Of a stretch of DNA of 64,000 nucleotides, positions 1 through 64,000 are shown one piece after another. The number at the start of each line of letters is the position of its first letter. The stretch's first letter is position 1. Source of the stretch: Salinirussus salinus (GTDB taxonomy: Archaea; Halobacteriota; Halobacteria; Halobacteriales; Haloarculaceae); assembly GCF_009831455.1 (NCBI RefSeq), contig NZ_WOWO01000004.1, positions 620,001 through 684,000 on the forward strand, written 5' to 3'. Below the pieces are notes generated by a model. That model worked only from the letters and a program-made list of their open reading frames with translations. It made no database searches and had not been told where the DNA came from. Made by a program: the position numbers and the translations under genes.

Positions 1-350
1 GAGGCACGGGTGAGGGGGTGGCCGCCCGGAAGGCGGCAACAGTCGCTATGAGCGGGGTTGATATAAGCCACGAGGACCGTTCACGGCCGTAGCAGGGCCT
101 TATGCGACCGTACTATCCCATTACGGCCCGCACATATCTCGACGGTCGATGCTTCTGGTGGGTAAGATCCTATTATAAAACGGCGGGAGACGGCAAGGCG
201 CCCCCACAGCGCACCCTGGCGGTGCATACCACAGTTGTTGGGCGAGGGATAAGTCGGTTTCGGCTGTCCCGGTTCCGGGACGCCCGCATCGCGACGGCCG
301 CCGGACGGTCGAGGATGAAACCCGGCGGCTGCCGGACGGCCGAGCGACCG
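1..350. other. Intergenic, no gene seen; two A/T-rich boxes
   Basis: I see no convincing coding frame here. Two A/T-rich boxes stand out against the GC-rich background: one at about 58-67 (reads cttatatcaa on the minus strand) and one at about 171-180 (tattataaaa on the plus strand). The first could be the TATA box of a leftward gene that starts beyond the window edge. No start codon with a sustained frame follows the second box on either strand, so its role is unknown. Confidence 0.4.
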
Positions 351-1097
351 TCAGCCCTGCTCGACGGGCCTGAGCAGGGGCCGCTTGCTCTCGGGTGCGA
401 GGTCGTCCCAGGAGACGCTCCCCTGGTCGACGATGTTCTCGGGAGCCATGGCGGGGTCGCTGAGCACGAGCCCGGCGGTGAACTCCGGCGGGCGGGACGC
501 CTCCGTGGGCGCGGGTGCCTCGCCGACGGGGTTCGCGGCCGGGCCGGTCGCCGACCCGACGACGATGCTGCCGACCATCCCGAACAGCTCGTGGGGCGCG
601 CACATGATGTTGTGGACGCCCTCGGTCCGGAAGGTGTACATCCAGTACTCGCCGACGCCGAGGATCGGCGAGGAGTAGGGCGGGGCATCCTCGGGTACCC
701 GCTGGGTGTAGCCGAAGGCCGGGTGGTAGGCGTTGACGTTGTGGTGTGGCGTCGCGAGGTTGAACCGGACGGTGTCACCGACGTCGACGGCCAGCCCGGC
801 CGGCTCGAAGTAGAACTCCGGGATCGGGACGTTCTCGCGTTCCCGGATCAGGAGTTCGACCGTGTGGTCCGGCTCCACCGGCGGCGAGTCGTCGCCGGTG
901 CCGATGTAGCCAAACCGCGGGTCGATCGGTCCATCCGCCTGCTGCTGTGGGGTCGCCGTCGGTTGCATGGTCTCGGTTTCCGTTTCGGTCTGTGTCTCTG
1001 TCGCGCTGTCCGTGGGGGTACTCGACGGGCTCGAACAGCCGGCCACGGTCGGCATCGCGGCCACCCCGAGCGCCGTGAGGAGCTGTCGGCGTCTCAC
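351..1097 (-). CDS. Halocyanin-like cupredoxin lipoprotein
   Basis: This is a secreted type-I (blue) copper protein, probably an electron carrier on the outer face of the membrane. The N-terminus carries twin arginines (RRRQLL), a short hydrophobic stretch and a lipobox ending at Cys21, consistent with Tat export and lipid anchoring. A Thr/Ser/Glu-rich linker (about residues 22-55) leads to the cupredoxin domain (about 75-180). Likely copper ligands are His118 or His119, Cys166, His169 and Met174 (C-x2-H-x4-M). About 65 residues follow the domain, longer than a minimal halocyanin. The start is GTG, chosen because the Tat motif follows directly. A TATA-like gtttatga lies near 1167-1175 on the minus strand. 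Electron partner unknown. Confidence 0.85.
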   Translation of the reverse strand: MRRRQLLTALGVAAMPTVAGCSSPSSTPTDSATETQTETETETMQPTATPQQQADGPIDPRFGYIGTGDDSPPVEPDHTVELLIRERENVPIPEFYFEPAGLAVDVGDTVRFNLATPHHNVNAYHPAFGYTQRVPEDAPPYSSPILGVGEYWMYTFRTEGVHNIMCAPHELFGMVGSIVVGSATGPAANPVGEAPAPTEASRPPEFTAGLVLSDPAMAPENIVDQGSVSWDDLAPESKRPLLRPVEQG

Positions 1098-1255
1098 GGC
1101 GTTCCCCCCTGCGCCGCTGTCGCTCGTCGAGCGTGCATTGCAACGGGCAGCTATGTACCCGAAGGGATCATAAACACCACAGTTGCATCAAATGTTGCAT
1201 CTACTTGCTTGCGGGCTATTGTCACAGAAATAGTCAGAATTAGATAACCTACCAC

Positions 1256-2059
1256 TCAGACGATCAGCAGGCCGCCGCCGACCACCGCGAGCGCGCCGAA
1301 TCCGATGCAGACCCGCCAGAAGGCGACCCGCGCGACCAGCCGCGTCAGTGCGTCCACGGTGAGGTAGCCGACGACCGCACTGACCGCGAGCGCCAGCGCC
1401 GCGTTCGCGGGCGCGACCGCGAACCCGGTGTCGGCGACGGCGATGGCGCCTGCCCCCATCGCGGCGGGGATCGAGAGCACGAAGGACAGCTCCAGGGAGT
1501 CGGGGCCGTCGTGGCCACGCAACAGGAGCGCGCTCACGGTCGTCCCCGACCGAGAGACGCCTGGCAGGACCGCGAGCCCCTGCAGCGCCCCGACGAGCAC
1601 CGCGTCGAGCGGCCCCGGCCGCTCGCGGAACTCCCGGGAGCGGGACTCGGCGGTGTACATCAGGACGCCAGTCCCCAACAGCAGGGCGCCGATGAGCGCG
1701 ACGAAGGCACCTCCGGCGACGGCGTCTGTCACCTCCCGCAGGACTGCGTAGCCCGCACCCCCGGTCACTCCGGAGGCGAGCGTCGCCAGCACGTAGAAGG
1801 AGAGGTCGGCGGTCTCGGTCCACGCCGACCCGGGACGCCACCCGGGGAGCCGCCGGAGCAGGTCGAGGAGCGTCCCCCGGTAGTAGACCGTCGCCGCCAG
1901 CGCGGTGCCGGTGTGCAACACCAGCGCGAAGCGGGTCGCGGTGTCGGGGGCGGCGTCGAGCGCGGTGAGCGCGAGCGCGACAGCGCCCTCGCTGGAGACG
2001 GGAACCCACTCCAGCAACCCCTGCACGAGGCCGACGACCAGCGCGACCAGCCACTCCAT
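1256..2059 (-). CDS. UppP/BacA-type polyprenyl-diphosphate phosphatase
   Basis: This multi-pass membrane enzyme belongs to the undecaprenyl-diphosphate phosphatase family. In archaea it would recycle the polyprenyl/dolichyl diphosphate released by glycan transfer. Both family signatures are visible: LEWVPVSSEG near residues 16-25, a divergent form of E-x2-PVSSxGH in which the usual His is missing, and PGVSRSGTT near 166-174. The product is 267 residues, the usual length. I chose the ATG at 2059 because the hydrophobic helix starts immediately; an upstream ATG at 2086 would add nine poorly conserved residues. It may relate functionally to agl23 and the nucleotide-sugar genes in this window, but it is not linked to them in an operon. 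Confidence 0.88.
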   Translation of the reverse strand: MEWLVALVVGLVQGLLEWVPVSSEGAVALALTALDAAPDTATRFALVLHTGTALAATVYYRGTLLDLLRRLPGWRPGSAWTETADLSFYVLATLASGVTGGAGYAVLREVTDAVAGGAFVALIGALLLGTGVLMYTAESRSREFRERPGPLDAVLVGALQGLAVLPGVSRSGTTVSALLLRGHDGPDSLELSFVLSIPAAMGAGAIAVADTGFAVAPANAALALAVSAVVGYLTVDALTRLVARVAFWRVCIGFGALAVVGGGLLIV

Positions 2060-2166
2060 GTGCAGGGCGGTGCTCCCCGGGTGCAAAAACGGGTCGGTTC
2101 GCTGGCGTCGGTTGGGCAGGGCGGACAGTTACCGGTAGCAGGCCGCCAGCGACCGGTCGGGCTCCG

Positions 2167-3876
2167 TCAGTCGCCGGCCGCCTGGCTCCCGCTGCTTGCG
2201 CTCACGTCGTCGGGCAGTGCAGCATCGGGAACGACGCCGTCCTCCCAGCCCCGCTGGTCGTAGTACTCGTCGAGTGCCTGCTCGAAGTCGGGCAGGTCGT
2301 AGGGCAGGCCCTGGTCCTCGGCGCGGTCGAAGCCGCGCTGGTTGTTGAAGTGTCGCTCCAGGGTGACGGTGCGCCGGCCCACGTCGAGCAGGTCCTCGAA
2401 GTCGGCCTCGAAGAGGTCGGCGTAGCGCTCCGGACTCATGTAATCCCGGGAGAACTTGCAGACGACGCCGGAGTCGTTCAGCGCCATCAGGTTCTCGCGG
2501 TGGGCCAGCCGCTCGGCCTTCCCGAGGGTGCCCTCCGGGTCCAGCGCCTGGTCGGCAGGCACCAGTGGGTACTCCACGGAGTAGAAGGTCGCGTACATGT
2601 GGTCGGCGCCGCGGTTCGAGACCGCATAGGAGAGCCCCTGGCCGTTGAGTACCCGGCCCTCGTGGGCCGCGAAGTCCATCCCCTTGACCGACCAGTTCTC
2701 GACGCCGAGTTCCTCGTGGGCGCGGTCGATCCCTTCCGCGAGCAGGTCGCCGACCCCCTCCCGGCGGGCGATCTTCTCCACGAGGTCGTGGACCAGCTCG
2801 TCGTTGCCGAACTCGTCTTCGCTGGCGAGGTAGGCCGCGACCGTGTTGCCGGCGGAGATGGAGTCCAGCCCGTAGTTGTCACACTGCTCGTTGGACTTCA
2901 TCACCTCGACGATGTCGTCGACCCCGGAGTTGGAGCCGAAGGCCATCGCCACCTCGAACTCCGGCCCCTCGGTCTCGACGCCGGCCTCCTCGTCTCTGGT
3001 CGGCAGCTTGCAGGCGAAGGCACACGCCGAGCAGGTCCCCTTCTTGTACTTCTTGGACTCGACGGCCGCGCCGTTGATCCCCTCGACGCCCTCGAACTGC
3101 TGGTCGGCGAAGTAGCGGGTCGGGAGGCCGTTCATCTCGTTTGCCAGGTCCATCACCGACACCGTCCCCTGCCGTTTCATGATGTGGTCGTCGGTGGCGG
3201 CCTCCCGATGGATGTCCTGCTGGGTCGCCGAGACCTCGATCTCCGGGGCGGAGTCCCCTCCAAAGGTCAGCGCCTTTACCCCCTTCGCGCCCAGCGCCGC
3301 GCCCAGCCCGCCCCGGCCGAACGCGCGGTCCTCGGTGGTCATGATGGATGCAAAGCGCACCTCGTTCTCGCCGGCCGGCCCCACCACGGCGGTCTGGTCC
3401 GGACTGATGTCGTGTTCCTCTTCGAGGTAGGCGGTGGTTTCCGGTACCGTGGCGCCGGCGAGGTCGGGGACTTCCTCGAAGGTGACGCCGTCGTCGCGGA
3501 CGTGCACCGCGAGGAGGTCGTCGCTCGCGCCCGCGACCTCGACCGCGCCGTAACCCGTGCCGGCGAAGTGCCGCGACATGAACCCCCCGGCGTTCGAGGA
3601 GAGCAGGCCGTCGGTCAGCGGCGAGACGCCGGTGCAGCTCATCCGGCCGGTGAAGCTCATGTTCGAGACCTGCAGCGGCCCCGTCGTGAAGTACAGCCGG
3701 TTGTCGGCCCCCAGCGGGTCGGCGTCGAAGGGGACCCGCTCGTGGGCCAGCCGGGTCCCCAGCCCCCGGCCGCCGATGTAGCGGCGCTGTTCGTCCTCGA
3801 TGTCGGTCTCGGCTGTCGAGCGGTCCTCGACGTCGAGTGTGAGAAGCGGGCCCTGGCTGTGGAGCATACGCGACAT
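2167..3876 (-). CDS. Tungsten-containing aldehyde:ferredoxin oxidoreductase
   Basis: This member of the AOR family oxidises aldehydes to carboxylates with ferredoxin as acceptor, using a tungstopterin cofactor and one 4Fe-4S cluster. The cluster ligands are visible as Cys282-x2-Cys285-x3-Cys289 and a distant Cys473 (GVVCKFSRDY). The N-terminal pterin-binding region has GGRGLG (35-40). At 569 residues it is slightly shorter than the hyperthermophile enzymes. No MoaD-like or ferredoxin gene is adjacent. The start ATG at 3876 gives the usual family N-terminus. The physiological aldehyde cannot be deduced from the sequence. Confidence 0.9.
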   Translation of the reverse strand: MSRMLHSQGPLLTLDVEDRSTAETDIEDEQRRYIGGRGLGTRLAHERVPFDADPLGADNRLYFTTGPLQVSNMSFTGRMSCTGVSPLTDGLLSSNAGGFMSRHFAGTGYGAVEVAGASDDLLAVHVRDDGVTFEEVPDLAGATVPETTAYLEEEHDISPDQTAVVGPAGENEVRFASIMTTEDRAFGRGGLGAALGAKGVKALTFGGDSAPEIEVSATQQDIHREAATDDHIMKRQGTVSVMDLANEMNGLPTRYFADQQFEGVEGINGAAVESKKYKKGTCSACAFACKLPTRDEEAGVETEGPEFEVAMAFGSNSGVDDIVEVMKSNEQCDNYGLDSISAGNTVAAYLASEDEFGNDELVHDLVEKIARREGVGDLLAEGIDRAHEELGVENWSVKGMDFAAHEGRVLNGQGLSYAVSNRGADHMYATFYSVEYPLVPADQALDPEGTLGKAERLAHRENLMALNDSGVVCKFSRDYMSPERYADLFEADFEDLLDVGRRTVTLERHFNNQRGFDRAEDQGLPYDLPDFEQALDEYYDQRGWEDGVVPDAALPDDVSASSGSQAAGD

Positions 3877-4227
3877 TCACCGGCAGCGTCAATAAGCGTT
3901 GGTGGCTGTCGGGGGCTGGCTGTCTCGAGCGGTATTGCTCAGATGAGAAGAGGATGGAACCCACACCAGTCGAGGACACCTCAAAAGCCCACCTCCGACG
4001 GCTGGCCAACCGGCCGGTGCGGGTGGGACTGAAAGGGGCTGCCGTCTCGGCGAACCCGGACAAAGTAAGCACCGCAGGCCGAAGGCCGAGGAGCGCAGCG
4101 AGTCCCGGGAGCCGAGACGGCAGGGGCTTTCGAGATGGTCACAATCGAACTCGCTTAGCTGCCCACTCCTTCTCGAACCGGGCGCTGCCTTCGAAAGGGT
4201 GTTGTCCGGCCCGCACCCACCGACGGT
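3877..4227. repeat. Structured intergenic element with long inverted repeat
   Basis: This 351-bp gap has no credible gene. It contains a perfect 13-bp inverted repeat (4039-4051 and 4111-4123, ctgccgtctcggc and its complement) around a 59-bp centre. The centre holds smaller palindromic pieces: ggcc-gaa-ggcc near 4077-4087 and gagcgcagcgag near 4091-4102. The heptamer aggggct occurs at both borders (about 4034-4040 and 4122-4128). It could be a non-autonomous repeat, a structured RNA, or a large terminator between the divergent AOR and pus10 genes; the sequence alone does not decide. Confidence 0.5.
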
Positions 4228-5505
4228 ATGGACGTACTGTCGGTCGCACGCGACGCGCTGGCGACAGGGCCGGTCTGTGACCCCTGCCTGGGCCGGCTGG
4301 TCGCCGACCGGAGTTTCGGGCTCACCAACCGCGAGCGGGGCCGGGGGCTCCGGGTCGCCGTCGCGCTCGCTGACGACGCCGACTTCGACCCCGACGAGGA
4401 GTGCTGGGTCTGCGAGGGCGAGTGCGAGCGCTACGACTGGTGGGCCGAGACCGCCGCCGCAGCGGTCCAGGGTTACGACTTCGACACCTACCAGGTGGGC
4501 GCTCGCGTCCCGCCGCTGGTCGAGGAGAACGACCGCCTCCTCCGGGAGGACGTCGGCCTGGACCCCGAAGCCGGCGAACTCCTCAAATCGGAGTTCAACC
4601 GCGAGGTCGGCAAGCGCTTCGGTGCCGAGACGGACACGGAAGTGGACTTCGAGCGTCCCCACGTCATGCTCACCTGCGACCTCGCGACCGACGAGGTCGA
4701 GGTCCAGGTCAACTCCGCCTTCGTCTACGGCCGCTACCGCAAACTCGAGCGGGACATCCCGCAGACCGAGTGGCCCTGCCGGGACTGTAACGGCACCGGC
4801 CGCCAGCGCGACGAAGTCTGTCCGGGCTGTGACGGGACGGGCTACCGCTACGACGAGAGCGTCGAACAGCTGACGGCGCCGGTCGTCCGGGAGGCCATGG
4901 ACGGGGCCGACGCCACCTTCCACGGCGCGGGCCGCGAGGACGTCGACGCGCTGATGCTCGGTACCGGACGCCCCTTCGTCATCGAGGTCGACGAACCCCG
5001 ACGCCGGGATGTGGACACCGAAAAACTCGAGGCCGATATTAATGACTTCGCCGACGGGAAGGTGGAGGTCGAGGGGCTCCGGCTCGCGACTCACCGGATG
5101 GTCGAGCGCGTCAAGGAACACCCCGCGAGCAAGACCTACCGGCTGGAGGTGACCTTCGACGTCCCCGTTGACCGCGCCAGCTTCGAGGGGGCGCTCCGGG
5201 ACCTCGACGGCGCGACCATCAGCCAGGACACCCCCCAGCGCGTCGACCACCGGCGTGCCTCCAAGACCCGGACGCGGGAAGTCTACGCCATCGACGGCGA
5301 CCTCGACGCGGGCGGGCACGGTGCGACCCTCGAGGTCCACGGCGAAGGAGGGCTGTACGTGAAGGAACTCGCCCACGGCGACGAGGGCCGGACCGAACCA
5401 AGCCTCGCCACCCTGCTGGGCATCGAGGTGACCGTGACCGCGCTGGACGTGCTCGCCGTCGAGGGCGAGGACGAACCCTTCGAGGACGAGGCGTTTTTCG
5501 TCTGA
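4228..5505 (+). CDS. tRNA pseudouridine(54/55) synthase Pus10
   Basis: Pus10 converts U54 and U55 of the tRNA T-loop to pseudouridine in archaea. The 425-residue protein has the family layout: an N-terminal Cys-rich region (VCDPC near 16-20, then CWVCEGEC), a THUMP-like middle, a second Cys set (CRDCNGTG and CPGCDGTG near 189-212), then the catalytic domain. The motif REDVDALMLGTGRPF (about 235-249) contains the expected catalytic Asp. The ATG at 4228 matches the usual N-terminus. It stands alone, 105 bp before rnhB on the same strand. Confidence 0.93.
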   Translation: MDVLSVARDALATGPVCDPCLGRLVADRSFGLTNRERGRGLRVAVALADDADFDPDEECWVCEGECERYDWWAETAAAAVQGYDFDTYQVGARVPPLVEENDRLLREDVGLDPEAGELLKSEFNREVGKRFGAETDTEVDFERPHVMLTCDLATDEVEVQVNSAFVYGRYRKLERDIPQTEWPCRDCNGTGRQRDEVCPGCDGTGYRYDESVEQLTAPVVREAMDGADATFHGAGREDVDALMLGTGRPFVIEVDEPRRRDVDTEKLEADINDFADGKVEVEGLRLATHRMVERVKEHPASKTYRLEVTFDVPVDRASFEGALRDLDGATISQDTPQRVDHRRASKTRTREVYAIDGDLDAGGHGATLEVHGEGGLYVKELAHGDEGRTEPSLATLLGIEVTVTALDVLAVEGEDEPFEDEAFFV

Positions 5506-5610
5506 GCGGAGGGGGCGAGCCGGCCGGACAGCCGTGCCGTCTGACGGCCGGCAGCCGGCCGGCAGACGCCCGCTCGCAAGGCTTTTTTCGCCCGCGCCTG
5601 ACCGCCAGTC

Positions 5611-6240
5611 ATGCGCGTCGGCGTCGACGAGGCCGGGAAGGGGCCGGTACTGGGCTCGATGTTCGCGGCGGCGGTCCGGGCCGACCCTGCCGACCTTCCC
5701 GAGGGTGTCGGCGACTCGAAGGGGATCCCCGCCCAGCGCCGCGAACGGCTGGCCAGTGCGATCCGGGAGGCTGCCGACACGGTCGCCGTCGCCGAGGTCA
5801 CCGTCGAGCGGATCGACGACCCCGACACGGACATGAACGAACTGACCGTCGCCGCCCACGCGGAGGCGCTCGCGGACGCGGCCGCGCCCGACGACGAGAC
5901 GGTCGTCGACGCCGGCGACACCAACGCCGTCCGGTTCGAGCGCCGCGTGGAGAACCGGGCCCCGCCCGCCGTCCGTGCCGAGCACGGCGCCGACGAGGCC
6001 CACGCCATCGTGGGCGCGGCGAGCATCGTCGCCAAGTCCGCCCGCGAGGCCTACGTCGCCGACCTGACTGCGGCGTACGGCGACGTCGGCAGCGGCTACC
6101 CCAGCGACCCGACCACCCGCGCCTTCCTCCGGAGCTACGTCGACGAACACGGCTCCCTGCCGGCCTGCGCCCGGGAGAGCTGGCAGACCAGCCGGGACGT
6201 CCTGGCCGCCCGCGACCAGGCTTCCCTGGGCGAGTTCTGA
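5611..6240 (+). CDS. Ribonuclease HII
   Basis: RNase HII cleaves the RNA strand of RNA-DNA hybrids and removes misincorporated ribonucleotides. The N-terminus GVDEAGKGPVLGS carries the catalytic Asp-Glu pair (residues 6-7), and GAASIVAKSARE near 135-146 is the conserved block that supplies Lys/Ser contacts. Length (209 aa) is normal for archaeal RnhB. A T-rich box (gcttttttcg, about 5580-5590) lies about 25 bp before the ATG, consistent with a leaderless promoter. Confidence 0.93.
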   Translation: MRVGVDEAGKGPVLGSMFAAAVRADPADLPEGVGDSKGIPAQRRERLASAIREAADTVAVAEVTVERIDDPDTDMNELTVAAHAEALADAAAPDDETVVDAGDTNAVRFERRVENRAPPAVRAEHGADEAHAIVGAASIVAKSAREAYVADLTAAYGDVGSGYPSDPTTRAFLRSYVDEHGSLPACARESWQTSRDVLAARDQASLGEF

Positions 6241-6375
6241 TCCGCTGGGTTCGCCCCCGACACTGCTGGCGACTCCGCCCCGTTCCCCCTCGCCGCGGAC
6301 CCTGCAGCCGCCGGGTTTTTCAGCCTCGAGCCGCCGGATCCCGACACACGGACCGCTCCTTGTCCGGACCCACTC

Positions 6376-6825
6376 ATGTCCACACAGCTACTTGCAAGAC
6401 TCGAGACGACGCTCGCGGCGGCCCTGCGGACGCTCGGTGTCACGCGGCTGTGTCCGGCCGAGCGCGCGGTTCGGGTCGTCGAATTCGGCGCGGTCGGGCT
6501 CACGGGCGCGGTGCTCAACGTCGCGCTGTTCCTGTGGCTCGCGGGCCCGACGGCGCCGCTGGTGGCGGGAACCGTCGCCTTCCTCGCGACCATCGGCTGG
6601 ACGTTCCTGCTGAACTGGCTGGTGACCTTCGGGCGCCCCGGGGACCTCCTCCGGCGCTTTGGCCGGTACCTCGGGGTCTACGCCGTCGGGTACGTCGTCT
6701 ACATCGGGACGCTCATGACGGGGTTGCACCTGTTCGCGCTGCCGTTCTGGCTGTCGGACCTGAGCGCCGTCGCCGGCGGCGGCCTCCTGAACTACGTCGG
6801 CAGCGAGCAGTACGCGCTGCGTTGA
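6376..6825 (+). CDS. GtrA-family membrane protein
   Basis: This 149-residue protein has four predicted membrane helices (about 38-58, 62-80, 95-115 and 120-140). The GtrA/DPMS-like signature shows in the first helix region (EFGAVGLTGAVLNVALF) and in the loop FLLNWLVTF. Members of this family are thought to help move polyprenyl-linked sugars or to partner glycosyltransferases in surface glycan assembly. Its position just before three nucleotide-sugar SDR genes supports a surface-glycan role, but a separate promoter lies between them. Confidence 0.78.
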   Translation: MSTQLLARLETTLAAALRTLGVTRLCPAERAVRVVEFGAVGLTGAVLNVALFLWLAGPTAPLVAGTVAFLATIGWTFLLNWLVTFGRPGDLLRRFGRYLGVYAVGYVVYIGTLMTGLHLFALPFWLSDLSAVAGGGLLNYVGSEQYALR

Positions 6826-6888
6826 GCTCCCTGCCGGTTCCGCTCGCTCGCTTCACGCCGGACTACTGCCGGGCCGATCCCCAAAGAC

Positions 6889-6923
6889 ACTTATCGGTGG
6901 CCGTTTACTCGCCGAGTGAGTAA
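6889..6923 (+). promoter_or_regulatory. Promoter and candidate operator of the sulfoquinovose-synthase-like gene
   Basis: A TATA-like acttatcgg (about 6889-6897) precedes the ATG at 6926 by roughly 30 bp. Between them is a perfect inverted repeat, ttactc (6905-6910) and gagtaa (6918-6923), that would overlap the transcription start. This suggests a bound repressor or other dimeric regulator; which one is unknown. Confidence 0.4.
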
Positions 6924-6925
6924 CT

Positions 6926-8101
6926 ATGGCTATCATCGTCACTGGCGGCGACGGCTACATCGGGTGGCCGACCGCCCTGCGTATCGCCGGTCGAACCGAC
7001 CAGCGCGTCCTCATCGTCGATAACGGCGCCCGCCGCGAGTGGGTCGCCGAGGTCGGCGCCACGAGCGCCACCCCCGTCGCGAACCTGGAGGAGCGGCTGG
7101 CCGCGGCCCGCGAGGTCCACGGGCTCTCGAACCTCTCGGCGGTCGAGGGGGACCTGGCCGACCGCGCGTTCGTCGACGAACTGCTCGAGGTCCACGACCC
7201 GACGGCGGTCGTCCACGCCGCCGCCCAGCCCTCCGCGCCTTACTCCCAGATCAACGGCGAGCGGGCCAACTACACCCAGCACAACAACATGCAGGCCACC
7301 CGAAACCTCGTCTTCGGCCTGCACGAGCACGACCTGACGGACACCCACTTCATCGAGACCACCACCACGGGCGTCTACGGCGCCCCCGAGTTCCCGATCC
7401 CCGAGGGCGGCGCGACGATGGAGCACCGGGGCGAGCGCGACGAGATCCCCTTCCCGGCGATGGGGGGGTCGTGGTACCACCAGTCGAAGAGCCACGACGC
7501 CGCCAACCTCCGGCTCGCCGCGGGGCAGTTCGACCTGCCCATCTCGGACGTCCGGACCGCCATCACCTACGGCACCGAGACCGAGGAGACCCGCGCGGAC
7601 GACCGCCTGAAGACCCGCTTTGACTTCGACTACTACTTCGGGACGGTCGCCCACCGCTTCTGTGCCCAGGCCGTCGCCGGCTACCCCGTGACAGTGTACG
7701 GCAAGGGCGAGCAGCGCAAGCCCTTCATCGGCCTCGAAGACGCCGTCGAGGGGCTGGCGCGGCTCGCCCTCGCCGACCCGGCGGAGCGGCCCGAGGACCT
7801 GACGGTCTACAACCAGGTCACCCGCGCCATCAGCATCGTCGAGGTAGCCGAGACCATCGCCGAGGTCGGTGCCGACCACGGCCTGGACGTGGCGGTCGAG
7901 CACTTCGAGAACCCCCGCGACGAGGACGAGACCCACAAGATGGAGATCGAAAACGACCGCTATCTCGACGTGGTCGGCGGCCAGGCCCAGACCTTCGAGG
8001 AGGGCGTCGAGGACATCTTCGGGACGCTCACCCGGTACGCCGACACCATCGCGGCCCACGAGGACCGGTTCCTGCCGGGCGTGCTGGAGGACACGGAGTA
8101 G
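6926..8101 (+). CDS. UDP-sulfoquinovose synthase-like SDR (SQD1/Agl3 family)
   Basis: This extended short-chain dehydrogenase strongly resembles SQD1/SqdB/Agl3, which makes UDP-sulfoquinovose from UDP-glucose and sulfite using bound NAD+. The N-terminus GGDGYIGWPTAL matches the SQD1-specific nucleotide loop. Further SQD1-like blocks are SAPYSQI, YTQHNN, TTGVYG (catalytic Thr region), WYHQSKSHD (catalytic Tyr, the SQD1-type His and the Lys of YxxxK) and TVYGKGEQRK. One difference is QPSAPYS where plant SQD1 has QRSAPYS. Length (391 aa) fits. The next SDR gene begins one base after the stop, so the two are co-transcribed. The product could feed sulfolipid or sulfonated N-glycan synthesis; no sulfoquinovosyl transferase lies in the window. 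Confidence 0.78.
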   Translation: MAIIVTGGDGYIGWPTALRIAGRTDQRVLIVDNGARREWVAEVGATSATPVANLEERLAAAREVHGLSNLSAVEGDLADRAFVDELLEVHDPTAVVHAAAQPSAPYSQINGERANYTQHNNMQATRNLVFGLHEHDLTDTHFIETTTTGVYGAPEFPIPEGGATMEHRGERDEIPFPAMGGSWYHQSKSHDAANLRLAAGQFDLPISDVRTAITYGTETEETRADDRLKTRFDFDYYFGTVAHRFCAQAVAGYPVTVYGKGEQRKPFIGLEDAVEGLARLALADPAERPEDLTVYNQVTRAISIVEVAETIAEVGADHGLDVAVEHFENPRDEDETHKMEIENDRYLDVVGGQAQTFEEGVEDIFGTLTRYADTIAAHEDRFLPGVLEDTE

Positions 8102-8102
8102 G

Positions 8103-9035
8103 ATGGACGTCCTGGTCACCGGGGCCTGCGGGTACATCGGCAGCCGCCTGCTCGGGTGCCTGCAGGACGCCCCCGACGTCGACCGCGTCGTCGCGCTGGA
8201 CGACCTCTCCTCGGGGTCGCCGCGGGCCTTCCTTGACTTGCTGAACGGCGACCTGGACTTCCACCGCGCGGACGTCCGGGAGTACGGCGACGTCGAGAGC
8301 GCGATGCGGGGGGTCGACCGGGTGGTCCACCTGGCGGCCATCACCGGCGCGGCGAGCACCCACGACCGCCGCGAGGAGACCTTCGCGACCAACCTCGAGG
8401 GCACCGAGAACGTGCTCCGGGCGGCGGGCAAACTGGATGTCGAGCACGTCGTCTTCGCCTCCTCGTGTAACGTCTACGGCCGGGCAGTCAGCACCGACCT
8501 GGACGAGACCGTCGACCCGGACCCGATCAACCCCTACGCCGAGTCGAAACTGCGCGCCGAGGAGGTGCTCGCGGAGTACTGCGAGGAGCACGGCATGTCC
8601 GGCACCGCCCTCCGGATGAGCACCAACTACGGCTACGCGCCGGGGGTGCGGTTCAACCTCGTGGTCAACTACTTCGTCTTCCGGGCGCTGACCGGCCGGC
8701 CGCTGACGGTCTACGGCGACGGCTCGAACTGGCGCCCCTTCATCCACGTGGCCGACGCCGCCCGCGCCTACGCCCACGCCCTCCGCAACCCCGACGACTG
8801 GCAACAGCGGGTCTACAACGTCGGTGCCAACGGGCAAAACTACCGCATCTCGGAGGTGGCCGACGTCGTCCGCGAGGCCGTCGGGGATGTCGACATCACC
8901 TACCTGGAGGACGAACACCCGGGCCCCTCGTACCACGTCGACTTCGACCGGCTCGGGGAGACCGGCTTCGCCCCCGAGTGGACGCTGGAGGCGGGCGTCC
9001 GGGACCTGGCCGAGCGGTTCAGGAAAGGCGACTGA
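8103..9035 (+). CDS. NAD-dependent epimerase/dehydratase (nucleotide-sugar SDR)
   Basis: This is an extended SDR of 310 residues. It has the NAD-binding motif TGACGYIG (about 6-13), an SSCNVYG catalytic-Ser strand and NPYAESKLRAEE containing the YxxxK pair. NWRPFIHVADAARA is the usual substrate-domain block. It resembles UDP-glucose 4-epimerase or dTDP-glucose dehydratase relatives, but the exact sugar cannot be assigned. The start ATG at 8103 lies one base past the upstream stop; a much longer upstream frame overlaps that gene and is not used. Confidence 0.85.
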   Translation: MDVLVTGACGYIGSRLLGCLQDAPDVDRVVALDDLSSGSPRAFLDLLNGDLDFHRADVREYGDVESAMRGVDRVVHLAAITGAASTHDRREETFATNLEGTENVLRAAGKLDVEHVVFASSCNVYGRAVSTDLDETVDPDPINPYAESKLRAEEVLAEYCEEHGMSGTALRMSTNYGYAPGVRFNLVVNYFVFRALTGRPLTVYGDGSNWRPFIHVADAARAYAHALRNPDDWQQRVYNVGANGQNYRISEVADVVREAVGDVDITYLEDEHPGPSYHVDFDRLGETGFAPEWTLEAGVRDLAERFRKGD

Positions 9036-9049
9036 CTGCTACTCGTCGG

Positions 9050-9463
9050 TCAGTACGCCGTCCAGTCGACAACGTTCACATCTCCGATCCGCTCGAAGTG
9101 GTCCGTATTCGCGGTCAGTACGGCCAACTGCCGGGTTCGTGCCGTCGCCGCAATGTAGATATCGTGGAGGTTGTCGAGCGGCAGACCCCGTTCCTGAAGG
9201 TCAGCAATGATGTCTGCCGCCGTCGTCGCGACCGCTCTGTCCACGTCGACGAGTTCGAACCGCGAGAGAAGTCGCTCGAGGTCCTCGGTCGCCTCCCGAT
9301 ATCTCTCACTGCCGTGGTCGTACTGCCTGTTCACTCCGAGACGGAGCTCTGTGAGTGTGACCGTACTGATAGCGTGTCTCCCCTCGTCGTCGAGCGTTTC
9401 GACCCGTCGACCGGCCTCCCCCCGGTCGATGTCGACGACGACCGAGGTGTCAACGAGTTTCAT
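9050..9463 (-). CDS. VapC-family PIN-domain ribonuclease toxin
   Basis: This 137-residue PIN-domain protein is the predicted toxin of a type II toxin-antitoxin pair. The acidic metal-binding residues of the fold are present: Asp5 (LVDTSVVVD), Glu39 (TLTELRLG), Asp101 and Asp121 (TANTDHF). PIN toxins cleave tRNA or other RNA; the target here is unknown. Its start overlaps the end of vapB by 14 bp, the common antitoxin-first arrangement. The pair is antisense to the SDR genes on either side, which suggests later insertion. Confidence 0.88.
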   Translation of the reverse strand: MKLVDTSVVVDIDRGEAGRRVETLDDEGRHAISTVTLTELRLGVNRQYDHGSERYREATEDLERLLSRFELVDVDRAVATTAADIIADLQERGLPLDNLHDIYIAATARTRQLAVLTANTDHFERIGDVNVVDWTAY

Positions 9464-9677
9464 CCTCGACTCGCTCTACCGTTCCCTCGCTCAGTTCCCC
9501 GATATCGTCTTTCATCCGCTCGTACGTGTCAGCGTCGAAGATACCCTGACCGGCCACGTCGGCGAGTGTTCCACCGCTCTCGATCCGGTCTTCGATGACC
9601 TCGCTGAAACTGCGGTCACCTTTTTCCTGTTTCAGCTTCCGGTACACCTCGTCGGAGATGGAGATGTTCTTGCTCAT
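9450..9677 (-). CDS. VapB-type antitoxin
   Basis: This 75-residue protein starts MSKNISISDEVYRKLKQEK, typical of archaeal VapB antitoxins with an N-terminal DNA-binding segment (about 1-35) and a charged C-terminal tail that would wrap the toxin. The ATG at 9677 was chosen because it begins this conserved core; the longer open frame upstream runs into the SDR gene at 9794. It overlaps vapC by 14 bp. It probably represses its own promoter, since an inverted repeat lies just upstream. Confidence 0.82.
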   Translation of the reverse strand: MSKNISISDEVYRKLKQEKGDRSFSEVIEDRIESGGTLADVAGQGIFDADTYERMKDDIGELSEGTVERVEDETR

Positions 9678-9686
9678 AGTTGCGTA

Positions 9687-9702
9687 TGGGTGTTTGTACC
9701 CA
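9687..9702 (-). promoter_or_regulatory. Candidate vapBC operator
   Basis: A short inverted repeat, tgggt (9687-9691) and accca (9698-9702), sits between the vapB start (9677) and an A/T-rich gatatt box near 9701-9708 (minus strand). The position fits autoregulation by the VapBC complex. The arms are only five bases, so this is tentative. Confidence 0.35.
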
Positions 9703-9793
9703 ATATCCGTTTCGCTGTCACAGTTCACGGAAACCGTTCCGCGTCGGTCGGCAAATCGCGGGGTGTTAGTATGCCCGTGCCGACCGGGAGCAT

Positions 9794-10777
9794 ATGACCG
9801 AGTCCACGGAATCACCGGTCCGCGTCGCCGTCACCGGCGCGGCGGGCTACATCGGCAGCCGCGTGGTCGCCCAGTTGCAGGAGACCCATCCGGAGTGGGA
9901 GGTGACCGCGCTGGACAACTTCTACCGGGGGACCGTCCGCCGGGTCGGCGACGTCGACGTCGAGTACGTCGACATCCGCCAGCGCGGGGACCTGACCGAC
10001 GCCCTCGCGGGCGCCGACATCGTGATGCATCTCGCGGCAGTGAGCGGCGTCGACGACTGCGAGGACAACCCCGGGCGCGCCCACGAGGTCAACGTCCAGG
10101 CGACCAACGACGTCGCCTATCACTGCCGGCAGACCGGGGCGGCCATGGTCTTTCCCTTCAGCATGGCCGTCCTCGGCGACCCCCACGAGTTCCCGATCAC
10201 CGTCGACCATCCGCGGGACCCGATGAACTGGTACGGCCGGACCAAGCTGCTCAGCGAGCGCGCCATCGAGGACTTCGCGGCTGGCGCCTTCCCCGCGCAC
10301 CTGCTGATGATCTCCAACCTCTACGGCGACCACGAGGTCGGCAGCCAGCGCGTCTCGAAGGGGACGGTGATCAACTTCTTCGTCGAGCGCGCGCTCGCGG
10401 GCGAGACGCTGACGGTCTACGAGCCGGGCACCCAGTCGCGTAACTTCATCCACGTCGAGGACGTTGCGCGGTCGTACGTTCACGCCGGCGAGCGCCTGCT
10501 CGACCAGCTCGAGGCCGGCGAGACCGGCGTCGAGAAGTACGAGGTCGCCAGCGACGAGGACCCGAGCGTCGAGTCCATCGCCGAACTGGTCCGCGACGTG
10601 GCGGTCGAACACGGCTACGACCCGTCGGTCGAACTGGTCGAGAACCCCCGCGGCGGCGGGGAGACGCTGGTCAGCGACTTCCCCGTCGACACGACCCGCG
10701 CTCGCGAGCGACTCGGCTGGGCGCCCGAGCGGGGCGTCGAGGAGACCGTCCGCGAGCTGTTCGAGCGCCGCGCCTGA
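9794..10777 (+). CDS. NAD-dependent epimerase/dehydratase (nucleotide-sugar SDR)
   Basis: This third extended SDR (327 aa) has TGAAGYIGSRV for NAD binding, HLAAVSGV, a catalytic-Ser strand FPFSMAVLG and MNWYGRTKLLSE with the YxxxK pair. SRNFIHVEDVARS is the usual substrate-domain motif. It resembles the SDR at 8103-9035 and probably acts on a nucleotide sugar of the same glycan, but the exact reaction is not assignable. The vapBC pair lies between the two, on the opposite strand. Confidence 0.84.
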   Translation: MTESTESPVRVAVTGAAGYIGSRVVAQLQETHPEWEVTALDNFYRGTVRRVGDVDVEYVDIRQRGDLTDALAGADIVMHLAAVSGVDDCEDNPGRAHEVNVQATNDVAYHCRQTGAAMVFPFSMAVLGDPHEFPITVDHPRDPMNWYGRTKLLSERAIEDFAAGAFPAHLLMISNLYGDHEVGSQRVSKGTVINFFVERALAGETLTVYEPGTQSRNFIHVEDVARSYVHAGERLLDQLEAGETGVEKYEVASDEDPSVESIAELVRDVAVEHGYDPSVELVENPRGGGETLVSDFPVDTTRARERLGWAPERGVEETVRELFERRA

Positions 10778-10983
10778 CCGCCGCCGGCGCGGCCGGACCG
10801 GTTTGGAACGGCTTACCGGCTCGCGTGGCGGACCGCGCGCTTCGCCGCAGACGCCAGTATTCGCGCTGATAACCCCGCCGTAACCGATAAGTACGTCTTT
10901 CCCGACTCTCCACCGAACGGACTGTCCGCCGTGTCCTGCCCACACGCGAGGTATCACCGGTGTCCGCACCCGCCGAGCCAGCT

Positions 10984-11538
10984 ATGAGAGGACAGACCAC
11001 CCTCGACTTCGCCGTCGGTGCCGTCATCTTCGTCGGCGTCGTCGGGTTCGTCTTCCTCTTTGTCTCCAGTGCGGTCACCCCCTTCACGGGGAACCCGCAG
11101 GACGACACCGTCACGACGAACCGGGTGGCCGACGAACTCTCGGCTGACCTGCTGGGTTCGCCGGCCGACCCCTACGTGCTGGACACCTTCTGCACGCGGG
11201 CCTTCTTCGACTCGCTGAACGGCGGCTCCGTCCCCGCCGACTGCGCTTACGAGAACGACTCGCTGAACGACCGGGTCGGCGTCCCGGACAGGAAGAGTCT
11301 CAACGTCACCGTCGTTGGCAACGTCACCGGCCCGCCCACCGACACGGACACGCCGGGGACGCTGTGCTGGGACGAGGACGACCGCCGGCTGGTCGCGCTG
11401 TCGGACTGTGACACCGGGACCGGCGACGTCGCCCTCGCCGCCGGCCCCGACCCGACGGGCGAGGACTCGACCATCACCGCCCGGCGGGCGGTCTCGCTGG
11501 CCGGCCGGGACGCCATCCTGGTCGTAGAGGTGTGGTAG
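10984..11538 (+). CDS. Pilin-like protein 1 (class III signal-like N-terminus)
   Basis: This 184-residue protein begins MRGQTTLDFAVG, followed by a single hydrophobic helix (about 9-30) and an extracellular domain. Basic residue, Gly, Gln and then a hydrophobic helix resembles substrates of the archaeal prepilin peptidase PibD. It is the first of five same-strand genes with this layout and probably encodes a minor pilin or pseudopilin. The domain has several Cys (C80 and following) that could form disulfides. ATG 10984 was chosen over a start 24 bp upstream because the signal follows directly. The family looks like a haloarchaeal DUF72xx group; function unknown. Confidence 0.7.
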   Translation: MRGQTTLDFAVGAVIFVGVVGFVFLFVSSAVTPFTGNPQDDTVTTNRVADELSADLLGSPADPYVLDTFCTRAFFDSLNGGSVPADCAYENDSLNDRVGVPDRKSLNVTVVGNVTGPPTDTDTPGTLCWDEDDRRLVALSDCDTGTGDVALAAGPDPTGEDSTITARRAVSLAGRDAILVVEVW

Positions 11539-12177
11539 ATGCGCCGACTCCCGCCCCGTGAATCCGCCGGTGGCGGCGACCGCGGGCAGGCCCACACCCT
11601 GGAGGCGGTCATCGGCGCACTCCTGCTGTTGACGAGCGTGCTCTTCGCGCTGCAGTCGACGGCCGTGACGCCCCTCTCGGCGAGCACCTCCAGCCAGCAC
11701 ATCGAGAACCAGCAACAGGAGCGCGCACAGGGACTGCTCGCGGCGGCCGCCGAGAACGGGACACTCAAGCCGGCGGTGCTGTACTGGAACCCGGATGTGG
11801 GTGAGAACGGAAGATTCCACGGTACGGACGGCGACAACCGCTATTACGAGGGGACGCGCCCGAATGTCACCTTCGCGCAGATGCTGAACCGGACGTTCAC
11901 CTCCCAGGGCATCGCCTACAACGTCAACTTCGAGTACAGAACGCAAAGCGGGACCGACACACAGCGGTTCATCTACAACGGAGTCCCCTCCGACAATGCG
12001 GTCTCGGCATCGTGGACGACGGTGCTTGACGACAGCGACCACCTCTACACTGCTCAGGGCAAGCCGGACAGCAACGCCCGGATCGGTGACGACAACACCG
12101 ACTTCTACATCCCCGACACCTACGATTCGGATCTGTATAACGTCGTTCGCGTGGAGGTGGTCGTGTGGCGGGTCTGA
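11539..12177 (+). CDS. Pilin-like protein 2
   Basis: The 212-residue product starts directly after the previous stop codon. Residues 14-41 read DRGQAHTLEAVIG followed by a hydrophobic helix, again a prepilin-like RGQ-hydrophobic signal. The remainder is an exported domain with NxS/T sequons (for example NGT, NVT, NRT) that could be N-glycosylated. It has no recognisable enzymatic motif. Operon position and layout suggest a minor pilin that assembles with its neighbours. Confidence 0.68.
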   Translation: MRRLPPRESAGGGDRGQAHTLEAVIGALLLLTSVLFALQSTAVTPLSASTSSQHIENQQQERAQGLLAAAAENGTLKPAVLYWNPDVGENGRFHGTDGDNRYYEGTRPNVTFAQMLNRTFTSQGIAYNVNFEYRTQSGTDTQRFIYNGVPSDNAVSASWTTVLDDSDHLYTAQGKPDSNARIGDDNTDFYIPDTYDSDLYNVVRVEVVVWRV

Positions 12178-13148
12178 GCCCTCCCGGCAGTCCCGGGACC
12201 GGCAGCGAGACCAGCCCTGACAGGGACCGCGCCCAGATCATCCTGGTGACTGCCTTCGCGCTCGCGGTCGCGTTCGTCGCCCTCTCGGTGGTCATCAACG
12301 GGGCCATCTTCACCCAGAATCTCGCCACCCGCGGCGACACCGCCGGGGGTGGCGACGCCTTGCAGCAGCGCCAGCAGGCCGAGCAGATGGTCGGGGACCT
12401 GCTGGAACACGCGAATGCGAACTACAGCGACGACAGGAGTAAGATAGAAACTGAATTCAGCGCCGCGGTGCGGGACCTCAGCAACGCGTCCGCCTACCAG
12501 CAGTCGGTGGCCGGTCGTGCTGTCGACTATGCGTACGTGGGGGAGACCGACGGGAAGCGGGTGTTTCAAGATACTGCTGGAGACTTCACGAACACCAGCG
12601 GTACGGGTAATTGGACTGTTGCCGAGAGCGTGGATAACGCACGACAGTTCGACATCTATGTCAGCGATACCGACGAGCTAGACGACCCCGACGACGATCC
12701 GTTCACGGTTAACCTCACGGACACGTCGTCGGACGACACGTGGCGACTCGCACTCGCTGAGGAGAGCAGTACGCTCAACCTCACAGTCACGTACACCGAC
12801 GGCCCCGACAGCTTCTCAACGACCTGTACGGCACCCGAACCATCCTCTGAAGACCTCAAAATCAATGTTACTGCCGGGCTCTTCGCGGGGGAACCCTGCG
12901 ATGCGCTCGTGTTCGCGCGGAACGTCAGCGGTGGAACCGACGGATTCGAAACGTACGACATTCAGTTTGACAATAGCGGCGACATCAGGGGAACCTACTC
13001 CCTCACCGTCGACACAACCTCGGACATCGGGGATGCCCCCACTCAAGAAAACGTCCTCTACTCGGCGACCGTCGAGTACACCTACCGGACGGCAAATCTC
13101 GTCTACGAGACCGATATCCGGGTCGCGCCGGGTGAGCCCGATGATTGA
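12165..13148 (+). CDS. Pilin-like protein 3
   Basis: This 327-residue protein starts at a GTG that overlaps the previous gene by 13 bp, implying translational coupling. After a Pro/Gly/Ser-rich lead, DRDRAQIILVTAF opens a hydrophobic helix (about residues 23-45), a variant prepilin-like signal. The exported part is Thr/Ser/Asp-rich with many N-glycosylation sequons. Base composition between about 12420 and 13090 is visibly less GC-rich than neighbouring housekeeping genes, as is common for fast-evolving surface proteins. Confidence 0.68.
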   Translation: MAGLSPPGSPGTGSETSPDRDRAQIILVTAFALAVAFVALSVVINGAIFTQNLATRGDTAGGGDALQQRQQAEQMVGDLLEHANANYSDDRSKIETEFSAAVRDLSNASAYQQSVAGRAVDYAYVGETDGKRVFQDTAGDFTNTSGTGNWTVAESVDNARQFDIYVSDTDELDDPDDDPFTVNLTDTSSDDTWRLALAEESSTLNLTVTYTDGPDSFSTTCTAPEPSSEDLKINVTAGLFAGEPCDALVFARNVSGGTDGFETYDIQFDNSGDIRGTYSLTVDTTSDIGDAPTQENVLYSATVEYTYRTANLVYETDIRVAPGEPDD

Positions 13149-13590
13149 GGACGAGCGGGCGGCCTCGATCACCCTGAACTACGTGCTGGCGATCGCCATC
13201 TCGGCGGTGCTCGTGACGGGGCTGTTGATCGCCGGCGGGAACTTCGTCGAGGGCGAACAGGAGAGCGTCGTCCGGAACGAACTCTCCGTGGTCGGCCAGC
13301 GACTCGCGGCCGACGTCGAGCGCGTCGACCGGATGGCCGCCGCCGGCGACGGCGTAACGACTGCCCGGATCAACCGTTCTATCCCTACTGCCGCGGTCGG
13401 TGAGCGCTACCAGGTCGAACTCGAGGCCGCACAGGAACCGACGCTGGTGTTGACCGCCGACGGGGCGGACGTCTCGGTCTCGATCCCGATATCGAACCGA
13501 ACAGACCTCGCCGACTCGACGGTCGGGAGCGGCTCGGTGGCGGTGGTCTACGATTCCGATACGGAGGAAATTAGACTCGATGACTCGTAA
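13141..13590 (+). CDS. Pilin-like protein 4
   Basis: The 149-residue product begins MIEDERAASITLNYVLA with a helix (about 8-31), matching the prepilin-like pattern of its neighbours. The ATG at 13141 overlaps the previous stop by 8 bp; the longer open frame starting at 12865 is rejected because it would lie inside that gene. The exported domain ends in VAVVYDSDTEEIRLDDS. No known catalytic motif is present. Confidence 0.7.
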   Translation: MIEDERAASITLNYVLAIAISAVLVTGLLIAGGNFVEGEQESVVRNELSVVGQRLAADVERVDRMAAAGDGVTTARINRSIPTAAVGERYQVELEAAQEPTLVLTADGADVSVSIPISNRTDLADSTVGSGSVAVVYDSDTEEIRLDDS

Positions 13591-14395
13591 CCGTTCGCTC
13601 GCCGCCGACGACCGCAGCGTCAGCGAGGTGGTCGGCTACGTGCTGGTCATCAGCCTCGTGATCACGACGGTCGGGGTCGTCTCGGTCAGCGGGGTATCGG
13701 TGCTTCAGGACGCCCGCGAGGCCGAGCAGATCGAGAACGCAAAGCGCGCGTTCGACCTGCTCGCGGACAACATGGGAGACATTTACCGCGAGGGCGCGCC
13801 CAGCCGGAGCACGGAGATCCAGCTCGGCAGCGCACAGCTGGTCGCACAGGAAACGACACGGTTCAACGTGAGTTGGTATAACGGGAGTGACCGGGAAAGG
13901 GCCTCGCCGCTGTATACCAACTCCGTCATCTACCGTGGTGGGGGCGACCGGCGACTCGTCTACGACAGCGGTGCGGTCTTCTCGTTGTCGGGTCCTAACG
14001 GCTCAGGTGCGGTGTTGCGCGAACCACCGTTTGTCACCACCACGGACCGGGTTCTGCTTACGTTTCCGCAGGTGAGGTCACAGGGGACCACTGCCGTGTC
14101 GGGTTCGACCGCGCTTGTCCGTGCGACGACTCAACCTCAGAACCGTCGCCTGCTCGAACGGAACACCACGTACGATGACATCTGGGTCAACGTGACTTCG
14201 ACACACTGGCGTGCGTGGCAGACCGCTTTGAGTAGTCGGCAACAGGTTGCCTGCCCTATCACGGACCCGGGAAACAGTACCGTCCACTGTCAGTTGCTCC
14301 CTGCAGGAGACCCGGACGACCCGAGCATCCCCGGAGGAAGTCCAGACGTCTTCTCGCTGGCGAAGACCAAGATATCCGTCTCGCTGACGCGCTAA
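13580..14395 (+). CDS. Pilin-like protein 5
   Basis: This 271-residue protein overlaps the previous gene by 11 bp. Residues 9-35 read ADDRSVSEVVGYVL followed by a hydrophobic helix, close to the canonical archaeal type IV pilin N-terminus (S/x-EVVG or PVIG). The exported domain is about 230 residues with several sequons and a Cys pair (VACP, VHCQ). It is the last gene of the rightward set, and its final 4 bp overlap the end of the convergent gene that follows. Confidence 0.72.
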   Translation: MTRNRSLAADDRSVSEVVGYVLVISLVITTVGVVSVSGVSVLQDAREAEQIENAKRAFDLLADNMGDIYREGAPSRSTEIQLGSAQLVAQETTRFNVSWYNGSDRERASPLYTNSVIYRGGGDRRLVYDSGAVFSLSGPNGSGAVLREPPFVTTTDRVLLTFPQVRSQGTTAVSGSTALVRATTQPQNRRLLERNTTYDDIWVNVTSTHWRAWQTALSSRQQVACPITDPGNSTVHCQLLPAGDPDDPSIPGGSPDVFSLAKTKISVSLTR

Positions 14396-15984
14396 CCGTC
14401 ACTGACCGTTATTTTCGTTTCGGAGACGTGTAGGTACGTGATCGCCGCCGGCTCCTCGAACTTCACGCGGAAATCGACATTTCCGTCGTACTTGATTTTC
14501 GCATTACCCTGGAGGTCTGCTTTTTCGACAACCACAGGACCGACGACATTCCCGTCACACTTGCTGTTGCCGCTATCATCGTCGTCATCTTCGCTACCAT
14601 CTTCCTCGCCCGGCGGACCGCCGTTCTCCGGTGGACCGACCCCCTCCGGTGGGCCGCCTCCGCTTGCTCCGCAGGCGCCACCGCCGTTGATCTCGAATTT
14701 ACTGTTCGGCGCGTAGATCGCCCCAGTATACTGCGGTGTCCCCGACGCAGCAGCAATGTCGGCATCAGAGTGCAGAAGGGTGAGTAGGTCGCTTGGGCTG
14801 CCGTTGGTGTTGACTCCTGCATTCCCGTTGATGTTCAAGTCGCCCTTGGCGTAGATAGTTACGTCCCCGCTCGCATTGATTTCGTGGTCTTCGGTGCCTG
14901 GTCCACCACTTCCGTCGAACGTAACGCTTCCGTTGACGACGATGTCGATGTCGCCGTCGTAGGTGTCGAAGACTGTACTACTCCCGAACGAGATGTCGCC
15001 GTCGACGTACTTGACCCCGTTGTCGATGGTGCTCGCGTTTCCGTCAACGAGCTTCGTGCAGTTGCTGAACGTTCCGCACGCGCCGTCATCGTAAGTATCG
15101 ATCCGCGTCTCGATGCGACCGCTTGCCGAGGGGTTACTGACGCCCGTCTCGGTCGGTCCATCGATCTGCGAATTGCCGCTCATGTTTATACCGTTGTTGT
15201 CGGTCGTTGCGACCGCGTTATCGAAACTCTCCTCGATCGGGACCGTCAGCGTGATCGCTGCCGTCTGGTTCGCGTCGTCGTAGCTGACGTTGCCGTCCGT
15301 CCGCCGTTCGAAGTACGTGCCCCAGCCACGGTAGTACTCACTTTTGACCGTCACGACGACTTCCCGCTCCGCCGGAACGGGATTGACGAACGTCTCGTTC
15401 GGATATTCCTGCGAGATCCCTCCCTGTCGGACGTTCACCTTTCCGCTCACCTGGTCGTCGCCGGTCACGTTGACTACCGGTAGCGTGAGCGTCTGGCCCC
15501 GGTAGTGGAACTCCGGCGGCGATACCATGACCGCTTCGCCCTCGCCCTTCTTCCAGACGCCGCCGCCCTGGTATGCGATCCGGACCCCATCAGTCTCGTA
15601 GACCATTGCGCCCAGCGAACTGCTGTTTAGTATCTTCGTCGGCTCGCCCGTCGCGTTCGCGCTCGTATTCCTGATCGAGATCCGCATCCAGCCGGCGTCC
15701 TCGTCGAGGGTGTACTCGCCGGCGTTGCCCGAGGCGAGCTGTGTCTGGCGGGCGTTGGTCTCGCCCAGCGCGACCAGCGCACTCTGGGAGTCGAACTGGG
15801 TCATCACCTTCTCCGCCCGCGAGACCGAGAGCTCGTCCTCGGTGTCCAGCAGCGCGAGCCCGCCGACGGTCGCGATGACGGTCATGCTCGCGATGACCAG
15901 CGCGAGGATGAGCACCACGCCGATGACCGACGACTGCCCGCGCCCCCCCTCGCGTGCGCCGGATCCGGCTGGTAAACTCCGCAT
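14392..15984 (-). CDS. Pilin-like protein with polymer-forming C-terminal half
   Basis: The 530-residue protein starts MRSLPAG and has GGRGQSSVIGVVLILALVIA (residues 14-33), an excellent archaeal prepilin signal. Residues about 40-250 form a pilin-like exported domain. From about 270 to 430 it shows repeated beta-strand units rich in N, G and V (GDISFGSS, GDIDIVVNGSV, GDVTIYAKGDL, GDLNINGNA), reminiscent of bactofilin-like polymer-forming repeats. A Gly/Pro then Asp-rich insert (about 446-482) and a Cys pair interrupt the last repeats. An A/T box (gatttatg on the minus strand, near 16009-16016) about 28 bp before the ATG suggests a leaderless transcript. It converges on the five-gene pilin-like operon with a 4-bp overlap. 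Confidence 0.7.
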   Translation of the reverse strand: MRSLPAGSGAREGGRGQSSVIGVVLILALVIASMTVIATVGGLALLDTEDELSVSRAEKVMTQFDSQSALVALGETNARQTQLASGNAGEYTLDEDAGWMRISIRNTSANATGEPTKILNSSSLGAMVYETDGVRIAYQGGGVWKKGEGEAVMVSPPEFHYRGQTLTLPVVNVTGDDQVSGKVNVRQGGISQEYPNETFVNPVPAEREVVVTVKSEYYRGWGTYFERRTDGNVSYDDANQTAAITLTVPIEESFDNAVATTDNNGINMSGNSQIDGPTETGVSNPSASGRIETRIDTYDDGACGTFSNCTKLVDGNASTIDNGVKYVDGDISFGSSTVFDTYDGDIDIVVNGSVTFDGSGGPGTEDHEINASGDVTIYAKGDLNINGNAGVNTNGSPSDLLTLLHSDADIAAASGTPQYTGAIYAPNSKFEINGGGACGASGGGPPEGVGPPENGGPPGEEDGSEDDDDDSGNSKCDGNVVGPVVVEKADLQGNAKIKYDGNVDFRVKFEEPAAITYLHVSETKITVSDG

Positions 15985-16322
15985 TCGGTGTGACTACTTG
16001 GTATCAGAACATAAATCGTGTGGCCACAGCATCAAATACGAAAACAGACTGGAAAGCCGCTAAGACTACCTATTCTGGCCAATACGAGTGCCAGCGACCC
16101 GCTTTCGGTGCGCCTCTCGCGGATGGAAACTGTTTTCACCGCGAGTCGACAGTCTCCGGTGGGAACACACGGCCGCAAATCTGACACGCTGTCCGCTTGG
16201 GCAGCTCACGGCTCCGCCGTTCGTTTTGACCGAGGCGGCTTCACCGCCTCGCGGAGCTTGGGATTGCGGTGGTGTCCGCGCCACCAGGCGCAACGCCAGC
16301 GGTCCGTAGTTCCAACCCAACC
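15985..16322. other. Intergenic region with a hairpin; no gene seen
   Basis: The left part is the promoter of the leftward pilin-like gene. A perfect 8-bp inverted repeat (16231-16238 and 16244-16251, cgaggcgg with its complement) lies about 70 bp before rps15. A minus-strand open frame of 91 codons crosses the region, but it has no recognisable domain or suitable start and is treated as chance. I see no RNA gene. Confidence 0.45.
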
Positions 16323-16784
16323 ATGGCACGAATGCACTCACGACGCCGCGGTTCCTCCGGGTCCGACCGGCCCGCGGCAGACGACCCGCCGGAGTGGAGC
16401 GACGTCGACGCCGACGCAGTCGAGGAGCGCGTCGTCGAACTGGCCGAGCAGGGACACAGCCCCTCGGAGATCGGGCTGAAACTCCGCGACGAAGGGGTCG
16501 ACGGCACGCCCGTCCCCGACGTCAAGCTCGCGACCGACAAGAAACTCACCGAGATCCTCGAGGAGCACGACGCCGACCCCGAGTACCCCGAGGACCTGCG
16601 CAATCTGATGGAGCGGGCCGTCCGCCTGCGCGAGCACATGGACGAGAACCCGACCGACCACCAGAACAAGCGCGCGCTCCAGAACACCGAGTCGAAGATC
16701 CGCCGCCTGGTCGACTACTACCGCGGCGACGAGGTCGACGAGGAGTTCACCTACAGCTACGACACCGCCAAGGACATCCTGTAA
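16323..16784 (+). CDS. 30S ribosomal protein S15 (uS15)
   Basis: This is the archaeal/eukaryal-type uS15 of the small subunit (153 aa), which binds 16S rRNA. It begins MARMHSRRRGSS and contains the conserved block DHQNKRALQNTESKIRRLVDYYR (about 120-142), typical of the S15 RNA-binding fold. ATG 16323 is chosen because MARMHSRR is the universal archaeal start. It heads a four-gene operon rps15-recJ-like-pcc1-rps3ae with short gaps or ATGA overlaps. Confidence 0.97.
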   Translation: MARMHSRRRGSSGSDRPAADDPPEWSDVDADAVEERVVELAEQGHSPSEIGLKLRDEGVDGTPVPDVKLATDKKLTEILEEHDADPEYPEDLRNLMERAVRLREHMDENPTDHQNKRALQNTESKIRRLVDYYRGDEVDEEFTYSYDTAKDIL

Positions 16785-16792
16785 GGAGCCAC

Positions 16793-17893
16793 ATGTCGAC
16801 GACCGACCGGCCGGATGCGTCCGCCCCCGCCGCCAGCGACGTCGCTGCGCGGCTCCGGGGCGCTGACTTCCTCCGGCTGGTCGCCGCACCCACGGGCGAC
16901 GCGCTGGCGGCTGCGGGCCTGCTCGCTCGCGCGGTCGAGGGGCCGTACCAGGCCACCGTCGCCGCCTTCCCGGCCGACGCCGAGCGGGCGACCGGAGCCG
17001 ACTGCACGGTCGGACTCGGGCTCGAGACCGGCGACGTCGCCGTGACCGACGCCCCGGTCAGCCGGCTCGCCTTCGCGGTCGCCGACGCGCTGGGCGGGGC
17101 GGACCCGTGGCTCGCGCTCGCAGGGACGGTCGCCGCCGGCGCAGAACCGGGCGGCGTCCCTCTCGAGGCCGCCGACACCGAGCGACGTCCCGGGCTGGCG
17201 GTGCCGACGGCCGACCCGGTCGACGGGCTGGCACACACGGCACTCGCCCACGGCTCCTTCTCGGGCGACCGGGAGGCCGCAGCCGCCGTCCTCGACGCCG
17301 CCGACAGCGGGACCGATGAGGACACACGGCGCAAGCGCGCATCGCTCGTCGCGCTCGCGGTCGCAGAGGAGTCGACACCCAGGGGCGCGACGGCGGTCGA
17401 ACGCCTGTTGCGCCCCCACGCCGGCGGCCCCTTCCGGACTGCCGGCGGCTACGCGGACGTACTCGACGCGCTCGCCCGGACGCGGCCGGGGCTAGGCGTC
17501 GCGCTGGCGGCCGGCGCGGGCGACCGCGAGGCCGCCATCGAGGCGTGGCGCGTCCACGGCCGGCGGGCACACGCGACGCTCGTGGCGGCGACGACAGCCC
17601 GGTACGACGGGGTGTTCGTCGCGCAGTGCGAGCCCGGCGACCCCGACCACGACCCGCCGCTGGGGACCGTCGCCCGCCTGCTCGCGGAGTTCAGGTCGCC
17701 CGAACCGGTCGTCCTCGCGGTCGCGGACGGCCGGGCGGCGGCACACGCGGCCGACGGGGTCGACGCCGGCCGCGTCACCGCGGCGGCGGCGGAGGCCGTC
17801 GGCGGGACCGCGGCCGGCACGCCGCGGGCAGCCCGGGCGCGGTTCCGGGCTGACACGACCGAGTTCGCCGTCGCGTTCAGGGAGGCGCTATGA
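16793..17893 (+). CDS. RecJ/Cdc45-like protein, catalytic motifs lost
   Basis: This 366-residue protein sits where haloarchaea carry a gene often annotated exonuclease RecJ. The N-terminus APTGDALAAAGLLARA aligns with DHH-family motif I (HxDxDG...A..L), but only one Asp remains, and I find no DHH motif. The likely reading is a degenerate, non-catalytic DHH-superfamily protein analogous to archaeal RecJ-like or Cdc45 partners of GINS, rather than a nuclease. A Shine-Dalgarno-like aggagcc precedes the ATG by a few bases, 8 bp after rps15. Its stop overlaps pcc1 (ATGA). Linkage to ribosomal genes implies growth-coupled expression. Confidence 0.68.
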   Translation: MSTTDRPDASAPAASDVAARLRGADFLRLVAAPTGDALAAAGLLARAVEGPYQATVAAFPADAERATGADCTVGLGLETGDVAVTDAPVSRLAFAVADALGGADPWLALAGTVAAGAEPGGVPLEAADTERRPGLAVPTADPVDGLAHTALAHGSFSGDREAAAAVLDAADSGTDEDTRRKRASLVALAVAEESTPRGATAVERLLRPHAGGPFRTAGGYADVLDALARTRPGLGVALAAGAGDREAAIEAWRVHGRRAHATLVAATTARYDGVFVAQCEPGDPDHDPPLGTVARLLAEFRSPEPVVLAVADGRAAAHAADGVDAGRVTAAAAEAVGGTAAGTPRAARARFRADTTEFAVAFREAL

Positions 17894-18150
17894 GACGGGT
17901 CGAACTCCGCACCGAGCACGGCAGCGAGGCCGCGGCCACCGCCATCGCGCGAGCGGTCCGGCCGGACAACACCGACCGGATCCACACTGCCGTCGAGGAC
18001 GGGACGGTCGTGACGACGGTCGAACGGGAGCGTACGGGCGGCCTGCGGGCCACCGTCGACGACTACGTGGTGAACCTCCGGACGGCAGCACAGCTCACCG
18101 AGACAACAGACACGACCGAGACAGCGGACACGAACCCACACGACACATGA
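17890..18150 (+). CDS. KEOPS complex subunit Pcc1
   Basis: Pcc1 is the small dimerising subunit of KEOPS, which makes the t6A37 modification of ANN-decoding tRNAs together with Kae1, Bud32 and Cgi121. The 86-residue product has the Pcc1 pattern: an N-terminal strand (RRVELRTEHG), a helix with AIARAVRPDN, then VVTTVERERTGGLRATVDDYVVNLRTA. Both ends overlap the neighbours by ATGA, indicating translational coupling. No other KEOPS gene is in the window. Confidence 0.85.
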   Translation: MRRVELRTEHGSEAAATAIARAVRPDNTDRIHTAVEDGTVVTTVERERTGGLRATVDDYVVNLRTAAQLTETTDTTETADTNPHDT

Positions 18151-18767
18151 GCGAACGATCAGTATCCCGACAGCAGCAACAGAAGCAGTGGTACGACGTG
18201 CTCGCCCCGGAGCAGTTCGACCGGGCCGAGCTCGGCGAGACAGTCGCGGACGAGCCGGACAAGGTGCTCGGGCGGACCATCGAGACCACCCTCGGCGACA
18301 TCCGCAACGACGCCAGCGAGAACAACACCAAACTGGAGTTCAAGATCACGGAGGTGGCCAGCGACAGCGCCTACACGGAGTTCGTCAAACACGAACTCAC
18401 CCGGGACTACCTGCGCAGCCTGGTGCGGCGGGGCTCCTCGAAGGTCGAGGCCTACATCACGGTGCTGACGACCGACGACTACCGCGTCCAGGTCCAGCCC
18501 GTCGCGCTCACGACAAAGCAGGCCGACGCCTCCCAGAAGAAGGCGATCCGCCGGACGATGATCGACCTCGTCGAGGAGGCCGGCGCCGAGCGCACCTTCG
18601 AGGACCTGCTCGACAGCATCGTCGAGGGACGGCTGTCCTCGGCCATCTACAACGAGGCGAAGACGGTCTACCCGCTGCGCCGCGTCGAGGTGGCGAAGGC
18701 GACGCTCGAGGCCCGGCCGGAGGAGGTCGCTGCCGAGGAGGAGACCAGCGTCGACGTCGAGGAGTAG
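18147..18767 (+). CDS. 30S ribosomal protein S3Ae (eS1)
   Basis: This is the eS1 protein of the archaeal small subunit (206 aa), located at the platform near the mRNA exit. Recognisable blocks are KQWYDVLAPEQF, GRTIETTLGDI, VRRGSSKVEAYITVLTTDDY and KKAIRRTMIDLV. The acidic C-terminal tail is normal for haloarchaea. It overlaps pcc1 by 4 bp and ends the operon; a GC hairpin follows 26 bp later. Confidence 0.96.
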   Translation: MSERSVSRQQQQKQWYDVLAPEQFDRAELGETVADEPDKVLGRTIETTLGDIRNDASENNTKLEFKITEVASDSAYTEFVKHELTRDYLRSLVRRGSSKVEAYITVLTTDDYRVQVQPVALTTKQADASQKKAIRRTMIDLVEEAGAERTFEDLLDSIVEGRLSSAIYNEAKTVYPLRRVEVAKATLEARPEEVAAEEETSVDVEE

Positions 18768-18792
18768 GCCACGGCTACCCGCCACATTCAAG

Positions 18793-18813
18793 CCCCGGCG
18801 CCGACAGCCGGGG
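18793..18813 (+). terminator. GC hairpin after rps3ae
   Basis: A perfect 7-bp inverted repeat, ccccggc (18793-18799) and gccgggg (18807-18813), lies 26 bp after the rps3ae stop. No strong T-tract follows, so termination is plausible but not certain. Confidence 0.4.
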
Positions 18814-18928
18814 GTATGGTTACCGTTCACGCGACCCTGTCTGTACGCCGACCACGAGCTTTCTGTAGGCACGGAGCGACGCCGCCACCCCTGGCGCCCG
18901 TCCGGCGGACGCCGGAGGGTGAGCGGGG

Positions 18929-21900
18929 ATGAGCGAGAGTGCTCGCCCTGCCACCGCGGCCGAACTGACGCTGCTCCGCGTCGGGCCGGCCGACGCCGAC
19001 GGGGTCGTGGAGACGCTCCGGTCCGTCCTCGACCGGCCGGTCGAGGTCGTCGCCGGTGACCCCGACGAGGAGCCCGACGCCGACTGTCTGCTGGTCGACG
19101 GAGCGAGCGGCGTCGACCCCGACCGGCTGGTGGCACACCGCGCCCCGGTCGCGCTCTACGTGGACGACCTCGGCGGGGTTCCGAGCCCGCTGCTCGAGGC
19201 CGCGGACACGGTCGTCGAGAAGGGTGGCGACGAGTCGAGACGCCGGTTCTACTGCGAGCGCGTCCGCAGCCTCGTGACCGGCGCCGACCCGGGAGACAGT
19301 GCGCTCGCGCCGGCCCTCGACCGCACGGACGGGCCGCTCGGGGACGCGTCCGCGTACTACCTCGTCGCCCCGGACGGGACCGTCGAGTGGGCGAGTGCGC
19401 CCCTCGGGACGGTCCTCCCGGGTTCCGACGCGGCCGAGGGACCTACCCCCGAAGCCGAGAGCGACGCCACCAGCGAGGCTGCCGGGGGCAGCGACGGTGG
19501 CGACGGTAACGGCGGCGACGCCGGTGACGGGGCGGGCGGCTTCGACGAACGGCTGGCGGCCGCCGTCGGGGGTATCCCCGGCGCACGGCGGTACGTCGAG
19601 CGCGAGGCGAGCGGACTCGCCCGGTATCTCAGCTTCCCCGTCGACGGGGAGACCCGCCACTACCGGCTGGAGACACACAGGCCGGACGGGCTCGCCGAAC
19701 GGCGCCGGCTGGAGGTGGTCAGGGAGGTGACCGGACACGTCGACCTGGTCGACCGGCTGGGGACCTTCGAGTCGCTGGTCGAGGGGGCTCAGGACGGGCT
19801 GTACACCCTCGACGAGACCGGAACCATCGACTTCTGTAACGACTCCTTCGCGGCGATGCTGGGCTACGAGCCGGCGGAGCTGGTCGGCGAACACGCCCGG
19901 ACCTTCTCGGTCTCGGGGGAGTTCGAGCGCGCGCGGGAGGTGGTCGACCGGCTCCGGGAGAACCCCGACCTGGGGAGTCTCACGGTCGACGCGACCTGCA
20001 AGCACCGTGACGGGAGCCTCCTCGACGTCTCCTTTCACTTCTCGGTGCTGCGTGGACGGGAGGGAGCCTTCGACGGCATCGCCGGCGTGGCCCGCGACGT
20101 CACCGACCGGAAGGTCCGCGAGCGGGAGCTCGAACGGTACGAGACGCTGGTCAACGCGGCCACCGACCCGATGTTCGCCGTCGGGGGCGACGGGCGCTTC
20201 ACGCTCGTCAACGACGCGTTCCTCGAGGCGACGGACCTGGACCGCGAGACGATTGTCGGCGCGTTGCCGTCGGTGCTGGTGGAGGAGGGGGCCGTCTCCC
20301 GCGAGACAGTCGAGGAGTGGCAGGGGGTCTACAGCGACCTCGCGGCTGGCGAAGGCCGACAGACCGAACACGAGTTCGAGGTCGAGGCGCCATTCGAGGA
20401 ACCGCGGGTCTTCGAGGCCCGGATCGTCCGCTTCGCCGACGACGGGAGCACGCTCAACATCTTCCGTGACGTCACCGACCGGGTGGAGCGCGAGACGGAA
20501 CTCCGGGCGGTGCGCGACCGGATGGAGCTCGCTCTGGAGGCGACCGACGCGGTCGTCTGGAACCGCGATGTCGGGACCGACGAGGTCACCTACTACCCCG
20601 ATTCCGCGGGACTGTACGGTGACGCTGTCGGGACCTTTCAGGATTTCATCGCACAGGTCCACCCCGAGGACCGCGACACAGTCCGGGGAGCGGTCGCCGA
20701 GGCGACCGCGACGGCGGGGGAGTACGGGACTGAGTTCCGCGTCGAGCGCGGCGGCGAGGTCCGCTGGCACGCCGCCCGCGGGCGCGTCGAGACCGACGAC
20801 GACGGCGACCCGGTCGCCGTCTACGGCGTGACCCGCGACGTCACCGACCGGAAGGAACGGGAGCGCGAGCTCGAGCGGGCCAACAGCCGGTACGAGACGC
20901 TCGTGAACAACTTCCCGGACGGTGCGGTCTTCCTGTTCGACGAGGACCTGCGGTACACGCTGGCCGGCGGCGCGGGTCTGAACCCGCTCGACCCGGCACC
21001 CGAGGATTTCGAGGGGGCGACCCCTCACGACCTCCTCCCCGACCGGGTGGCCGACGAGCTGGCCCACTACTACCGCGAGGCGCTCGAGGGCGTCGAGAAC
21101 AGTTTCGACCAGAGCTACCGGGGCCTGCACTACCACGTCCGGACCCTGCCGGTCCGCGACGAGGCCGGCGAGGTCGTCGCCGGGATGGCGGTCGCGCGCG
21201 ACATCACCGAGCGGATGGAGCGCCAGCGCCAGCTCCGGCGCGAGCGGGACAAGCTGGCGCGCCTGGAGACGGTCGTGGCGAGCGTCCAGCCGCTGACCGA
21301 GACGCTGACCGGGGCCGCGACCCGGGCACAGCTGGAGTCCGAGCTCTGCGAGCGCCTGGCGGAGTCGGCGGCCTACACCGGGGCCTGGGTCGGCGACGCA
21401 CACGCCGACGGGAGGCGGCAGCGCCCGCGGGCGGCCGCGGGCCTACCCGATGACTGGGTCGATTCGACTCCCGACGGCGAGGACCCGGTCGCCCGGGCGG
21501 TCCGGACGGGCGAGACACAGGTCGTCGACCACGCCGGGGAGGCCGGCACGGGCGGCGGGGGGGAGAACGGAGACGCGGCTGCGGACGCCGACGGGGACGC
21601 CCGGCGCCGGTCGGTCGTGGTCGTCCCGCTGACCTACCGGTCGACCACACACGGGGTGCTGGCCGTCGAGCACGCCGACCCCGAGGCCGTCACCGACCGG
21701 GAACGGTCGGTCCTCTCGGGGCTCGGCCGGCGGGTCGGCCAGGCGGTCACCGCCATCGAGAACCGCCGGCTGCTCCGGGGCGACCGGACGGTCGAACTCC
21801 GGTTCGACGAGACGCCGCCGACCACGCCCTTCGCGCAGGTGGCCACGGCTCAGGAGTGCACTCTCGAGCTGAAGGACATCGCCCGCGTCGGCGAGGAGAC

Positions 21901-22483
21901 GTCGCTGTTTCACCTGGGGGTCGAGGGAGCAGACGGCGAGGCCGTCGCGGAGGCGCTCGCGGGGGTCGACGGCGTCGAGTTCGCGCGCGCACTCGGGAAC
22001 GGGGAGGCCGACCGCGTCCAGTGTCGTCACACCGGCAGGTGCCCCTTCGCCGTGCTCATCGACCACGGGGGAGCAGTCCGCCGCGGCCGGTTCTCGCCGG
22101 CGGGGACGACGGTCGTCGCCGACTTCGCCCACGGGGCCGATACCGCCACCGTCGCCGACGCCGTCACCGCGACCTGCCCTGCCTTCGAGGTCGTCTCCAA
22201 GCGCGACCGCGAGCGCGACGGAACCGGCGAGCAGCTCTCCGTTCGGGCCGACGAACCCCGGGTCTGGGACCGTCTTACCGACCGCCAGCAGGAGGTCGTC
22301 AGCGCCGCCTACCACGCCGGCTACTACGACTGGCCACGCGGCACCACCGCCGAGGACCTCGCTGACGCGCTGGAGGTCTCCGCGCCGACCCTCCACCAGC
22401 ACGTCCGGAAGGCTCACGGCCGGCTGGTCGGCGCGCTCGTCGAGGGAACCGCTGTCTTCGGACGCCCGGACCTAGGTACCTAG
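18929..22483 (+). CDS. Bat-like regulator with multiple PAS, GAF and HTH-10 domains
   Basis: This 1184-residue regulator has the architecture of bacterio-opsin activator (Bat) relatives. The N-terminal 110 residues look like a degenerate receiver-type domain, followed by a PAS-like segment interrupted by a Gly/Asp-rich insert (about 170-205). Four clearer PAS domains follow (about 275-390, 403-520, 524-645 and 650-765; ends marked by DVTDR motifs), then a GAF domain (about 777-950), the Bat domain (about 954-1105) and a C-terminal HTH-10 (about 1114-1170, RLTDRQQEVVSAAYHAGYYDWPRG). It probably senses redox, light or a small ligand in the cytoplasm and regulates transcription directly. It has no transmitter kinase domain. 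The next gene encodes a small DUF7344-like protein. Confidence 0.88.
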   Translation: MSESARPATAAELTLLRVGPADADGVVETLRSVLDRPVEVVAGDPDEEPDADCLLVDGASGVDPDRLVAHRAPVALYVDDLGGVPSPLLEAADTVVEKGGDESRRRFYCERVRSLVTGADPGDSALAPALDRTDGPLGDASAYYLVAPDGTVEWASAPLGTVLPGSDAAEGPTPEAESDATSEAAGGSDGGDGNGGDAGDGAGGFDERLAAAVGGIPGARRYVEREASGLARYLSFPVDGETRHYRLETHRPDGLAERRRLEVVREVTGHVDLVDRLGTFESLVEGAQDGLYTLDETGTIDFCNDSFAAMLGYEPAELVGEHARTFSVSGEFERAREVVDRLRENPDLGSLTVDATCKHRDGSLLDVSFHFSVLRGREGAFDGIAGVARDVTDRKVRERELERYETLVNAATDPMFAVGGDGRFTLVNDAFLEATDLDRETIVGALPSVLVEEGAVSRETVEEWQGVYSDLAAGEGRQTEHEFEVEAPFEEPRVFEARIVRFADDGSTLNIFRDVTDRVERETELRAVRDRMELALEATDAVVWNRDVGTDEVTYYPDSAGLYGDAVGTFQDFIAQVHPEDRDTVRGAVAEATATAGEYGTEFRVERGGEVRWHAARGRVETDDDGDPVAVYGVTRDVTDRKERERELERANSRYETLVNNFPDGAVFLFDEDLRYTLAGGAGLNPLDPAPEDFEGATPHDLLPDRVADELAHYYREALEGVENSFDQSYRGLHYHVRTLPVRDEAGEVVAGMAVARDITERMERQRQLRRERDKLARLETVVASVQPLTETLTGAATRAQLESELCERLAESAAYTGAWVGDAHADGRRQRPRAAAGLPDDWVDSTPDGEDPVARAVRTGETQVVDHAGEAGTGGGGENGDAAADADGDARRRSVVVVPLTYRSTTHGVLAVEHADPEAVTDRERSVLSGLGRRVGQAVTAIENRRLLRGDRTVELRFDETPPTTPFAQVATAQECTLELKDIARVGEETSLFHLGVEGADGEAVAEALAGVDGVEFARALGNGEADRVQCRHTGRCPFAVLIDHGGAVRRGRFSPAGTTVVADFAHGADTATVADAVTATCPAFEVVSKRDRERDGTGEQLSVRADEPRVWDRLTDRQQEVVSAAYHAGYYDWPRGTTAEDLADALEVSAPTLHQHVRKAHGRLVGALVEGTAVFGRPDLGT

Positions 22484-22564
22484 GGCGGGGTATTTTGAGT
22501 ATCCGGTCGTATGATAGCCTGCGTGCCCGGCGGGGCGACCGTGCCGGGCGAAGGGGGAGTACAC

Positions 22565-23032
22565 ATGCCAGGCGACCCACACGCACCGCGGGACTGTCCG
22601 CACCCGTATCAGGAGATAGCGCTGCGACAGCTGCAGCGCCACGTATCGATGTCGGTCCGCGACATCGCCACGGCGGTGGCGGCCCAGGAGCACGACGGCT
22701 CCGTGGCCGCCCCGGAGGAGGAGCTCGAGGCAATCGAGCGCGAACTCAGCCGGCGACACATCCCGGAGCTCGTCGAACGGTCGTACGTCCGGTACGACGA
22801 GGACCGGGAGGTGGTCAATCTCCTCGGCCGGGGAACCGACGCGGCGGTGGACATCACGGCCGACGCCGACTGCGCCGTCGACCTGGAGACGGTGAGCGAG
22901 GCGAGCGTAACCGTCGACCTCAGCGAGCGTACCCTCGAGCGGCTCCACGAGGCGATGCTCGAACACGACGGGCTGGACCGGGAGATGTCCTACGACGAGG
23001 TGGTCCGCTGGCTGGCCGAGGCCGACCGGTAG
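22565..23032 (+). CDS. DUF7344-like winged-helix protein
   Basis: This 155-residue protein resembles haloarchaeal DUF7344 proteins, thought to be winged-helix regulators. The conserved core is PHPYQEIALRQLQRH ... DIATAVAAQEHD ... RHIPELVERSYVRYDEDREVV (about 10-85), followed by a second half ending MSYDEVVRWLAEADR. The ATG at 22565 has a gggggag purine run seven bases upstream; an in-frame ATG at 22511 would add 18 unconserved residues. It lies 82 bp after the Bat-like regulator on the same strand and may be functionally paired with it. Confidence 0.65.
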   Translation: MPGDPHAPRDCPHPYQEIALRQLQRHVSMSVRDIATAVAAQEHDGSVAAPEEELEAIERELSRRHIPELVERSYVRYDEDREVVNLLGRGTDAAVDITADADCAVDLETVSEASVTVDLSERTLERLHEAMLEHDGLDREMSYDEVVRWLAEADR

Positions 23033-23078
23033 CTCCCCGGACAGCTGCTACGACCGACAGCCGTCCCACAGCGACAGC

Positions 23079-23492
23079 TCATTCGACGACGACCGTCCCG
23101 ACCATCCCGGCGGCCTCGTGGGGGATGCAGTAGTAGTCGTACTCGCCGGGGACCTCGAAGGTGTACTCGAAGGTCTCCTCGGGGTCGAGTCCGCCGTCCG
23201 TGCTGTTGTACCACGCGTTCTTGGCCGCCTGCTCGGAGTCGAACCCGCCCGTGGCAAAGTACTCGGCCTCTTCGGGAATGTCGTCCCCGTAGGCAGTGAC
23301 CGTGTGCACCCCGCGGTCGGTGTTGCGCCAGCGCACCGTCGTCCCGGTCTCGACGGTCTTGCTCATCGGCTTGAACGCCCGGGTGGACATCCCGATCTCG
23401 TTGTCGGCGAGTGCCTCCGACCCGCCGAGACACCCCGCGAGCCCGGCGCTTGCGGCGCCTCCGAGGCTTGCCAGGAGGGTCCGTCGCTTCAT
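23079..23492 (-). CDS. Halocyanin (blue copper lipoprotein)
   Basis: This 137-residue plastocyanin-fold protein starts MKRRTLLASLGGAASAGLAGC: a twin-arginine region and a lipobox with Cys21, so it is Tat-exported and lipid-anchored. Copper ligands are likely His63 (GVHTVT), Cys122, His125 and Met130 (C-x2-H-x4-M). Such proteins carry electrons at the outer membrane face between respiratory complexes. It is shorter and more canonical than the cupredoxin at 351-1097. It stands alone, convergent with the DUF7344-like gene. Confidence 0.92.
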   Translation of the reverse strand: MKRRTLLASLGGAASAGLAGCLGGSEALADNEIGMSTRAFKPMSKTVETGTTVRWRNTDRGVHTVTAYGDDIPEEAEYFATGGFDSEQAAKNAWYNSTDGGLDPEETFEYTFEVPGEYDYYCIPHEAAGMVGTVVVE

Positions 23493-23574
23493 ACCCTAAA
23501 GTCGGGCCGAGCGGTAAAAGGCGCCTCGATCCCGAACAGTAACGCTTACACCCGGACCTGTCGCAGATGGACGT

Positions 23575-24846
23575 ATGAGCGAGGACACCGACGAGGCCGG
23601 GGCCGACGACTCGGAGCCCGACGGGGAGGACGCCGAGACGCCGGCGCTCGACGCCGACGCCATGGACGCCCGGCTCGACGAGGCTGCCGAGGCGCTGGAG
23701 GCGGCCGAGACCGAGGCGGACCTGGACGCGGTCGAGGAGCAACTCGACGCCGTCGAGGCCGCACTCGAGGAGGCCGACCTCCCCGAGCCCGACGACGAGG
23801 ACGAAGAGAGCCCGGCAGAACGCATCGAGGGGCGCCTGTCGGAGCTCCGCGACGACCTGGAGGAAGCGCGTGGCCCCTACCTCGAGGACGTAACGGCCAT
23901 CCTCGAGGACGCAGAGGGGACGCTGACCGGCTCGGAGTGGACCGAGGACGGCGAGGACGCGGCGGTCGCTGCCGTTGGGACCTTCCTCGAGGCCGCGAAC
24001 GAGGCCGCGGGCCTGGAGCTCGCGGCCGAAGGGGAGACCCCGGAGGAGGTCGCCGAGGACCTCGCCGCCGCCCGGGAGACCGTCGCCGGGCTGGACCTGG
24101 ACCCCGACGAGGACGCGGAGACCATCGAGGGGCTTCTGGAGGCCGCCGAGACTCTCGAGTCCGACCTGGAGGCCGCGGAGGTCTGGAGCGACCTCACCGT
24201 CCGCGAACAGCTCGACGCGCAGGGCTTTTACGACGTGCTCGACCCGGAGAACCGGAAGGACTACCCCCCGGAGTGGAACGCGGTCAAACTCTACGAGAAG
24301 GCCGGCGAGGTCGAGCCGATCCTGCTGGCGCTGGAGACCTTCGAGTCCGACTTCATGGAGGAGAACATCCTCGACGCGCTCGAGCACATCGCCCCGAAAG
24401 AGGCCTTCGAGGCGGTCCACGAGCGCGCCGAGCGCCGCGACCACCAGGCCGTCCGCATTCTCGGCCGGATCGGCGACGAGCGGGCCTGCGAGACCCTGGA
24501 GGATTTCCTCGGCGGTGGCGACGTCAAACTCGAACTCGTGACGCTGCGGGCGCTGGGCGCGATCGGAAACACCGATTCCACCCAGGCGGTCGCCGACCGC
24601 CTCGTCGCTGACAGCGCCGACATCCGCTCGGCGGCGGCCCGCGCTCTCGGTCAGATCGGCGACACGCGTGCCATCGACCCGCTCGCGGACGTGCTCGCCG
24701 ACGACGACGCCGACGAGGTCCGGGCCAGCGCCGCCTGGGCGCTCAATCAGGTCGGCACCGAGCGCGCGCTCGAGGTGGCCGCCGGGTACACCGACGACCG
24801 CTCCTACATCGTCCAGGCCGAGGCCGAGAAGGCCGCCGGCGTCTGA
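23575..24846 (+). CDS. Acidic coiled-coil protein with C-terminal HEAT repeats
   Basis: This 423-residue, very acidic protein has an N-terminal half dominated by Ala/Glu/Leu/Asp heptad-like sequence (about 20-215), predicted coiled coil. The segment around 218-250 (REQLDAQGFYDVLDP, WNAVKLYEKAGEVEPI) leads into PBS-lyase-type HEAT repeats (about 250-423), with clear units VRILGRIGDERACETL, TLRALGAIGNTDSTQAV, AARALGQIGDTRAIDPL and AAWALNQVGTERAL. HEAT arrays usually bind proteins; no partner is evident. It has no signal peptide or membrane helix. Confidence 0.82.
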   Translation: MSEDTDEAGADDSEPDGEDAETPALDADAMDARLDEAAEALEAAETEADLDAVEEQLDAVEAALEEADLPEPDDEDEESPAERIEGRLSELRDDLEEARGPYLEDVTAILEDAEGTLTGSEWTEDGEDAAVAAVGTFLEAANEAAGLELAAEGETPEEVAEDLAAARETVAGLDLDPDEDAETIEGLLEAAETLESDLEAAEVWSDLTVREQLDAQGFYDVLDPENRKDYPPEWNAVKLYEKAGEVEPILLALETFESDFMEENILDALEHIAPKEAFEAVHERAERRDHQAVRILGRIGDERACETLEDFLGGGDVKLELVTLRALGAIGNTDSTQAVADRLVADSADIRSAAARALGQIGDTRAIDPLADVLADDDADEVRASAAWALNQVGTERALEVAAGYTDDRSYIVQAEAEKAAGV

Positions 24847-24910
24847 CTCTCCCGGTCCTCGTCTCCGCCTCGGGCGTACCCTTTTATCGGAAGGCGGGGC
24901 CAGACCCCGC

Positions 24911-26605
24911 GTGCGCCGTCCGCCAGTCCCCCCCGTCCGTACCCTCGCGCTCGCGGCCGCGGCCGTCTGTGCCCTCGCGGTCGCGTGGCTCTGGCTCTCT
25001 CCGCCGGCAGCCGCGGATCCGGTAGCCGCGACCGTCGACGGACCGGAACCGGACTCGCCGGCCCCTGAAGACGGTCCACGGTCCGCCGAAGACGGTCCTT
25101 CCACTCCCGGGATCGACGCGGTCTACCCGAACCCCGTCGCGGACGGGGACCGCGGGGAATTCGTCGTCCTCTCCGTTCCGCCGGGAACCGGCCTCGACGG
25201 CTTCAGTCTCGACGACGGCGAGGGCGCTGTCGCGCTGAACGGGACCGCGAGCGGCCGTGTCACCCTCTCGACGGCTCCGAACGCGACCGAGCGCCTGACC
25301 GGCCGGTCCGCACGCCCTCTCCCCGGTGAGCTCGCGCTCTCGAATTCCGGCGAGACGCTCCGGCTGCAGCGCGGCAACCGGACGGTCGATACCCTCTCGT
25401 ACACGAATGCCCCCGCGGCCGAGGTGGTCGACGCGTCCGGCGAGTGGCGCCCGCTCGGCGCGACGCACCGCCCGGTCGTCGGCGCCGGCCCCGGCCGGGC
25501 GCGGGCGTTCGTGTTGCCGGACGCACCGACCCTCGCCGTCTCCCGGCTCCGGGCGGCCGACCGGCGGGTGCTGCTCGCGGGCTACACCTTCTCCTCGCGG
25601 GCGGCGACGGAGGCGCTGGTTACGGCCGTCCGCCGGAACGTCACCGTCCGGGTGCTCGTCGACGGCGGACCGGTCGGGGGGATGTCCGCCCGGATGGCCC
25701 GCCGGCTGGACCGCCTCGCCGCCGCGGGCGCGGAGGTGCGCGTGCTCGACGGCCCGCGGGCCCGGTACGCCTTCCACCACGCGAAGTACGCCGTCGTCGA
25801 CGACCACGCGCTCGTGACGACCGAGAACTGGAAAGCCGCCGGCACGGGCGGCCACGGCAGCCGCGGGTGGGGCGTCGTGACCGGCCAGCCCGCCGTCGTG
25901 CGCGGGCTCGTCGACACCTTCCGGGCCGACGCCGGCTGGCAGGACGCCGTCCCCTGGCAGGAGGCGAAGCCGAACCTGACGACCACGGCCGGGGGCGCAC
26001 CGGCCAACGGGAGCTACCCGCGACGGTTCGACCCGCGGCGGGTCCGGGTCGAGGGCGCGCGCCTACTCGTCGCGCCCGACAACGCCGAGCGGGCGGTCGT
26101 CGGCCTCGTCGCGAACGCCACCGAATCCGTCCGGGTCGAGCAGGTGTCGGTCGGCGGCCGCCGCCAGCCGTTCCTGCGGGCCACCCTCGACGCTGCCCGC
26201 CGCGGCGCGACGGTGCGGGTCCTGCTCAGCGGCGCCTGGTACGTCCGCGAGGACAACCGCAACATCACCACCTACCTGAACCGACGGGCGCGCGAGGAGG
26301 GGCTGGACCTCGAGGCACGGGTCGCGGCCCCGCGGGGCCGCTACGAAAAGATCCACGCCAAGGGGGTGGTCGTCGACGGCGACCGCGTCGTGGTCGGCAG
26401 CCTGAACTGGAACAACTACTCCGCGCGGCGGAACCGGGAGGTGGCAGTCGTCCTGGAGGGCGAGGAGCCCGCGCGGTACTTCCGGCGGGTGTTCCGGGCC
26501 GACTGGCGGGGCGGCCGGTGGACGCTGCCGGCCGGCGTCGCGGTCGCGTGTCTGGTTGCCGCCCTGGCCGCCGCCTGGCGGGCCCGCCGGATCGAGTTCG
26601 CGTAG
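24911..26605 (+). CDS. Secreted phospholipase-D-like protein with lamin-tail-like domain
   Basis: This 564-residue protein has an N-terminal hydrophobic helix (about 10-35), a lamin-tail-like beta domain (about 70-160, starting GIDAVYPNPVADGDRGEFVVL), two phospholipase-D-type domains and a C-terminal membrane helix (about 537-556). Both HxK-x4-D motifs are intact: His290/Lys292/Asp297 (HAKYAVVDD) and His482/Lys484/Asp489 (HAKGVVVDGD). It is therefore likely a surface-anchored phosphodiesterase acting on DNA, nucleotides or lipids outside the cell. The GTG start at 24911 is chosen because the signal helix follows and a cttttatc TATA-like box lies about 20 bp upstream; the open frame extending to 24668 lies inside the HEAT gene. 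Confidence 0.8.
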   Translation: MRRPPVPPVRTLALAAAAVCALAVAWLWLSPPAAADPVAATVDGPEPDSPAPEDGPRSAEDGPSTPGIDAVYPNPVADGDRGEFVVLSVPPGTGLDGFSLDDGEGAVALNGTASGRVTLSTAPNATERLTGRSARPLPGELALSNSGETLRLQRGNRTVDTLSYTNAPAAEVVDASGEWRPLGATHRPVVGAGPGRARAFVLPDAPTLAVSRLRAADRRVLLAGYTFSSRAATEALVTAVRRNVTVRVLVDGGPVGGMSARMARRLDRLAAAGAEVRVLDGPRARYAFHHAKYAVVDDHALVTTENWKAAGTGGHGSRGWGVVTGQPAVVRGLVDTFRADAGWQDAVPWQEAKPNLTTTAGGAPANGSYPRRFDPRRVRVEGARLLVAPDNAERAVVGLVANATESVRVEQVSVGGRRQPFLRATLDAARRGATVRVLLSGAWYVREDNRNITTYLNRRAREEGLDLEARVAAPRGRYEKIHAKGVVVDGDRVVVGSLNWNNYSARRNREVAVVLEGEEPARYFRRVFRADWRGGRWTLPAGVAVACLVAALAAAWRARRIEFA

Positions 26606-26608
26606 TAC

Positions 26609-28501
26609 TCAGTCGTCGGCAACGGCTGCCGAACTCCCGAGTTCCTCGTCGAGTTCGGCCTCGGCCATCTTCCCGACCAGCGCCTCGATGACCTCCTCGC
26701 GCATCCCCTTCACGAACTTGATCGAGCCGACGACGAGGTGGCCGCCGCCGCTGACGCCGCCGCCCTCGACCTCCTCTTTGAGTTCGGCGACCATCTCCGG
26801 GATGTCGAGCCGGACGCCGTCGCTCCGGAGGACCGCGAAGTCCGGCCCGAAGCCGATCGTGATGACGGGGTCGCCGGTCTCGGCGACCTTCCGGTCGTGG
26901 ACCTTGCCGGTGGTCTTGCCCGGCGCGGGGTAGGTAAAGCGGCGTGCGTGTTCCTCCACGTCGACCCGGTAGAGGTGGGCGCCGTTCTCGAGGGTCTCGT
27001 GGGTGACGTGTTCCATCGCCACGCCCAGCTGGGTGTCGACGTCCTGCTCGGCGCGCTCGGCGAGCAGGTCGACGAGGTCGGCGTGGCGCTCGGGGTCGTC
27101 GCAGTTCACGTCGAGGACGTCGTAGATCAGTTCGCGACCGTCGTCATAGCGCAGCCAGAAGGTCGCGTAATCGAGCGCCTCACCGATGTCCTGCAGGCGG
27201 TCCTCGTCGTAGCCGGCCTCCCGGGCGAGGTCGAGGTAGTCGGCCATCCCCTCCCCCTCCGAGCGGTCGGCCAGCCCCGCGACGGCGGGGACGTGGCGCA
27301 CGTCCTCGGTGATCTCGGGGGCGATCATCCGCGCCAGCTCCACACAGAGCATCCCCGTGGTCACCGCGTAGTCCTCGTCGTGGAGGTAGGGGTTGACGTG
27401 TTTCTCCACGAGTCCCTCGACGGCCCCGGGGTCGGGGTGGTGGTGGTCGACGACCACGACCGGGATGTCGTAGTGGGCGAGATTCCGGTAGGCCGGGGTG
27501 TCCTCCTCCGTCGAGCCGTTGTCGAGCATCAACAGGAGCGGCAGCTTCTGGCCGTGGCGCTTGCGGTCCTCCAGCGCGAAGTTCAGGTCGCGGGTGACGT
27601 CCTCCATCTCGTAGAACGGCGCCTTGCTGGGCAGGCGTTTGAGCAGGTGCCGGGGTGCCTCGGGGTCGGCGTGGGTCTCGGCGATGAACCGCTCCAGGGC
27701 GTGCTGGAGGGGGGCGCTGGCACAGAGGCCGTCGCCGTCGGCGTGGTGGCGCATCCGGATCGGCCGTCCCTCGAGAACGGTCTCCCGGAGCAGGCGGGCG
27801 ACCTCCCGGAGGTCGTCGTAGAGCTTGCCGAGCGCGGGCCAGTCGACCAGCGGGTCGACGTCCGCCGGCGCAGCGAGTTCGGCGGTGGCGGCCTCGAGCC
27901 GGTCCTCGACGTCGGCCGCGGCCGCCCCCTCCAGGACGGCGAGGTCGCCGACCTCGAGCTGGGAGTGGCCGTCGCGGGTCTCGACCGCGCCGGTCGCGCG
28001 GACGACGTCGCCGACACCGACCTCGGGGTAGGCGCGCACGCCGGCCTCCTCGAAGGCCGCACACGGCGTGGTCCCCGTCTCGTCGCGGACCTGGAAGATG
28101 GTGGGGCCGCCGGTCTGTTTGGCCTGGACGACCCGCCCCTCGATGTGGCCGACCCCGCCGACCGCGTCTTCGAGTTCGGCCATCGTCAGCCGGTCGCCGC
28201 GGCCGACGGTGCGGGTCTCGTAGCCCGTGACCCGCACCTCCTCGAAACCCAGGTCGCCGTCCTCGTGGATCGTCGCCAGTTCGACGATGAGTTCGTCGCC
28301 GACCTCGTAGTCGCCGACGAGGTTCGAGGCGTGGACGAGCCCGGACACTTCCTCGGAGAGGTCGACGAAGACGCCGTAGTCGACCACGCCGTTGACGGTC
28401 GCGTGGTAGTGCGCTCCCTCCTCGACGTCGGAGACGGTACAGCCCGACGCGAGGTCGTAGACGACGGTGGCACCGTCGCCGGTGCCGTCTGCTTGGGACA
28501 T
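26609..28501 (-). CDS. DHH-family nuclease/phosphoesterase with S1 and OB domains (RecJ-like)
   Basis: This 630-residue protein combines an S1 RNA-binding domain (about 25-85), an OB-fold (about 120-195), a DHH catalytic domain (about 225-460) and a DHHA1 domain (about 530-610). Catalytic motifs are intact: HADGDG (motif I), LMLDNGS, VVVDHHHPD (the DHH motif) and GGGHLVVGS in DHHA1. It is a likely 5'-3' single-stranded exonuclease or cyclic-dinucleotide-type phosphoesterase that may act on RNA because of its S1 domain. It contrasts with the degenerate RecJ-like protein at 16793-17893. Its 3' end lies 4 bp from the convergent PLD gene. Confidence 0.86.
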   Translation of the reverse strand: MSQADGTGDGATVVYDLASGCTVSDVEEGAHYHATVNGVVDYGVFVDLSEEVSGLVHASNLVGDYEVGDELIVELATIHEDGDLGFEEVRVTGYETRTVGRGDRLTMAELEDAVGGVGHIEGRVVQAKQTGGPTIFQVRDETGTTPCAAFEEAGVRAYPEVGVGDVVRATGAVETRDGHSQLEVGDLAVLEGAAAADVEDRLEAATAELAAPADVDPLVDWPALGKLYDDLREVARLLRETVLEGRPIRMRHHADGDGLCASAPLQHALERFIAETHADPEAPRHLLKRLPSKAPFYEMEDVTRDLNFALEDRKRHGQKLPLLLMLDNGSTEEDTPAYRNLAHYDIPVVVVDHHHPDPGAVEGLVEKHVNPYLHDEDYAVTTGMLCVELARMIAPEITEDVRHVPAVAGLADRSEGEGMADYLDLAREAGYDEDRLQDIGEALDYATFWLRYDDGRELIYDVLDVNCDDPERHADLVDLLAERAEQDVDTQLGVAMEHVTHETLENGAHLYRVDVEEHARRFTYPAPGKTTGKVHDRKVAETGDPVITIGFGPDFAVLRSDGVRLDIPEMVAELKEEVEGGGVSGGGHLVVGSIKFVKGMREEVIEALVGKMAEAELDEELGSSAAVADD

Positions 28502-28628
28502 ACCGGCTAGACGTAACGAGCGGGGTTTCTACCCTTCGGTCTCCACTCCCGGCCGACCCGCCGGCCCGGGCGGGAGCGGTGCCGCACACTCCGGAACGCT
28601 TAGAAGGAGCGCGCACCCAGCGGGGAAC

Positions 28629-29144
28629 ATGGGACTGTTTCGCTCGGGTGAGGTCCTCGGCATCGCCGAGGAGGCACTCGAGTTCGCCCGCGAGGCCGCC
28701 CGCGACGCCCACCCGGACGAGTACATGGGGCTGCTCCGCGGCGAGGCCGCCTCGAACCTCGGGCTGGAGGAGTCGGGAACCGTGCTGACGGAGGTGCTGG
28801 TCATCCCCGGCACCGAGACCAACCCCGTCAGCGCCACTGTCGACACGAACATGGTACCGAACGACACCCGCGCGGCGGGCTCGATCCACTCCCACCCCAA
28901 CGGGGTGCTCCGGCCCAGCGACGCCGACCTCGGAACCTTCGGGCGCAACCGCGTCCACATCATCCTCGGAGCGCCCTACGGCCCCGACGACTGGCAGGCC
29001 TACGACCGGGAGGGCCAGCCGGTCGACCTGCCGGTGCTCGACGTCCCGCTCCCCGAGGAGGAGTTCTTCGATTTCACCCAGGCGGACATCGACCGGCAGC
29101 TCCGGGAGGAGGACCTCGATGTCGACCCCCGCGGGGGGCGGTGA
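28629..29144 (+). CDS. JAMM/MPN metalloprotease (possible desampylase, JAMM2-like)
   Basis: This 171-residue protein has the full JAMM zinc site: Glu31, His87-Ser88-His89, Ser97 and Asp100 (H-S-H-x7-S-x2-D). Haloarchaeal JAMM proteases such as HvJAMM1 remove ubiquitin-like SAMPs from proteins or activate them; this one looks more like the JAMM2 group, whose role is less clear. ATG 28629 starts the conserved [10 protein letters not shown]; the longer upstream frame is not conserved-looking. It begins an operon with ribL (4-bp gap) and a PHP protein. Confidence 0.8.
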
Positions 29145-29148
29145 GCCG

Positions 29149-29631
29149 ATGACCGACCGCGCCGTCGCCCAGGGGACCTTCGACATCCTCCACCCCGGCC
29201 ACGTCCACTACCTCCGGGAGGCCGCCGACATGGCCGACGAGCTACACGTCATCGTCGCCCGCGGGGAGAACGTCACCCACAAGACACCCCCCGTGATCCC
29301 CGACCGCCAGCGCGTCGAGATGGTCGGTGCTCTGGGGGCCGTCGACGAGGCCCGGCTGGGCCATCCCGATGACTACTTCGTCCCCATCGCCGACATCGAC
29401 CCGTCGGTGATCGTCCTCGGCCACGACCAGCACCACGACGAGGACGCCATCGCGGCGGCGCTCGCCGACCGCGGGCTGGACTGCGAGGTCGTCCGCGCGT
29501 CCGGTCGGGAGGCCGGCGAGGAAGAACTCCTCTCGACAGGCGTGATCATCGAGCGCGTGCTACAGGAGCGTGGCCACGCCGACTCCGGTGACCGGCCCGC
29601 CTCCCAGCCCACCGAACGGGGGGACGACTGA
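29149..29631 (+). CDS. FAD synthase / cytidylyltransferase-like adenylyltransferase RibL
   Basis: This is a nucleotidyltransferase of about 160 residues with the HxGH motif ([12 protein letters not shown], about 12-23) and the C-terminal STGVIIER block that replaces the ISSTxIR signature. Archaeal RibL makes FAD from FMN and ATP. ATG 29149 is chosen because it follows the JAMM stop by 4 bp and places the HxGH motif at the usual distance; an ATG at 29119 overlapping the JAMM gene is possible. Its stop overlaps the PHP start (TGATG). Confidence 0.86.
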
Positions 29632-30404
29632 TGCGGGACTACCACGTCCACTCCAACTACTCCGACGGCGCCTTCCTGTTCCGGATGACCGCCGCCGCCG
29701 AGGAGGCGGGGCTCGACGGCGTGGGCATCGCCGACCACTGCATGCTCCCGGTCAGCGAACGCCAGCGCCGCTCCCGGAACACGGTTGGGTTCACCCTCGA
29801 CGCCACCCACGAGCGCCGCCGGGAGGCCATCGAGTACCTCGACGAGGGCCGCGACATCGACGTCTACGACGCCGTCGAGATGGACTACGACCCCCGCGGC
29901 GAGGAGGAGATCGCCGACTTCCTCGCGGAGGCGGGCTTCGACTACGCTATCGGCAGCGTCCACTCCGTCGACGACACGTTCGTCCAGTGGGAGGGTGAGT
30001 TCGCCGACATGGACGAGGGCGAACTCGAGGCCTTCGTCGACGACTACTACGACGCGCTCGTCGACCTCGTGGAGTCGGAACTCTTCGCCATCGCCGCCCA
30101 CCCCGACCTGATCGAGCGGACCGACTCGCTCCGGGGGCGGTCGACGGTCGACCACTACCGCCGGGTCGCCGACGCCCTCGCCGACTCCCGGACGGTTCCC
30201 GAACTCAACGCCGGGCGCGCGCTCCAGGACATCGGCGTGGTCCACCCCTCCGAGGAATTTCTCGAGGCGCTTTTGGACCGCGATGTCGGGGTGACGGTCG
30301 GGACCGACGCCCACGCGCCCGGGGAACTGGGGCCGCGGGCGGAGTTCCTCCGCGAGCGGGTCACGGAGCTCGGGCTCGAGCCCGCTTCGCCGTTCGACGA
30401 GTAG
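29631..30404 (+). CDS. PHP-domain metal-dependent phosphoesterase
   Basis: This 257-residue PHP-domain protein has the N-terminal metal-binding motif His5-x-His7...Asp12 (DYHVHSNYSDG) and later IADHC, GSVHS, AAHPDLI and GTDAHAP, which supply the remaining ligands. The family includes histidinol-phosphate phosphatase (HisK) and phosphoesterases of the RNase AM type. Length and the HHD start fit HisK-like members, and hisD is elsewhere in this window, so histidinol phosphatase is a reasonable but unproven function. Its ATG overlaps the ribL stop by one base. Confidence 0.8.
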   Translation: MRDYHVHSNYSDGAFLFRMTAAAEEAGLDGVGIADHCMLPVSERQRRSRNTVGFTLDATHERRREAIEYLDEGRDIDVYDAVEMDYDPRGEEEIADFLAEAGFDYAIGSVHSVDDTFVQWEGEFADMDEGELEAFVDDYYDALVDLVESELFAIAAHPDLIERTDSLRGRSTVDHYRRVADALADSRTVPELNAGRALQDIGVVHPSEEFLEALLDRDVGVTVGTDAHAPGELGPRAEFLRERVTELGLEPASPFDE

Positions 30405-30412
30405 ACCGCCGC

Positions 30413-32419
30413 TCACTCCCCGAAGGCGGCCTGCCTGCCGTTGCGGTCGCTATCTCCGTCCCCTGACCCGTCCCGGAGCATCACGGTGACGGTGGTGCCG
30501 TCCTCGACGCGGGCGCTGACCTCGCCGCCGGCGCCAGTGACGACCCAGTTGACGAACCAGAGTCCGAGGCCGCTGCTGTGTTCCAGCGGCGTCTCGAACC
30601 CGCGTTCGAGCATCTCCCGCTCCTCGGCCGGGAGCCCCGGACCGTCGTCGCTGACCCGGACCGCGACCCGCCCGTCCCCGGCGGAGTCGACGTCGATGTC
30701 GACGGTCGCCCCCGGTCCGGCGTGTTCGGCCGCGTTGTCGCCGAGTTCGGAAAGCGCTGCCCGGAGCGCACCCGGAGCGACGACCCGCTGGCTCCCGGGC
30801 GCGGTCACCGACACGTCGCTGTCGGGGTGGTCCCTGCGGAGTTCGCTGGCGACGCTCTCGACGACCGGGACGACGTCGGTCGCCGAGGCCTCGCCCTCGG
30901 TCCCGACGGCGCCGCTGATGGTGTTCGCCTTCCGGCCGAGTTCGACCAGACTTTTCGCGCGGCCGGTGATGGCATCGAGGTCCGCGGCGCCGTCGACCGC
31001 CGCCCCGTCGAGTTCCTCGCGGAGGTGCTGGGCGCGCGCGAGCACGACACTCATTCCGTTACGGAGGTTGTGACGCAACACGCGGTTGAGCACCTGGATC
31101 AGGCGCTCCTTGCGCTTGCGGTCGGTCACGTCGCGCTGGAAGCCGACGAAGTGGGTGGTCTCCCCGCGCCCGTCTTCCACAGGCGCGATCAGGAGTTCGT
31201 TCCAGAACGGCGTCCCGTCCTTGCGGTAGTTCAGCAGTTCCGTGTGGACGGGCTCTTCGGCGGAGAGCGCCGCCCGGATCCCGTCGACCGGCGTCCGGTC
31301 GGTCCCCGGGCCCTGGAGCTTCCGGCAGTTCTCCCCCGCCAGTTCGTCCCAGCCGTAGCCGGTCATCTCCTGGAACTGCCCGTTGGCGTAGACGAGCCCG
31401 TTGTCGCCGCCGGCGTCGGCGATGGTGACCCCGACCGGCGCCGCGTCGATGGCCCGGTCTTTCAGGCGGAGTTCCTCCTCGCGCTCGCGGCGGTCGCTGA
31501 TGTCCCGGGCGATCCCCTGGACGTAGGTCCGCCCGTCCAGCTCGAGGTAGCTGGCGCTTATCTCGACGGGGACCGTCGTCCCGTCGGCCCGCTCGATCCG
31601 GACCGGCGTGCCGTCCTCGTGGCGGGTGATACTTCCGTCGGCGTCCAGGGAGTGCTGGAACTGTTCCCAGTACGCCGGGTCCTCGGCGGGGTTGAACACC
31701 TCCATGCCCCGCCCGACGAGCCCGCCCTCCGTGTAGCCGGTCAGCTCCGCCGCGGCCTCGTTGGCCTCGACGATGGTCCCGGTCTCCGCCTCGGCGAGGA
31801 AGACCGCGTCCGGCGCCTCCTCGACCAGGGACTCGTACTTGCGCTCGCTGCGCTCCAGCGCCTGCTGGCGGCGGTCGAGGTCGCGCTCGCGGCGCTCCAG
31901 CTCCCGCTCGTACTCGGCGGTCTCGCGCTCGCGGCCGTACACCTGCGCGGCGAGTTCGACGAACGCACGCTCCGTGGGGGTAAACGCCGGCTCACGGGTG
32001 CGCTCGTCGGCGAAACACAGCGTCCCGACCACCTCGCCGTCGACCCGCAGCGGCGTCCCCAGATAACAGCCCAGCCCGTGTTCGGCGTAGGCCGGGTCCT
32101 CCTTCCACCCCTCCTCGAGCGCGTCGGAGACCGCAAGCGCCGAGTCCGCCTCGATACACTTCCGGCAGTAGGTCCGCGACAGCGGGAAGCTCGCGCCCTC
32201 CTGCAGGACCCTGTCGTCGGTGCTCGCCGTCACCTCGAACGTGCCGGCCACGAGGTCCACCGACGAGACGAACCCGAGGTCCACCCCGAGGTAGTCGGTC
32301 CCGAGTTCGAGCACGCCCTCCCGCTTTTCGGCCAGCGACAGCTCCGGGTCCTCGATGATCCGGTACAGCCGGCGCCGGCTCTCGTCGTGTGTCAGCGAGG
32401 AGGGACGGGATTGAGCCAT
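30413..32419 (-). CDS. GAF-PAS-LOV sensor histidine kinase
   Basis: This soluble 668-residue kinase has a GAF domain (about 25-165), a coiled coil (165-192), a PAS domain (193-312), a second PAS domain with LOV features (320-436), a HisKA-like segment with phospho-acceptor His450 (VLRHNLRN) and an HATPase domain (about 540-645: ELGDNAAEH, DDGPGLP, GLGLWFVNW). The LOV core is striking: GENCRKLQG with photo-adduct Cys365, NYRKDGTPFWN (Asn397, Asn407) and GFQRDV (Gln428), all residues that bind FMN and form the cysteinyl adduct. It is thus a likely blue-light-responsive kinase. No receiver gene is adjacent. It has no membrane helix. Convergent with the PHP gene. Confidence 0.88.
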   Translation of the reverse strand: MAQSRPSSLTHDESRRRLYRIIEDPELSLAEKREGVLELGTDYLGVDLGFVSSVDLVAGTFEVTASTDDRVLQEGASFPLSRTYCRKCIEADSALAVSDALEEGWKEDPAYAEHGLGCYLGTPLRVDGEVVGTLCFADERTREPAFTPTERAFVELAAQVYGRERETAEYERELERRERDLDRRQQALERSERKYESLVEEAPDAVFLAEAETGTIVEANEAAAELTGYTEGGLVGRGMEVFNPAEDPAYWEQFQHSLDADGSITRHEDGTPVRIERADGTTVPVEISASYLELDGRTYVQGIARDISDRREREEELRLKDRAIDAAPVGVTIADAGGDNGLVYANGQFQEMTGYGWDELAGENCRKLQGPGTDRTPVDGIRAALSAEEPVHTELLNYRKDGTPFWNELLIAPVEDGRGETTHFVGFQRDVTDRKRKERLIQVLNRVLRHNLRNGMSVVLARAQHLREELDGAAVDGAADLDAITGRAKSLVELGRKANTISGAVGTEGEASATDVVPVVESVASELRRDHPDSDVSVTAPGSQRVVAPGALRAALSELGDNAAEHAGPGATVDIDVDSAGDGRVAVRVSDDGPGLPAEEREMLERGFETPLEHSSGLGLWFVNWVVTGAGGEVSARVEDGTTVTVMLRDGSGDGDSDRNGRQAAFGE

Positions 32420-32472
32420 TCACAACTGGTAACCGTCCCGCCAACAAAGCGCTACTCCCAACTCAGTTAGGG

Positions 32473-33627
32473 CTACAGCAGCCCCTCGTCGTCCAGCCGG
32501 GCGACGGCCTCACGCAGGCGGTCCTTGCTGTTGGCGTAGGAGATCCGCGCGTAGCCCGGCGAGCCGAAGGCGCTGCCGGGGACGGTGGCGACGTGGGCGT
32601 CCTCGATGGCCTGCTCGCACCAGGCCTGGTCGTCGTCGGCGACGGCGGGCATCATGTAGAAGGCCCCCTGGGGCTCGGGGACGGTGACGCCGTGGTTCCG
32701 GAGCAGGTCGATGAGCATGTCCCGCCGCTCGGCGAAGGCGTCGCGCATCTCCACGACGGCGTCGTCGGTGTTCTCCAGGGCCTCGACCCCGGCGTGCTGG
32801 ACGAAGTTGACAGCACAGGAGACGGAGTGGCTGTGGACCTTCCCGGCCTGGTCGACGACCTCCTCGGGGGCCGCGAAGTAGCCCAGCCGCCAGCCGGTCA
32901 TCGCGTAGGCCTTCGAGAAGCCGTTGAGCGTCACCGTGCGGTCCTGCATGCCGGCGAAGGTCCCGAGACTCGTGGCGGCCGCGCCGTCGTAGGTGATCTC
33001 CTTGTAGATCTCGTCGGAGATGACAGTCACGTCGTGTTTGACGGCGACGTCGCGGACGCCCTCGAGGGCGGTCTCGGAGTAGACCGCGCCCGTCGGGTTC
33101 GCCGGGGAGTTCACGACCAGTAGCTCGGTGTCGTCGGTGACCGCATCCGTGAGGTCGCCCAGCGCGTCCTCGAGCCGGAAGTCGTACTGGGCGGTGTCCA
33201 CCCGGGTCAGCCGGCCGCCGGCGAGTTTCGCCATCGCCTCGTAGGAGACCCACGCCGGGTCCAGCAGCACCACCTCGTCGCCGTCGTCGACGATGGTCTG
33301 GAAGACCTCGTAGAGAGCCTGCTTGCCCCCCGGCGTGACCATCACGTTCTCGGGGCCGTAGAAGTCCAGCCCGTCGCCGGCGAGCTTGTCGGCGATGGCC
33401 TCCCGGAGCTGCGGGATCCCCTGGGAGGTGGTGTAGCCGGTCTTGCCGTCCTCCAGGGCCCGCTCGGCGGCGTCCTTGATGTTCTGTGGGGTGTCGAAGT
33501 CGGGTTCGCCGACGCTGAGGTCGACGACGTCGACGCCCTCTGCTTCGAGTGCGCTCGCCTTGTTGCTGATGGCGAGGGTCGCACTCGGCGATACGCGCTC
33601 GACGCGGTCTGCGAAGTCGAAGTTCAT
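32473..33627 (-). CDS. Class I/II pyridoxal-phosphate aminotransferase (aspartate aminotransferase type)
   Basis: This 384-residue fold-type I aminotransferase has the conserved VGEPDFDTP, NSPANPTGAVY, ISDEIYKEI, NGFSKAYAMTGWRLGY (containing the PLP-binding Lys) and a C-terminal ARISYANS, where Arg binds the substrate carboxylate. It probably transfers the amino group between aspartate or another amino acid and 2-oxoglutarate; exact substrates are uncertain. ATG 33627 gives MNFDFADRVERV, the usual start. Its start overlaps the ribH stop by 4 bp (ATGA), so ribH and this gene form one transcript. Confidence 0.92.
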   Translation of the reverse strand: MNFDFADRVERVSPSATLAISNKASALEAEGVDVVDLSVGEPDFDTPQNIKDAAERALEDGKTGYTTSQGIPQLREAIADKLAGDGLDFYGPENVMVTPGGKQALYEVFQTIVDDGDEVVLLDPAWVSYEAMAKLAGGRLTRVDTAQYDFRLEDALGDLTDAVTDDTELLVVNSPANPTGAVYSETALEGVRDVAVKHDVTVISDEIYKEITYDGAAATSLGTFAGMQDRTVTLNGFSKAYAMTGWRLGYFAAPEEVVDQAGKVHSHSVSCAVNFVQHAGVEALENTDDAVVEMRDAFAERRDMLIDLLRNHGVTVPEPQGAFYMMPAVADDDQAWCEQAIEDAHVATVPGSAFGSPGYARISYANSKDRLREAVARLDDEGLL

Positions 33628-34100
33628 GGGTCGTGGTCGGTGTCGGCTGTCGGATCGTGGTCGGATACCGGTTCGGCCACGGGACTGCGGTCGAGTTCCT
33701 CGACGGTCTCGATGGCGCTCTCGACGACCTCGCCGCCCTTGGGGACCCGCTCTTCGGCCTCGGCCCGGCTCATGCCGGGCCCGAGGATCCCGCACATGAC
33801 GGGCGTGTCGCGGTCGAGACTGACGTCGGTCAGCCCCTGGGCGGCCGCCGCGGCGATCACCTGGTCGTGGTCGGTGTCGCCGGTGACGACGGCGCCGAGG
33901 ACGACGACGGCGTCGATGTCCTCGCGGCGGGCCAGCCGGTCGGCCGCCAGCGGCGTGTCGTAGGAGCCCGGCACCGTGAGCTCCGCGGCGAGGGTCGCGC
34001 CGCGCTCCGCCGCGGCCTCGCGGGCGTGCTCGGCCATCCGCTCGACGACCGACTCCCCGCTCTTGTCGTACGCGGCGACGACCAGTCCGAGGCGCACCAT
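33624..34100 (-). CDS. 6,7-dimethyl-8-ribityllumazine synthase
   Basis: RibH condenses 5-amino-6-ribitylaminouracil with 3,4-dihydroxy-2-butanone 4-phosphate in riboflavin synthesis. The 158-residue protein shows VPGSYDTPLAA, VVLGAVVTGDTDHD and DTPVMCGILG, the haloarchaeal RibH blocks. ATG 34100 begins MVRLGLVVAAYDKS. Its C-terminal tail is His/Asp-rich. It is coupled to the aminotransferase by an ATGA overlap. With ribL at 29 kb it is one of two flavin-synthesis genes here. Confidence 0.9.
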   Translation of the reverse strand: MVRLGLVVAAYDKSGESVVERMAEHAREAAAERGATLAAELTVPGSYDTPLAADRLARREDIDAVVVLGAVVTGDTDHDQVIAAAAAQGLTDVSLDRDTPVMCGILGPGMSRAEAEERVPKGGEVVESAIETVEELDRSPVAEPVSDHDPTADTDHDP

Positions 34101-34235
34101 ACCTCTCCGGCAGTCCCGGGCGATAAAAGGCCTGCCGTTTGCGCGAGCCGCTCGTCCGTCGCCCGGACCCGCCACCCCCTGTCGCTCCCGGCTGAAACCA
34201 CAAGGATTCTATCCACCCGCCCCGCGTGGGCGGGT

Positions 34236-36437
34236 ATGGAGCGTCGCAAGGACGACGCGCCCGCCCCTGACGCCCCCGCCTCCGACGGGGACCCCTCCAC
34301 CGACACCGCGGGAGACGAGACGCCGTCCGAAGTTCCCCCGGCCGACGAGTCGGCCCACGCCCTTGAGCGCGTGCTGACGGCGGCCGGCCGGGTGAAGCTG
34401 TGGCAGGTCATCGTCGCCGCCGTCGTCCTCGCCGCCCTCGCACGGCTGGTCTTCCTCGGCGCCCGGACGGCCCACTGGGACGAGGCCCGCGTCGCCCACT
34501 GGGTCGTCCACTACGACGAGTTCGGCCACTTCGCCTACCGCCCCATCGTCCACGGCCCGCTGGTCCAGCACGTCGACCAGGTGCTCGTCTCGGCGCTTGG
34601 CGCGACCGACTTCGCGGTCCGGCTGCCGGTCGCGCTCGTCGGCGCCGCCCTCCCGGCGACGGCCTACCTCTTCCGCGAGCACCTCGACCGCGACGAGGTG
34701 GTGGCGATGGCCCTCTTTCTCGCCGCCAACTCCGTGGTGCTGTACTACTCGCGGTTCATGCGCAGCGACATCTTGGTGGCGACCTTCATGTTCGCGGGGC
34801 TGGGGGTGCTGGTCCGCTACTACGACACCCGCAGGGTCCGGTATCTCTACGCCTTCGGGGCGCTCGCTGCGCTGGGCTTCGCCTCCAAGGAGAACGCCGT
34901 CATCTACGTGCTGACCTGGGTCGGCGCCGCCGCGTTGCTCCTCGACGTCGGCCTCCACCGCCCGCACACCTACCGCACCGGACTGGAGCGGGTCCGGAAC
35001 TCCCGGGTCGGCCGGCTGGGACACCTCATCGTCGGCCTCCTGCTGGTGCCGCTGGACGGGGCGTCGGCGCTTCGCTCGCGGCTGCGGACCCCGCGTGCGA
35101 GCGCCCGGCGGTATCTCCGCACCGCCGCCCACTTCGCCGGCGCCGCGCTCGTCTTTGTCGCGGTCGTCGTCTTCCTCTTCGCCCCCCGCGGTGACGGGCT
35201 CGCGGGCATCTACCTCGGCGAGGTGCCGCCGGGCCAGGTCACCGTGGGGACGGGGCTGTGGGAGGCCCTCGGCCGGCCGCTCGCGTTCCCGGGCTACGCC
35301 GTCGACGTGCTCTCCTACGCCGGGTGGGAGTACGTCAGCTGGTTCGGCCGGGGAGCGGCCGCCGGCAGCGATTCGTTTCTCGACACCTTCGCCTCCTTCT
35401 TTGGCCAGTACCTGGAGGTGATCCTGCTCAACGCGACCGCGGTCGGCGTTTTCGCGCTGTTCGGCTTCCTGTACGAACGGTACGCCAGCCCCCGCTCGCG
35501 CAACATCGTGATGCTCGCCGGCTACGCCGGGCTGGCATCGATCGTCGGCTACCCCCTGGGGACCGACGTCTTCGGGGCGTGGATCGTCGTCCACACCGTC
35601 GTCCCGCTCTCGGTACCGGCCGCGGTCGGGGTCGCGAGGGTCTACCGGTGGGGGAGGGCGGCGGCGCCCCGCGGCGACCCGGTCAGCGCCGCGCTGTTCG
35701 CCGGGCCGGCGCTCGTCTTCGCCTACGGGGTCGTGAGGCTCTTCGCGGCCGGGATCCCCGTCCCGCCGGCGAACCCGGTCCTCGACGCGACCTGGCTACA
35801 CGTCGGCGCGCTCGCGGTCCTGCTGGTCTCGGCCGGGCTCGTCGTCCGCGGGGGGCGGTTCTACGCCGACCGTGACACCGTGGTCACGGGGGTGGTCGCC
35901 GGACTGCTCCTCCTGACGACGCTGCAGGTGGGTGCCGTCGGCCTCGGCTCGGTCTACGGGGAGCCGACCGAGCGGGAGAACGTCCTCGTCCAGTACGCCC
36001 AGCCGGCCGACGACCTGGGCCCGGTGGCCGACCGGCTCGCGGCCGTCGCCGCCGGGAACGGGGACGGTCCCGACCTGGTGGTCTACAGCGAGGCGGCGGA
36101 GAACTCCTTCGTCCGGGAGGCCGGCGAGGACCGCTACCCGCTCGCCTTCCGCCCCATCTGTACGAACTGGCCGGAGACGCTCCCGCTGAACTGGTACATG
36201 GTCTCCGCCGAGGCGACGGTCACCTGCGAGACCCAGCAGCCCGACGTGGTGAACCCGACGTCGACCGCCGAACTGCTGACCGGCGAGAACGGCCCGCCGC
36301 CGATGGTCCTCGCCAAGGAGGGGCAACTCGACGACCTCGACGCCGACTTCGCCGCCCAGTACGAGCGCTCGGTCTACCGGATCCGCGCCTACGGCTCGGA
36401 GGTCACCGTCCTCGTCCACGAGGACTGGCAGGAGTGA
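34236..36437 (+). CDS. Flippase-activity-associated protein Agl23 (TIGR03663-like)
   Basis: This large membrane protein (733 aa) has about a dozen hydrophobic helices. The first extracytoplasmic loop contains HWDEARVAHWVVHYDEFGHFAYRPIVHGP, with the Asp/Glu pattern of GT-C glycosyltransferase relatives. The family is annotated as Agl23, associated with flipping of dolichol-linked N-glycans. The C-terminal 150 residues are exported and hydrophilic. ATG 34236 follows a box-like caaggattct about 30 bp upstream; the longer upstream frame overlaps ribH antisense. It is divergent from ribH. Confidence 0.8.
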   Translation: MERRKDDAPAPDAPASDGDPSTDTAGDETPSEVPPADESAHALERVLTAAGRVKLWQVIVAAVVLAALARLVFLGARTAHWDEARVAHWVVHYDEFGHFAYRPIVHGPLVQHVDQVLVSALGATDFAVRLPVALVGAALPATAYLFREHLDRDEVVAMALFLAANSVVLYYSRFMRSDILVATFMFAGLGVLVRYYDTRRVRYLYAFGALAALGFASKENAVIYVLTWVGAAALLLDVGLHRPHTYRTGLERVRNSRVGRLGHLIVGLLLVPLDGASALRSRLRTPRASARRYLRTAAHFAGAALVFVAVVVFLFAPRGDGLAGIYLGEVPPGQVTVGTGLWEALGRPLAFPGYAVDVLSYAGWEYVSWFGRGAAAGSDSFLDTFASFFGQYLEVILLNATAVGVFALFGFLYERYASPRSRNIVMLAGYAGLASIVGYPLGTDVFGAWIVVHTVVPLSVPAAVGVARVYRWGRAAAPRGDPVSAALFAGPALVFAYGVVRLFAAGIPVPPANPVLDATWLHVGALAVLLVSAGLVVRGGRFYADRDTVVTGVVAGLLLLTTLQVGAVGLGSVYGEPTERENVLVQYAQPADDLGPVADRLAAVAAGNGDGPDLVVYSEAAENSFVREAGEDRYPLAFRPICTNWPETLPLNWYMVSAEATVTCETQQPDVVNPTSTAELLTGENGPPPMVLAKEGQLDDLDADFAAQYERSVYRIRAYGSEVTVLVHEDWQE

Positions 36438-36576
36438 GTGCCGACGGCCGGGCGCCCGGGGGGTTCAGAGCCTCCTAAACGACCCGGACGCCCACTCGGA
36501 CGCCGGGAAGGCAGCCCGGCCCGAGCAAGTCGCAGGGGCCGGTCGACTTATTGTTTCTGAGAGAGAAATTCATACC

Positions 36577-36966
36577 ATGAGTAAAGAAACGGACGTATTC
36601 CAGCGACTCGAACAGGGCCTCGACCGCGTTCGTCAGGCAGTCAACGAGGCGATCGACGCATCACAGGAGACCGGCGAGCAACTCCGGACCGACGTGCAAA
36701 GCTCGATCGACGCGCTGGATAGCCAGCTCGACAGCCTACAGCGCCAAACGAAAGCGGAGCTGGACGAGACCATCGAGGGGTCGAAGGGGCTGAGCGAAGG
36801 GGTTCGCGACGAAGCGAACGAGACGATCGACGAGCTCGAAGCCGGCCTCGAGACGCTGCGAACCACGACATCGGAGATGAGCGAGGACGCCAGACAGGAG
36901 GCCACTGACGCCATCGACAGACTCCAGGCAGAACTGGACGAACTCCGGGAACGGGTCGAGCAGTAG
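36577..36966 (+). CDS. Amphipathic coiled-coil protein, function unknown
   Basis: This 129-residue protein is almost entirely charged amphipathic helix with hydrophobic residues at heptad or 11-residue spacing and no Cys, Trp or Pro. It resembles phasin-, apolipoprotein- or DUF-type coiled-coil proteins that coat lipid or polymer surfaces or form bundles. The ATG at 36577 follows an A/T-rich box ttattgttt (about 36548-36556). It is alone, between agl23 and purK. I cannot assign a function. Confidence 0.7.
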   Translation: MSKETDVFQRLEQGLDRVRQAVNEAIDASQETGEQLRTDVQSSIDALDSQLDSLQRQTKAELDETIEGSKGLSEGVRDEANETIDELEAGLETLRTTTSEMSEDARQEATDAIDRLQAELDELRERVEQ

Positions 36967-37033
36967 CCTCCCGACTCACCGCACCTGGTCCCGACGCGTG
37001 ACGCTTAAGCGGGTCGGTCCGGAACCGGGCGGT

Positions 37034-38194
37034 ATGTCACTGGGGTCGCCCGGGCCCGTCCTGGGTGTGGTCGGCGGCGGACAGCTCGGACGGATGCTCG
37101 GGGAGGCGGCCGGCCCGCTCGGCGTCGAGGTCGTGGTGTCGGACCCGACGCCGGACTGCCCGGCCACGCCGGTCGTCCGCGACCAGGTCGTCGGCGACTT
37201 CGACGACGAGGCGGCCATCCGCGAGCTCGCCGAGCGCGCGGACTACCTCACCTTCGAGATCGAACTCGCGGACCCCGACGCCATGGAGCGGGTGTCCGAG
37301 GCGACGGGGACGCCGGTCCACCCCGCCCCCGACACGCTGCGGGTCATTCAGGACAAGCTCGTCCAGAAGCGCCGCCTGCAGGAGGCCGGCGTCCCGGTCC
37401 CGGAGTTCCGGGCGGTCGACACCGAGACGGAGCTCCGCGAGGCCCTCGACGACCTGGGGTACCCGGCGATGCTCAAGGCACGCGAGGGCGGCTACGACGG
37501 CCGGGGGAACGTCCCCGTCGAATCCCCCGGGGGGGTCGCCGAGGCGTTCGAGGCCATCGACGGCCCGGCGATGGTCGAGGCGTTCGTCGACTTCGAGCGC
37601 GAGCTGGCGGTCATGGGCTGTCTCGGCGAGGGGGAGCGCGACACCTTCCCCGTCACCGAGACGGTCCACCGCGAGGAGATCCTCCGGGAGACCGTCTCGC
37701 CCGCTCGCGCCTCCGAGCAGGTCCGGGAGCGCGCCCGCGAGGTCGCCCGGGACGTCCTCGACGTCATGGAGGGGCGGGGCGTCTACGGGATCGAACTCTT
37801 CGAGACGGCCGACGGGGAGGTGCTGCTCAACGAGATCGCGCCCCGGCCACACAACTCCGGGCACTGGACTATCGAGGGCTGTCACACCTCCCAGTTCGAG
37901 CAACACGTCCGCGCCGTCACCGGCCGGCCGCTGGGGACGACCGAGCGCCGCGTCCCAACCGCCAGCGCGAACGTTCTGGGCGACGTGGACGAGCGCCAGC
38001 CCGCGACGCTCCGGGGGGTCGACGACGCGCTCGCCCGCCAGCGGCTCGCGCTGCACTGGTACGGCAAGCGGGAGGTCTACCGGCTCCGGAAGATGGGTCA
38101 CCTCACGCTCCCCGCGGCCGGCGGGGACAGCGACCCGACGGCGCTGCTGGAGGCCGTGCGGACAGTCCGGGACGGGCTGACCTTCGAGGCGTAG
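37034..38194 (+). CDS. 5-(carboxyamino)imidazole ribonucleotide synthase PurK
   Basis: PurK uses ATP and bicarbonate to convert AIR to N5-CAIR in purine synthesis. The 386-residue ATP-grasp protein has VVGGGQLGRMLGEAA at the N-terminus, KAREGGYDGRGN (ATP loop), and EIAPRPHNSGHWTIEGC near the metal-binding region. ATG 37034 gives MSLGSPGPVLGVVGGGQ; an upstream ATG at 36998 is less likely. purE lies about 650 bp downstream, separated by an oppositely oriented membrane protein gene. Confidence 0.94.
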   Translation: MSLGSPGPVLGVVGGGQLGRMLGEAAGPLGVEVVVSDPTPDCPATPVVRDQVVGDFDDEAAIRELAERADYLTFEIELADPDAMERVSEATGTPVHPAPDTLRVIQDKLVQKRRLQEAGVPVPEFRAVDTETELREALDDLGYPAMLKAREGGYDGRGNVPVESPGGVAEAFEAIDGPAMVEAFVDFERELAVMGCLGEGERDTFPVTETVHREEILRETVSPARASEQVRERAREVARDVLDVMEGRGVYGIELFETADGEVLLNEIAPRPHNSGHWTIEGCHTSQFEQHVRAVTGRPLGTTERRVPTASANVLGDVDERQPATLRGVDDALARQRLALHWYGKREVYRLRKMGHLTLPAAGGDSDPTALLEAVRTVRDGLTFEA

Positions 38195-38200
38195 CCCGGG

Positions 38201-38764
38201 CTACGGGACGAGCCGGTTCGTGAGGTACGCGGCGCCGGCGCCACCCAGGACCGCCCCGACGCCCACCGTGAGCGGGTACAGGACGCCGATGCCGCCGAAG
38301 TTCCGCGGGTCGAGGGGGGCGCCGGTGAGCGCGCGCAGGACGAGCAGCGCCACGAGGGGGACGCCGAAGCCTGCGGCGGCGCCGGCGCCGCCCGTCGCGC
38401 CCACGGACAGCGACGGCCCGTCCAGGCGGAGGGCTGCCACGACCCCCGCGAGCGTCGCCACCACCGGCGACAGCACGACGACCTCGAACAGGGCGTTGAG
38501 GGCGACCTGCGTCGGCGAGAGGGCGACCGTCGGCCCCTCCGCGAACCCGCGAGTCTCCCCGAGCACGGACTGGAGCGCGCCCGGGAGACCGAACGCGAGG
38601 ACGAGAAGGGCGAACAGCGCCACGCTGTAGGCCACGAACCGCCCCCGGTCGGTCGCTCTCAGCCACCCGCCGGCCCGCTCCCACGGGAACTGCGGGTCCC
38701 ACTCCGCTCGCTCGCCGGCCGGCGGGTCCCCGTCACTCTCGTCGGCTGGAGGGCCTGCACTCAT
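38201..38764 (-). CDS. Four-helix membrane protein, function unknown
   Basis: The 187-residue product has a hydrophilic, acidic N-terminus (1-45) and about four membrane helices (about 48-68, 88-110, 120-142 and 155-178), rich in Gly/Ala/Val. The ATG at 38764 is the only one close to the first helix. It lies convergent with purK and divergent from purE. No functional motif is seen; similar haloarchaeal proteins carry DUF labels. Confidence 0.65.
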   Translation of the reverse strand: MSAGPPADESDGDPPAGERAEWDPQFPWERAGGWLRATDRGRFVAYSVALFALLVLAFGLPGALQSVLGETRGFAEGPTVALSPTQVALNALFEVVVLSPVVATLAGVVAALRLDGPSLSVGATGGAGAAAGFGVPLVALLVLRALTGAPLDPRNFGGIGVLYPLTVGVGAVLGGAGAAYLTNRLVP

Positions 38765-38848
38765 ACGCGCACGGTTACGACCCCGAAGGATATGTTTTCG
38801 GGGAGAGACGGGGGAACGCTTACGGGCGCGACCGCCCCACCGTCGTGC

Positions 38849-39490
38849 ATGACCGACGCCGTGCAGTCGCTGGTCGACCAGCTCCACGAGCAGGCGGCGA
38901 TGGACCGCCCGGACGCCGGGACGCCCGAGATAGGCGTCATCATGGGTTCGGACTCGGACCTGGACGTGATGGCCGGCTCCGAGGAGGGTAGGCCCGGTGC
39001 CTACGACGTGCTGACCGAGCACCTCGGCTTCGCGGAGCAGACCGACTACGGGGACCCGCCGGAGGCACGCTTCACCTTCGAGACGTTCGTGGTCTCGGCC
39101 CACCGGACGCCGGACCTGATGTACGCCTACGCGGAGACGGCCGAGGCCCGCGGGCTCGACGTCATAATCGCCGGTGCCGGAGGGAAGTCGGCGGACCTGC
39201 CGAACATGACCGCCTCCATCGCCTACCCGCTGCCCGTCGTCGGCGTCCCGGTCCAGGAGAAGTCCGTCGACTCGGTGATCGGGATGCCACAGGGGGCGCC
39301 GCTGGTCGCGGTCGACGCGGGGAAGTCGTTCAACGCGGCGCTGTCGGCCGTCCAGGTCCTCGCGCGCGAGCACGAGGAGCTGCGCGAGCGGCTCGTGGCG
39401 TATCACGAGGGGCTGCGCGAGGGCGTGGGAACGGTCTCGCGGGACCTGCACGAACTCGGGACGCCGGGCTTTCGCGAACGGGACGGGTGA
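38849..39490 (+). CDS. N5-carboxyaminoimidazole ribonucleotide mutase PurE
   Basis: PurE rearranges N5-CAIR to CAIR, the step after PurK. The 213-residue protein has GVIMGSDSDLDVM (about 29-41), VSAHRTPDLMYAY with the catalytic His, GAGGKSADLPNMTAS and VGVPVQEKSVDS. An insert of about 30 residues (around 44-75) separates the first two blocks, a haloarchaeal feature compared with bacterial PurE. ATG 38849 is used; an upstream ATG at 38792 would overlap the divergent promoter. Confidence 0.94.
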   Translation: MTDAVQSLVDQLHEQAAMDRPDAGTPEIGVIMGSDSDLDVMAGSEEGRPGAYDVLTEHLGFAEQTDYGDPPEARFTFETFVVSAHRTPDLMYAYAETAEARGLDVIIAGAGGKSADLPNMTASIAYPLPVVGVPVQEKSVDSVIGMPQGAPLVAVDAGKSFNAALSAVQVLAREHEELRERLVAYHEGLREGVGTVSRDLHELGTPGFRERDG

Positions 39491-39666
39491 GCGGACACCG
39501 TCGGTGCGGTCGTGGTGGGGTGCTGGCCGCGCGCCCGGCCCGAGACACCGCGCTCGCGGCCCGCTCGGCCCGGCGAGCACCCTCGCACGGGTGGACACCC
39601 GGCCAGTTCCGGCCGGCCGGGTCGACCTTTTTGTGCGCCGTCGGTCGTTCTACGGGGCGGAAATGA

Positions 39667-39680
39667 ATCCTTATATGGGG
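39667..39680 (+). promoter_or_regulatory. Promoter of the nuo operon
   Basis: The sequence aatccttatatggg (39667-39680) contains a good archaeal TATA element about 40 bp before the nuoA ATG (39716). The predicted leader is roughly 15-20 nt and contains a purine-rich aggagcc. Confidence 0.5.
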
Positions 39681-39715
39681 GCACTCCAAAGAAGCGGACG
39701 ATAGGAGCCACCGGT

Positions 39716-40138
39716 ATGACAAACGCATGGATCGCCATCGGGGCACTCGCCGCAGTCGCCATCATCATCCCGCTGAGTATGATGCTGATATCGTGGCTGT
39801 TGCGGCCGAGCGTCCCGGAACAGGGGAAGCGCGCTACCTACGAGAGCGGCGAGATCCCGACGGGCTCCAGCAGGTCGATCAAGTTCAACATCCAGTACTA
39901 CATGGTCGCCCTGCTGTTCGTCGTCTTCGACATCGAGACCGTCCTGATCTTCCCGTGGACAGTCATCTACAGCGACGCCGTGAGTCAGGCGGGGCTGTTC
40001 AGGGCGCTGGTCCCGATGCTCGCGTTTATCGGGATCCTCGTCGTCGGGCTCGCGTGGGCGTGGCGCAACGGCGCTGTCGAGTGGGTCCGCAGCGAGCGGG
40101 CTGACGACCAGCGCATCGAACGGACCGAGGGATCATGA
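39716..40138 (+). CDS. NADH dehydrogenase-like complex I subunit NuoA
   Basis: NuoA is a membrane subunit of the proton-pumping complex I core. The 140-residue protein has three helices (about 5-28, 60-82 and 92-114) and the conserved cytoplasmic loop YESGEIPTG...FNIQYYMVALLFVVFDIETVLIFPW. ATG 39716 follows a TATA box; the longer open frame begins inside an antisense-rich stretch. It overlaps nuoB by 4 bp (ATGA) and begins the operon nuoA-B-CD-H-I. Confidence 0.93.
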   Translation: MTNAWIAIGALAAVAIIIPLSMMLISWLLRPSVPEQGKRATYESGEIPTGSSRSIKFNIQYYMVALLFVVFDIETVLIFPWTVIYSDAVSQAGLFRALVPMLAFIGILVVGLAWAWRNGAVEWVRSERADDQRIERTEGS

Positions 40139-40830
40139 GCAAAAACGAACTCCACGACACGCTGGACCAGGCACAGAGCACACAGGAGGCACGGATGGGC
40201 GAGGGCGTCGACAGCCGCTTCAACTCGAAGCTCCGGGAGGCCTTCGGGTCGACCCCCTTCATCCTCACCAAGTTCGACAAGTTCATGAACTGGGTTCGGG
40301 GGTCCTCGATGTTCATGCTGCTCTTCGGGATCGCCTGCTGTTCCATCGAGATGATGCACACCTACGCGGTCAAACACGACCTCGACCGCTTCGGTGCGGG
40401 CGTCCCCCGCGCGTCGCCGCGGCAGGCCGACGTGATCATCGTCCCCGGGACGATCGTCTCGAAGTTCGCCCCCCGGATGAAGCGGGTCTACGACCAGATG
40501 CCCGAGCCCAAGTTCGTCGTCTCGATGGGCTCGTGTACCATCTCGGGTGGCCCGTTCCAGGAGGGGTACAACGTCATCAAGGGCGTCGAGGAGGTCATCC
40601 CGGTCGACATCCACGTTCCCGGCTGTCCGCCCCGCCCCGAGGCGCTGATCTACGGGATCGCCAAACTCCAGGAGCGGATCGCCAACGGCGAGACCGCGCC
40701 GGTGACGGTCAAGCCGTACGAGCTGGAGCAGTTCGGGGACCTGGAGCAGGACGAGCTGGTGACCAAGCTGGCCGACCAGGTCGACGAGGACGACCTCGTG
40801 ATGCGGTACAACTGGGCCAACTCGCCATAA
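40135..40830 (+). CDS. Complex I subunit NuoB (cluster N2)
   Basis: NuoB holds the terminal 4Fe-4S cluster N2 next to the quinone site. The four cysteine ligands are Cys68-Cys69 (GIACCSIE), Cys134 (GSCTISGG) and Cys164 (PGCPPRPE). The 231-residue protein has an N-terminal extension of about 30 residues and an acidic C-terminal tail, both usual in haloarchaea. Start overlaps nuoA; nuoCD follows after one base. Confidence 0.96.
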   Translation: MSKNELHDTLDQAQSTQEARMGEGVDSRFNSKLREAFGSTPFILTKFDKFMNWVRGSSMFMLLFGIACCSIEMMHTYAVKHDLDRFGAGVPRASPRQADVIIVPGTIVSKFAPRMKRVYDQMPEPKFVVSMGSCTISGGPFQEGYNVIKGVEEVIPVDIHVPGCPPRPEALIYGIAKLQERIANGETAPVTVKPYELEQFGDLEQDELVTKLADQVDEDDLVMRYNWANSP

Positions 40831-40831
40831 C

Positions 40832-42508
40832 ATGAGTCTCGAAGAACCACAGCAACCGGACGCGGGGGTAACGGCCGAGGGCGACCTCGACTACGACGAG
40901 CTCGCGGACCTGCTCGGCGAGCGCGTGCTCGACCGGGAGGAACACGTCAACGCCGAGGGGTTCGTCGTCCGACCGGACGAGGTCGAGGACACCCTCTCGA
41001 CGCTGAAACAGGAGGCGGGCTTCGACCACCTCTCCTGTGTCACCGCACAGGATTACCAGGACCGCTACGAGTCGATCTACCACCTCAAGAAGTACGACGA
41101 CCCGACCCAGGAGCTGTCCGTGGTGGTGCCGACGACCCGCGACGACCCGACGAGCGAGTCCGCCGCGGGCGTGTTCGACACCGCCAACTGGCAGGAACGG
41201 GAGGCTTTCGACCTCGTCGGGGTCGATTACGAGGGTCACCCCGACCCCCGGCGGATCCTCCTGCCCGAGACCTGGCAGGGCCACCCCCTCTCCCAGGACT
41301 ACAACCAGGACAAGCCACAGATCGTCCCGCTGCGCGAGCACGCCAACCCCGTCGAGGAGCGGACGGAGGTGCCCGAGGAGTCGGACACGATGTTCATCAA
41401 CATCGGACCCCACCACCCCGCCACCCACGGCGTGCTCCACATCAAGACGACGCTCGACGGCGAGCAGGTCGCCGACGTCGACCCGGACGTGGGCTATCTC
41501 CACCGCTGCGAGGAGCAGATGTGCCAGCAGTCGACCTACCGCCACCAGATCATGCCCTACCCCGACCGGTGGGACTACATCTCGGCCGGCATCCTCAACG
41601 AGTGGGCCTACGCCCGCGCCGCCGAGGACCTGGCGGACCTCGACGTTCCGGAGTACGCCCAGGTCATCCGGACGATGTCCGCGGAGATGTGCCGGATCGC
41701 CGCCCACCTGCTGGCGATCGGCACCTTCGCGCTGGACATCTACGGCGACTTCACGGCCATCTTCATGTACGCCATCCGGGACCGCGAGGTCCTCCAGAAC
41801 CTGCTGGAGGAGCTCACCGGTCAGCGGCTGATGTTCAACTACCTCCGGCTGGGCGGGGTGGCCTGGGACCTGCCCGAGCCCCGCGAGGAGTACTTCGAGA
41901 TGGTGCGCGATTTCCTCGACGAGTGGCCCTCCCGGCTCGAGGAGTATCACAACCTCCTCACCTCCAACGAGCTGTTCCAGATGCGCGTGGTCGACACGGG
42001 CATTCTCCCGCCGGAGGAGGCGAAATCCTACGGCGCGACCGGGCCAGTGGCGCGCGGGTCGGGGATCGACTACGACCTGCGCCGGGACGACCCCTACGGC
42101 TACTACGACCAGCTCGACTGGAACGTCGTCACCGACGACGGCTGTGACAACTTCGCGCGGGCCTCGGTGCGGCTCCGGGAGATGGAGGAGTCGGCCCGGA
42201 TCATCGAGCAGTGTGTCGACCTGCTCGAGGACTGGCCCGAGGACGAACGCGAGATCCAGTCCAACGTCCCCCGCACGCTCAAGCCCGACCCCGACACGGA
42301 GATCTACCGGGCCGTCGAGGCCGCGAAGGGGGAGCTGGGGATCTACATGCGCTCGGACGGGACCGACAAGCCCGCCCGGTTCAAGATCCGCAGCCCCTGC
42401 TTTTGCAATCTCCAGACGCTGCCGGTGATGTCCGAAGGGGAGTACATCCCCGACATGATCGCCGCGCTGGGCAGCCTCGATATCGTGCTGGGTGAGGTGG
42501 ATAGATGA
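40832..42508 (+). CDS. Fused complex I subunit NuoCD
   Basis: This 558-residue protein fuses NuoC (about 1-170, containing YESIYHLKKYDD and WQEREAFDLVGVDYEGHPDPRRILLP) with NuoD (about 185-558, starting MFINIGPHHPATHGVLH). The NuoD half provides the quinone-binding cavity (HHPATHG) and GVAWDLP and ends with VLGEVDR. Fusion is normal in haloarchaea. The donor is probably not NADH via NuoEFG, which are absent from haloarchaeal complex I. It overlaps nuoH by ATGA. Confidence 0.95.
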   Translation: MSLEEPQQPDAGVTAEGDLDYDELADLLGERVLDREEHVNAEGFVVRPDEVEDTLSTLKQEAGFDHLSCVTAQDYQDRYESIYHLKKYDDPTQELSVVVPTTRDDPTSESAAGVFDTANWQEREAFDLVGVDYEGHPDPRRILLPETWQGHPLSQDYNQDKPQIVPLREHANPVEERTEVPEESDTMFINIGPHHPATHGVLHIKTTLDGEQVADVDPDVGYLHRCEEQMCQQSTYRHQIMPYPDRWDYISAGILNEWAYARAAEDLADLDVPEYAQVIRTMSAEMCRIAAHLLAIGTFALDIYGDFTAIFMYAIRDREVLQNLLEELTGQRLMFNYLRLGGVAWDLPEPREEYFEMVRDFLDEWPSRLEEYHNLLTSNELFQMRVVDTGILPPEEAKSYGATGPVARGSGIDYDLRRDDPYGYYDQLDWNVVTDDGCDNFARASVRLREMEESARIIEQCVDLLEDWPEDEREIQSNVPRTLKPDPDTEIYRAVEAAKGELGIYMRSDGTDKPARFKIRSPCFCNLQTLPVMSEGEYIPDMIAALGSLDIVLGEVDR

Positions 42509-43542
42509 CGCTGCCGGAGACGATCAACGGGCTGTTGCCCATCGGCGGCCTCGCCGGCGAGGTGCTCGCGGCGTTCATCGGCGCCGCGCTCATCGGGACG
42601 ATCATGCTCGCGAACACCGCGGTCGCGGGCCCGTGGGCGAAACGGAAGATCACCGCGAAGTTCACCGACCGGATCGCGGTCAACCGCGTTGGCCCCGCGG
42701 GACTGTTGATCATCGTCGCCGACGCCGTCCGACTGCTCGCGAAGGAGCTCGTGGTGCCGGAGGGCGTCGACCGCCCGGCCTGGGACTTCGCGCCGCTTCT
42801 GATCGCCTCTTCGGCGCTTCTGGGCTTTGCGGTCATCCCGATGGGGAGCGGGCTCCAGCTCGCCGACCCCGACATCGGGCTCGCCTTCGTCTTCGCGGTC
42901 GCGTCGATGGCGTCGCTGGGGCTGTTGATGGCCGGCTACGCGTCGAACAACAAGTACTCGTTTCTGGGCGGGCTGCGCGCGGTCGCACAGAATCTCGCCT
43001 ACGAGATCCCGCTCGTGCTGACGGGCGCGTCGGTGGTCATCTTCACCGGCACGCTCCAGATGTCGGAGATCGTCGCCGCCCAGCAGAGCGCACTCTTCAC
43101 GCTCGGCCCCATCACGATCCCCTCGTGGTTCGCCTTCGTCAACCCCTTCGCGTTCGTTCTCTTCATGATCGCGAACCTCGCGGAGGTCGGGCGCAACCCC
43201 TTCGACATCCCGGAGGCGCCGACGGAGATCGTCGCCGGCTACCAGACCGAGTACTCCTCGGTCTACTTCGTGCTCGTCTACCTGGGGGAGTTCGTCCACA
43301 TCTTCCTCGGCGGCGCCATCGCGACGACGCTGTTCCTCGGTGGCCCCGCGGGACCGCTGCTGCCAGGCTTCGTGTGGTTCCTGATCAAGATCTGGGCGGT
43401 GTTCCTGTTCACCCAGTGGGCGCGGTCGGCGCTGCCCCGGGTACGGATCGACCAGCTCATCCAGATCGGCTGGAAGGGGATGCTCGTGCTCTCCTTCGCC
43501 AATCTGGTGCTGACTGCGGTGATCGTGGGAGCGATCGCATAA
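42505..43542 (+). CDS. Complex I membrane subunit NuoH
   Basis: NuoH links the peripheral arm to the membrane arm and forms part of the quinone chamber. The 345-residue protein has about eight helices and the conserved segments NRVGPAGLLIIVADAVRLLAKE, ANLAEVGRNPFDIPEAPTEIVAGYQTEYSS and RSALPRVRIDQLIQIGWK. It overlaps nuoCD by 4 bp, and nuoI follows after 10 bp. Confidence 0.96.
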   Translation: MTLPETINGLLPIGGLAGEVLAAFIGAALIGTIMLANTAVAGPWAKRKITAKFTDRIAVNRVGPAGLLIIVADAVRLLAKELVVPEGVDRPAWDFAPLLIASSALLGFAVIPMGSGLQLADPDIGLAFVFAVASMASLGLLMAGYASNNKYSFLGGLRAVAQNLAYEIPLVLTGASVVIFTGTLQMSEIVAAQQSALFTLGPITIPSWFAFVNPFAFVLFMIANLAEVGRNPFDIPEAPTEIVAGYQTEYSSVYFVLVYLGEFVHIFLGGAIATTLFLGGPAGPLLPGFVWFLIKIWAVFLFTQWARSALPRVRIDQLIQIGWKGMLVLSFANLVLTAVIVGAIA

Positions 43543-43552
43543 GGAGGACATC

Positions 43553-44014
43553 ATGATAGGGATACTGAAATCGATGGCAACGACGATGAAACACGCACTC
43601 GACGGCAAGACGTTCACCGTCGAGTACCCGGAAGACGAGCCGGAGGTCTCCCCGCGGTTCAGGGGGGTCCACAAGTTCAGCCAGGAGCGGTGTATCTGGT
43701 GTCGGCAGTGCGAGAACGTCTGCCCGAACGACACGATCCAGATCGTCACCGACGAGCAGCGCAACGGCGAGCAGTACAACCTCCACATCGGGCAGTGCAT
43801 CTACTGCCGGCTGTGTGAGGAGGTCTGCCCGACCGACGCGATCATCCTGACCCAGAACTTCGAGTTCGTCGCCGACACCAAAGACGAGTTCGCCTACAAC
43901 AAGGAGGACCTCAAGAACGTCCCCTGGTACAAGGACATCGACCCGCTCGAATCGCGGGAACCGGACCGCGGGGCGTGGATCGGCGAGGGCGAAGGCGACG
44001 TGGATTACCAGTAG
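43553..44014 (+). CDS. Complex I ferredoxin-like subunit NuoI
   Basis: NuoI carries two 4Fe-4S clusters (N6a and N6b). Both motifs are complete: Cys47-x2-Cys50-x2-Cys53-x3-Cys57 and Cys82-x2-Cys85-x2-Cys88-x3-Cys92. The 153-residue length is normal for haloarchaea. A strong aaggaggac Shine-Dalgarno-like sequence precedes the ATG. In most haloarchaea nuoJ1, J2, K, L, M and N follow; here the operon ends and a T-tract terminator occurs 90 bp later. Confidence 0.96.
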   Translation: MIGILKSMATTMKHALDGKTFTVEYPEDEPEVSPRFRGVHKFSQERCIWCRQCENVCPNDTIQIVTDEQRNGEQYNLHIGQCIYCRLCEEVCPTDAIILTQNFEFVADTKDEFAYNKEDLKNVPWYKDIDPLESREPDRGAWIGEGEGDVDYQ

Positions 44015-44025
44015 GCACAAATCAT

Positions 44026-44242
44026 CCGCGCGCCGCAGGCGCGCGGTTCGCGACCGTGGATTCGATCTGCGCACTCTGCGTTAGTGGTCCCCGTGTGAGT
44101 ACCGGACGCGACCGAGCGAAGCGAAGGAGCGTCCGGCTTTTTTCGCCCACGTTTTTGCGGTGAGCGAGTTGCGGGCCGGCGGCCCGCAACTACACGCCGT
44201 GGCGGCGAAGCCGCCACGCGGTGGCGAGCGGAGCGAGCCACC
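44026..44242. repeat. Array of five hairpins after nuoI
   Basis: Within 220 bp lie five inverted repeats: 44026-44034/44038-44046 (9-bp arms, loop gca), 44102-44109/44129-44136 (8 bp), 44168-44177/44181-44190 (10 bp), 44198-44206/44210-44218 (9 bp) and 44220-44225/44237-44242 (6 bp). No gene is present in the 291-bp gap (44015-44305). The array fills the space between the truncated nuo operon and the MFS gene; part of it is a terminator, the rest is unexplained. Confidence 0.55.
44102..44143 (+). terminator. T-tract terminator of the nuo operon
   Basis: The 8-bp stem ccggacgc/gcgtccgg (44102-44109 and 44129-44136) is followed at once by c and six T residues (44138-44143), with a second T5 run at 44152-44156. 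Archaeal termination relies mainly on the T-tract, so this is a good candidate to end the nuoA-I transcript. Confidence 0.6.
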
Positions 44243-44305
44243 CGAACCGCAAAAAGGTGGTTATGAGACAGAACATACAGGGGAGGGCCCGTCGAAGGGC
44301 GCGGC

Positions 44306-45523
44306 GTGTCCCAGCCGACCGAGACTGCCACGTCGGGAGTTCCGTGGACGTCGTGGCTCCTCTACGTCATCCTGGCGAGTTCGCTGATGGGCGTGATGGG
44401 CGTGTCGCTTCTGAGCCCCGTGCTCCCCGAACTCAGGTCGGTGTTCGACGTCACGGACGCACAGGTAGGGCTGCTCATCACCGTCTACACGCTCCCCGGG
44501 GCGCTCATCGCCCCATTCGCCGGCCTCGCGGCCGACCGCTTCGGCCGCCGGCGCGTGCTCGTCCCGCTGCTTGTCACGTTCGGGGCCGCGGGCGCCGGGA
44601 TCGCCTTCGTCACCGACTTCCGGTACGTCCTCGCGCTCCGGTTCCTGCAGGGCGTCGGTGCGAGCGCACTGATCACCCTCGCAGTCACCATCATCGGCGA
44701 CGCCTTCGAGGGCACACAGCGGGACGCGCTGATCGGGCTGAACGGGAGCGCGACCAGCGCCGGCGCCGCAGTGTACCCGCTGGTCGGCGGCGCGCTGGCG
44801 GCGGTCCGCTGGAACGTCCCCTTTCTGTTCTTCGGCGTCGGTATTTTCGTCGGGGTCTTCGCGCTGTTCGTGCTCGACCCGACGCCGAAAAGCGACCCGG
44901 ACTCGGTGTCCACCTACCTCGGCCGGCTGGGGGCGGTGGCGCGGCTGCCGAGCGCGCTCGCTATCTTTCTCGCGCTCTTTACGGCGTTTTTCGTCTTTTA
45001 CGGCGCGGTGCTCACCGCGCTTCCGCTGCTGTTGAGCGACCAGTTCGGTCTCACATCCAGCGAGATCGGCCCGCTGCTCTCGGCGGTCGCGGTCGCGAGC
45101 GCACTGGTCTCCTCGCAGTACGGCCGCGTCGGACAGTGGCGGGCGCCGGAGGAGCTCGTGGCGCTCGGGTTCGTCGCCTACGGCGTGAGTCTGCTCGGCG
45201 TCTGGCTCGCGCCGACGCCGCTTCTCGTCGGAGTTGCGCTCCTGGTCTTCGGGGTCGGTTTCGGGGTCCTGATCCCCTCTATCGACACGACGGTCGTCAC
45301 GCTCGTCTCGGCGGACCTGCGGGCCGGGATGATGGGGCTCCGAACGAGCGTCCTCCGGGTCGGACAGACGGTCGGGCCACTGGCCTTCACCGCGACCGCC
45401 GAGAGCTTCTTTACGTCGACGGCCGCCGGCTACCGGACGCTGATCGTCGCCGGCGGGGTCGCGGCCGTCGTCGCCGGGCTGGGCGGGTACGCGCTCCTGC
45501 GGCGCCACCCCGCCTTCGCGTGA
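44306..45523 (+). CDS. Major facilitator superfamily transporter
   Basis: This 405-residue protein has about 12 membrane helices and the MFS loop 2-3 motif GLAADRFGRRRV (about 75-86). Its start is GTG (44306). The family pattern (LSPVLPELRSVFDVTDAQVGLL at the N-terminus, VLRVGQTVGP in helix 11) fits drug- or metabolite-efflux MFS proteins; substrate unknown. It lies directly after the hairpin array that follows nuoI and has its own promoter region (gcaaaaaggtggttatg). Confidence 0.85.
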   Translation: MSQPTETATSGVPWTSWLLYVILASSLMGVMGVSLLSPVLPELRSVFDVTDAQVGLLITVYTLPGALIAPFAGLAADRFGRRRVLVPLLVTFGAAGAGIAFVTDFRYVLALRFLQGVGASALITLAVTIIGDAFEGTQRDALIGLNGSATSAGAAVYPLVGGALAAVRWNVPFLFFGVGIFVGVFALFVLDPTPKSDPDSVSTYLGRLGAVARLPSALAIFLALFTAFFVFYGAVLTALPLLLSDQFGLTSSEIGPLLSAVAVASALVSSQYGRVGQWRAPEELVALGFVAYGVSLLGVWLAPTPLLVGVALLVFGVGFGVLIPSIDTTVVTLVSADLRAGMMGLRTSVLRVGQTVGPLAFTATAESFFTSTAAGYRTLIVAGGVAAVVAGLGGYALLRRHPAFA

Positions 45524-45544
45524 CCGGGTCGGTCGCCTGCCCGC

Positions 45545-46147
45545 TCACCGTCCCTCGGCGCGCTCCCCGCGCAGCACCATGTAGGTCGTCGACAGCCGGG
45601 CGACGAGTTTCCCCTCCGAGTTACGGACGCTACACTCGACGAGGCCGAGCGTGCGGCCGCGGTTGACGACGGTCGCGCTCGCCTCGAGGCGGTCCTCGAA
45701 GACCGGCCGCAGAAAGTTCACCTTGAGTTCGAGATTCGTGGTCGACTCGTCGGGCTCCAGAGTCGTCCCGAACGCGAACCCGGTGGCGGTGTCGGCCAGC
45801 GCGGTGATGATCCCGCCCTGCACGGGGCCGCCGCGGTTCGCGAAGCGCGCCCCGGCGTCCATCGCCAGCGTCGCCTCGCCCTCACCGACGCTCACTACCT
45901 CCCACCCGAGCATGGCACCGACCGGTGACTCGGGTGCGCTCCCGGCTGCCGGCCCGCCGTGGGGGCTGTCGACCTCCCCGGCGCGCCGCGCCTCGGCGAC
46001 CGCCATCTGTTCGCGGACGCCCAGCTCGCGCTCCAGTGCCTCCGCGAGCACGCTCTCGGGGTCGCCATCGAGCGCCTGCAGCCGCTCGTACTCCGACGCG
46101 TCAAGCGACAGTTCGACCGTGTGGTCCGTGTCCTCTGTGTCGGCCAT
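45545..46147 (-). CDS. PaaI-type hotdog thioesterase with extra N-terminal segment
   Basis: The C-terminal 115 residues (about 85-195) form a hotdog thioesterase domain, with [35 protein letters not shown] (catalytic-helix region) and the strand [14 protein letters not shown]. Such enzymes hydrolyse acyl-CoA or phenylacetyl-CoA-like thioesters. The first 70 residues are an unusual addition, with [28 protein letters not shown] resembling a short helical DNA-binding or antitoxin-like segment. ATG 46147 was chosen because it begins the acidic lead; an upstream frame is less likely. Divergent from dodecin. Confidence 0.8.
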
Positions 46148-46305
46148 GGCGGGCGCTCGCCCGGCCGCGAGAAAACGGTTCCGCCCCGGCGTTGCGAGTC
46201 TCCGCAACGTCACCCCCGAAATCTATATCATTGACGCGACACGATATCCGACCCCCGCACGGCTCCTTCCGTGGCCGTGTCGGGCACGAGAACACGGTGA
46301 CACCC

Positions 46306-46515
46306 ATGGTTTTCAAGAAAGTGACCCTGATCGGGACGAGCGGCGACAGTTTCGAGGGTGCGGTCGACGACGCCATCCACCGCGCGGAGATGACCCTCGA
46401 CAACATCCACTGGCTCGAAGTCAAAGAACAGGGCGTCGAACTCGCGAGCGTCAACGACCGCGAGTACCAGGTCGAGGTGGAGGTGGCCTTCGAACTCGAG
46501 GGGGCTGCGGAGTAA
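46306..46515 (+). CDS. Dodecin (flavin-storage protein)
   Basis: Dodecin is a dodecameric flavin-binding protein; in haloarchaea it holds riboflavin or lumichrome and limits photodamage. The 69-residue product [16 protein letters not shown] is close to the known halobacterial dodecin, with Trp36 (NIHWLEV) and Gln55 (REYQVEV), the residues that sandwich and hydrogen-bond flavin. A TATA element tctatatc (about 46222-46229) lies about 80 bp upstream. It complements the flavin genes ribH and ribL and the LOV kinase in this window. Confidence 0.94.
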
Positions 46516-46530
46516 CAGCCGCGGCGCAGT

Positions 46531-46893
46531 TTACGTCCGGAAGCTCTCGCCGCAGCCACACTCGCTGACGACGTTGGGATTCTCGACGTGGAACCCCTCG
46601 CCCTGGAGGCCGCCCTCGTAGTCGAGGACCGAGCCCTCGATGTAGTCGAGGCTGGCGGGGTCGACGAGGATGCGCAGACCGTGGTGCTCGGTGACGGTGT
46701 CGTCGGCCTCGGGCTCGTGCTCGAAGCGCATGCCATACGAGAGGCCGGCACAGCCGCCCTGCTGGACGTACAGGCGCAGGCCGCCCTCCGAAGCGTCCAT
46801 GCCCTCCCGTTCCATGAGGTCGAGCGCCTCCGAGGCGGCCTGCTCGGTGACGGCCACTGCGTCCTCGGGTGCGCCCTGCTCGACGGTGCTCAT
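46531..46893 (-). CDS. HesB/IscA-type iron-sulfur cluster carrier
   Basis: This 120-residue A-type carrier has the three conserved cysteines, Cys48 (GGCAGLSYGM) and Cys112-Gly-Cys114 (ECGCGESF), that hold a transient Fe-S cluster for delivery to apoproteins. Local clients could include NuoB, NuoI and AOR. The start ATG at 46893 is followed by a helix (VAVTEQAASEALDLM). It is convergent with the dodecin gene, 15 bp away. Confidence 0.92.
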   Translation of the reverse strand: MSTVEQGAPEDAVAVTEQAASEALDLMEREGMDASEGGLRLYVQQGGCAGLSYGMRFEHEPEADDTVTEHHGLRILVDPASLDYIEGSVLDYEGGLQGEGFHVENPNVVSECGCGESFRT

Positions 46894-47195
46894 GGCCCGT
46901 CATACTGGGGGCACGCCCAAAACGGTGTCGGCGCTAGGAATCATATTGGATTCGAGAGCTGCTGCTGAGGGTCGAAAAGCTTCCGTATCCCCTGAATCCC
47001 CGGACGCTGACCGAGAGAGCCCCGAGCCGCTGGACGGCTGCGACTCGCTGTGCGCGCTCCCTGCGGTCGCGTGCTTGCGTCGTCTCGCTCGTCCAGCGGC
47101 TCGCCCCTCTCGACCCCGCCCCAGCGCCACTCACCTCCCCAGCCGACTGCGCTCCTCGTCGCTCGCGTTGCTCGCTCCTGTGGTGCTCATCCCTC

Positions 47196-47235
47196 GCACG
47201 AAGCTGTCGCGGACGGAGCCGCGACAGCTTCGTGC
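47196..47235. repeat. Perfect 17-bp inverted repeat downstream of hisD
   Basis: The arms 47196-47212 and 47219-47235 are perfectly complementary with a 6-nt loop (acggag). It lies 57 bp after the hisD stop, in the 399-bp gap 46894-47292, which otherwise shows no gene and is rich in cgctcg-type motifs. It may act as the hisD terminator or be a mobile palindromic element; there is no T-tract directly after it on the minus strand. Confidence 0.6.
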
Positions 47236-47292
47236 ACCGGTGGCGGGGGGGCAGGGTCTGTTTCGCTCGTCTCGGTTCCGTTCTGGTCCCCC

Positions 47293-48573
47293 TCACTCCC
47301 CGAACCGCTTCTCGACGCTCGCGGCGTGGCCCTCCAACCCTTCGGCGGTCGCGAGCGTGGTGACGGTCTCCCGCAGGTCCGCGAGCGCGTCCTCGTCCAG
47401 CCGCTGGACCGTCGAGGAGCGCATGAACGTGTCCACGGAGAGCCCGCCAGTCGTGCGGGCCGCGCCGCCGGTCGGGAGGACGTGGTTCGGGCCGGCGGCG
47501 TAGTCGCCCGCGGCGACGGGGCTGTACGGGCCCAGGAAAACGGAGCCGACGCTGTCGATCCGCTCTAAGAGCGCCTCCTCGGTCGTCTCGTCGGCGGCGA
47601 CGATCGAGAGGTGCTCGGCGGCGTACTCCTCGGCGAAGAGGGCGGCCTCGCTCGTCGAGCGCGCGAGGAAGACGCCGCTGGCCTCGTTGTCGAGGGCGCC
47701 CTCGATGACCTCCCGGCGTTCGCGCTCGACGATCTGGGCCTCGACGGCGTCGGCGACGGCCGCCGCCAGCGCCTCGTCGTCGGTGACGGCGGCGACGGCG
47801 CTGTCGGTGTCGTGCTCGGCCTGGGCGACCATGTCGGCGGCGACGAGTTCCGGGTCGGCGCTCCCGTCGGCCACCACGAGCAGCTCGCTCGGCCCGGCCA
47901 GGAAGTCGATGGTCACGTCGCCACGCACCTCTGCCTTGGCGGCGGTCACCCACCGGTTGCCCGGGCCGGCGATGCAGTCGACAGCGCTGACGGTCTCGGT
48001 GCCGTAGGCCAGCGCCGCCACGGCCTGCGCGCCGCCGACCTGGTAGACGGCGTCCGCGCCGGCCACCTCGATGGCAGCCAGCGTCGCGGGGTTGAGCTGT
48101 TCGGCCGGCGGGGTGGCGACTGCGATGTGCTCGACGCCCGCCACGTCCGCGGGGATGACACCCATCAGGGCGCTGGAGGGGTACGCGGCCGTGCCGCCGG
48201 GAGCGTATATCCCGGCGCTCTCTAGGGGCCGAAAGCGCCGACCGAGCTCCCGACCGGAGAAGTCCTCGCGCCAGTCCTCGGGGCGCTGGCGCTCGTGGAA
48301 CGCCCGGATGTTCTCCGCGGCGGTCTCGATGGCCGCGAGCACGTCGTCGTCCACCCGGTCGACGGCGCGCGCCGCCCGGTCGGTCACGTCGATGTTGCCC
48401 ACGTCGACGCCGTCGAACTCCCGGGCGAACTCGCGGAGCGCGACGTCGCCCTCCTCGCGGACCCGGCCGACGATGTCGCGCACGTCCTCCCGGACCGCGT
48501 CGATGCCGGCCGACCGCTCGAAGGCCGCCGCCCGCTCGCCCGGCCCGAGGTCGGCGATGGGTCGAACGTCCAT
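47293..48573 (-). CDS. Histidinol dehydrogenase
   Basis: HisD performs the last two steps of histidine synthesis, oxidising L-histidinol to L-histidine with NAD+ and Zn2+. The 426-residue protein has the family blocks ESAGIYAPGGTAAYPSSALM, AVDCIAGPGNRWVTAAK, FLAGPSELLVVAD, QAEHDTDS, EHLS and PYSPVAAGDYAAGPNHVLPT. ATG 48573 gives MDVRPIADLGPG; the longer open frame upstream is chance. It stands alone, with no other his gene next to it. Confidence 0.95.
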   Translation of the reverse strand: MDVRPIADLGPGERAAAFERSAGIDAVREDVRDIVGRVREEGDVALREFAREFDGVDVGNIDVTDRAARAVDRVDDDVLAAIETAAENIRAFHERQRPEDWREDFSGRELGRRFRPLESAGIYAPGGTAAYPSSALMGVIPADVAGVEHIAVATPPAEQLNPATLAAIEVAGADAVYQVGGAQAVAALAYGTETVSAVDCIAGPGNRWVTAAKAEVRGDVTIDFLAGPSELLVVADGSADPELVAADMVAQAEHDTDSAVAAVTDDEALAAAVADAVEAQIVERERREVIEGALDNEASGVFLARSTSEAALFAEEYAAEHLSIVAADETTEEALLERIDSVGSVFLGPYSPVAAGDYAAGPNHVLPTGGAARTTGGLSVDTFMRSSTVQRLDEDALADLRETVTTLATAEGLEGHAASVEKRFGE

Positions 48574-48665
48574 GCCTCCTCTATCGGCGGGCCGCACAAA
48601 CGACTTGCGTGTCCCGGCAGCGGGCCTGCGTCCCCTCAGGGGGCGATGCTGTGCCCCGACCCCGC

Positions 48666-49415
48666 TCAGGCGTAGACTCGCGAGAGGAGGTGGGCGGCCG
48701 AGGCCAGCAGCGTCACCACGAGGACGACGACGGCCACCGCCAGTGCTGGCAGGCTCATGTCGAGATGGGCCGCGCCGGCGTAGCCGAACCAGGCCGTCGC
48801 GGCGGCGCTCGCGACGAGGACGAGATGCACGAGCGCCCAGGGGCCGACGCGGCGCCCGACCGCCACGACCCGCCGCCACAGCGGGTCGCGCTCCCGGCCC
48901 ACGACGTCCTCAGAGCCGACCCGGTGGTAGGCCGCCGCCGTCCCCCGCTGGCGCCGGCCCCGCCGCCCGCGGCCGGCCGTCGTTTCCGAGACTCCCGAAG
49001 CGGCCGCCGCCGACTGTCCCGGTGCCGTCGTTCCTGATGTCGTGGCCCCGGCCGCGTCCGGTTCCGTCGTGGTGCCGGTACTCGCCGCAGCCGCATCCGT
49101 CCCGCCGGTGTCCGTTCCGTCGGCATCCGCTCCACTGGCGTCCGCGTCCGTCGCGTCGTCTTCCGCCGCCCACACGCTGGCGTCGACGTGCGCCCGGACG
49201 TAGGCCGCGTGGCCGAGGTCGTCATAGCGTCCCCGCTCCTCGTCGTCGACCAGGACGTCCCGGGCGACGGTGAGCCGCGCGAACTCCCGCGGGGCGTCGG
49301 GGTCGTCGGCCACGTCGGGGTGGACCTCCTTGACCCGCTCGCGGTAGGCCCGCTCGACGGCCTCCCCGTCGACGCCGGGCTCGACCCCGAGGACGCTGTA
49401 GAACGTCTCGGCCAT
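48666..49415 (-). CDS. Membrane-anchored DnaJ-domain protein
   Basis: The N-terminal J domain (about 1-65: FYSVLGVEP ... AYRERVKEVHPDVADD) has the HPD tripeptide at 32-34, which stimulates Hsp70 ATPase. A Thr/Ala/Asp/Gly-rich linker (about 85-160) with near repeats follows, then a basic segment (GRGRRGRRQRG) and two membrane helices (about 195-213 and 220-245). It thus probably recruits DnaK to the membrane. ATG 49415 starts MAETFYSVLG. It is divergent from the LLM oxidoreductase, with palindromes in between. Confidence 0.85.
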   Translation of the reverse strand: MAETFYSVLGVEPGVDGEAVERAYRERVKEVHPDVADDPDAPREFARLTVARDVLVDDEERGRYDDLGHAAYVRAHVDASVWAAEDDATDADASGADADGTDTGGTDAAAASTGTTTEPDAAGATTSGTTAPGQSAAAASGVSETTAGRGRRGRRQRGTAAAYHRVGSEDVVGRERDPLWRRVVAVGRRVGPWALVHLVLVASAAATAWFGYAGAAHLDMSLPALAVAVVVLVVTLLASAAHLLSRVYA

Positions 49416-49419
49416 GCGT

Positions 49420-49441
49420 GTGCGTCGGACGCACGTACGTG
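49420..49441. promoter_or_regulatory. Palindromes between dnaJ-like and LLM oxidoreductase genes
   Basis: Two palindromes lie directly before the leftward DnaJ-like ATG (49415): gtgcgtc-g-gacgcac (49420-49434, 7-bp arms) and cacgtacgtg (49432-49441, perfect 10-bp). The intergenic region (49416-49540) also has repeated cacgcac/acacgcac pieces. They are candidate binding sites for a regulator of one or both divergent genes. Confidence 0.35.
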
Positions 49442-49540
49442 ACCCCGGCGCAAAGAGGTGTCGCCGACCCGGGTCCGCGGACACCCACGCACGTGCTCGC
49501 GGACCCACACGCACATGCCCGTGGCCGCCCGAGCGTGCCC

Positions 49541-50458
49541 ATGGCCGACCACGCGAACGCGGGCTACGAGCGCGCCTTCGGGACCGACGACCTCACCTTC
49601 GGCCTGGGGTTCCCGCTCACCGGCAGCAGCGAGACGGTCCCCGACGCCGAGGCGGAGATGGCGCTCGCCGCCCACGCCGAGGACGTCGGGTTCGACGCGC
49701 TGTGGGCGCGGGACGTGCCGCTGTACTGGCCCCGCTTCGGCGACGCGGGCCAGAGCTTCGACGTCTGGCCGTGGCTGAGCCACGCCGCCGCCCACACCGA
49801 CGACGTCGCCCTCGGGACGGCGAGCGTCGTCCTCCCGCTCCGGCATCCCCTACACGTCGCCAAGGCCGCCGCCTCCGTCGACCGCCTCTCCGGAGGGCGG
49901 CTCCTGCTGGGTATCGCCACCGGCGACCGCGACCCCGAATACCCCGCCTTCGACGTCGACCCCGGCGAGCGCGGTGCGCGCTTCCGGGAGACCGTCGAGG
50001 TGTTGCGGACCGTCTGGACCGGCGAGTTCCCCGAGGTCGACACCGACCGTGTGACGCTGGAGGGCGAGCTGGACCTGGTACCCGAGCCGACCGCCGACAC
50101 GGTCCCGTTGCTCCCGACGGGCCACGCCCGCCAGGACCTCGCGTGGACCGCCGAACACGGCGACGGCTGGCTGTTCTACCATCTGCCTGACCGGACTCTC
50201 GAGACCTACCTCGACGACTGGCGGGAAGCGGCCGGCGACAAACCCTACGCGATGGCCGTCCGGACGGAGCTGGCCGAGGACCCGACCGCCGACCCGGAAC
50301 ACGTCCACCAGGGCTACCGGGCCGGCAGCGAGTGGTTCGTCGAGTACTTCCGTGACCTCGACCGGACGGGCGTCGACCACGTCCTGGTCTCGGCCGGCGG
50401 TGACGACCCCCGGCAGGCGGTCACCCGCTTCGCGGAGACGGTCGTCGACCGGGTCTGA
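49541..50458 (+). CDS. LLM-class (luciferase-like, F420/FMN-dependent) oxidoreductase
   Basis: This 305-residue TIM-barrel protein matches the luciferase-like monooxygenase family. It has GLGFPLTGSSETVPDAE near the N-terminus, DDVALGTASVVLPLRHPLHVAKAAASVDRLSGGRLLLGIATGDRDPEYPAF in the middle, and a GDGWLFYHL block. In haloarchaea such enzymes use F420 or FMN; the substrate is unknown. ATG 49541 is chosen because the family domain begins about 20 residues later; an earlier in-frame ATG at 49418 would read through the palindromic promoter. Confidence 0.85.
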   Translation: MADHANAGYERAFGTDDLTFGLGFPLTGSSETVPDAEAEMALAAHAEDVGFDALWARDVPLYWPRFGDAGQSFDVWPWLSHAAAHTDDVALGTASVVLPLRHPLHVAKAAASVDRLSGGRLLLGIATGDRDPEYPAFDVDPGERGARFRETVEVLRTVWTGEFPEVDTDRVTLEGELDLVPEPTADTVPLLPTGHARQDLAWTAEHGDGWLFYHLPDRTLETYLDDWREAAGDKPYAMAVRTELAEDPTADPEHVHQGYRAGSEWFVEYFRDLDRTGVDHVLVSAGGDDPRQAVTRFAETVVDRV

Positions 50459-50514
50459 GCGCCTGTAGAGCCGGATCGACTCACACGCGACCCCACGACC
50501 CGCGCCCCCAACTA

Positions 50515-50547
50515 TCACGGTAAATTATTTCACACTGGGGCGTGTGA
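50515..50547 (+). promoter_or_regulatory. Promoter and candidate operator of the R2lox gene
   Basis: An A/T-rich ggtaaattattt (about 50519-50530) is a likely TATA box about 35 bp before the ATG at 50560. Immediately downstream is an inverted repeat, tcacac (50530-50535) and gtgtga (50542-50547) with a 6-bp spacer. A repressor there would block transcription initiation. Confidence 0.45.
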
Positions 50548-50559
50548 ACTCACAATGTC

Positions 50560-51519
50560 ATGGCAATTGATTTCGCGAACAAGCAAAAGCCGTACGAACT
50601 GTTCGACAAGGCCAAACGCCAGGGGACCTGGGACCCGCTGGACATCGACTTCAGCGAGGACAAGGTCCACTGGGAGGAGGGCTTCTCGGAGGCCCAGAAA
50701 GACCAGATCATGGGCACGTTCGTCGGCTTCTACGAGGGCGAGGAGTCGGTGACGCGGACGCTCGTCCCCTACTTCACCATCGTCGACAAGCTCGAGGACG
50801 CTCCCTTCGACACCGTCCAGGAGGAGATGTTCCTCAGCACCCACCTGATGGAGGAGGCCAAACACACCGACTTCTTCGCCCGCTACTTCGAGGAGGTGCT
50901 GGGCACCCAGGAGACCCACATCGACGACTACGAGGAGTCAGACTACTGGCAGAACCCCGACCTGAAGGAGTTCCTGGTCGACGACCTCGAGGAGATCGGC
51001 GAGCGGATGCGCCAGACCGCCCGGACCGGCGACCAGCACGAGCTCCGGTACATCCTCGGCGAGGGCGTGATGCACTACATGGGGATCGTCGAGGCCCAGC
51101 TCGCCAAGGCCGGCTACGAGATCTTCGAGAACGTCTTCTCGGACATCTCCGACGACCTCGGCACGGAGATCATGCCCGGCTTCCAGGAGGGGATCAAGCT
51201 GGTCCGCCAGGACGAGGGTCGCCACATCACCAACGGCCGGTGGGTGATGAAGAAGCTCGCCGAGGAGGACCCCGACATCGTCACGGAGGTCTACGAGCCG
51301 AAGATCCAGGAGTACCTCGAGCGGCTGACCGGGCCCGAGAACGCCTCGGACGACCGCTACGAGGACTACTCTTTCGACATGGCCCAGCTCCAGCGGACGG
51401 TCTCCAACGCGAACCTCCAGCAGACCATCGAGTACATCGGCCCCGAGAAGTTCGACAGCTTCGGCGCCGACTTCGACATCGGCGCCTACAGCGGCGGCGC
51501 GGCCGCCGCCGGCGACTGA
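50560..51519 (+). CDS. R2-like ligand-binding oxidase (R2lox)
   Basis: This 319-residue ferritin-like protein is often annotated ribonucleotide reductase beta subunit, but it fits R2lox better. It has WDPLDIDFSEDK near 24-35, a first helix GEESVT with metal ligand Glu61 and Val64, EEAKH with Glu99/His102, Tyr173-x4-Glu178, and Glu219-x2-His222. The Val64/Tyr173 pair corresponds to the Val-Tyr ether cross-link of Mn/Fe R2lox, which binds a fatty-acid-like ligand. No NrdA-type large subunit is adjacent. The downstream FMN reductase gene follows after 84 bp and could donate electrons, but this is inference. The Ala/Gly-rich tail is unusual. Confidence 0.82.
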   Translation: MAIDFANKQKPYELFDKAKRQGTWDPLDIDFSEDKVHWEEGFSEAQKDQIMGTFVGFYEGEESVTRTLVPYFTIVDKLEDAPFDTVQEEMFLSTHLMEEAKHTDFFARYFEEVLGTQETHIDDYEESDYWQNPDLKEFLVDDLEEIGERMRQTARTGDQHELRYILGEGVMHYMGIVEAQLAKAGYEIFENVFSDISDDLGTEIMPGFQEGIKLVRQDEGRHITNGRWVMKKLAEEDPDIVTEVYEPKIQEYLERLTGPENASDDRYEDYSFDMAQLQRTVSNANLQQTIEYIGPEKFDSFGADFDIGAYSGGAAAAGD

Positions 51520-51603
51520 GGGACCGACCCCCGGGGTCTGTCCGATCGCTTACTGGACGCCGCTTCAGCGAACCTTTACCGGTCGCGCGCCCCAGTCGGG
51601 GGC

Positions 51604-52173
51604 ATGGACCGCCCCCACGTCGTCGCGATAAGCGGGAGCCGTCGGTCGGGAAGCTACACCCGCCGGAGTCTCCGGCTCGCGCTCGAGGCCGCGGCCGACG
51701 CCGGCGCCCGGACCGACCTGCTCGACCTCCGCGAGCTCGACCTGCCGCCGTTCGACCCGGACGCCGCCGAACCCGACCGGGTGCGGACGCTCAAGCGACG
51801 CGTGCGCGAGGCCGACGGCGCCCTCTTGGGCACGCCCGTCTATCACGGCTCCTACGCCTCGACGCTGAAGGACGCGCTCGACTACTGTGGCCGCGACGAG
51901 TTCCGGGACACGACCGTCGGCCTGCTCGCGGTCGCGGGCGGGGGCAGCTACGCCAGCACGCTCGACCACCTCCGGGTCGTGGTCCGGACGGTCCACGGCT
52001 GGACGGTCCCACACCAGGTCGGCATCCGCAACGCCGCCGACTACTTCGAGGGCGAGGAGCTGGTCGACGACGGGCTGGCCCGGCGCGTGGAACGACTCGG
52101 GCGGGAAGTCGCCGCCAACGCCGATGTCGAGCCCGCGGCTCGGACCGAGGTACACGCTCCGGGGGAGCGGTAG
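51604..52173 (+). CDS. NAD(P)H-dependent FMN reductase
   Basis: This flavodoxin-fold protein of 189 residues has the phosphate loop SGSRRSGSYTRRSL (about 10-23) and GTPVYHGSYASTLKDALDY (about 77-95), typical of the NADPH-dependent FMN reductase family. It would reduce FMN, quinones or azo compounds with NAD(P)H. The ATG at 51604 places the loop at the usual distance. It shares orientation with the R2lox gene. Confidence 0.88.
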   Translation: MDRPHVVAISGSRRSGSYTRRSLRLALEAAADAGARTDLLDLRELDLPPFDPDAAEPDRVRTLKRRVREADGALLGTPVYHGSYASTLKDALDYCGRDEFRDTTVGLLAVAGGGSYASTLDHLRVVVRTVHGWTVPHQVGIRNAADYFEGEELVDDGLARRVERLGREVAANADVEPAARTEVHAPGER

Positions 52174-52208
52174 CCCCGCGCTGCGGGGCGCCGCCCTCCG
52201 TTCCGTGC

Positions 52209-53693
52209 TCAGTCGTCGGTCGGCGCGCTCTCGGTACCGACCTCGCCGGCGTCGGCGTTTGCCTCCGTGAGGTCGCCTTCCCGCCAGGTGCCGCGACGGT
52301 ACCACGCGTAGGCGAGCGTCGCCCCGACGACGTTGGAGACGGCGAAGGCGACCCAGATACCCGTCTCGCCCAGCGGGGTCGCGGCGACCCACGCGACCGG
52401 GAACCGGACGACGCCGAGCGTGGCTACGGAGATGGCCGCCGCCGTGAGCGTCTTGCCGGCGCCCCGGAAGCTGCCCGTGTAGGCCCGCATGATGCCGATG
52501 AACCCGAAGGTCAGCGCGACGACCCGGAGAAAGGCCGTGCCGACCTCGACCACCCGGTCGGCGTTCTCCTGCCCGGCGCCGACGAACACCGAGACGACCG
52601 GCTCGGGGACCAGGAAGACGAGGATCCCCCCCAGCGTGAGCACGCCGAACAGCACCTTCGCGGCGAGGGTCGCGGCTCGCTCCGCGCGGTCGGGCTTGCC
52701 GGCGCCCATGTTCTGGCCGGTCATCGTCTCGACGCCGCGGGCGACGGCGATCGCCGGGAGGAAGACCACCGAGAAGACGCGGGTCCCGATGCCGTAGGCG
52801 GCGACGACGGGGTCCGGGAACATCGCGACGATGAACAGCAGGAGGTTCATCGACAGCGCGCGCCCGGTCCCCTCGACCGAGGCCGGCACGCCGATCCGGG
52901 CCAGTCGCCGGAGGTAGTCGAGGTCGGGCACCATGTCGCGGAGGCGGATCCGGACCCCGCGCGTCCCGCGGAACATGACCGCGAGACCGACGACCAGCGC
53001 GAGCCCGCGCGAGAACACGGTCGCGACGGCGGCCCCCTGGATCCCGAGTTCGGGGAAGGAGACGGTGCCGACAAGCGGTGCGTTCTCGACGACCGTCCAC
53101 CCGAAGATCAGGAACGGGTCGATGACGATGTTGAGCACGACCGACCCGAACATGACGAGCATCGGCGTTATCGTGTCGCCGTAGCCCCGCATGAGCGCGA
53201 CGAAGACGAAAAAGCCGAACATGAAGACGAGCCCGAGCGAGATGACCTCCATGTAGCTGGCGGCTCTGGGCAACACGTCGGGCGAGGCGCCCATCAGCTC
53301 GAGGAACCGCTCGACGACGAAGTAGCCGCCGGCGCCGAGCAACACGGACCCGATGACCGCGAACGCGACGGTCTGCGAGGCGGCGTACTCGGCCTGGCGC
53401 TCGTCGTCGGCCCCGGTGTACTGGGCGACGAGGACGCTCCCGGCGACGGAGACCCCCATCCCCAGCGAGATGAGCAGGAAAACCATCGGGAACGCGAAGC
53501 TGATCGCCGCCAGCGCGTCGGTGCTGTACTGGCCCAGCCAGAACGTATCGGCGAGGTTGTACGCGGTCTGGAAGAGGTTCGTCACGACGATCGGCATCGA
53601 GAGGAAAAACAGCGGCTTCCCGATCCCCCCGGACGTGAGGTCGAACTCCTCGCGGCCCCGGAAAAGCGACCGGACGCGGCTCCACGGGCCCAT
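52209..53693 (-). CDS. MATE-family efflux transporter
   Basis: This 494-residue protein has 12 predicted helices in two six-helix halves and the MATE/MatE pattern LSMPIVVTNLFQTAYNLADTFWLGQYS near the N-terminus and TGQNMGAGKPDRAERAA at the mid-loop. It exports drugs or metabolites in exchange for Na+ or H+. The ATG at 53693 overlaps the TetR stop by one base (TGATG), so it is translated from the TetR transcript. The regulation and operon layout are those of a classical TetR-repressed efflux system. Confidence 0.9.
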   Translation of the reverse strand: MGPWSRVRSLFRGREEFDLTSGGIGKPLFFLSMPIVVTNLFQTAYNLADTFWLGQYSTDALAAISFAFPMVFLLISLGMGVSVAGSVLVAQYTGADDERQAEYAASQTVAFAVIGSVLLGAGGYFVVERFLELMGASPDVLPRAASYMEVISLGLVFMFGFFVFVALMRGYGDTITPMLVMFGSVVLNIVIDPFLIFGWTVVENAPLVGTVSFPELGIQGAAVATVFSRGLALVVGLAVMFRGTRGVRIRLRDMVPDLDYLRRLARIGVPASVEGTGRALSMNLLLFIVAMFPDPVVAAYGIGTRVFSVVFLPAIAVARGVETMTGQNMGAGKPDRAERAATLAAKVLFGVLTLGGILVFLVPEPVVSVFVGAGQENADRVVEVGTAFLRVVALTFGFIGIMRAYTGSFRGAGKTLTAAAISVATLGVVRFPVAWVAATPLGETGIWVAFAVSNVVGATLAYAWYRRGTWREGDLTEANADAGEVGTESAPTDD

Positions 53694-54298
53694 CAGCGAC
53701 CCGCCTCCGTCGCCGCGGAGCGGGCGCCGTCCGTCGACAGTAGCTCGACGTACTCCTCCACCGCGCGGTAGCGCTCGTCGGCCGGCCGGTCGGCCACGAC
53801 GCCGCGCGCCCGCGCTCCCTCGACCAGTGTGGCGAGTCGCTTTGCCGCACGACCCGGGTCGACCGCGTCGTCGAATTCGCCGCACTCGATGCCGTCCTCG
53901 ACGACCGCCTCGAGCCGGTCGACGAGGAACTCGTCGAACCGCCGGAGGTGGTGACGGACGGTCTCGTCGTACGGCGCCTGCGCCCGGACCTCGAGCAGGG
54001 CGGTTCCGAACCCGGGACCGGCGTGGGCCCCGTCGTCGAGCACCAGCTCGAGAAGCGAGTGAAGCCGCTCGCGTCCGGGCGTGCCGTCGACCGAGCTGGC
54101 CGCCTCCGTGTACCGCTCGTAGAGGTAATCGAGAAACGCCGCGAACAGTTCGTCCTTGCCGTGGTAGTGGTAGTGGATCGTGGCTTTACTCCTGTCCGAC
54201 TCCGCGGCGATGTGTCTGAGGGTAAGGTCAGCGTATCCGTGCCTGCAGAGCGCCCGGTGGGTCGCCGCGAGGAGCTCGTCGGCTGGCTCGTCGCTCAT
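53693..54298 (-). CDS. TetR-family transcriptional repressor (TetR-1)
   Basis: This 201-residue protein has an N-terminal TetR HTH (about 8-55: ATHRALCRHGYADLTLRHIAAESDRSKATIHYHYHGKDEL) and a helical ligand-binding domain. It is the first gene of an operon with the MATE pump and probably represses it. Its operator is a perfect 14-bp palindrome (54315-54328) 17 bp before the ATG. The HTH is closely similar to that of TetR-2 (55573-56178), including the GYADLT and IHYHY segments, so the two may bind the same sites. Confidence 0.92.
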   Translation of the reverse strand: MSDEPADELLAATHRALCRHGYADLTLRHIAAESDRSKATIHYHYHGKDELFAAFLDYLYERYTEAASSVDGTPGRERLHSLLELVLDDGAHAGPGFGTALLEVRAQAPYDETVRHHLRRFDEFLVDRLEAVVEDGIECGEFDDAVDPGRAAKRLATLVEGARARGVVADRPADERYRAVEEYVELLSTDGARSAATEAGR

Positions 54299-54312
54299 TC
54301 CGGTCGCCCAAC

Positions 54313-54343
54313 TTACTAACTAGTTAGTCAAATATCTTTGGAA
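54313..54343 (-). promoter_or_regulatory. TetR operator A, promoter of tetR-MATE operon
   Basis: The core actaactagttagt (54315-54328) is a perfect 14-bp palindrome. It sits between the TetR-1 ATG (54298) and a TATA-like atattt (plus 54330-54336 read on minus). The 31-bp stretch matches operator B (55458-55488) at 25 of 31 positions, by hand count. The position would let a bound TetR dimer block initiation. Confidence 0.7.
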
Positions 54344-54380
54344 CTCCAGTCGCTCCGGCGGGGCCCGTAGCCGGCGTGGC

Positions 54381-55244
54381 TCACTTCGCGGTCTCGACTT
54401 CCAGCCACGGCACCTCGACGAGCGGCGGGATGTGGGTCTCGATGTGGTGTTCCCACACCCCCTCTTCGCCGAAGGCCTCGCCGTGGTCGGCGGTGACGAC
54501 GACCCGCCCGTCGAGCTCCGGAACCAGCTCCGCGACGGCCTCGAGCACGATGCGGAGGTTCTCCTCGTAGAGCTCCATGGCGGCCTCGCGGGTGCCGTTT
54601 CGGACCACGGCAAGGGGGTCGAGTTCGAGCCACAGTCCCGATTTCTGGACCAGCTGGCTCCCCTCGAGGAGGCGCTCGACTCTCGGCCGGACCCGGTCGG
54701 CCAGCCTCGTGAGGAGCCCGCCGGTCGACCCGTCGTCGGCCTCCCCCTGCTTTCGGATCCCGCTCTGGATCCGTCTGAGCTTCTGCCCGCTCCCGCGGGA
54801 GAGATACGGCGCGTGTGGCTGCATGTAGTGGACGACCGTGCGGTCGGCCCGGTCGACGATGTCCTCGTGTCCCCGGAGCGACGACGCGAGACTCCCCGGC
54901 GGGACCGTCCCGAGTTCGTCGTCCCAGCCGTGGTCCCACACGTCGACGACCTCGTCGATGTGCTCGTTGGCGGTCCACTCGTAATCGCAGCTGGCTCCCC
55001 ACTTCAGTTCGTCGAGCGCGATCCCGAGGTCGTTGATGAAGGGGTTCCCGGACAGGTAGGCGATGTCGTGACTCCCGGTGAACGTCCGGGAGGCCCACTC
55101 CGGCGTCGACGACCCGATGCTGCGCCGCTTCTCGAGCGTCCCCGCGAGGTAGTCGTCGTAGAGCCGGCTGAACACGTCGTAGCGACACGCGTCGAGCACG
55201 AGACAGTAGTCCCACTCGGATTCGAGAAACCGGTGCTCTTCCAT
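54381..55244 (-). CDS. Alkaline-phosphatase-superfamily (sulfatase-like) protein
   Basis: This 287-residue protein has an N-terminal metal-site strand WDYCLVLDACRYDVF (about 10-25), a nucleophile-region candidate STPEWASRTFTG (about 46-57), HYMQPHAPYL and VVVTADHGEAFGEEG, the second metal site. The fold includes sulfatases, phosphatases and phosphoglycerol transferases; the substrate is unknown. Similar haloarchaeal proteins lie in surface-polysaccharide clusters. ATG 55244 has a ggaggaggagg run nearby. A longer frame runs to GTG 55457, but that codon touches operator B and probably lies upstream of transcription start; GTG 55268 is another option. Confidence 0.72.
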   Translation of the reverse strand: MEEHRFLESEWDYCLVLDACRYDVFSRLYDDYLAGTLEKRRSIGSSTPEWASRTFTGSHDIAYLSGNPFINDLGIALDELKWGASCDYEWTANEHIDEVVDVWDHGWDDELGTVPPGSLASSLRGHEDIVDRADRTVVHYMQPHAPYLSRGSGQKLRRIQSGIRKQGEADDGSTGGLLTRLADRVRPRVERLLEGSQLVQKSGLWLELDPLAVVRNGTREAAMELYEENLRIVLEAVAELVPELDGRVVVTADHGEAFGEEGVWEHHIETHIPPLVEVPWLEVETAK

Positions 55245-55457
55245 CCGCTCAGCCTCCTCCTCCGACACCGGTCGGCTCCGACGCCCGTCCCGACCACGGG
55301 ATGTCGGGACGACACCGCGGTCTAACCGACTGCCGGTCCGATACTCCCCGCTCCGCTGCTGCCGTCCTGTTCTGACCCATTGGTACTGGTTTGTCGCGAC
55401 CGGCTTGAATGCCCGGGTACGTGCCGGTCGTCGCTGGTGTGTGTTGCAATACCACAC

Positions 55458-55488
55458 TTACTGACCAGTTAGACAAAAGGCTTTGGAA
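55458..55488 (-). promoter_or_regulatory. TetR operator B, promoter of the phosphatase-like gene
   Basis: This 31-bp segment matches operator A, with the core actgaccagttaga and the flank caaa..ctttggaa. By hand count 25 of 31 bases agree. It would drive the leftward phosphatase-like gene and suggests shared control with the tetR-MATE operon. The TetR-2 gene starts 85 bp to the right, so autoregulation of TetR-2 is also possible. Confidence 0.65.
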
Positions 55489-55572
55489 ACGGCGACGGAC
55501 GCGGGCTGAGACTGGCGGCCCCCGGCGACCCGGGCAAAACCCATATTTACCACACCCTGCAGGTGCGTAGTA

Positions 55573-56178
55573 ATGGCCGACCCGCCGGACCGCTCGTTCT
55601 CGGACGCCGAGGAGGAGATCATGCAGGCGACCTACCGCGCGCTCAGCGAACACGGCTACGCCGACCTCACGGTCAAACGGATCGCCGCGGAGTACGGCAA
55701 ATCGACTGCCGCCATCCACTACCACTACGACACGAAAGACGACCTGCTGGCGGCGTTTCTCGACTTCCTTCTCGACCAGTTCACCGACGCGGTCCACGAG
55801 GTCGAGACGACCGACCCCGAGCGGCGCCTCGACCTCCTGCTCGACAGGCTGCTCGTCGACCCCGAGGACCACCGCGACCTGCTGGTGGCCACGCTGGAGA
55901 TGCGGAGCCAGGCGCCGTACAAGGGGGCGTTCGCCGAGCGGTTCCAGCAGAACGACGAGTACGTCCGGTACCTGCTCCGGACGGTCATCGACCACGGAAG
56001 CGGGGAGGGAGTGTTCCGGGAGGACGCCGACGCGGAACACGCCGCCCGCGCGCTCATGACGGTGGTCGACGGGGCCCGGACCCGGGCGGTCGTCCTGGAC
56101 GACACCGACGCCCTCGCGACCGCCAGACGGACGGCGGCGGAGTACGTCTCCGCCGTGCTGGTCGCCGACGACGACTGA
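55573..56178 (+). CDS. TetR-family transcriptional repressor (TetR-2)
   Basis: This 201-residue TetR regulator is a paralogue of TetR-1: AT[YH]RAL..HGYADLT..RIAAE....AAIHYHY.[TG]KD.LLAAFLD aligns over the whole HTH. A leaderless promoter is likely, with catatttacc (about 55546-55555) some 20 bp before the ATG. It is divergent from the phosphatase-like gene. The ligand is unknown. It is not followed by an efflux gene, unlike TetR-1. Confidence 0.9.
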   Translation: MADPPDRSFSDAEEEIMQATYRALSEHGYADLTVKRIAAEYGKSTAAIHYHYDTKDDLLAAFLDFLLDQFTDAVHEVETTDPERRLDLLLDRLLVDPEDHRDLLVATLEMRSQAPYKGAFAERFQQNDEYVRYLLRTVIDHGSGEGVFREDADAEHAARALMTVVDGARTRAVVLDDTDALATARRTAAEYVSAVLVADDD

Positions 56179-56335
56179 TACGGGCTGCTGTACGTCATCA
56201 CCACATCGACCGACGTCGGGCGGTCGTCGCGGGAAACAGCTGGGGCAATCCGTATGAGGCGGCCCGCTGGAAGCTGTGTACGGCGTCCGCGGACGGCCCC
56301 CACCGGCGCCATCCGAAGGTGTCGGCGCCGGAGCC

Positions 56336-56515
56336 TCACTCCCCGGACGTTCGGACTTCGGTGACGACCACGTCCCAGTCCGGGCGGTCGCCGCCGGCGT
56401 GACACGACCACCCGCCCTCGACGTCGACGCCGTTCGCGTCGGCGCGCCCGAGGAGTTCCTCCAGTTCGGCGTTCAGTTCCGCCCCGGATGCCGGCGACCA
56501 CTCCCCGTCGGTCAT
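56336..56515 (-). CDS. 59-residue protein coupled to HalOD1
   Basis: This short frame begins MTDGEWSPASGAELNAELE and ends VVVTEVRTSGE. Its ATG overlaps the HalOD1 stop (ATGA), implying translational coupling. The centre reads LLGRADANGVDVEGGWSCHAGG followed by DRPDWDVVV, a pattern I recognise from small haloarchaeal proteins with conserved Trp, Cys and PDW residues, though the exact family is unclear. It probably works with HalOD1. Only 59 residues, so easily missed by length filters. Confidence 0.7.
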   Translation of the reverse strand: MTDGEWSPASGAELNAELEELLGRADANGVDVEGGWSCHAGGDRPDWDVVVTEVRTSGE

Positions 56516-56865
56516 CCGGCGTTGACTCCCTCACTCCGGACGCCGACCCGCTCGTCGGAGGTCACTGTCACCGCCCCGTGAGTGTCGACGCTCACCGTCC
56601 GGCGTTCGAGCGACAGCGTGACCTGGACGCTGCTGCCCGCCATCGCGCTCCGGGGGCGCCCGAGCGCGTCGAGCGCGTCGGCGTCGACCACAGCCCCGAG
56701 CGGCTCTATCTCCTCCGGGTCGATCCCGGTCGCCGCCGACACCGCCGCGACGACGGCCATGCTCGCGGGGGTCGTGTCCTGGTCGTACTCGAACCGGGTC
56801 ACCTCGGGCTCCCAGTCGGGTGTTACCTGTTCCAACTCGACGCCGGCTCGCGTTACCGTACTCAT
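56512..56865 (-). CDS. HalOD1 output-domain protein
   Basis: This 117-residue protein contains the haloarchaeal HalOD1 output domain (about 28-100), visible in FEYDQDTTPASMAVVAAVSAATGIDPEEIEPLGAVVDADALDAL and the strands SVQVTLSLERRTVSVDTHGAVTV. HalOD1 domains are presumed signalling outputs and often occur alone or at the C-terminus of response regulators. A tatatat-type box near 56922-56930 lies 60 bp upstream. It overlaps the 59-residue gene by 4 bp and lies downstream of an HTH-10 regulator on the same strand. Confidence 0.85.
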   Translation of the reverse strand: MSTVTRAGVELEQVTPDWEPEVTRFEYDQDTTPASMAVVAAVSAATGIDPEEIEPLGAVVDADALDALGRPRSAMAGSSVQVTLSLERRTVSVDTHGAVTVTSDERVGVRSEGVNAG

Positions 56866-56951
56866 CTACTCGAACAGAGCGGACACGGCAGATTCAACTC
56901 CTGCACTTACTATACAGCAGATATATACCGGTGCCGGGAAGCGGGCCGCGG

Positions 56952-57593
56952 CTACTCCTGTACGAGCGTCGCGGCGATCAGCCGCCGGTGGCCGCGTCTG
57001 AGCCGGGAGGACAGCGACTGCTGGGTGATCCCGAGCGCGTCGGCGACCGCTTCCAGCGAGGTTGCGCGCGGCGAGTCGAAGTACCCCCGTTCGTAGGCCG
57101 CCACCAGTGCCTCGCGCTGTTTGTCGGTCAGCTCGTACCCCTCGCCCTGTATCGGAAGCAGCGCGTGAACGGCGGTGATGTGGATCGGGATGTCGTGTTC
57201 CTGGCAGTAGCTCCGGAACTCGCCTATCTCCTCGTGGCCCTCGCCGCGGACCTCGAAGGTCCACCCCTCGCTGGTCCCCGTTGCCGAGAGCACGACGAGC
57301 CGGGCCTCCGAGAGGGCGCTCAGGATGCCCACGTACTCCCGGTCCCAGGCGGCGCGCATGAGGTACTCGTCCTCGAGGCTGTCGACGAGCCCGACCTCTC
57401 TCACGCCGGCGTGGCTCTCGAAGGCGGCCTCGATGTCCGTCATCTCCTCGCCGCGGACCCAGAAGTAGGGGACGATGAGGGCGTCGTGGGGAACGAGCCG
57501 CTCCAGTTCGACTGTCGCTCCCGGCAGGTTCTCGAAGATAGTCCCGAGGGGAAACGCCTCGGCCGGGCTCGTGAACTCCAGGACGGTGGCCAT
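56952..57593 (-). CDS. Bacterio-opsin-activator-type HTH-10 regulator
   Basis: This 213-residue protein has an N-terminal Bat-like sensor region (about 1-150: MATVLEFTSPAEAFPLGTIFENLPGATVELERLVP) and a C-terminal HTH-10 (about 153-210: ELTDKQREALVAAYERGYFDSPRATSLEAVADALGITQQSLSSRL). It probably controls transcription, perhaps of the divergent P-type ATPase or the downstream HalOD1 gene. A TATA-like gaattttcc sits about 30 bp before the ATG on the minus strand. Compact, unlike the PAS-rich Bat protein at 18.9 kb. Confidence 0.9.
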   Translation of the reverse strand: MATVLEFTSPAEAFPLGTIFENLPGATVELERLVPHDALIVPYFWVRGEEMTDIEAAFESHAGVREVGLVDSLEDEYLMRAAWDREYVGILSALSEARLVVLSATGTSEGWTFEVRGEGHEEIGEFRSYCQEHDIPIHITAVHALLPIQGEGYELTDKQREALVAAYERGYFDSPRATSLEAVADALGITQQSLSSRLRRGHRRLIAATLVQE

Positions 57594-57908
57594 ACCGTGG
57601 GTTCCGGGGGCCGGCGGAAAATTCCCCTGCGTGACCTACCAGGCTCGGGCTGGGAGCCGCTCACGCGTCCCGGTCCAGAACCCCCCGGCGACGGTCGGGT
57701 GTGGCTGTCCGGCGCCCGTACTGACGGTTGAGCTGAGCAGCCGGAGCGACCCCCGAGCTGAAGAGGACCGTCTCCGGGAGCCGGAAACCGCGTCTCGACC
57801 CTGATCCCGGATGCAAAACACCCTCGAGTCGGCGTATAGCGGGCCAGCTATCCACACAGTACTGGCCACTGGCTACTAAGTTCTCACCTGGCGTACCTCC
57901 GGTATCCG
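57594..57908. other. Divergent intergenic region, no gene seen
   Basis: This 315-bp gap separates the leftward HTH-10 gene and the rightward P-type ATPase. It contains the HTH-10 promoter near 57620-57630 and an irregular palindrome around cagtactggccactgg (57859-57874) upstream of the ATPase. No coding frame or RNA gene is evident. Confidence 0.4.
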
Positions 57909-60644
57909 ATGGCCGGCCCTTCCTCGGCGGACACCGAACACTGGTACTCCACGGGGCTCGGCCAGGTCTACGACGCGCTCGACGCGGACTCCGGGGGACT
58001 CTCGACGGAGGAAGCCACACGCCGGCGTTCCGAACACGGGCCGAACCGGATCCCGAAGGCCAAGCCGACCACTGTGTGGGAGGTCTTCGTCCGTCAGTTC
58101 AAGAACCCGCTCATCTACATCCTCGGTCTCGCTGCAGTCGTCTCCTTCGCCATCGGCGAGGGGACTGACGCCGCGTTCATCGCTGCGGTGTTGCTCGTCA
58201 ACGCGCTGGTCGGGGGTATCCAGGAGTGGCGTGCAGAGCGCAGCAGCCAGGCGCTCCAGCAACTCATCCGAACCCGCGCGACGGTGGTCCGGGACGGGGA
58301 GACGCGCGACGTCGACGGCGAGGACATCGTCCCGGGTGACGTGGTGCTCCTCGAATCGGGGTTCCGCGTCCCGGCGGATATCCGGCTGGTCTCGACACAC
58401 GGCCTGGAGGTCGACGAGTCGGCACTCACCGGCGAGTCAGCCCCCGTCCTGAAAGACGCGGACTGGGAGGGGGACGACCGGACCGTACTCGGTGACCGGG
58501 ACAATATGGCGTACGCGGGCACGGTGGTCAACCGTGGCCGTGGCCGCGGCGTGGTCGTCGAGACCGGTGCCGACACGGTGGTCGGCCGGCTGGCCGAGGA
58601 CGTCACTGCCGTCGAGGGTGGTCAGCCGCCGCTCGTGACCCGCATGGAGCGGTTCACCCGGGCCGTCGGGCTCGTCGTGCTCGTGGCCGCGGCACTCACC
58701 GCGCTCCTCGGCGTTTTCCTCCAGCAGTACGACGCCGTCGAGATGTTCCTGTTCGCCGTCGCACTGGCCGTGTCGGCCATCCCCGAGGGGCTCCCCGTCG
58801 GGATCACCGTCGCGCTGGGTGTCGCCAGCCGGCGCATGGCGACGGTCGGTGTCATCGTCCGTCGGCTGGTAGCCGTCGAGGGGCTGGGCAGCTGTACGAT
58901 GATCGCCTCGGACAAGACCGGGACGCTGACGGCCAACGAGCTGACCGTCACCCGGGTCCAGCTCCCCGGGGGCACCACGCTCGAGGTGACCGGCGAGGGG
59001 TACACACCCGAGGGTGACGTCCTTAGAGATGGACACCCTCCGGAACCGGAGCGTGCGGACGAGCTGTCCCGTCTCGCCCGGGCTTCCGTGCTCTGTAACG
59101 AGGGACACCTCTCCCGGCGCGACGACGGGTGGACGTGGCGCGGTGACCCGACGGACGTCGCGCTGCTCGCGTTCGGTCGCAAGCTCGGATGGTCCCGCCA
59201 GCCGGCGCTCGATGCACACCCACAGACCGGCGAGGTTCCCTTCGAACCGGAGCAGCGGTACGCGGCGACGTTCCACCGGGCGGACGGGGGGACACGGGTA
59301 TTCGTCAAGGGGGCACCCGAGCGCGTTCTGGAGATGTGTACGGACGCGAGCGAGGGGGCGTTCTCACGGTCGGCGCTCGAACAGCGGGCGACCGAGATGG
59401 CCCACGACGGCTACCGCGTGCTCGCCGTCGCCGACGGACGGCTGGAGTCCGAGCCGGGCCAGCTTCCGTCCGAACCTGCCGACCTGACCTTCTTGGGCTT
59501 TCTCGGGATGGTCGACCCGCTTCGCTCCGGCGTCGCGGAGGCGGTCGCGTCGGCACAGCGGGCCGGCATCACGGTCACGATGATCACGGGCGACCATCCG
59601 GAGACGGCACTCGCTATCGCCCGCGAACTCGGGCTCGCCGAGTCGGCAGACGAGGTCACCACCGGGACCGAGCTGATGGACGCCTCGCGGGAGCGGCTCG
59701 CGGAACTCCTCGAGACGACCCGCGTGTTCGCACGCGTCTCGCCCGACCAGAAACTCGAAATCGTCGAGGCCGCCCGGGGCCTCGGGCACTACGTCGCCGT
59801 GACGGGTGACGGCGTCAACGACGCCCCGGCACTCCGCCAGGCGAACATCGGCATCGCCATGGGAAAGATGGGCACGGACGTCGCCCGCGACGCGGCCGAA
59901 CTCGTCATCAGCGACGACAACTTCGCGACGATCGTCGCGGGCATCGAACAGGGACGGGTGGCCTTCGACAACATCCGCAAGGTGATCTTCCTGCTCATCT
60001 CCACCGGTGCCGGCGAAGTGGTGCTCGTCCTGTTGAGCCTCGTAGCCGGCCTGCCGCTGCCGCTGTTACCCGTCCAGATCCTCTGGCTGAATCTCGTCAC
60101 GAACGGGATCCAGGACGTCGCTCTGGCGTTCGAACCGAAGGAGGGAGACGTACTGGACCGTCCGCCGCGCCCGCCGGACGAGCGGGTCTTCAACCGGGTC
60201 ATGGTCGAGCGGACGCTCGTCTCCGCGCTCGTGATCGGCGTGGTCGGGTTCGGGGCCTTCGTCTGGCTGCTCGACCAGGGACTCTCCGAGGCTGCCGCTC
60301 GCAACCACCTGCTGTTACTCGTCGTTCTGTTCGAGGTCGTCAACATCGGGAACGCCCGGTCCGAGACGACCTCGCTGTTCCGGCTGTCGCCGCTTGGGAG
60401 CCCGATACTGCTCGCCGGGACGGCTGCGGCGTTTCTGGTCCACCTCGGGGCGATGTACTTCCCGCCCGCCCAGGCGGTTCTCGGAACGGCACCTGTCGCG
60501 CTGGAACAGTGGCTCATCCTCGGAGCCGTCGCCCTGACCATCGCGGTCGCGGTCGAACTCCACAAACTGAGCTGGAAGATGCGATACCCCCCGCGCTCCG
60601 GGACGGAAGAGCCCCCTTCGAACACTCAGGAGACGGAGGTGTAG
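57909..60644 (+). CDS. P-type cation-transporting ATPase (P2-like)
   Basis: This 911-residue ATPase has the P2 layout: an N-terminal cation-ATPase domain (about 15-75), actuator domain with TGES (174-177), helix-4 PEGLP (292-296), phosphorylation site Asp335 (SDKTGTLT), nucleotide-binding KGAPERV, hinge TGDGVNDAPAL (about 632) and six C-terminal helices. The helix-6 segment NLVTNGIQDVALAFEP differs from the Ca2+-ATPase NLVTDGLPATALGF pattern. Ion specificity is therefore uncertain: Ca2+, Mn2+, Na+ or another cation. It is divergent from an HTH-10 regulator that could control it. Confidence 0.88.
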   Translation: MAGPSSADTEHWYSTGLGQVYDALDADSGGLSTEEATRRRSEHGPNRIPKAKPTTVWEVFVRQFKNPLIYILGLAAVVSFAIGEGTDAAFIAAVLLVNALVGGIQEWRAERSSQALQQLIRTRATVVRDGETRDVDGEDIVPGDVVLLESGFRVPADIRLVSTHGLEVDESALTGESAPVLKDADWEGDDRTVLGDRDNMAYAGTVVNRGRGRGVVVETGADTVVGRLAEDVTAVEGGQPPLVTRMERFTRAVGLVVLVAAALTALLGVFLQQYDAVEMFLFAVALAVSAIPEGLPVGITVALGVASRRMATVGVIVRRLVAVEGLGSCTMIASDKTGTLTANELTVTRVQLPGGTTLEVTGEGYTPEGDVLRDGHPPEPERADELSRLARASVLCNEGHLSRRDDGWTWRGDPTDVALLAFGRKLGWSRQPALDAHPQTGEVPFEPEQRYAATFHRADGGTRVFVKGAPERVLEMCTDASEGAFSRSALEQRATEMAHDGYRVLAVADGRLESEPGQLPSEPADLTFLGFLGMVDPLRSGVAEAVASAQRAGITVTMITGDHPETALAIARELGLAESADEVTTGTELMDASRERLAELLETTRVFARVSPDQKLEIVEAARGLGHYVAVTGDGVNDAPALRQANIGIAMGKMGTDVARDAAELVISDDNFATIVAGIEQGRVAFDNIRKVIFLLISTGAGEVVLVLLSLVAGLPLPLLPVQILWLNLVTNGIQDVALAFEPKEGDVLDRPPRPPDERVFNRVMVERTLVSALVIGVVGFGAFVWLLDQGLSEAAARNHLLLLVVLFEVVNIGNARSETTSLFRLSPLGSPILLAGTAAAFLVHLGAMYFPPAQAVLGTAPVALEQWLILGAVALTIAVAVELHKLSWKMRYPPRSGTEEPPSNTQETEV

Positions 60645-60687
60645 CGGCCGGAGGGGCCAGACCTCTCGCCGGTGTTCTCGGTCCCAG

Positions 60688-60710
60688 AATGCACGCCCGG
60701 AACACTACCG
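60688..60710 (+). repeat. Left copy of 23-bp direct repeat bracketing toxin-antitoxin genes
   Basis: The 23-bp sequence aatgcacgcccggaacacta-ccg matches 61510-61532 at 21 of 23 positions. Part of it forms one arm of the hairpin at 60694-60714. It lies 44 bp after the P-type ATPase stop, to the left of the DUF5615/DUF433 pair. Confidence 0.7.
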
Positions 60711-60714
60711 GGCG
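60694..60714 (+). terminator. Hairpin after the P-type ATPase gene
   Basis: A 7-bp stem, cgcccgg (60694-60700) and ccgggcg (60708-60714) with a 7-nt loop, lies 50 bp after the ATPase stop. A separate perfect palindrome cctactagtagg follows at 60719-60730. No T-tract follows at once, so termination is only plausible. Confidence 0.4.
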
Positions 60715-60789
60715 AGGACCTACTAGTAGGCTCGGTGGAAGTGTCTTGGCTGATTTGAAGATTCAACGTCGTACAATCAGTATCCTCGA

Positions 60790-61134
60790 TCAAACCCACG
60801 GGTCGAGTTCCTCGCGTCCACCGAACGAATCACGATTCTGATACGCGTCGGTCATCGTAATTAGGCCAGCCGCGACCTGATACGCCGGCATCGTATCGTC
60901 GTAGAGGAGAACGACACCAGTATGAGCTCCGGATGGTAACCCACCGAAATCCTTCACGTCGCTCGTCAGGATAATCAGTTCGTGTTCTCGGGCGTACGGT
61001 AAGACGTCCGCCTTGTCATCGGCTCCTTGCCAGAGGGCATCACGGACGTGCTCGGCGTGGATCCCTTCCTTCTCTAAATACGTCGCCATCTTCGGATCGA
61101 TGTTCTCATCGAGAAGAAAGCGCCACCCGCTCAT
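60790..61134 (-). CDS. DUF5615 (PIN-like) toxin
   Basis: This 114-residue protein has the DUF5615 start WRFLLDENIDPKMATYL and the conserved acidic block ILTSDVKDFGG (about 55-65), consistent with the PIN-like RNase fold. Together with the DUF433 gene immediately upstream it forms a type II toxin-antitoxin pair. The gap between the DUF433 stop and this ATG is one base. The region is less GC-rich than its surroundings, which supports recent arrival. Confidence 0.82.
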   Translation of the reverse strand: MSGWRFLLDENIDPKMATYLEKEGIHAEHVRDALWQGADDKADVLPYAREHELIILTSDVKDFGGLPSGAHTGVVLLYDDTMPAYQVAAGLITMTDAYQNRDSFGGREELDPWV

Positions 61135-61135
61135 C

Positions 61136-61429
61136 TCAGGCGGTATCGGGATCGACGCCTTCGGGACGGTCGATCGACTCGCGGAAGTCCGCTATCGCAT
61201 CGTCGCGCTCGTCTTCTACGTCACGCATCTCTCGCGGATGATCGTGATAGTACGCCAGCGCGTGGTACACGTCAGCTACGTCAAGATCGTACCGATCGGC
61301 AACAGCTTCGGGGCTTTCACCGCGTTCTTCGACGAGGGCGTACACCTGGCGGACGCTGACTCGACGGCCTCGAATATGGGGCTCGCTCATCAGCTCGTGT
61401 GCGATCCGCCGGGATTCTCCCTCGGACAT
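61136..61429 (-). CDS. DUF433 antitoxin
   Basis: This 97-residue protein has the DUF433 pattern IRGRRVSVRQVYALVEERGESPEAVADRYDLDVADVYHALAYYHDHP (about 19-64), a helix-turn-helix that usually binds its own promoter and neutralises a DUF5615 toxin. It precedes the toxin gene by one base. The start ATG at 61429 follows an A/T-rich stretch (minus-strand agtatgttttt near 61460). The C-terminal tail is acidic. Confidence 0.85.
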   Translation of the reverse strand: MSEGESRRIAHELMSEPHIRGRRVSVRQVYALVEERGESPEAVADRYDLDVADVYHALAYYHDHPREMRDVEDERDDAIADFRESIDRPEGVDPDTA

Positions 61430-61509
61430 ATCTACACGTTGCTGCTACTCCCGCAAAAACATACTGCTGACTGGGCTGGCGAGAGTTTCCTCTCAGAGAG
61501 TGTCTGTGA

Positions 61510-61532
61510 AATGTACGCCCGGAACACTAACG
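61510..61532 (+). repeat. Right copy of 23-bp direct repeat bracketing toxin-antitoxin genes
   Basis: This copy (aatgtacgcccggaacactaacg) matches 60688-60710 except at two positions. The two copies are in the same orientation, 822 bp apart, and enclose the DUF433/DUF5615 pair and little else. Unlike the left copy, it is not followed by the complementary hairpin arm. Confidence 0.7.
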
Positions 61533-61589
61533 ACCGGCGTCATCCCCGGGCGGTGTGCCGCGTCGGCCGGCTAACCCTCGTGCCGGGCG

Positions 61590-61665
61590 GGGGACGCCGG
61601 TGTGGCGTCCCCGGTTGCCCTGACGGCGCGAGCCGTCCGGGCGGGAGGCACCGCCAGGCGCCTCC
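61590..61665. repeat. Three hairpins downstream of the GGR-family gene
   Basis: In 76 bp lie three inverted repeats: 61590-61598/61604-61612 (9-bp arms), 61622-61627/61632-61637 (6 bp) and 61644-61649/61660-61665 (6 bp). They lie in the 376-bp gap 61430-61805, between the leftward flavoprotein gene end (61806) and the DUF433 start. They may terminate that gene. No RNA gene signature was recognised. Confidence 0.5.
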
Positions 61666-61805
61666 GACTGCCGAGACGGCCGAAACCGCCCCAGCGCGTG
61701 TCGCATGCCTGGGATCACCGTACTGTCATCGCACCCGCGTGGGTGTGCTCGGGCGGGGATTGGGCACGCACCGGGACTTGCCGGCCGAGTGCCTTCAGGC
61801 TGCCG

Positions 61806-63161
61806 CTAGACGGAGTACTCGGACTCCCGGAGCTGGACGTACGCGCCGTCGGCGAAGCGGGCCTTGGTCTTCCGGTAGGTCCGGACCATCCGGATGCCGG
61901 TCAGCCCCGACCGCAGCAGGCTGAGGAGGCTGTACTCCCCGCGGTTGAGCATCGTGTCGGCAGCCTTGAACGCCCGGTCCCAGTCGTCGGGCCCGTAGGG
62001 CTCGACGATGTCCGCGAGCGTGACGTTCCGGAGTACCTCCTCGCCGATGGCTGCCTGCCAGGCGTCGTTGTACCGCCCGAGGTCGTCCTCGGCGGCCAGC
62101 CGCCCGGCGACCCGCCCCGTCCGGACGGCGACGTGGTCACCGCCCTCGTGGAAGGCGGAGGTCGCGCCCATCGCGCCACCGACGACGGCGACGTTCGCGG
62201 CGGTGGGTGACTCGATCGGTCGGGTCGAGGAGATGGGATACGTCTCGGTGCCACCGCGTTTCCCGCGGTCCTCCACCAGCGGGAAGTCATCGATGTCGTA
62301 CCCGGGGTACTCCCGGGCCAGCAGCCGACGGAGGTACTCCGAGCCCCCGGGAATGGCGTCGTCGTCCTCGCGGAGCAGCGCCCACTCCGAGCGCTCGAAC
62401 TCGTCGATGTCCAGCCCGATGGGCATCGTCAGCCCGACCCGGGCGACGCTGTCGTCGTTGGGAAAGACCCACGGGTAGGCGGTGTGGCCGGGCATGTACC
62501 CCCACCAGAACTTCAGCCGGTCGGGCTCGAACAGCTCGGCGGGAAGCCGGCGGTGCTCCTGGTAGGCGATGTGGTTCACCTCCGTCGAGGGCATCCGCTC
62601 GCCCAGCGACGTGTCGAGAAACTGGTTCAGCGCCGGCCCGGTGACCGTCCGCTGTGGGCCGTCGGCGAGCACCAGCGCTCCGGCCTCGACGGTCTCGCCG
62701 CCGGAGAGGTCGAGGGTGTGGGTCGGCCCGTCGGGTCCCGCCAGGTCGGAGTCGACGCCGGTGACGCTGTCCCCGACCCGGTAGGTCGCGCCGGCGGCTT
62801 CGGCCTCTTCCCGGAGCCAGTCGTCGAACCCCGCCCGGTCGAAGGCGAAGCCGAAGTCGGGATACGAGGCATCGAGTCCGGTGTCGTCGATCGAGAGCGT
62901 CTCGGCCGGGCCGATGAAGTCAGCCCCCTCCAGGGTCCGGAGGACGACCTCGTCGGGGACGTCGACGGGCAGGTCCATCAGGTCGACCCAGTAGTCGAGC
63001 ATCCCGGCGGCGTCCGTCGAGTCGGGGCCGAGCCCGTCGCGGTCGGCCCGGGGGACCCCTTTCTCGAGGACGAGCGCGTTCGCGCCGGCCGCGGCGGCGG
63101 CCCAGGCGGCGGACGTTCCCGCGGGCCCGCCGCCGACGATGGCGACGTCGACGCGTTCCAT
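61806..63161 (-). CDS. Geranylgeranyl-reductase-family FAD oxidoreductase
   Basis: This 451-residue flavoprotein has an N-terminal Rossmann FAD motif (VDVAIVGGGPAGTSAAWAA, about 4-22), a middle substrate domain with GYMPGHTAYPWVFPN and the second FAD block VAVVGGAMGATSAFHEGGDHVAV (about 318-340). The family includes the enzymes that saturate isoprenoid chains of archaeal lipids or quinones. The C-terminal 60 residues are basic. ATG 63161 is chosen because the FAD motif follows at once; a GTG two codons upstream is possible. Confidence 0.88.
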   Translation of the reverse strand: MERVDVAIVGGGPAGTSAAWAAAAAGANALVLEKGVPRADRDGLGPDSTDAAGMLDYWVDLMDLPVDVPDEVVLRTLEGADFIGPAETLSIDDTGLDASYPDFGFAFDRAGFDDWLREEAEAAGATYRVGDSVTGVDSDLAGPDGPTHTLDLSGGETVEAGALVLADGPQRTVTGPALNQFLDTSLGERMPSTEVNHIAYQEHRRLPAELFEPDRLKFWWGYMPGHTAYPWVFPNDDSVARVGLTMPIGLDIDEFERSEWALLREDDDAIPGGSEYLRRLLAREYPGYDIDDFPLVEDRGKRGGTETYPISSTRPIESPTAANVAVVGGAMGATSAFHEGGDHVAVRTGRVAGRLAAEDDLGRYNDAWQAAIGEEVLRNVTLADIVEPYGPDDWDRAFKAADTMLNRGEYSLLSLLRSGLTGIRMVRTYRKTKARFADGAYVQLRESEYSV

Positions 63162-63244
63162 ACCCACACGCCGCTCCGTCGGCTATTAAAGCTCCTGTCA
63201 TCGGGCGACGGTACCGCTCGGCACCCGTCGCGGACGGCGGGCGT

Positions 63245-64000
63245 TCAGATGTAGCCGTTCTCCAGCAGGAGTTCGCCGTTCAGCAGCGACGCCCCCGCGG
63301 CCCCGCGGAGCGTGTTGTGGGCGAGACAGTTGAACTGGAGCCCGCCCTCGGTCGCCTGGAGACCGCCGGCGGCGATGGCCATCCCGTTCTCCCGGTCGCG
63401 GTCGAGCCGGGGCTGAGGCCGGTCGGGCTCCTCGAAGACGTGGACAAGCTGGCCGGGCGAGCTGTGCAACCCGAGGGTGGGGTACGACCGCATCGCCTCG
63501 GCGGCCGCCTCTGGCGTCGCCTCCTCCGCGAGGTCGGTCCAGACGTTCTCGAGGTGCCCGTCCAGGGTGGGGATCCGGTTACAGGAGGCGTCGACGCGGG
63601 CGTCGAGCCACTCCACCTCGGCGCCGTCGAACGTGCCGAGTAGCTTGCGGGACTCGGTCTCCATCTTGGCCTCCTCGCCGCCGATGTGAGGGATCGCGTT
63701 GTCGATGATCTCCATCGAGGTGACCCCGGAGTAGCCCGCTCCCGAGACGGCCTGCAGGGTCGATACTGTTACTCGCTCCAGCCCGAACGCCTCCTCCAGG
63801 GCAGCAAGCGGCGGCACCATCGTGATCGTCGAGCAGTTGGGGTTCTTGACGAGCGCGCCGTCCCAGCCCCGGCGGTCGCGCTGGACCTCCAGGAGGTCGA
63901 TGTGGTCGGCGTTGACCTCGGGGATCGTCAGTGGGACGTCCTCGTCGGTCCGGGCGTTCGAGGAGTTCGAGGAGACGACGTAGCCGGCCTCACAGAACGC
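63245..64000 (-). CDS. Aspartate-semialdehyde dehydrogenase (partial, runs off the right edge)
   Basis: The visible 251 codons are the C-terminal part of ASADH, which makes aspartate semialdehyde for lysine, threonine and methionine synthesis. The catalytic Cys is in NPNCSTI (Cys codon 63833-63835), and the dimerisation segment VSTLQAVSGAGYSGV and the LGLHSSPGQLVHVFEEPDRPQPRLD block are clear. The frame is open to position 64000, so the N-terminal NADP-binding part lies outside the window. Upstream context is unknown. Confidence 0.95.
   Translation of the reverse strand, partial: AFCEAGYVVSSNSSNARTDEDVPLTIPEVNADHIDLLEVQRDRRGWDGALVKNPNCSTITMVPPLAALEEAFGLERVTVSTLQAVSGAGYSGVTSMEIIDNAIPHIGGEEAKMETESRKLLGTFDGAEVEWLDARVDASCNRIPTLDGHLENVWTDLAEEATPEAAAEAMRSYPTLGLHSSPGQLVHVFEEPDRPQPRLDRDRENGMAIAAGGLQATEGGLQFNCLAHNTLRGAAGASLLNGELLLENGYI

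Follow-up and report, generated by a model that had tools for sequence, protein, structure and literature searches.

The 64,000-nucleotide window of Salinirussus salinus DNA analyzed here contains two similar 31-bp boxes among two TetR-type repressor genes, a MATE efflux pump gene and a phosphatase-like gene, raising the question of whether these genes are controlled through a shared operator. A preliminary description had proposed a local regulon of this kind, coupling efflux to a surface phosphatase or sulfatase activity. As it had claimed, 54313-54343 and 55458-55488 are identical at 25 of 31 positions on recount, and the match is beyond chance, the best match in shuffled intergenic sequence being 21 of 31 (40 trials). 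The first box contains the described perfect 14-bp palindrome, ACTAACTAGTTAGT, and the core common to both boxes, TTACTNACNAGTTAG, is matched exactly at these two places and nowhere else in the genome.

Two of the genes, tetR1 (53693-54298, minus strand) and tetR2 (55573-56178, plus strand), encode proteins of 201 aa in which both TetR_N and TetR_C_6 score above the Pfam cut-offs, placing them in the TetR family. Their scores against the BetI model TIGR03384, 41 and 54 bits, are below the equivalog cut-off of 201, and both proteins also fall under the curated cut-offs of bacterial TetR efflux families. The pump gene (52209-53693, minus strand) belongs to the MATE family according to Pfam MatE (PF01554, 197 bits, E 1e-58) and TIGR00797 (235 bits; cut-off 147). 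Because the stop codon of tetR1 overlaps the start codon of the pump gene, the two are considered one operon. A search for defence systems at the locus gave no PADLOC match. TetR1 and TetR2 had been described as paralogs with near-identical helix-turn-helix segments; they are paralogs with similar recognition helices (SKATIHYHY and STAAIHYHY), but the whole helix-turn-helix segment is not near-identical, and overall identity is 43%. TetR2 is far better conserved than TetR1, its recognition helix being nearly constant among orthologs (STAA(I/V)HY(H/Y)Y). Along its whole length it is an ortholog (E 1e-89) of the TetR-family 'transcription regulator' in PDB entry 3CRJ, whose source organism we take to be Haloarcula marismortui.

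The organization of the boxes becomes clearer from the relatives of tetR2. TetR2 orthologs (56-81% identity) occur in many haloarchaeal genera, their genes being divergent to tetR1-MATE or to a MATE gene alone. Among 59 different upstream regions of tetR2, 53 have the operator when at least 14 of 18 matching positions are required, against 0.08 expected, which shows the conservation with tetR and MATE genes across haloarchaea that had been named as support for the earlier proposal. A broader sampling of genomes (Halorubrum, Natrinema, Halobacterium, Halosimplex, Halopenitus and others) gave 29 tetR2 loci, most of them again in the order MATE-tetR1-operator-tetR2. In many genera the upstream region consists of the tetR1 or MATE start, 15-20 bp, TTACTAACTAGTTAGTCA, AAAnnCTTTGGAA, about 110 bp and tetR2, which on the minus strand reads as TTCCAAAGnnTTTTG (a BRE/TATA-like box), the operator, a short leader and the start codon. 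Because this layout is common to many genera, the 31 bp were divided into an 18-bp operator and 13 bp of promoter; the operator proposed earlier is thus genuine and shared, but shorter than the 31 bp assigned to it. The element is very probably a TetR-controlled archaeal promoter, in which a BRE/TATA-like box is followed by an 18-bp palindromic operator that a TetR protein would bind.

Predicted operator 1 (54313-54330, assigned to neither strand), TTACTAACTAGTTAGTCA, scores 35.0 bits with a matrix derived from orthologs and recurs as an identical 18-mer at the same place in many relatives. It is adjoined by the BRE/TATA-like part of the putative tetR1-MATE promoter (54331-54343; TTCCAAAGATATT on the minus strand), and the CTTTGGAA block next to the operator is conserved in relatives. 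An 18-bp palindrome at this promoter beside a repressor gene also agrees with the 15-20 bp expected of TetR-family operators. Predicted operator 2 (55458-55475, again without strand), TTACTGACCAGTTAGACA, lies between the phosphatase-like gene and tetR2, has one mismatch to the palindrome pattern and scores 24.8 bits with the same matrix; the BRE/TATA-like part beside it (55476-55488; TTCCAAAGCCTTT on the minus strand) repeats the block seen at site 1 and in relatives. Each box had been placed in the promoter of a leftward gene, which fits site 1, at 15 bp from the start codon of tetR1; from site 2 to the phosphatase start the distance is 213 bp, compared with 15-26 bp between operator and start codon at tetR1, MATE and the zinc-ribbon gene.

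A mere shared promoter motif, or a chance likeness of AT-rich promoters in a genome of 69% G+C, might also produce such a repeat, and the TTCCAAAGnnTTTTG portion of the 31 bp is indeed promoter-like. This explanation is scarcely credible, however, given that the palindrome occurs only once or twice per genome, nearly always beside TetR genes of this group, and remains near-symmetric even though its sequence differs from genus to genus. Searches of 146 genomes of the family gave 187 exact palindromes and 24 matches to the reversed control, and 29 of the 30 palindromes sampled have a TetR of this group, or its MATE, no more than 250 bp away. In the present genome (3.37 Mb), searched by pattern, TNACTRAYYRRTYAGTNA, the degenerate form of the 18-bp palindrome, is matched exactly at C4:674313 (site 1), C4:262531 and C1:79679. 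Site 2 has one mismatch to it, and two further sites, C1:79016 and C3:172483, have two each. Eight simulated genomes of equal size contained none at 0-1 mismatch and a mean of 2.5 at up to two. The three exact sites and one near-exact site agree with the few genomic copies that had been set as a check in advance, and in place of many unrelated copies a clustering at TetR genes of the group was observed. Core matches with one or two mismatches elsewhere (L003, L006-L010) were discarded, being within coding regions or unsupported, and their number is that expected at such a mismatch level. At C1:79679-79696 (L077:7680-7697) the palindrome is perfect (TGACTAATTAATCAGTAA, 31.2 bits) and is accompanied by a TATA-like box. 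The HTH_20 regulator gene that begins some 250 bp beyond it was not counted as a regulon member, its closest orthologs having no such site.

Other genomes point to a further target. There, a second operator lies beyond tetR2, before a convergent gene for a zinc-ribbon membrane protein of about 143 aa (DUF7575, with a weak TM2 match). In 18 of 18 close orthologs of the family, the operator is located 22-26 bp before the zinc-ribbon start codon, directly after a TATA-like box. TetR2 is present in all 18 genomes with a close zinc-ribbon ortholog and in 42 of 146 genomes overall, a co-occurrence with a chance probability of 7e-12, uncorrected for kinship. In other haloarchaea the zinc-ribbon membrane protein is thus conserved as a partner in the regulon, presumably controlled by TetR2. 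In the present genome its gene is unlinked, on another contig (C1:79042-79467), with a weak site at C1:79016 (12.8 bits). Another MATE operon begins with a third paralog, tetR3, and has a similar site at C4:262531. The regulon would therefore not be only local, but extend to the unlinked zinc-ribbon gene and tetR3-MATE. Distant zinc-ribbon paralogs (L202, L204, L206-L209, L211-L212) adjoin another TetR group, with a variant palindrome, TGACTGAACGTTCAGTCA, upstream.

These arrangements also bear on which repressor acts at operator 1. TetR1 might be the sole repressor there, with TetR2 acting on other targets, as tetR1 is the gene immediately after operator 1 in the MATE operon, and a TetR of the group occurs with a similar site, in the absence of TetR2, in the TetR3-MATE operons. 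The persistence of the operator in tetR2-MATE loci that have no tetR1, its position before the zinc-ribbon gene beside tetR2 and the much stronger conservation of TetR2 make this improbable. TetR2 is likely the main regulator, and TetR1 likely autoregulates its own operon. Judging from sequence comparison, we propose with good confidence that TetR2, probably joined by TetR1, acts as repressor of a MATE/zinc-ribbon regulon whose promoters are ordered as TATA box, operator and start, and that the phosphatase-like gene has probably been drawn in. A dimer of TetR2, probably acting together with TetR1, would bind the operator and block the start region just beyond it, keeping tetR1-MATE off until a toxic ligand of the pump releases the repressor. 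TetR1 would autoregulate the tetR1-MATE operon, and the same repressor would control the unlinked DUF7575 zinc-ribbon gene. As a genus-specific step, the phosphatase-like gene, lying between tetR2 and tetR1 with a second operator-promoter upstream, would have joined the circuit. We hold only tentatively a further reading, in which the two divergent TetR paralogs use a single operator in common, either in competition or as heterodimers, to run the efflux and zinc-ribbon regulon, the phosphatase-like gene being captured by the second operator-promoter copy; if true, a phosphatase/transferase-type enzyme would link efflux to the modification of some component of the cell.

The phosphatase-like gene (54381-55244, minus strand) encodes a protein of 287 aa. 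In comparison with the sister genome G145, the stretch between operator 2 and this gene (55245-55457, minus strand) diverges equally at all three codon positions and has frame-breaking gaps. Because of this codon-position divergence, the start was placed at 55244, behind a 213-bp non-coding leader with GGAGGAGGAGG about 14 bp before the start codon. A longer frame of 358 aa from the GTG at 55457 was rejected, its first 71 codons looking non-coding in the same comparison. The best 13 Foldseek matches of the predicted model (mean pLDDT 80) are all from the alkaline phosphatase superfamily, and D18, H139, H144, D253 and H254 are invariant in 22 sequences, with metal-site-like residues in DH-G-E and H-x4-H. 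Fold and invariant metal-site residues therefore bear out the superfamily named in the preliminary description; the match to Pfam Sulfatase is below the cut-off. The best PDB match is to the catalytic domains of EptA/MCR (E 9e-5), which have the same superfamily fold at about 12% identity and a TM-score of about 0.5. Unlike these transferases, the 287-aa protein has no N-terminal membrane domain and begins at the catalytic domain, leaving the suggested surface location unsupported.

Many haloarchaea have the phosphatase-like gene (124 of the 392 genomes in the order), and the operator is found at none of the 50 assessable orthologs outside the genus, 23 in the family and 27 more in the order. 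This rules out the gene as a conserved regulon member; the link is genus-specific, contrary to the expected conservation of its site across haloarchaea. In G124 and G097, TetR2 and the phosphatase-like protein are encoded at separate places, the latter with no site. Only G053 has a TetR beside the ortholog, 40% identical to TetR2 and lacking this operator; in that genome, the phosphatase ortholog, a zinc-ribbon paralog and the TetR gene stand in a row on one strand (L070:6224-8479). In G145, the alignment spans the phosphatase-like gene and the site up to 55541. The TATA-like CCTTTTATT beside operator 2 is retained there and the operator, at 5.9 bits, is decayed; the same flanking genes enclose neither tetR2 nor FMN-reductase/MATE/tetR1. 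On the simplest view, the operator-promoter of the phosphatase-like gene is older than the species split and decayed after tetR2 loss; alternatively, the operator may have been gained in the present lineage.

Operator 2 could instead serve tetR2 autoregulation or be a relic of an ancestral tetR2-MATE intergenic region, the phosphatase-like gene being a mere neighbour, which we regard as a serious possibility somewhat short of an even chance. The 115 bp from operator 2 to the tetR2 start resemble the 135-175 bp in relatives, some genomes have a second operator closer to tetR2, and both the long leader of 213 bp and the absence of the site from the 50 orthologs fit this explanation. Against it, the BRE/TATA-like part at operator 2 is kept in the phosphatase orientation, the leader has no other AT-rich promoter-like stretch by eye, and the purine-rich Shine-Dalgarno-like stretch before the start suits a leadered mRNA. 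We lean slightly towards transcription of the phosphatase-like gene from operator 2. The gene has probably been drawn into the TetR circuit in this genus, with operator evidence from one genome, and such a capture, if true, represents a small, readable case of regulon growth.

The regulon is real and conserved and, in the largely open-access literature searched, undescribed. It belongs to an ordinary type, efflux under the control of a repressor, with an extension specific to the genus. To our knowledge, few archaeal TetR regulons are known. The same literature reports no function, operator, regulon or ligand for 3CRJ, to which the present analysis adds a predicted operator and targets. A promoter layout is thereby also predicted for this solved but uncharacterised group of haloarchaeal repressors, the MATE pump is tied to a conserved zinc-ribbon membrane protein, and the regulon offers candidate inducible promoters amenable to work in culturable haloarchaea. 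As in bacterial TetR drug efflux systems of the TtgR, AcrR and MtrR type, a family-matched repressor lies beside a pump with a palindromic operator in its promoter; the present system differs in its archaeal TATA/BRE promoter, MATE pump, zinc-ribbon extra target and two divergent TetR paralogs that may meet at one operator. Another TetR regulator from an archaeon, FadR of Sulfolobus acidocaldarius, likewise has semi-palindromic sites and very few targets in its genome, but it controls fatty-acid genes, responds to an acyl-CoA ligand and has no efflux pump (PMC6449355).

Some further sites were observed. A fourth TetR paralog (L016:2105-3090; G000:C4 about 301000-302000) has a different recognition helix, SEAGLYYYY, and follows the genes for a SHOCT protein and for a monooxygenase-like protein in an operon headed by a different palindrome, TTAGTGAGTACTCACTTA; a code from recognition helix to half-site is possible. 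In a Halorubrum sp., an extra strong operator (L138:6297-6314, 34.2 bits) lies about 290 bp upstream of a squalene/phytoene synthase-like gene. Within the window, 56866-56950 is an AT-rich, divergent-looking gap between a HalOD1 gene and an HTH-10-type (bacterio-opsin-activator-like) regulator gene.
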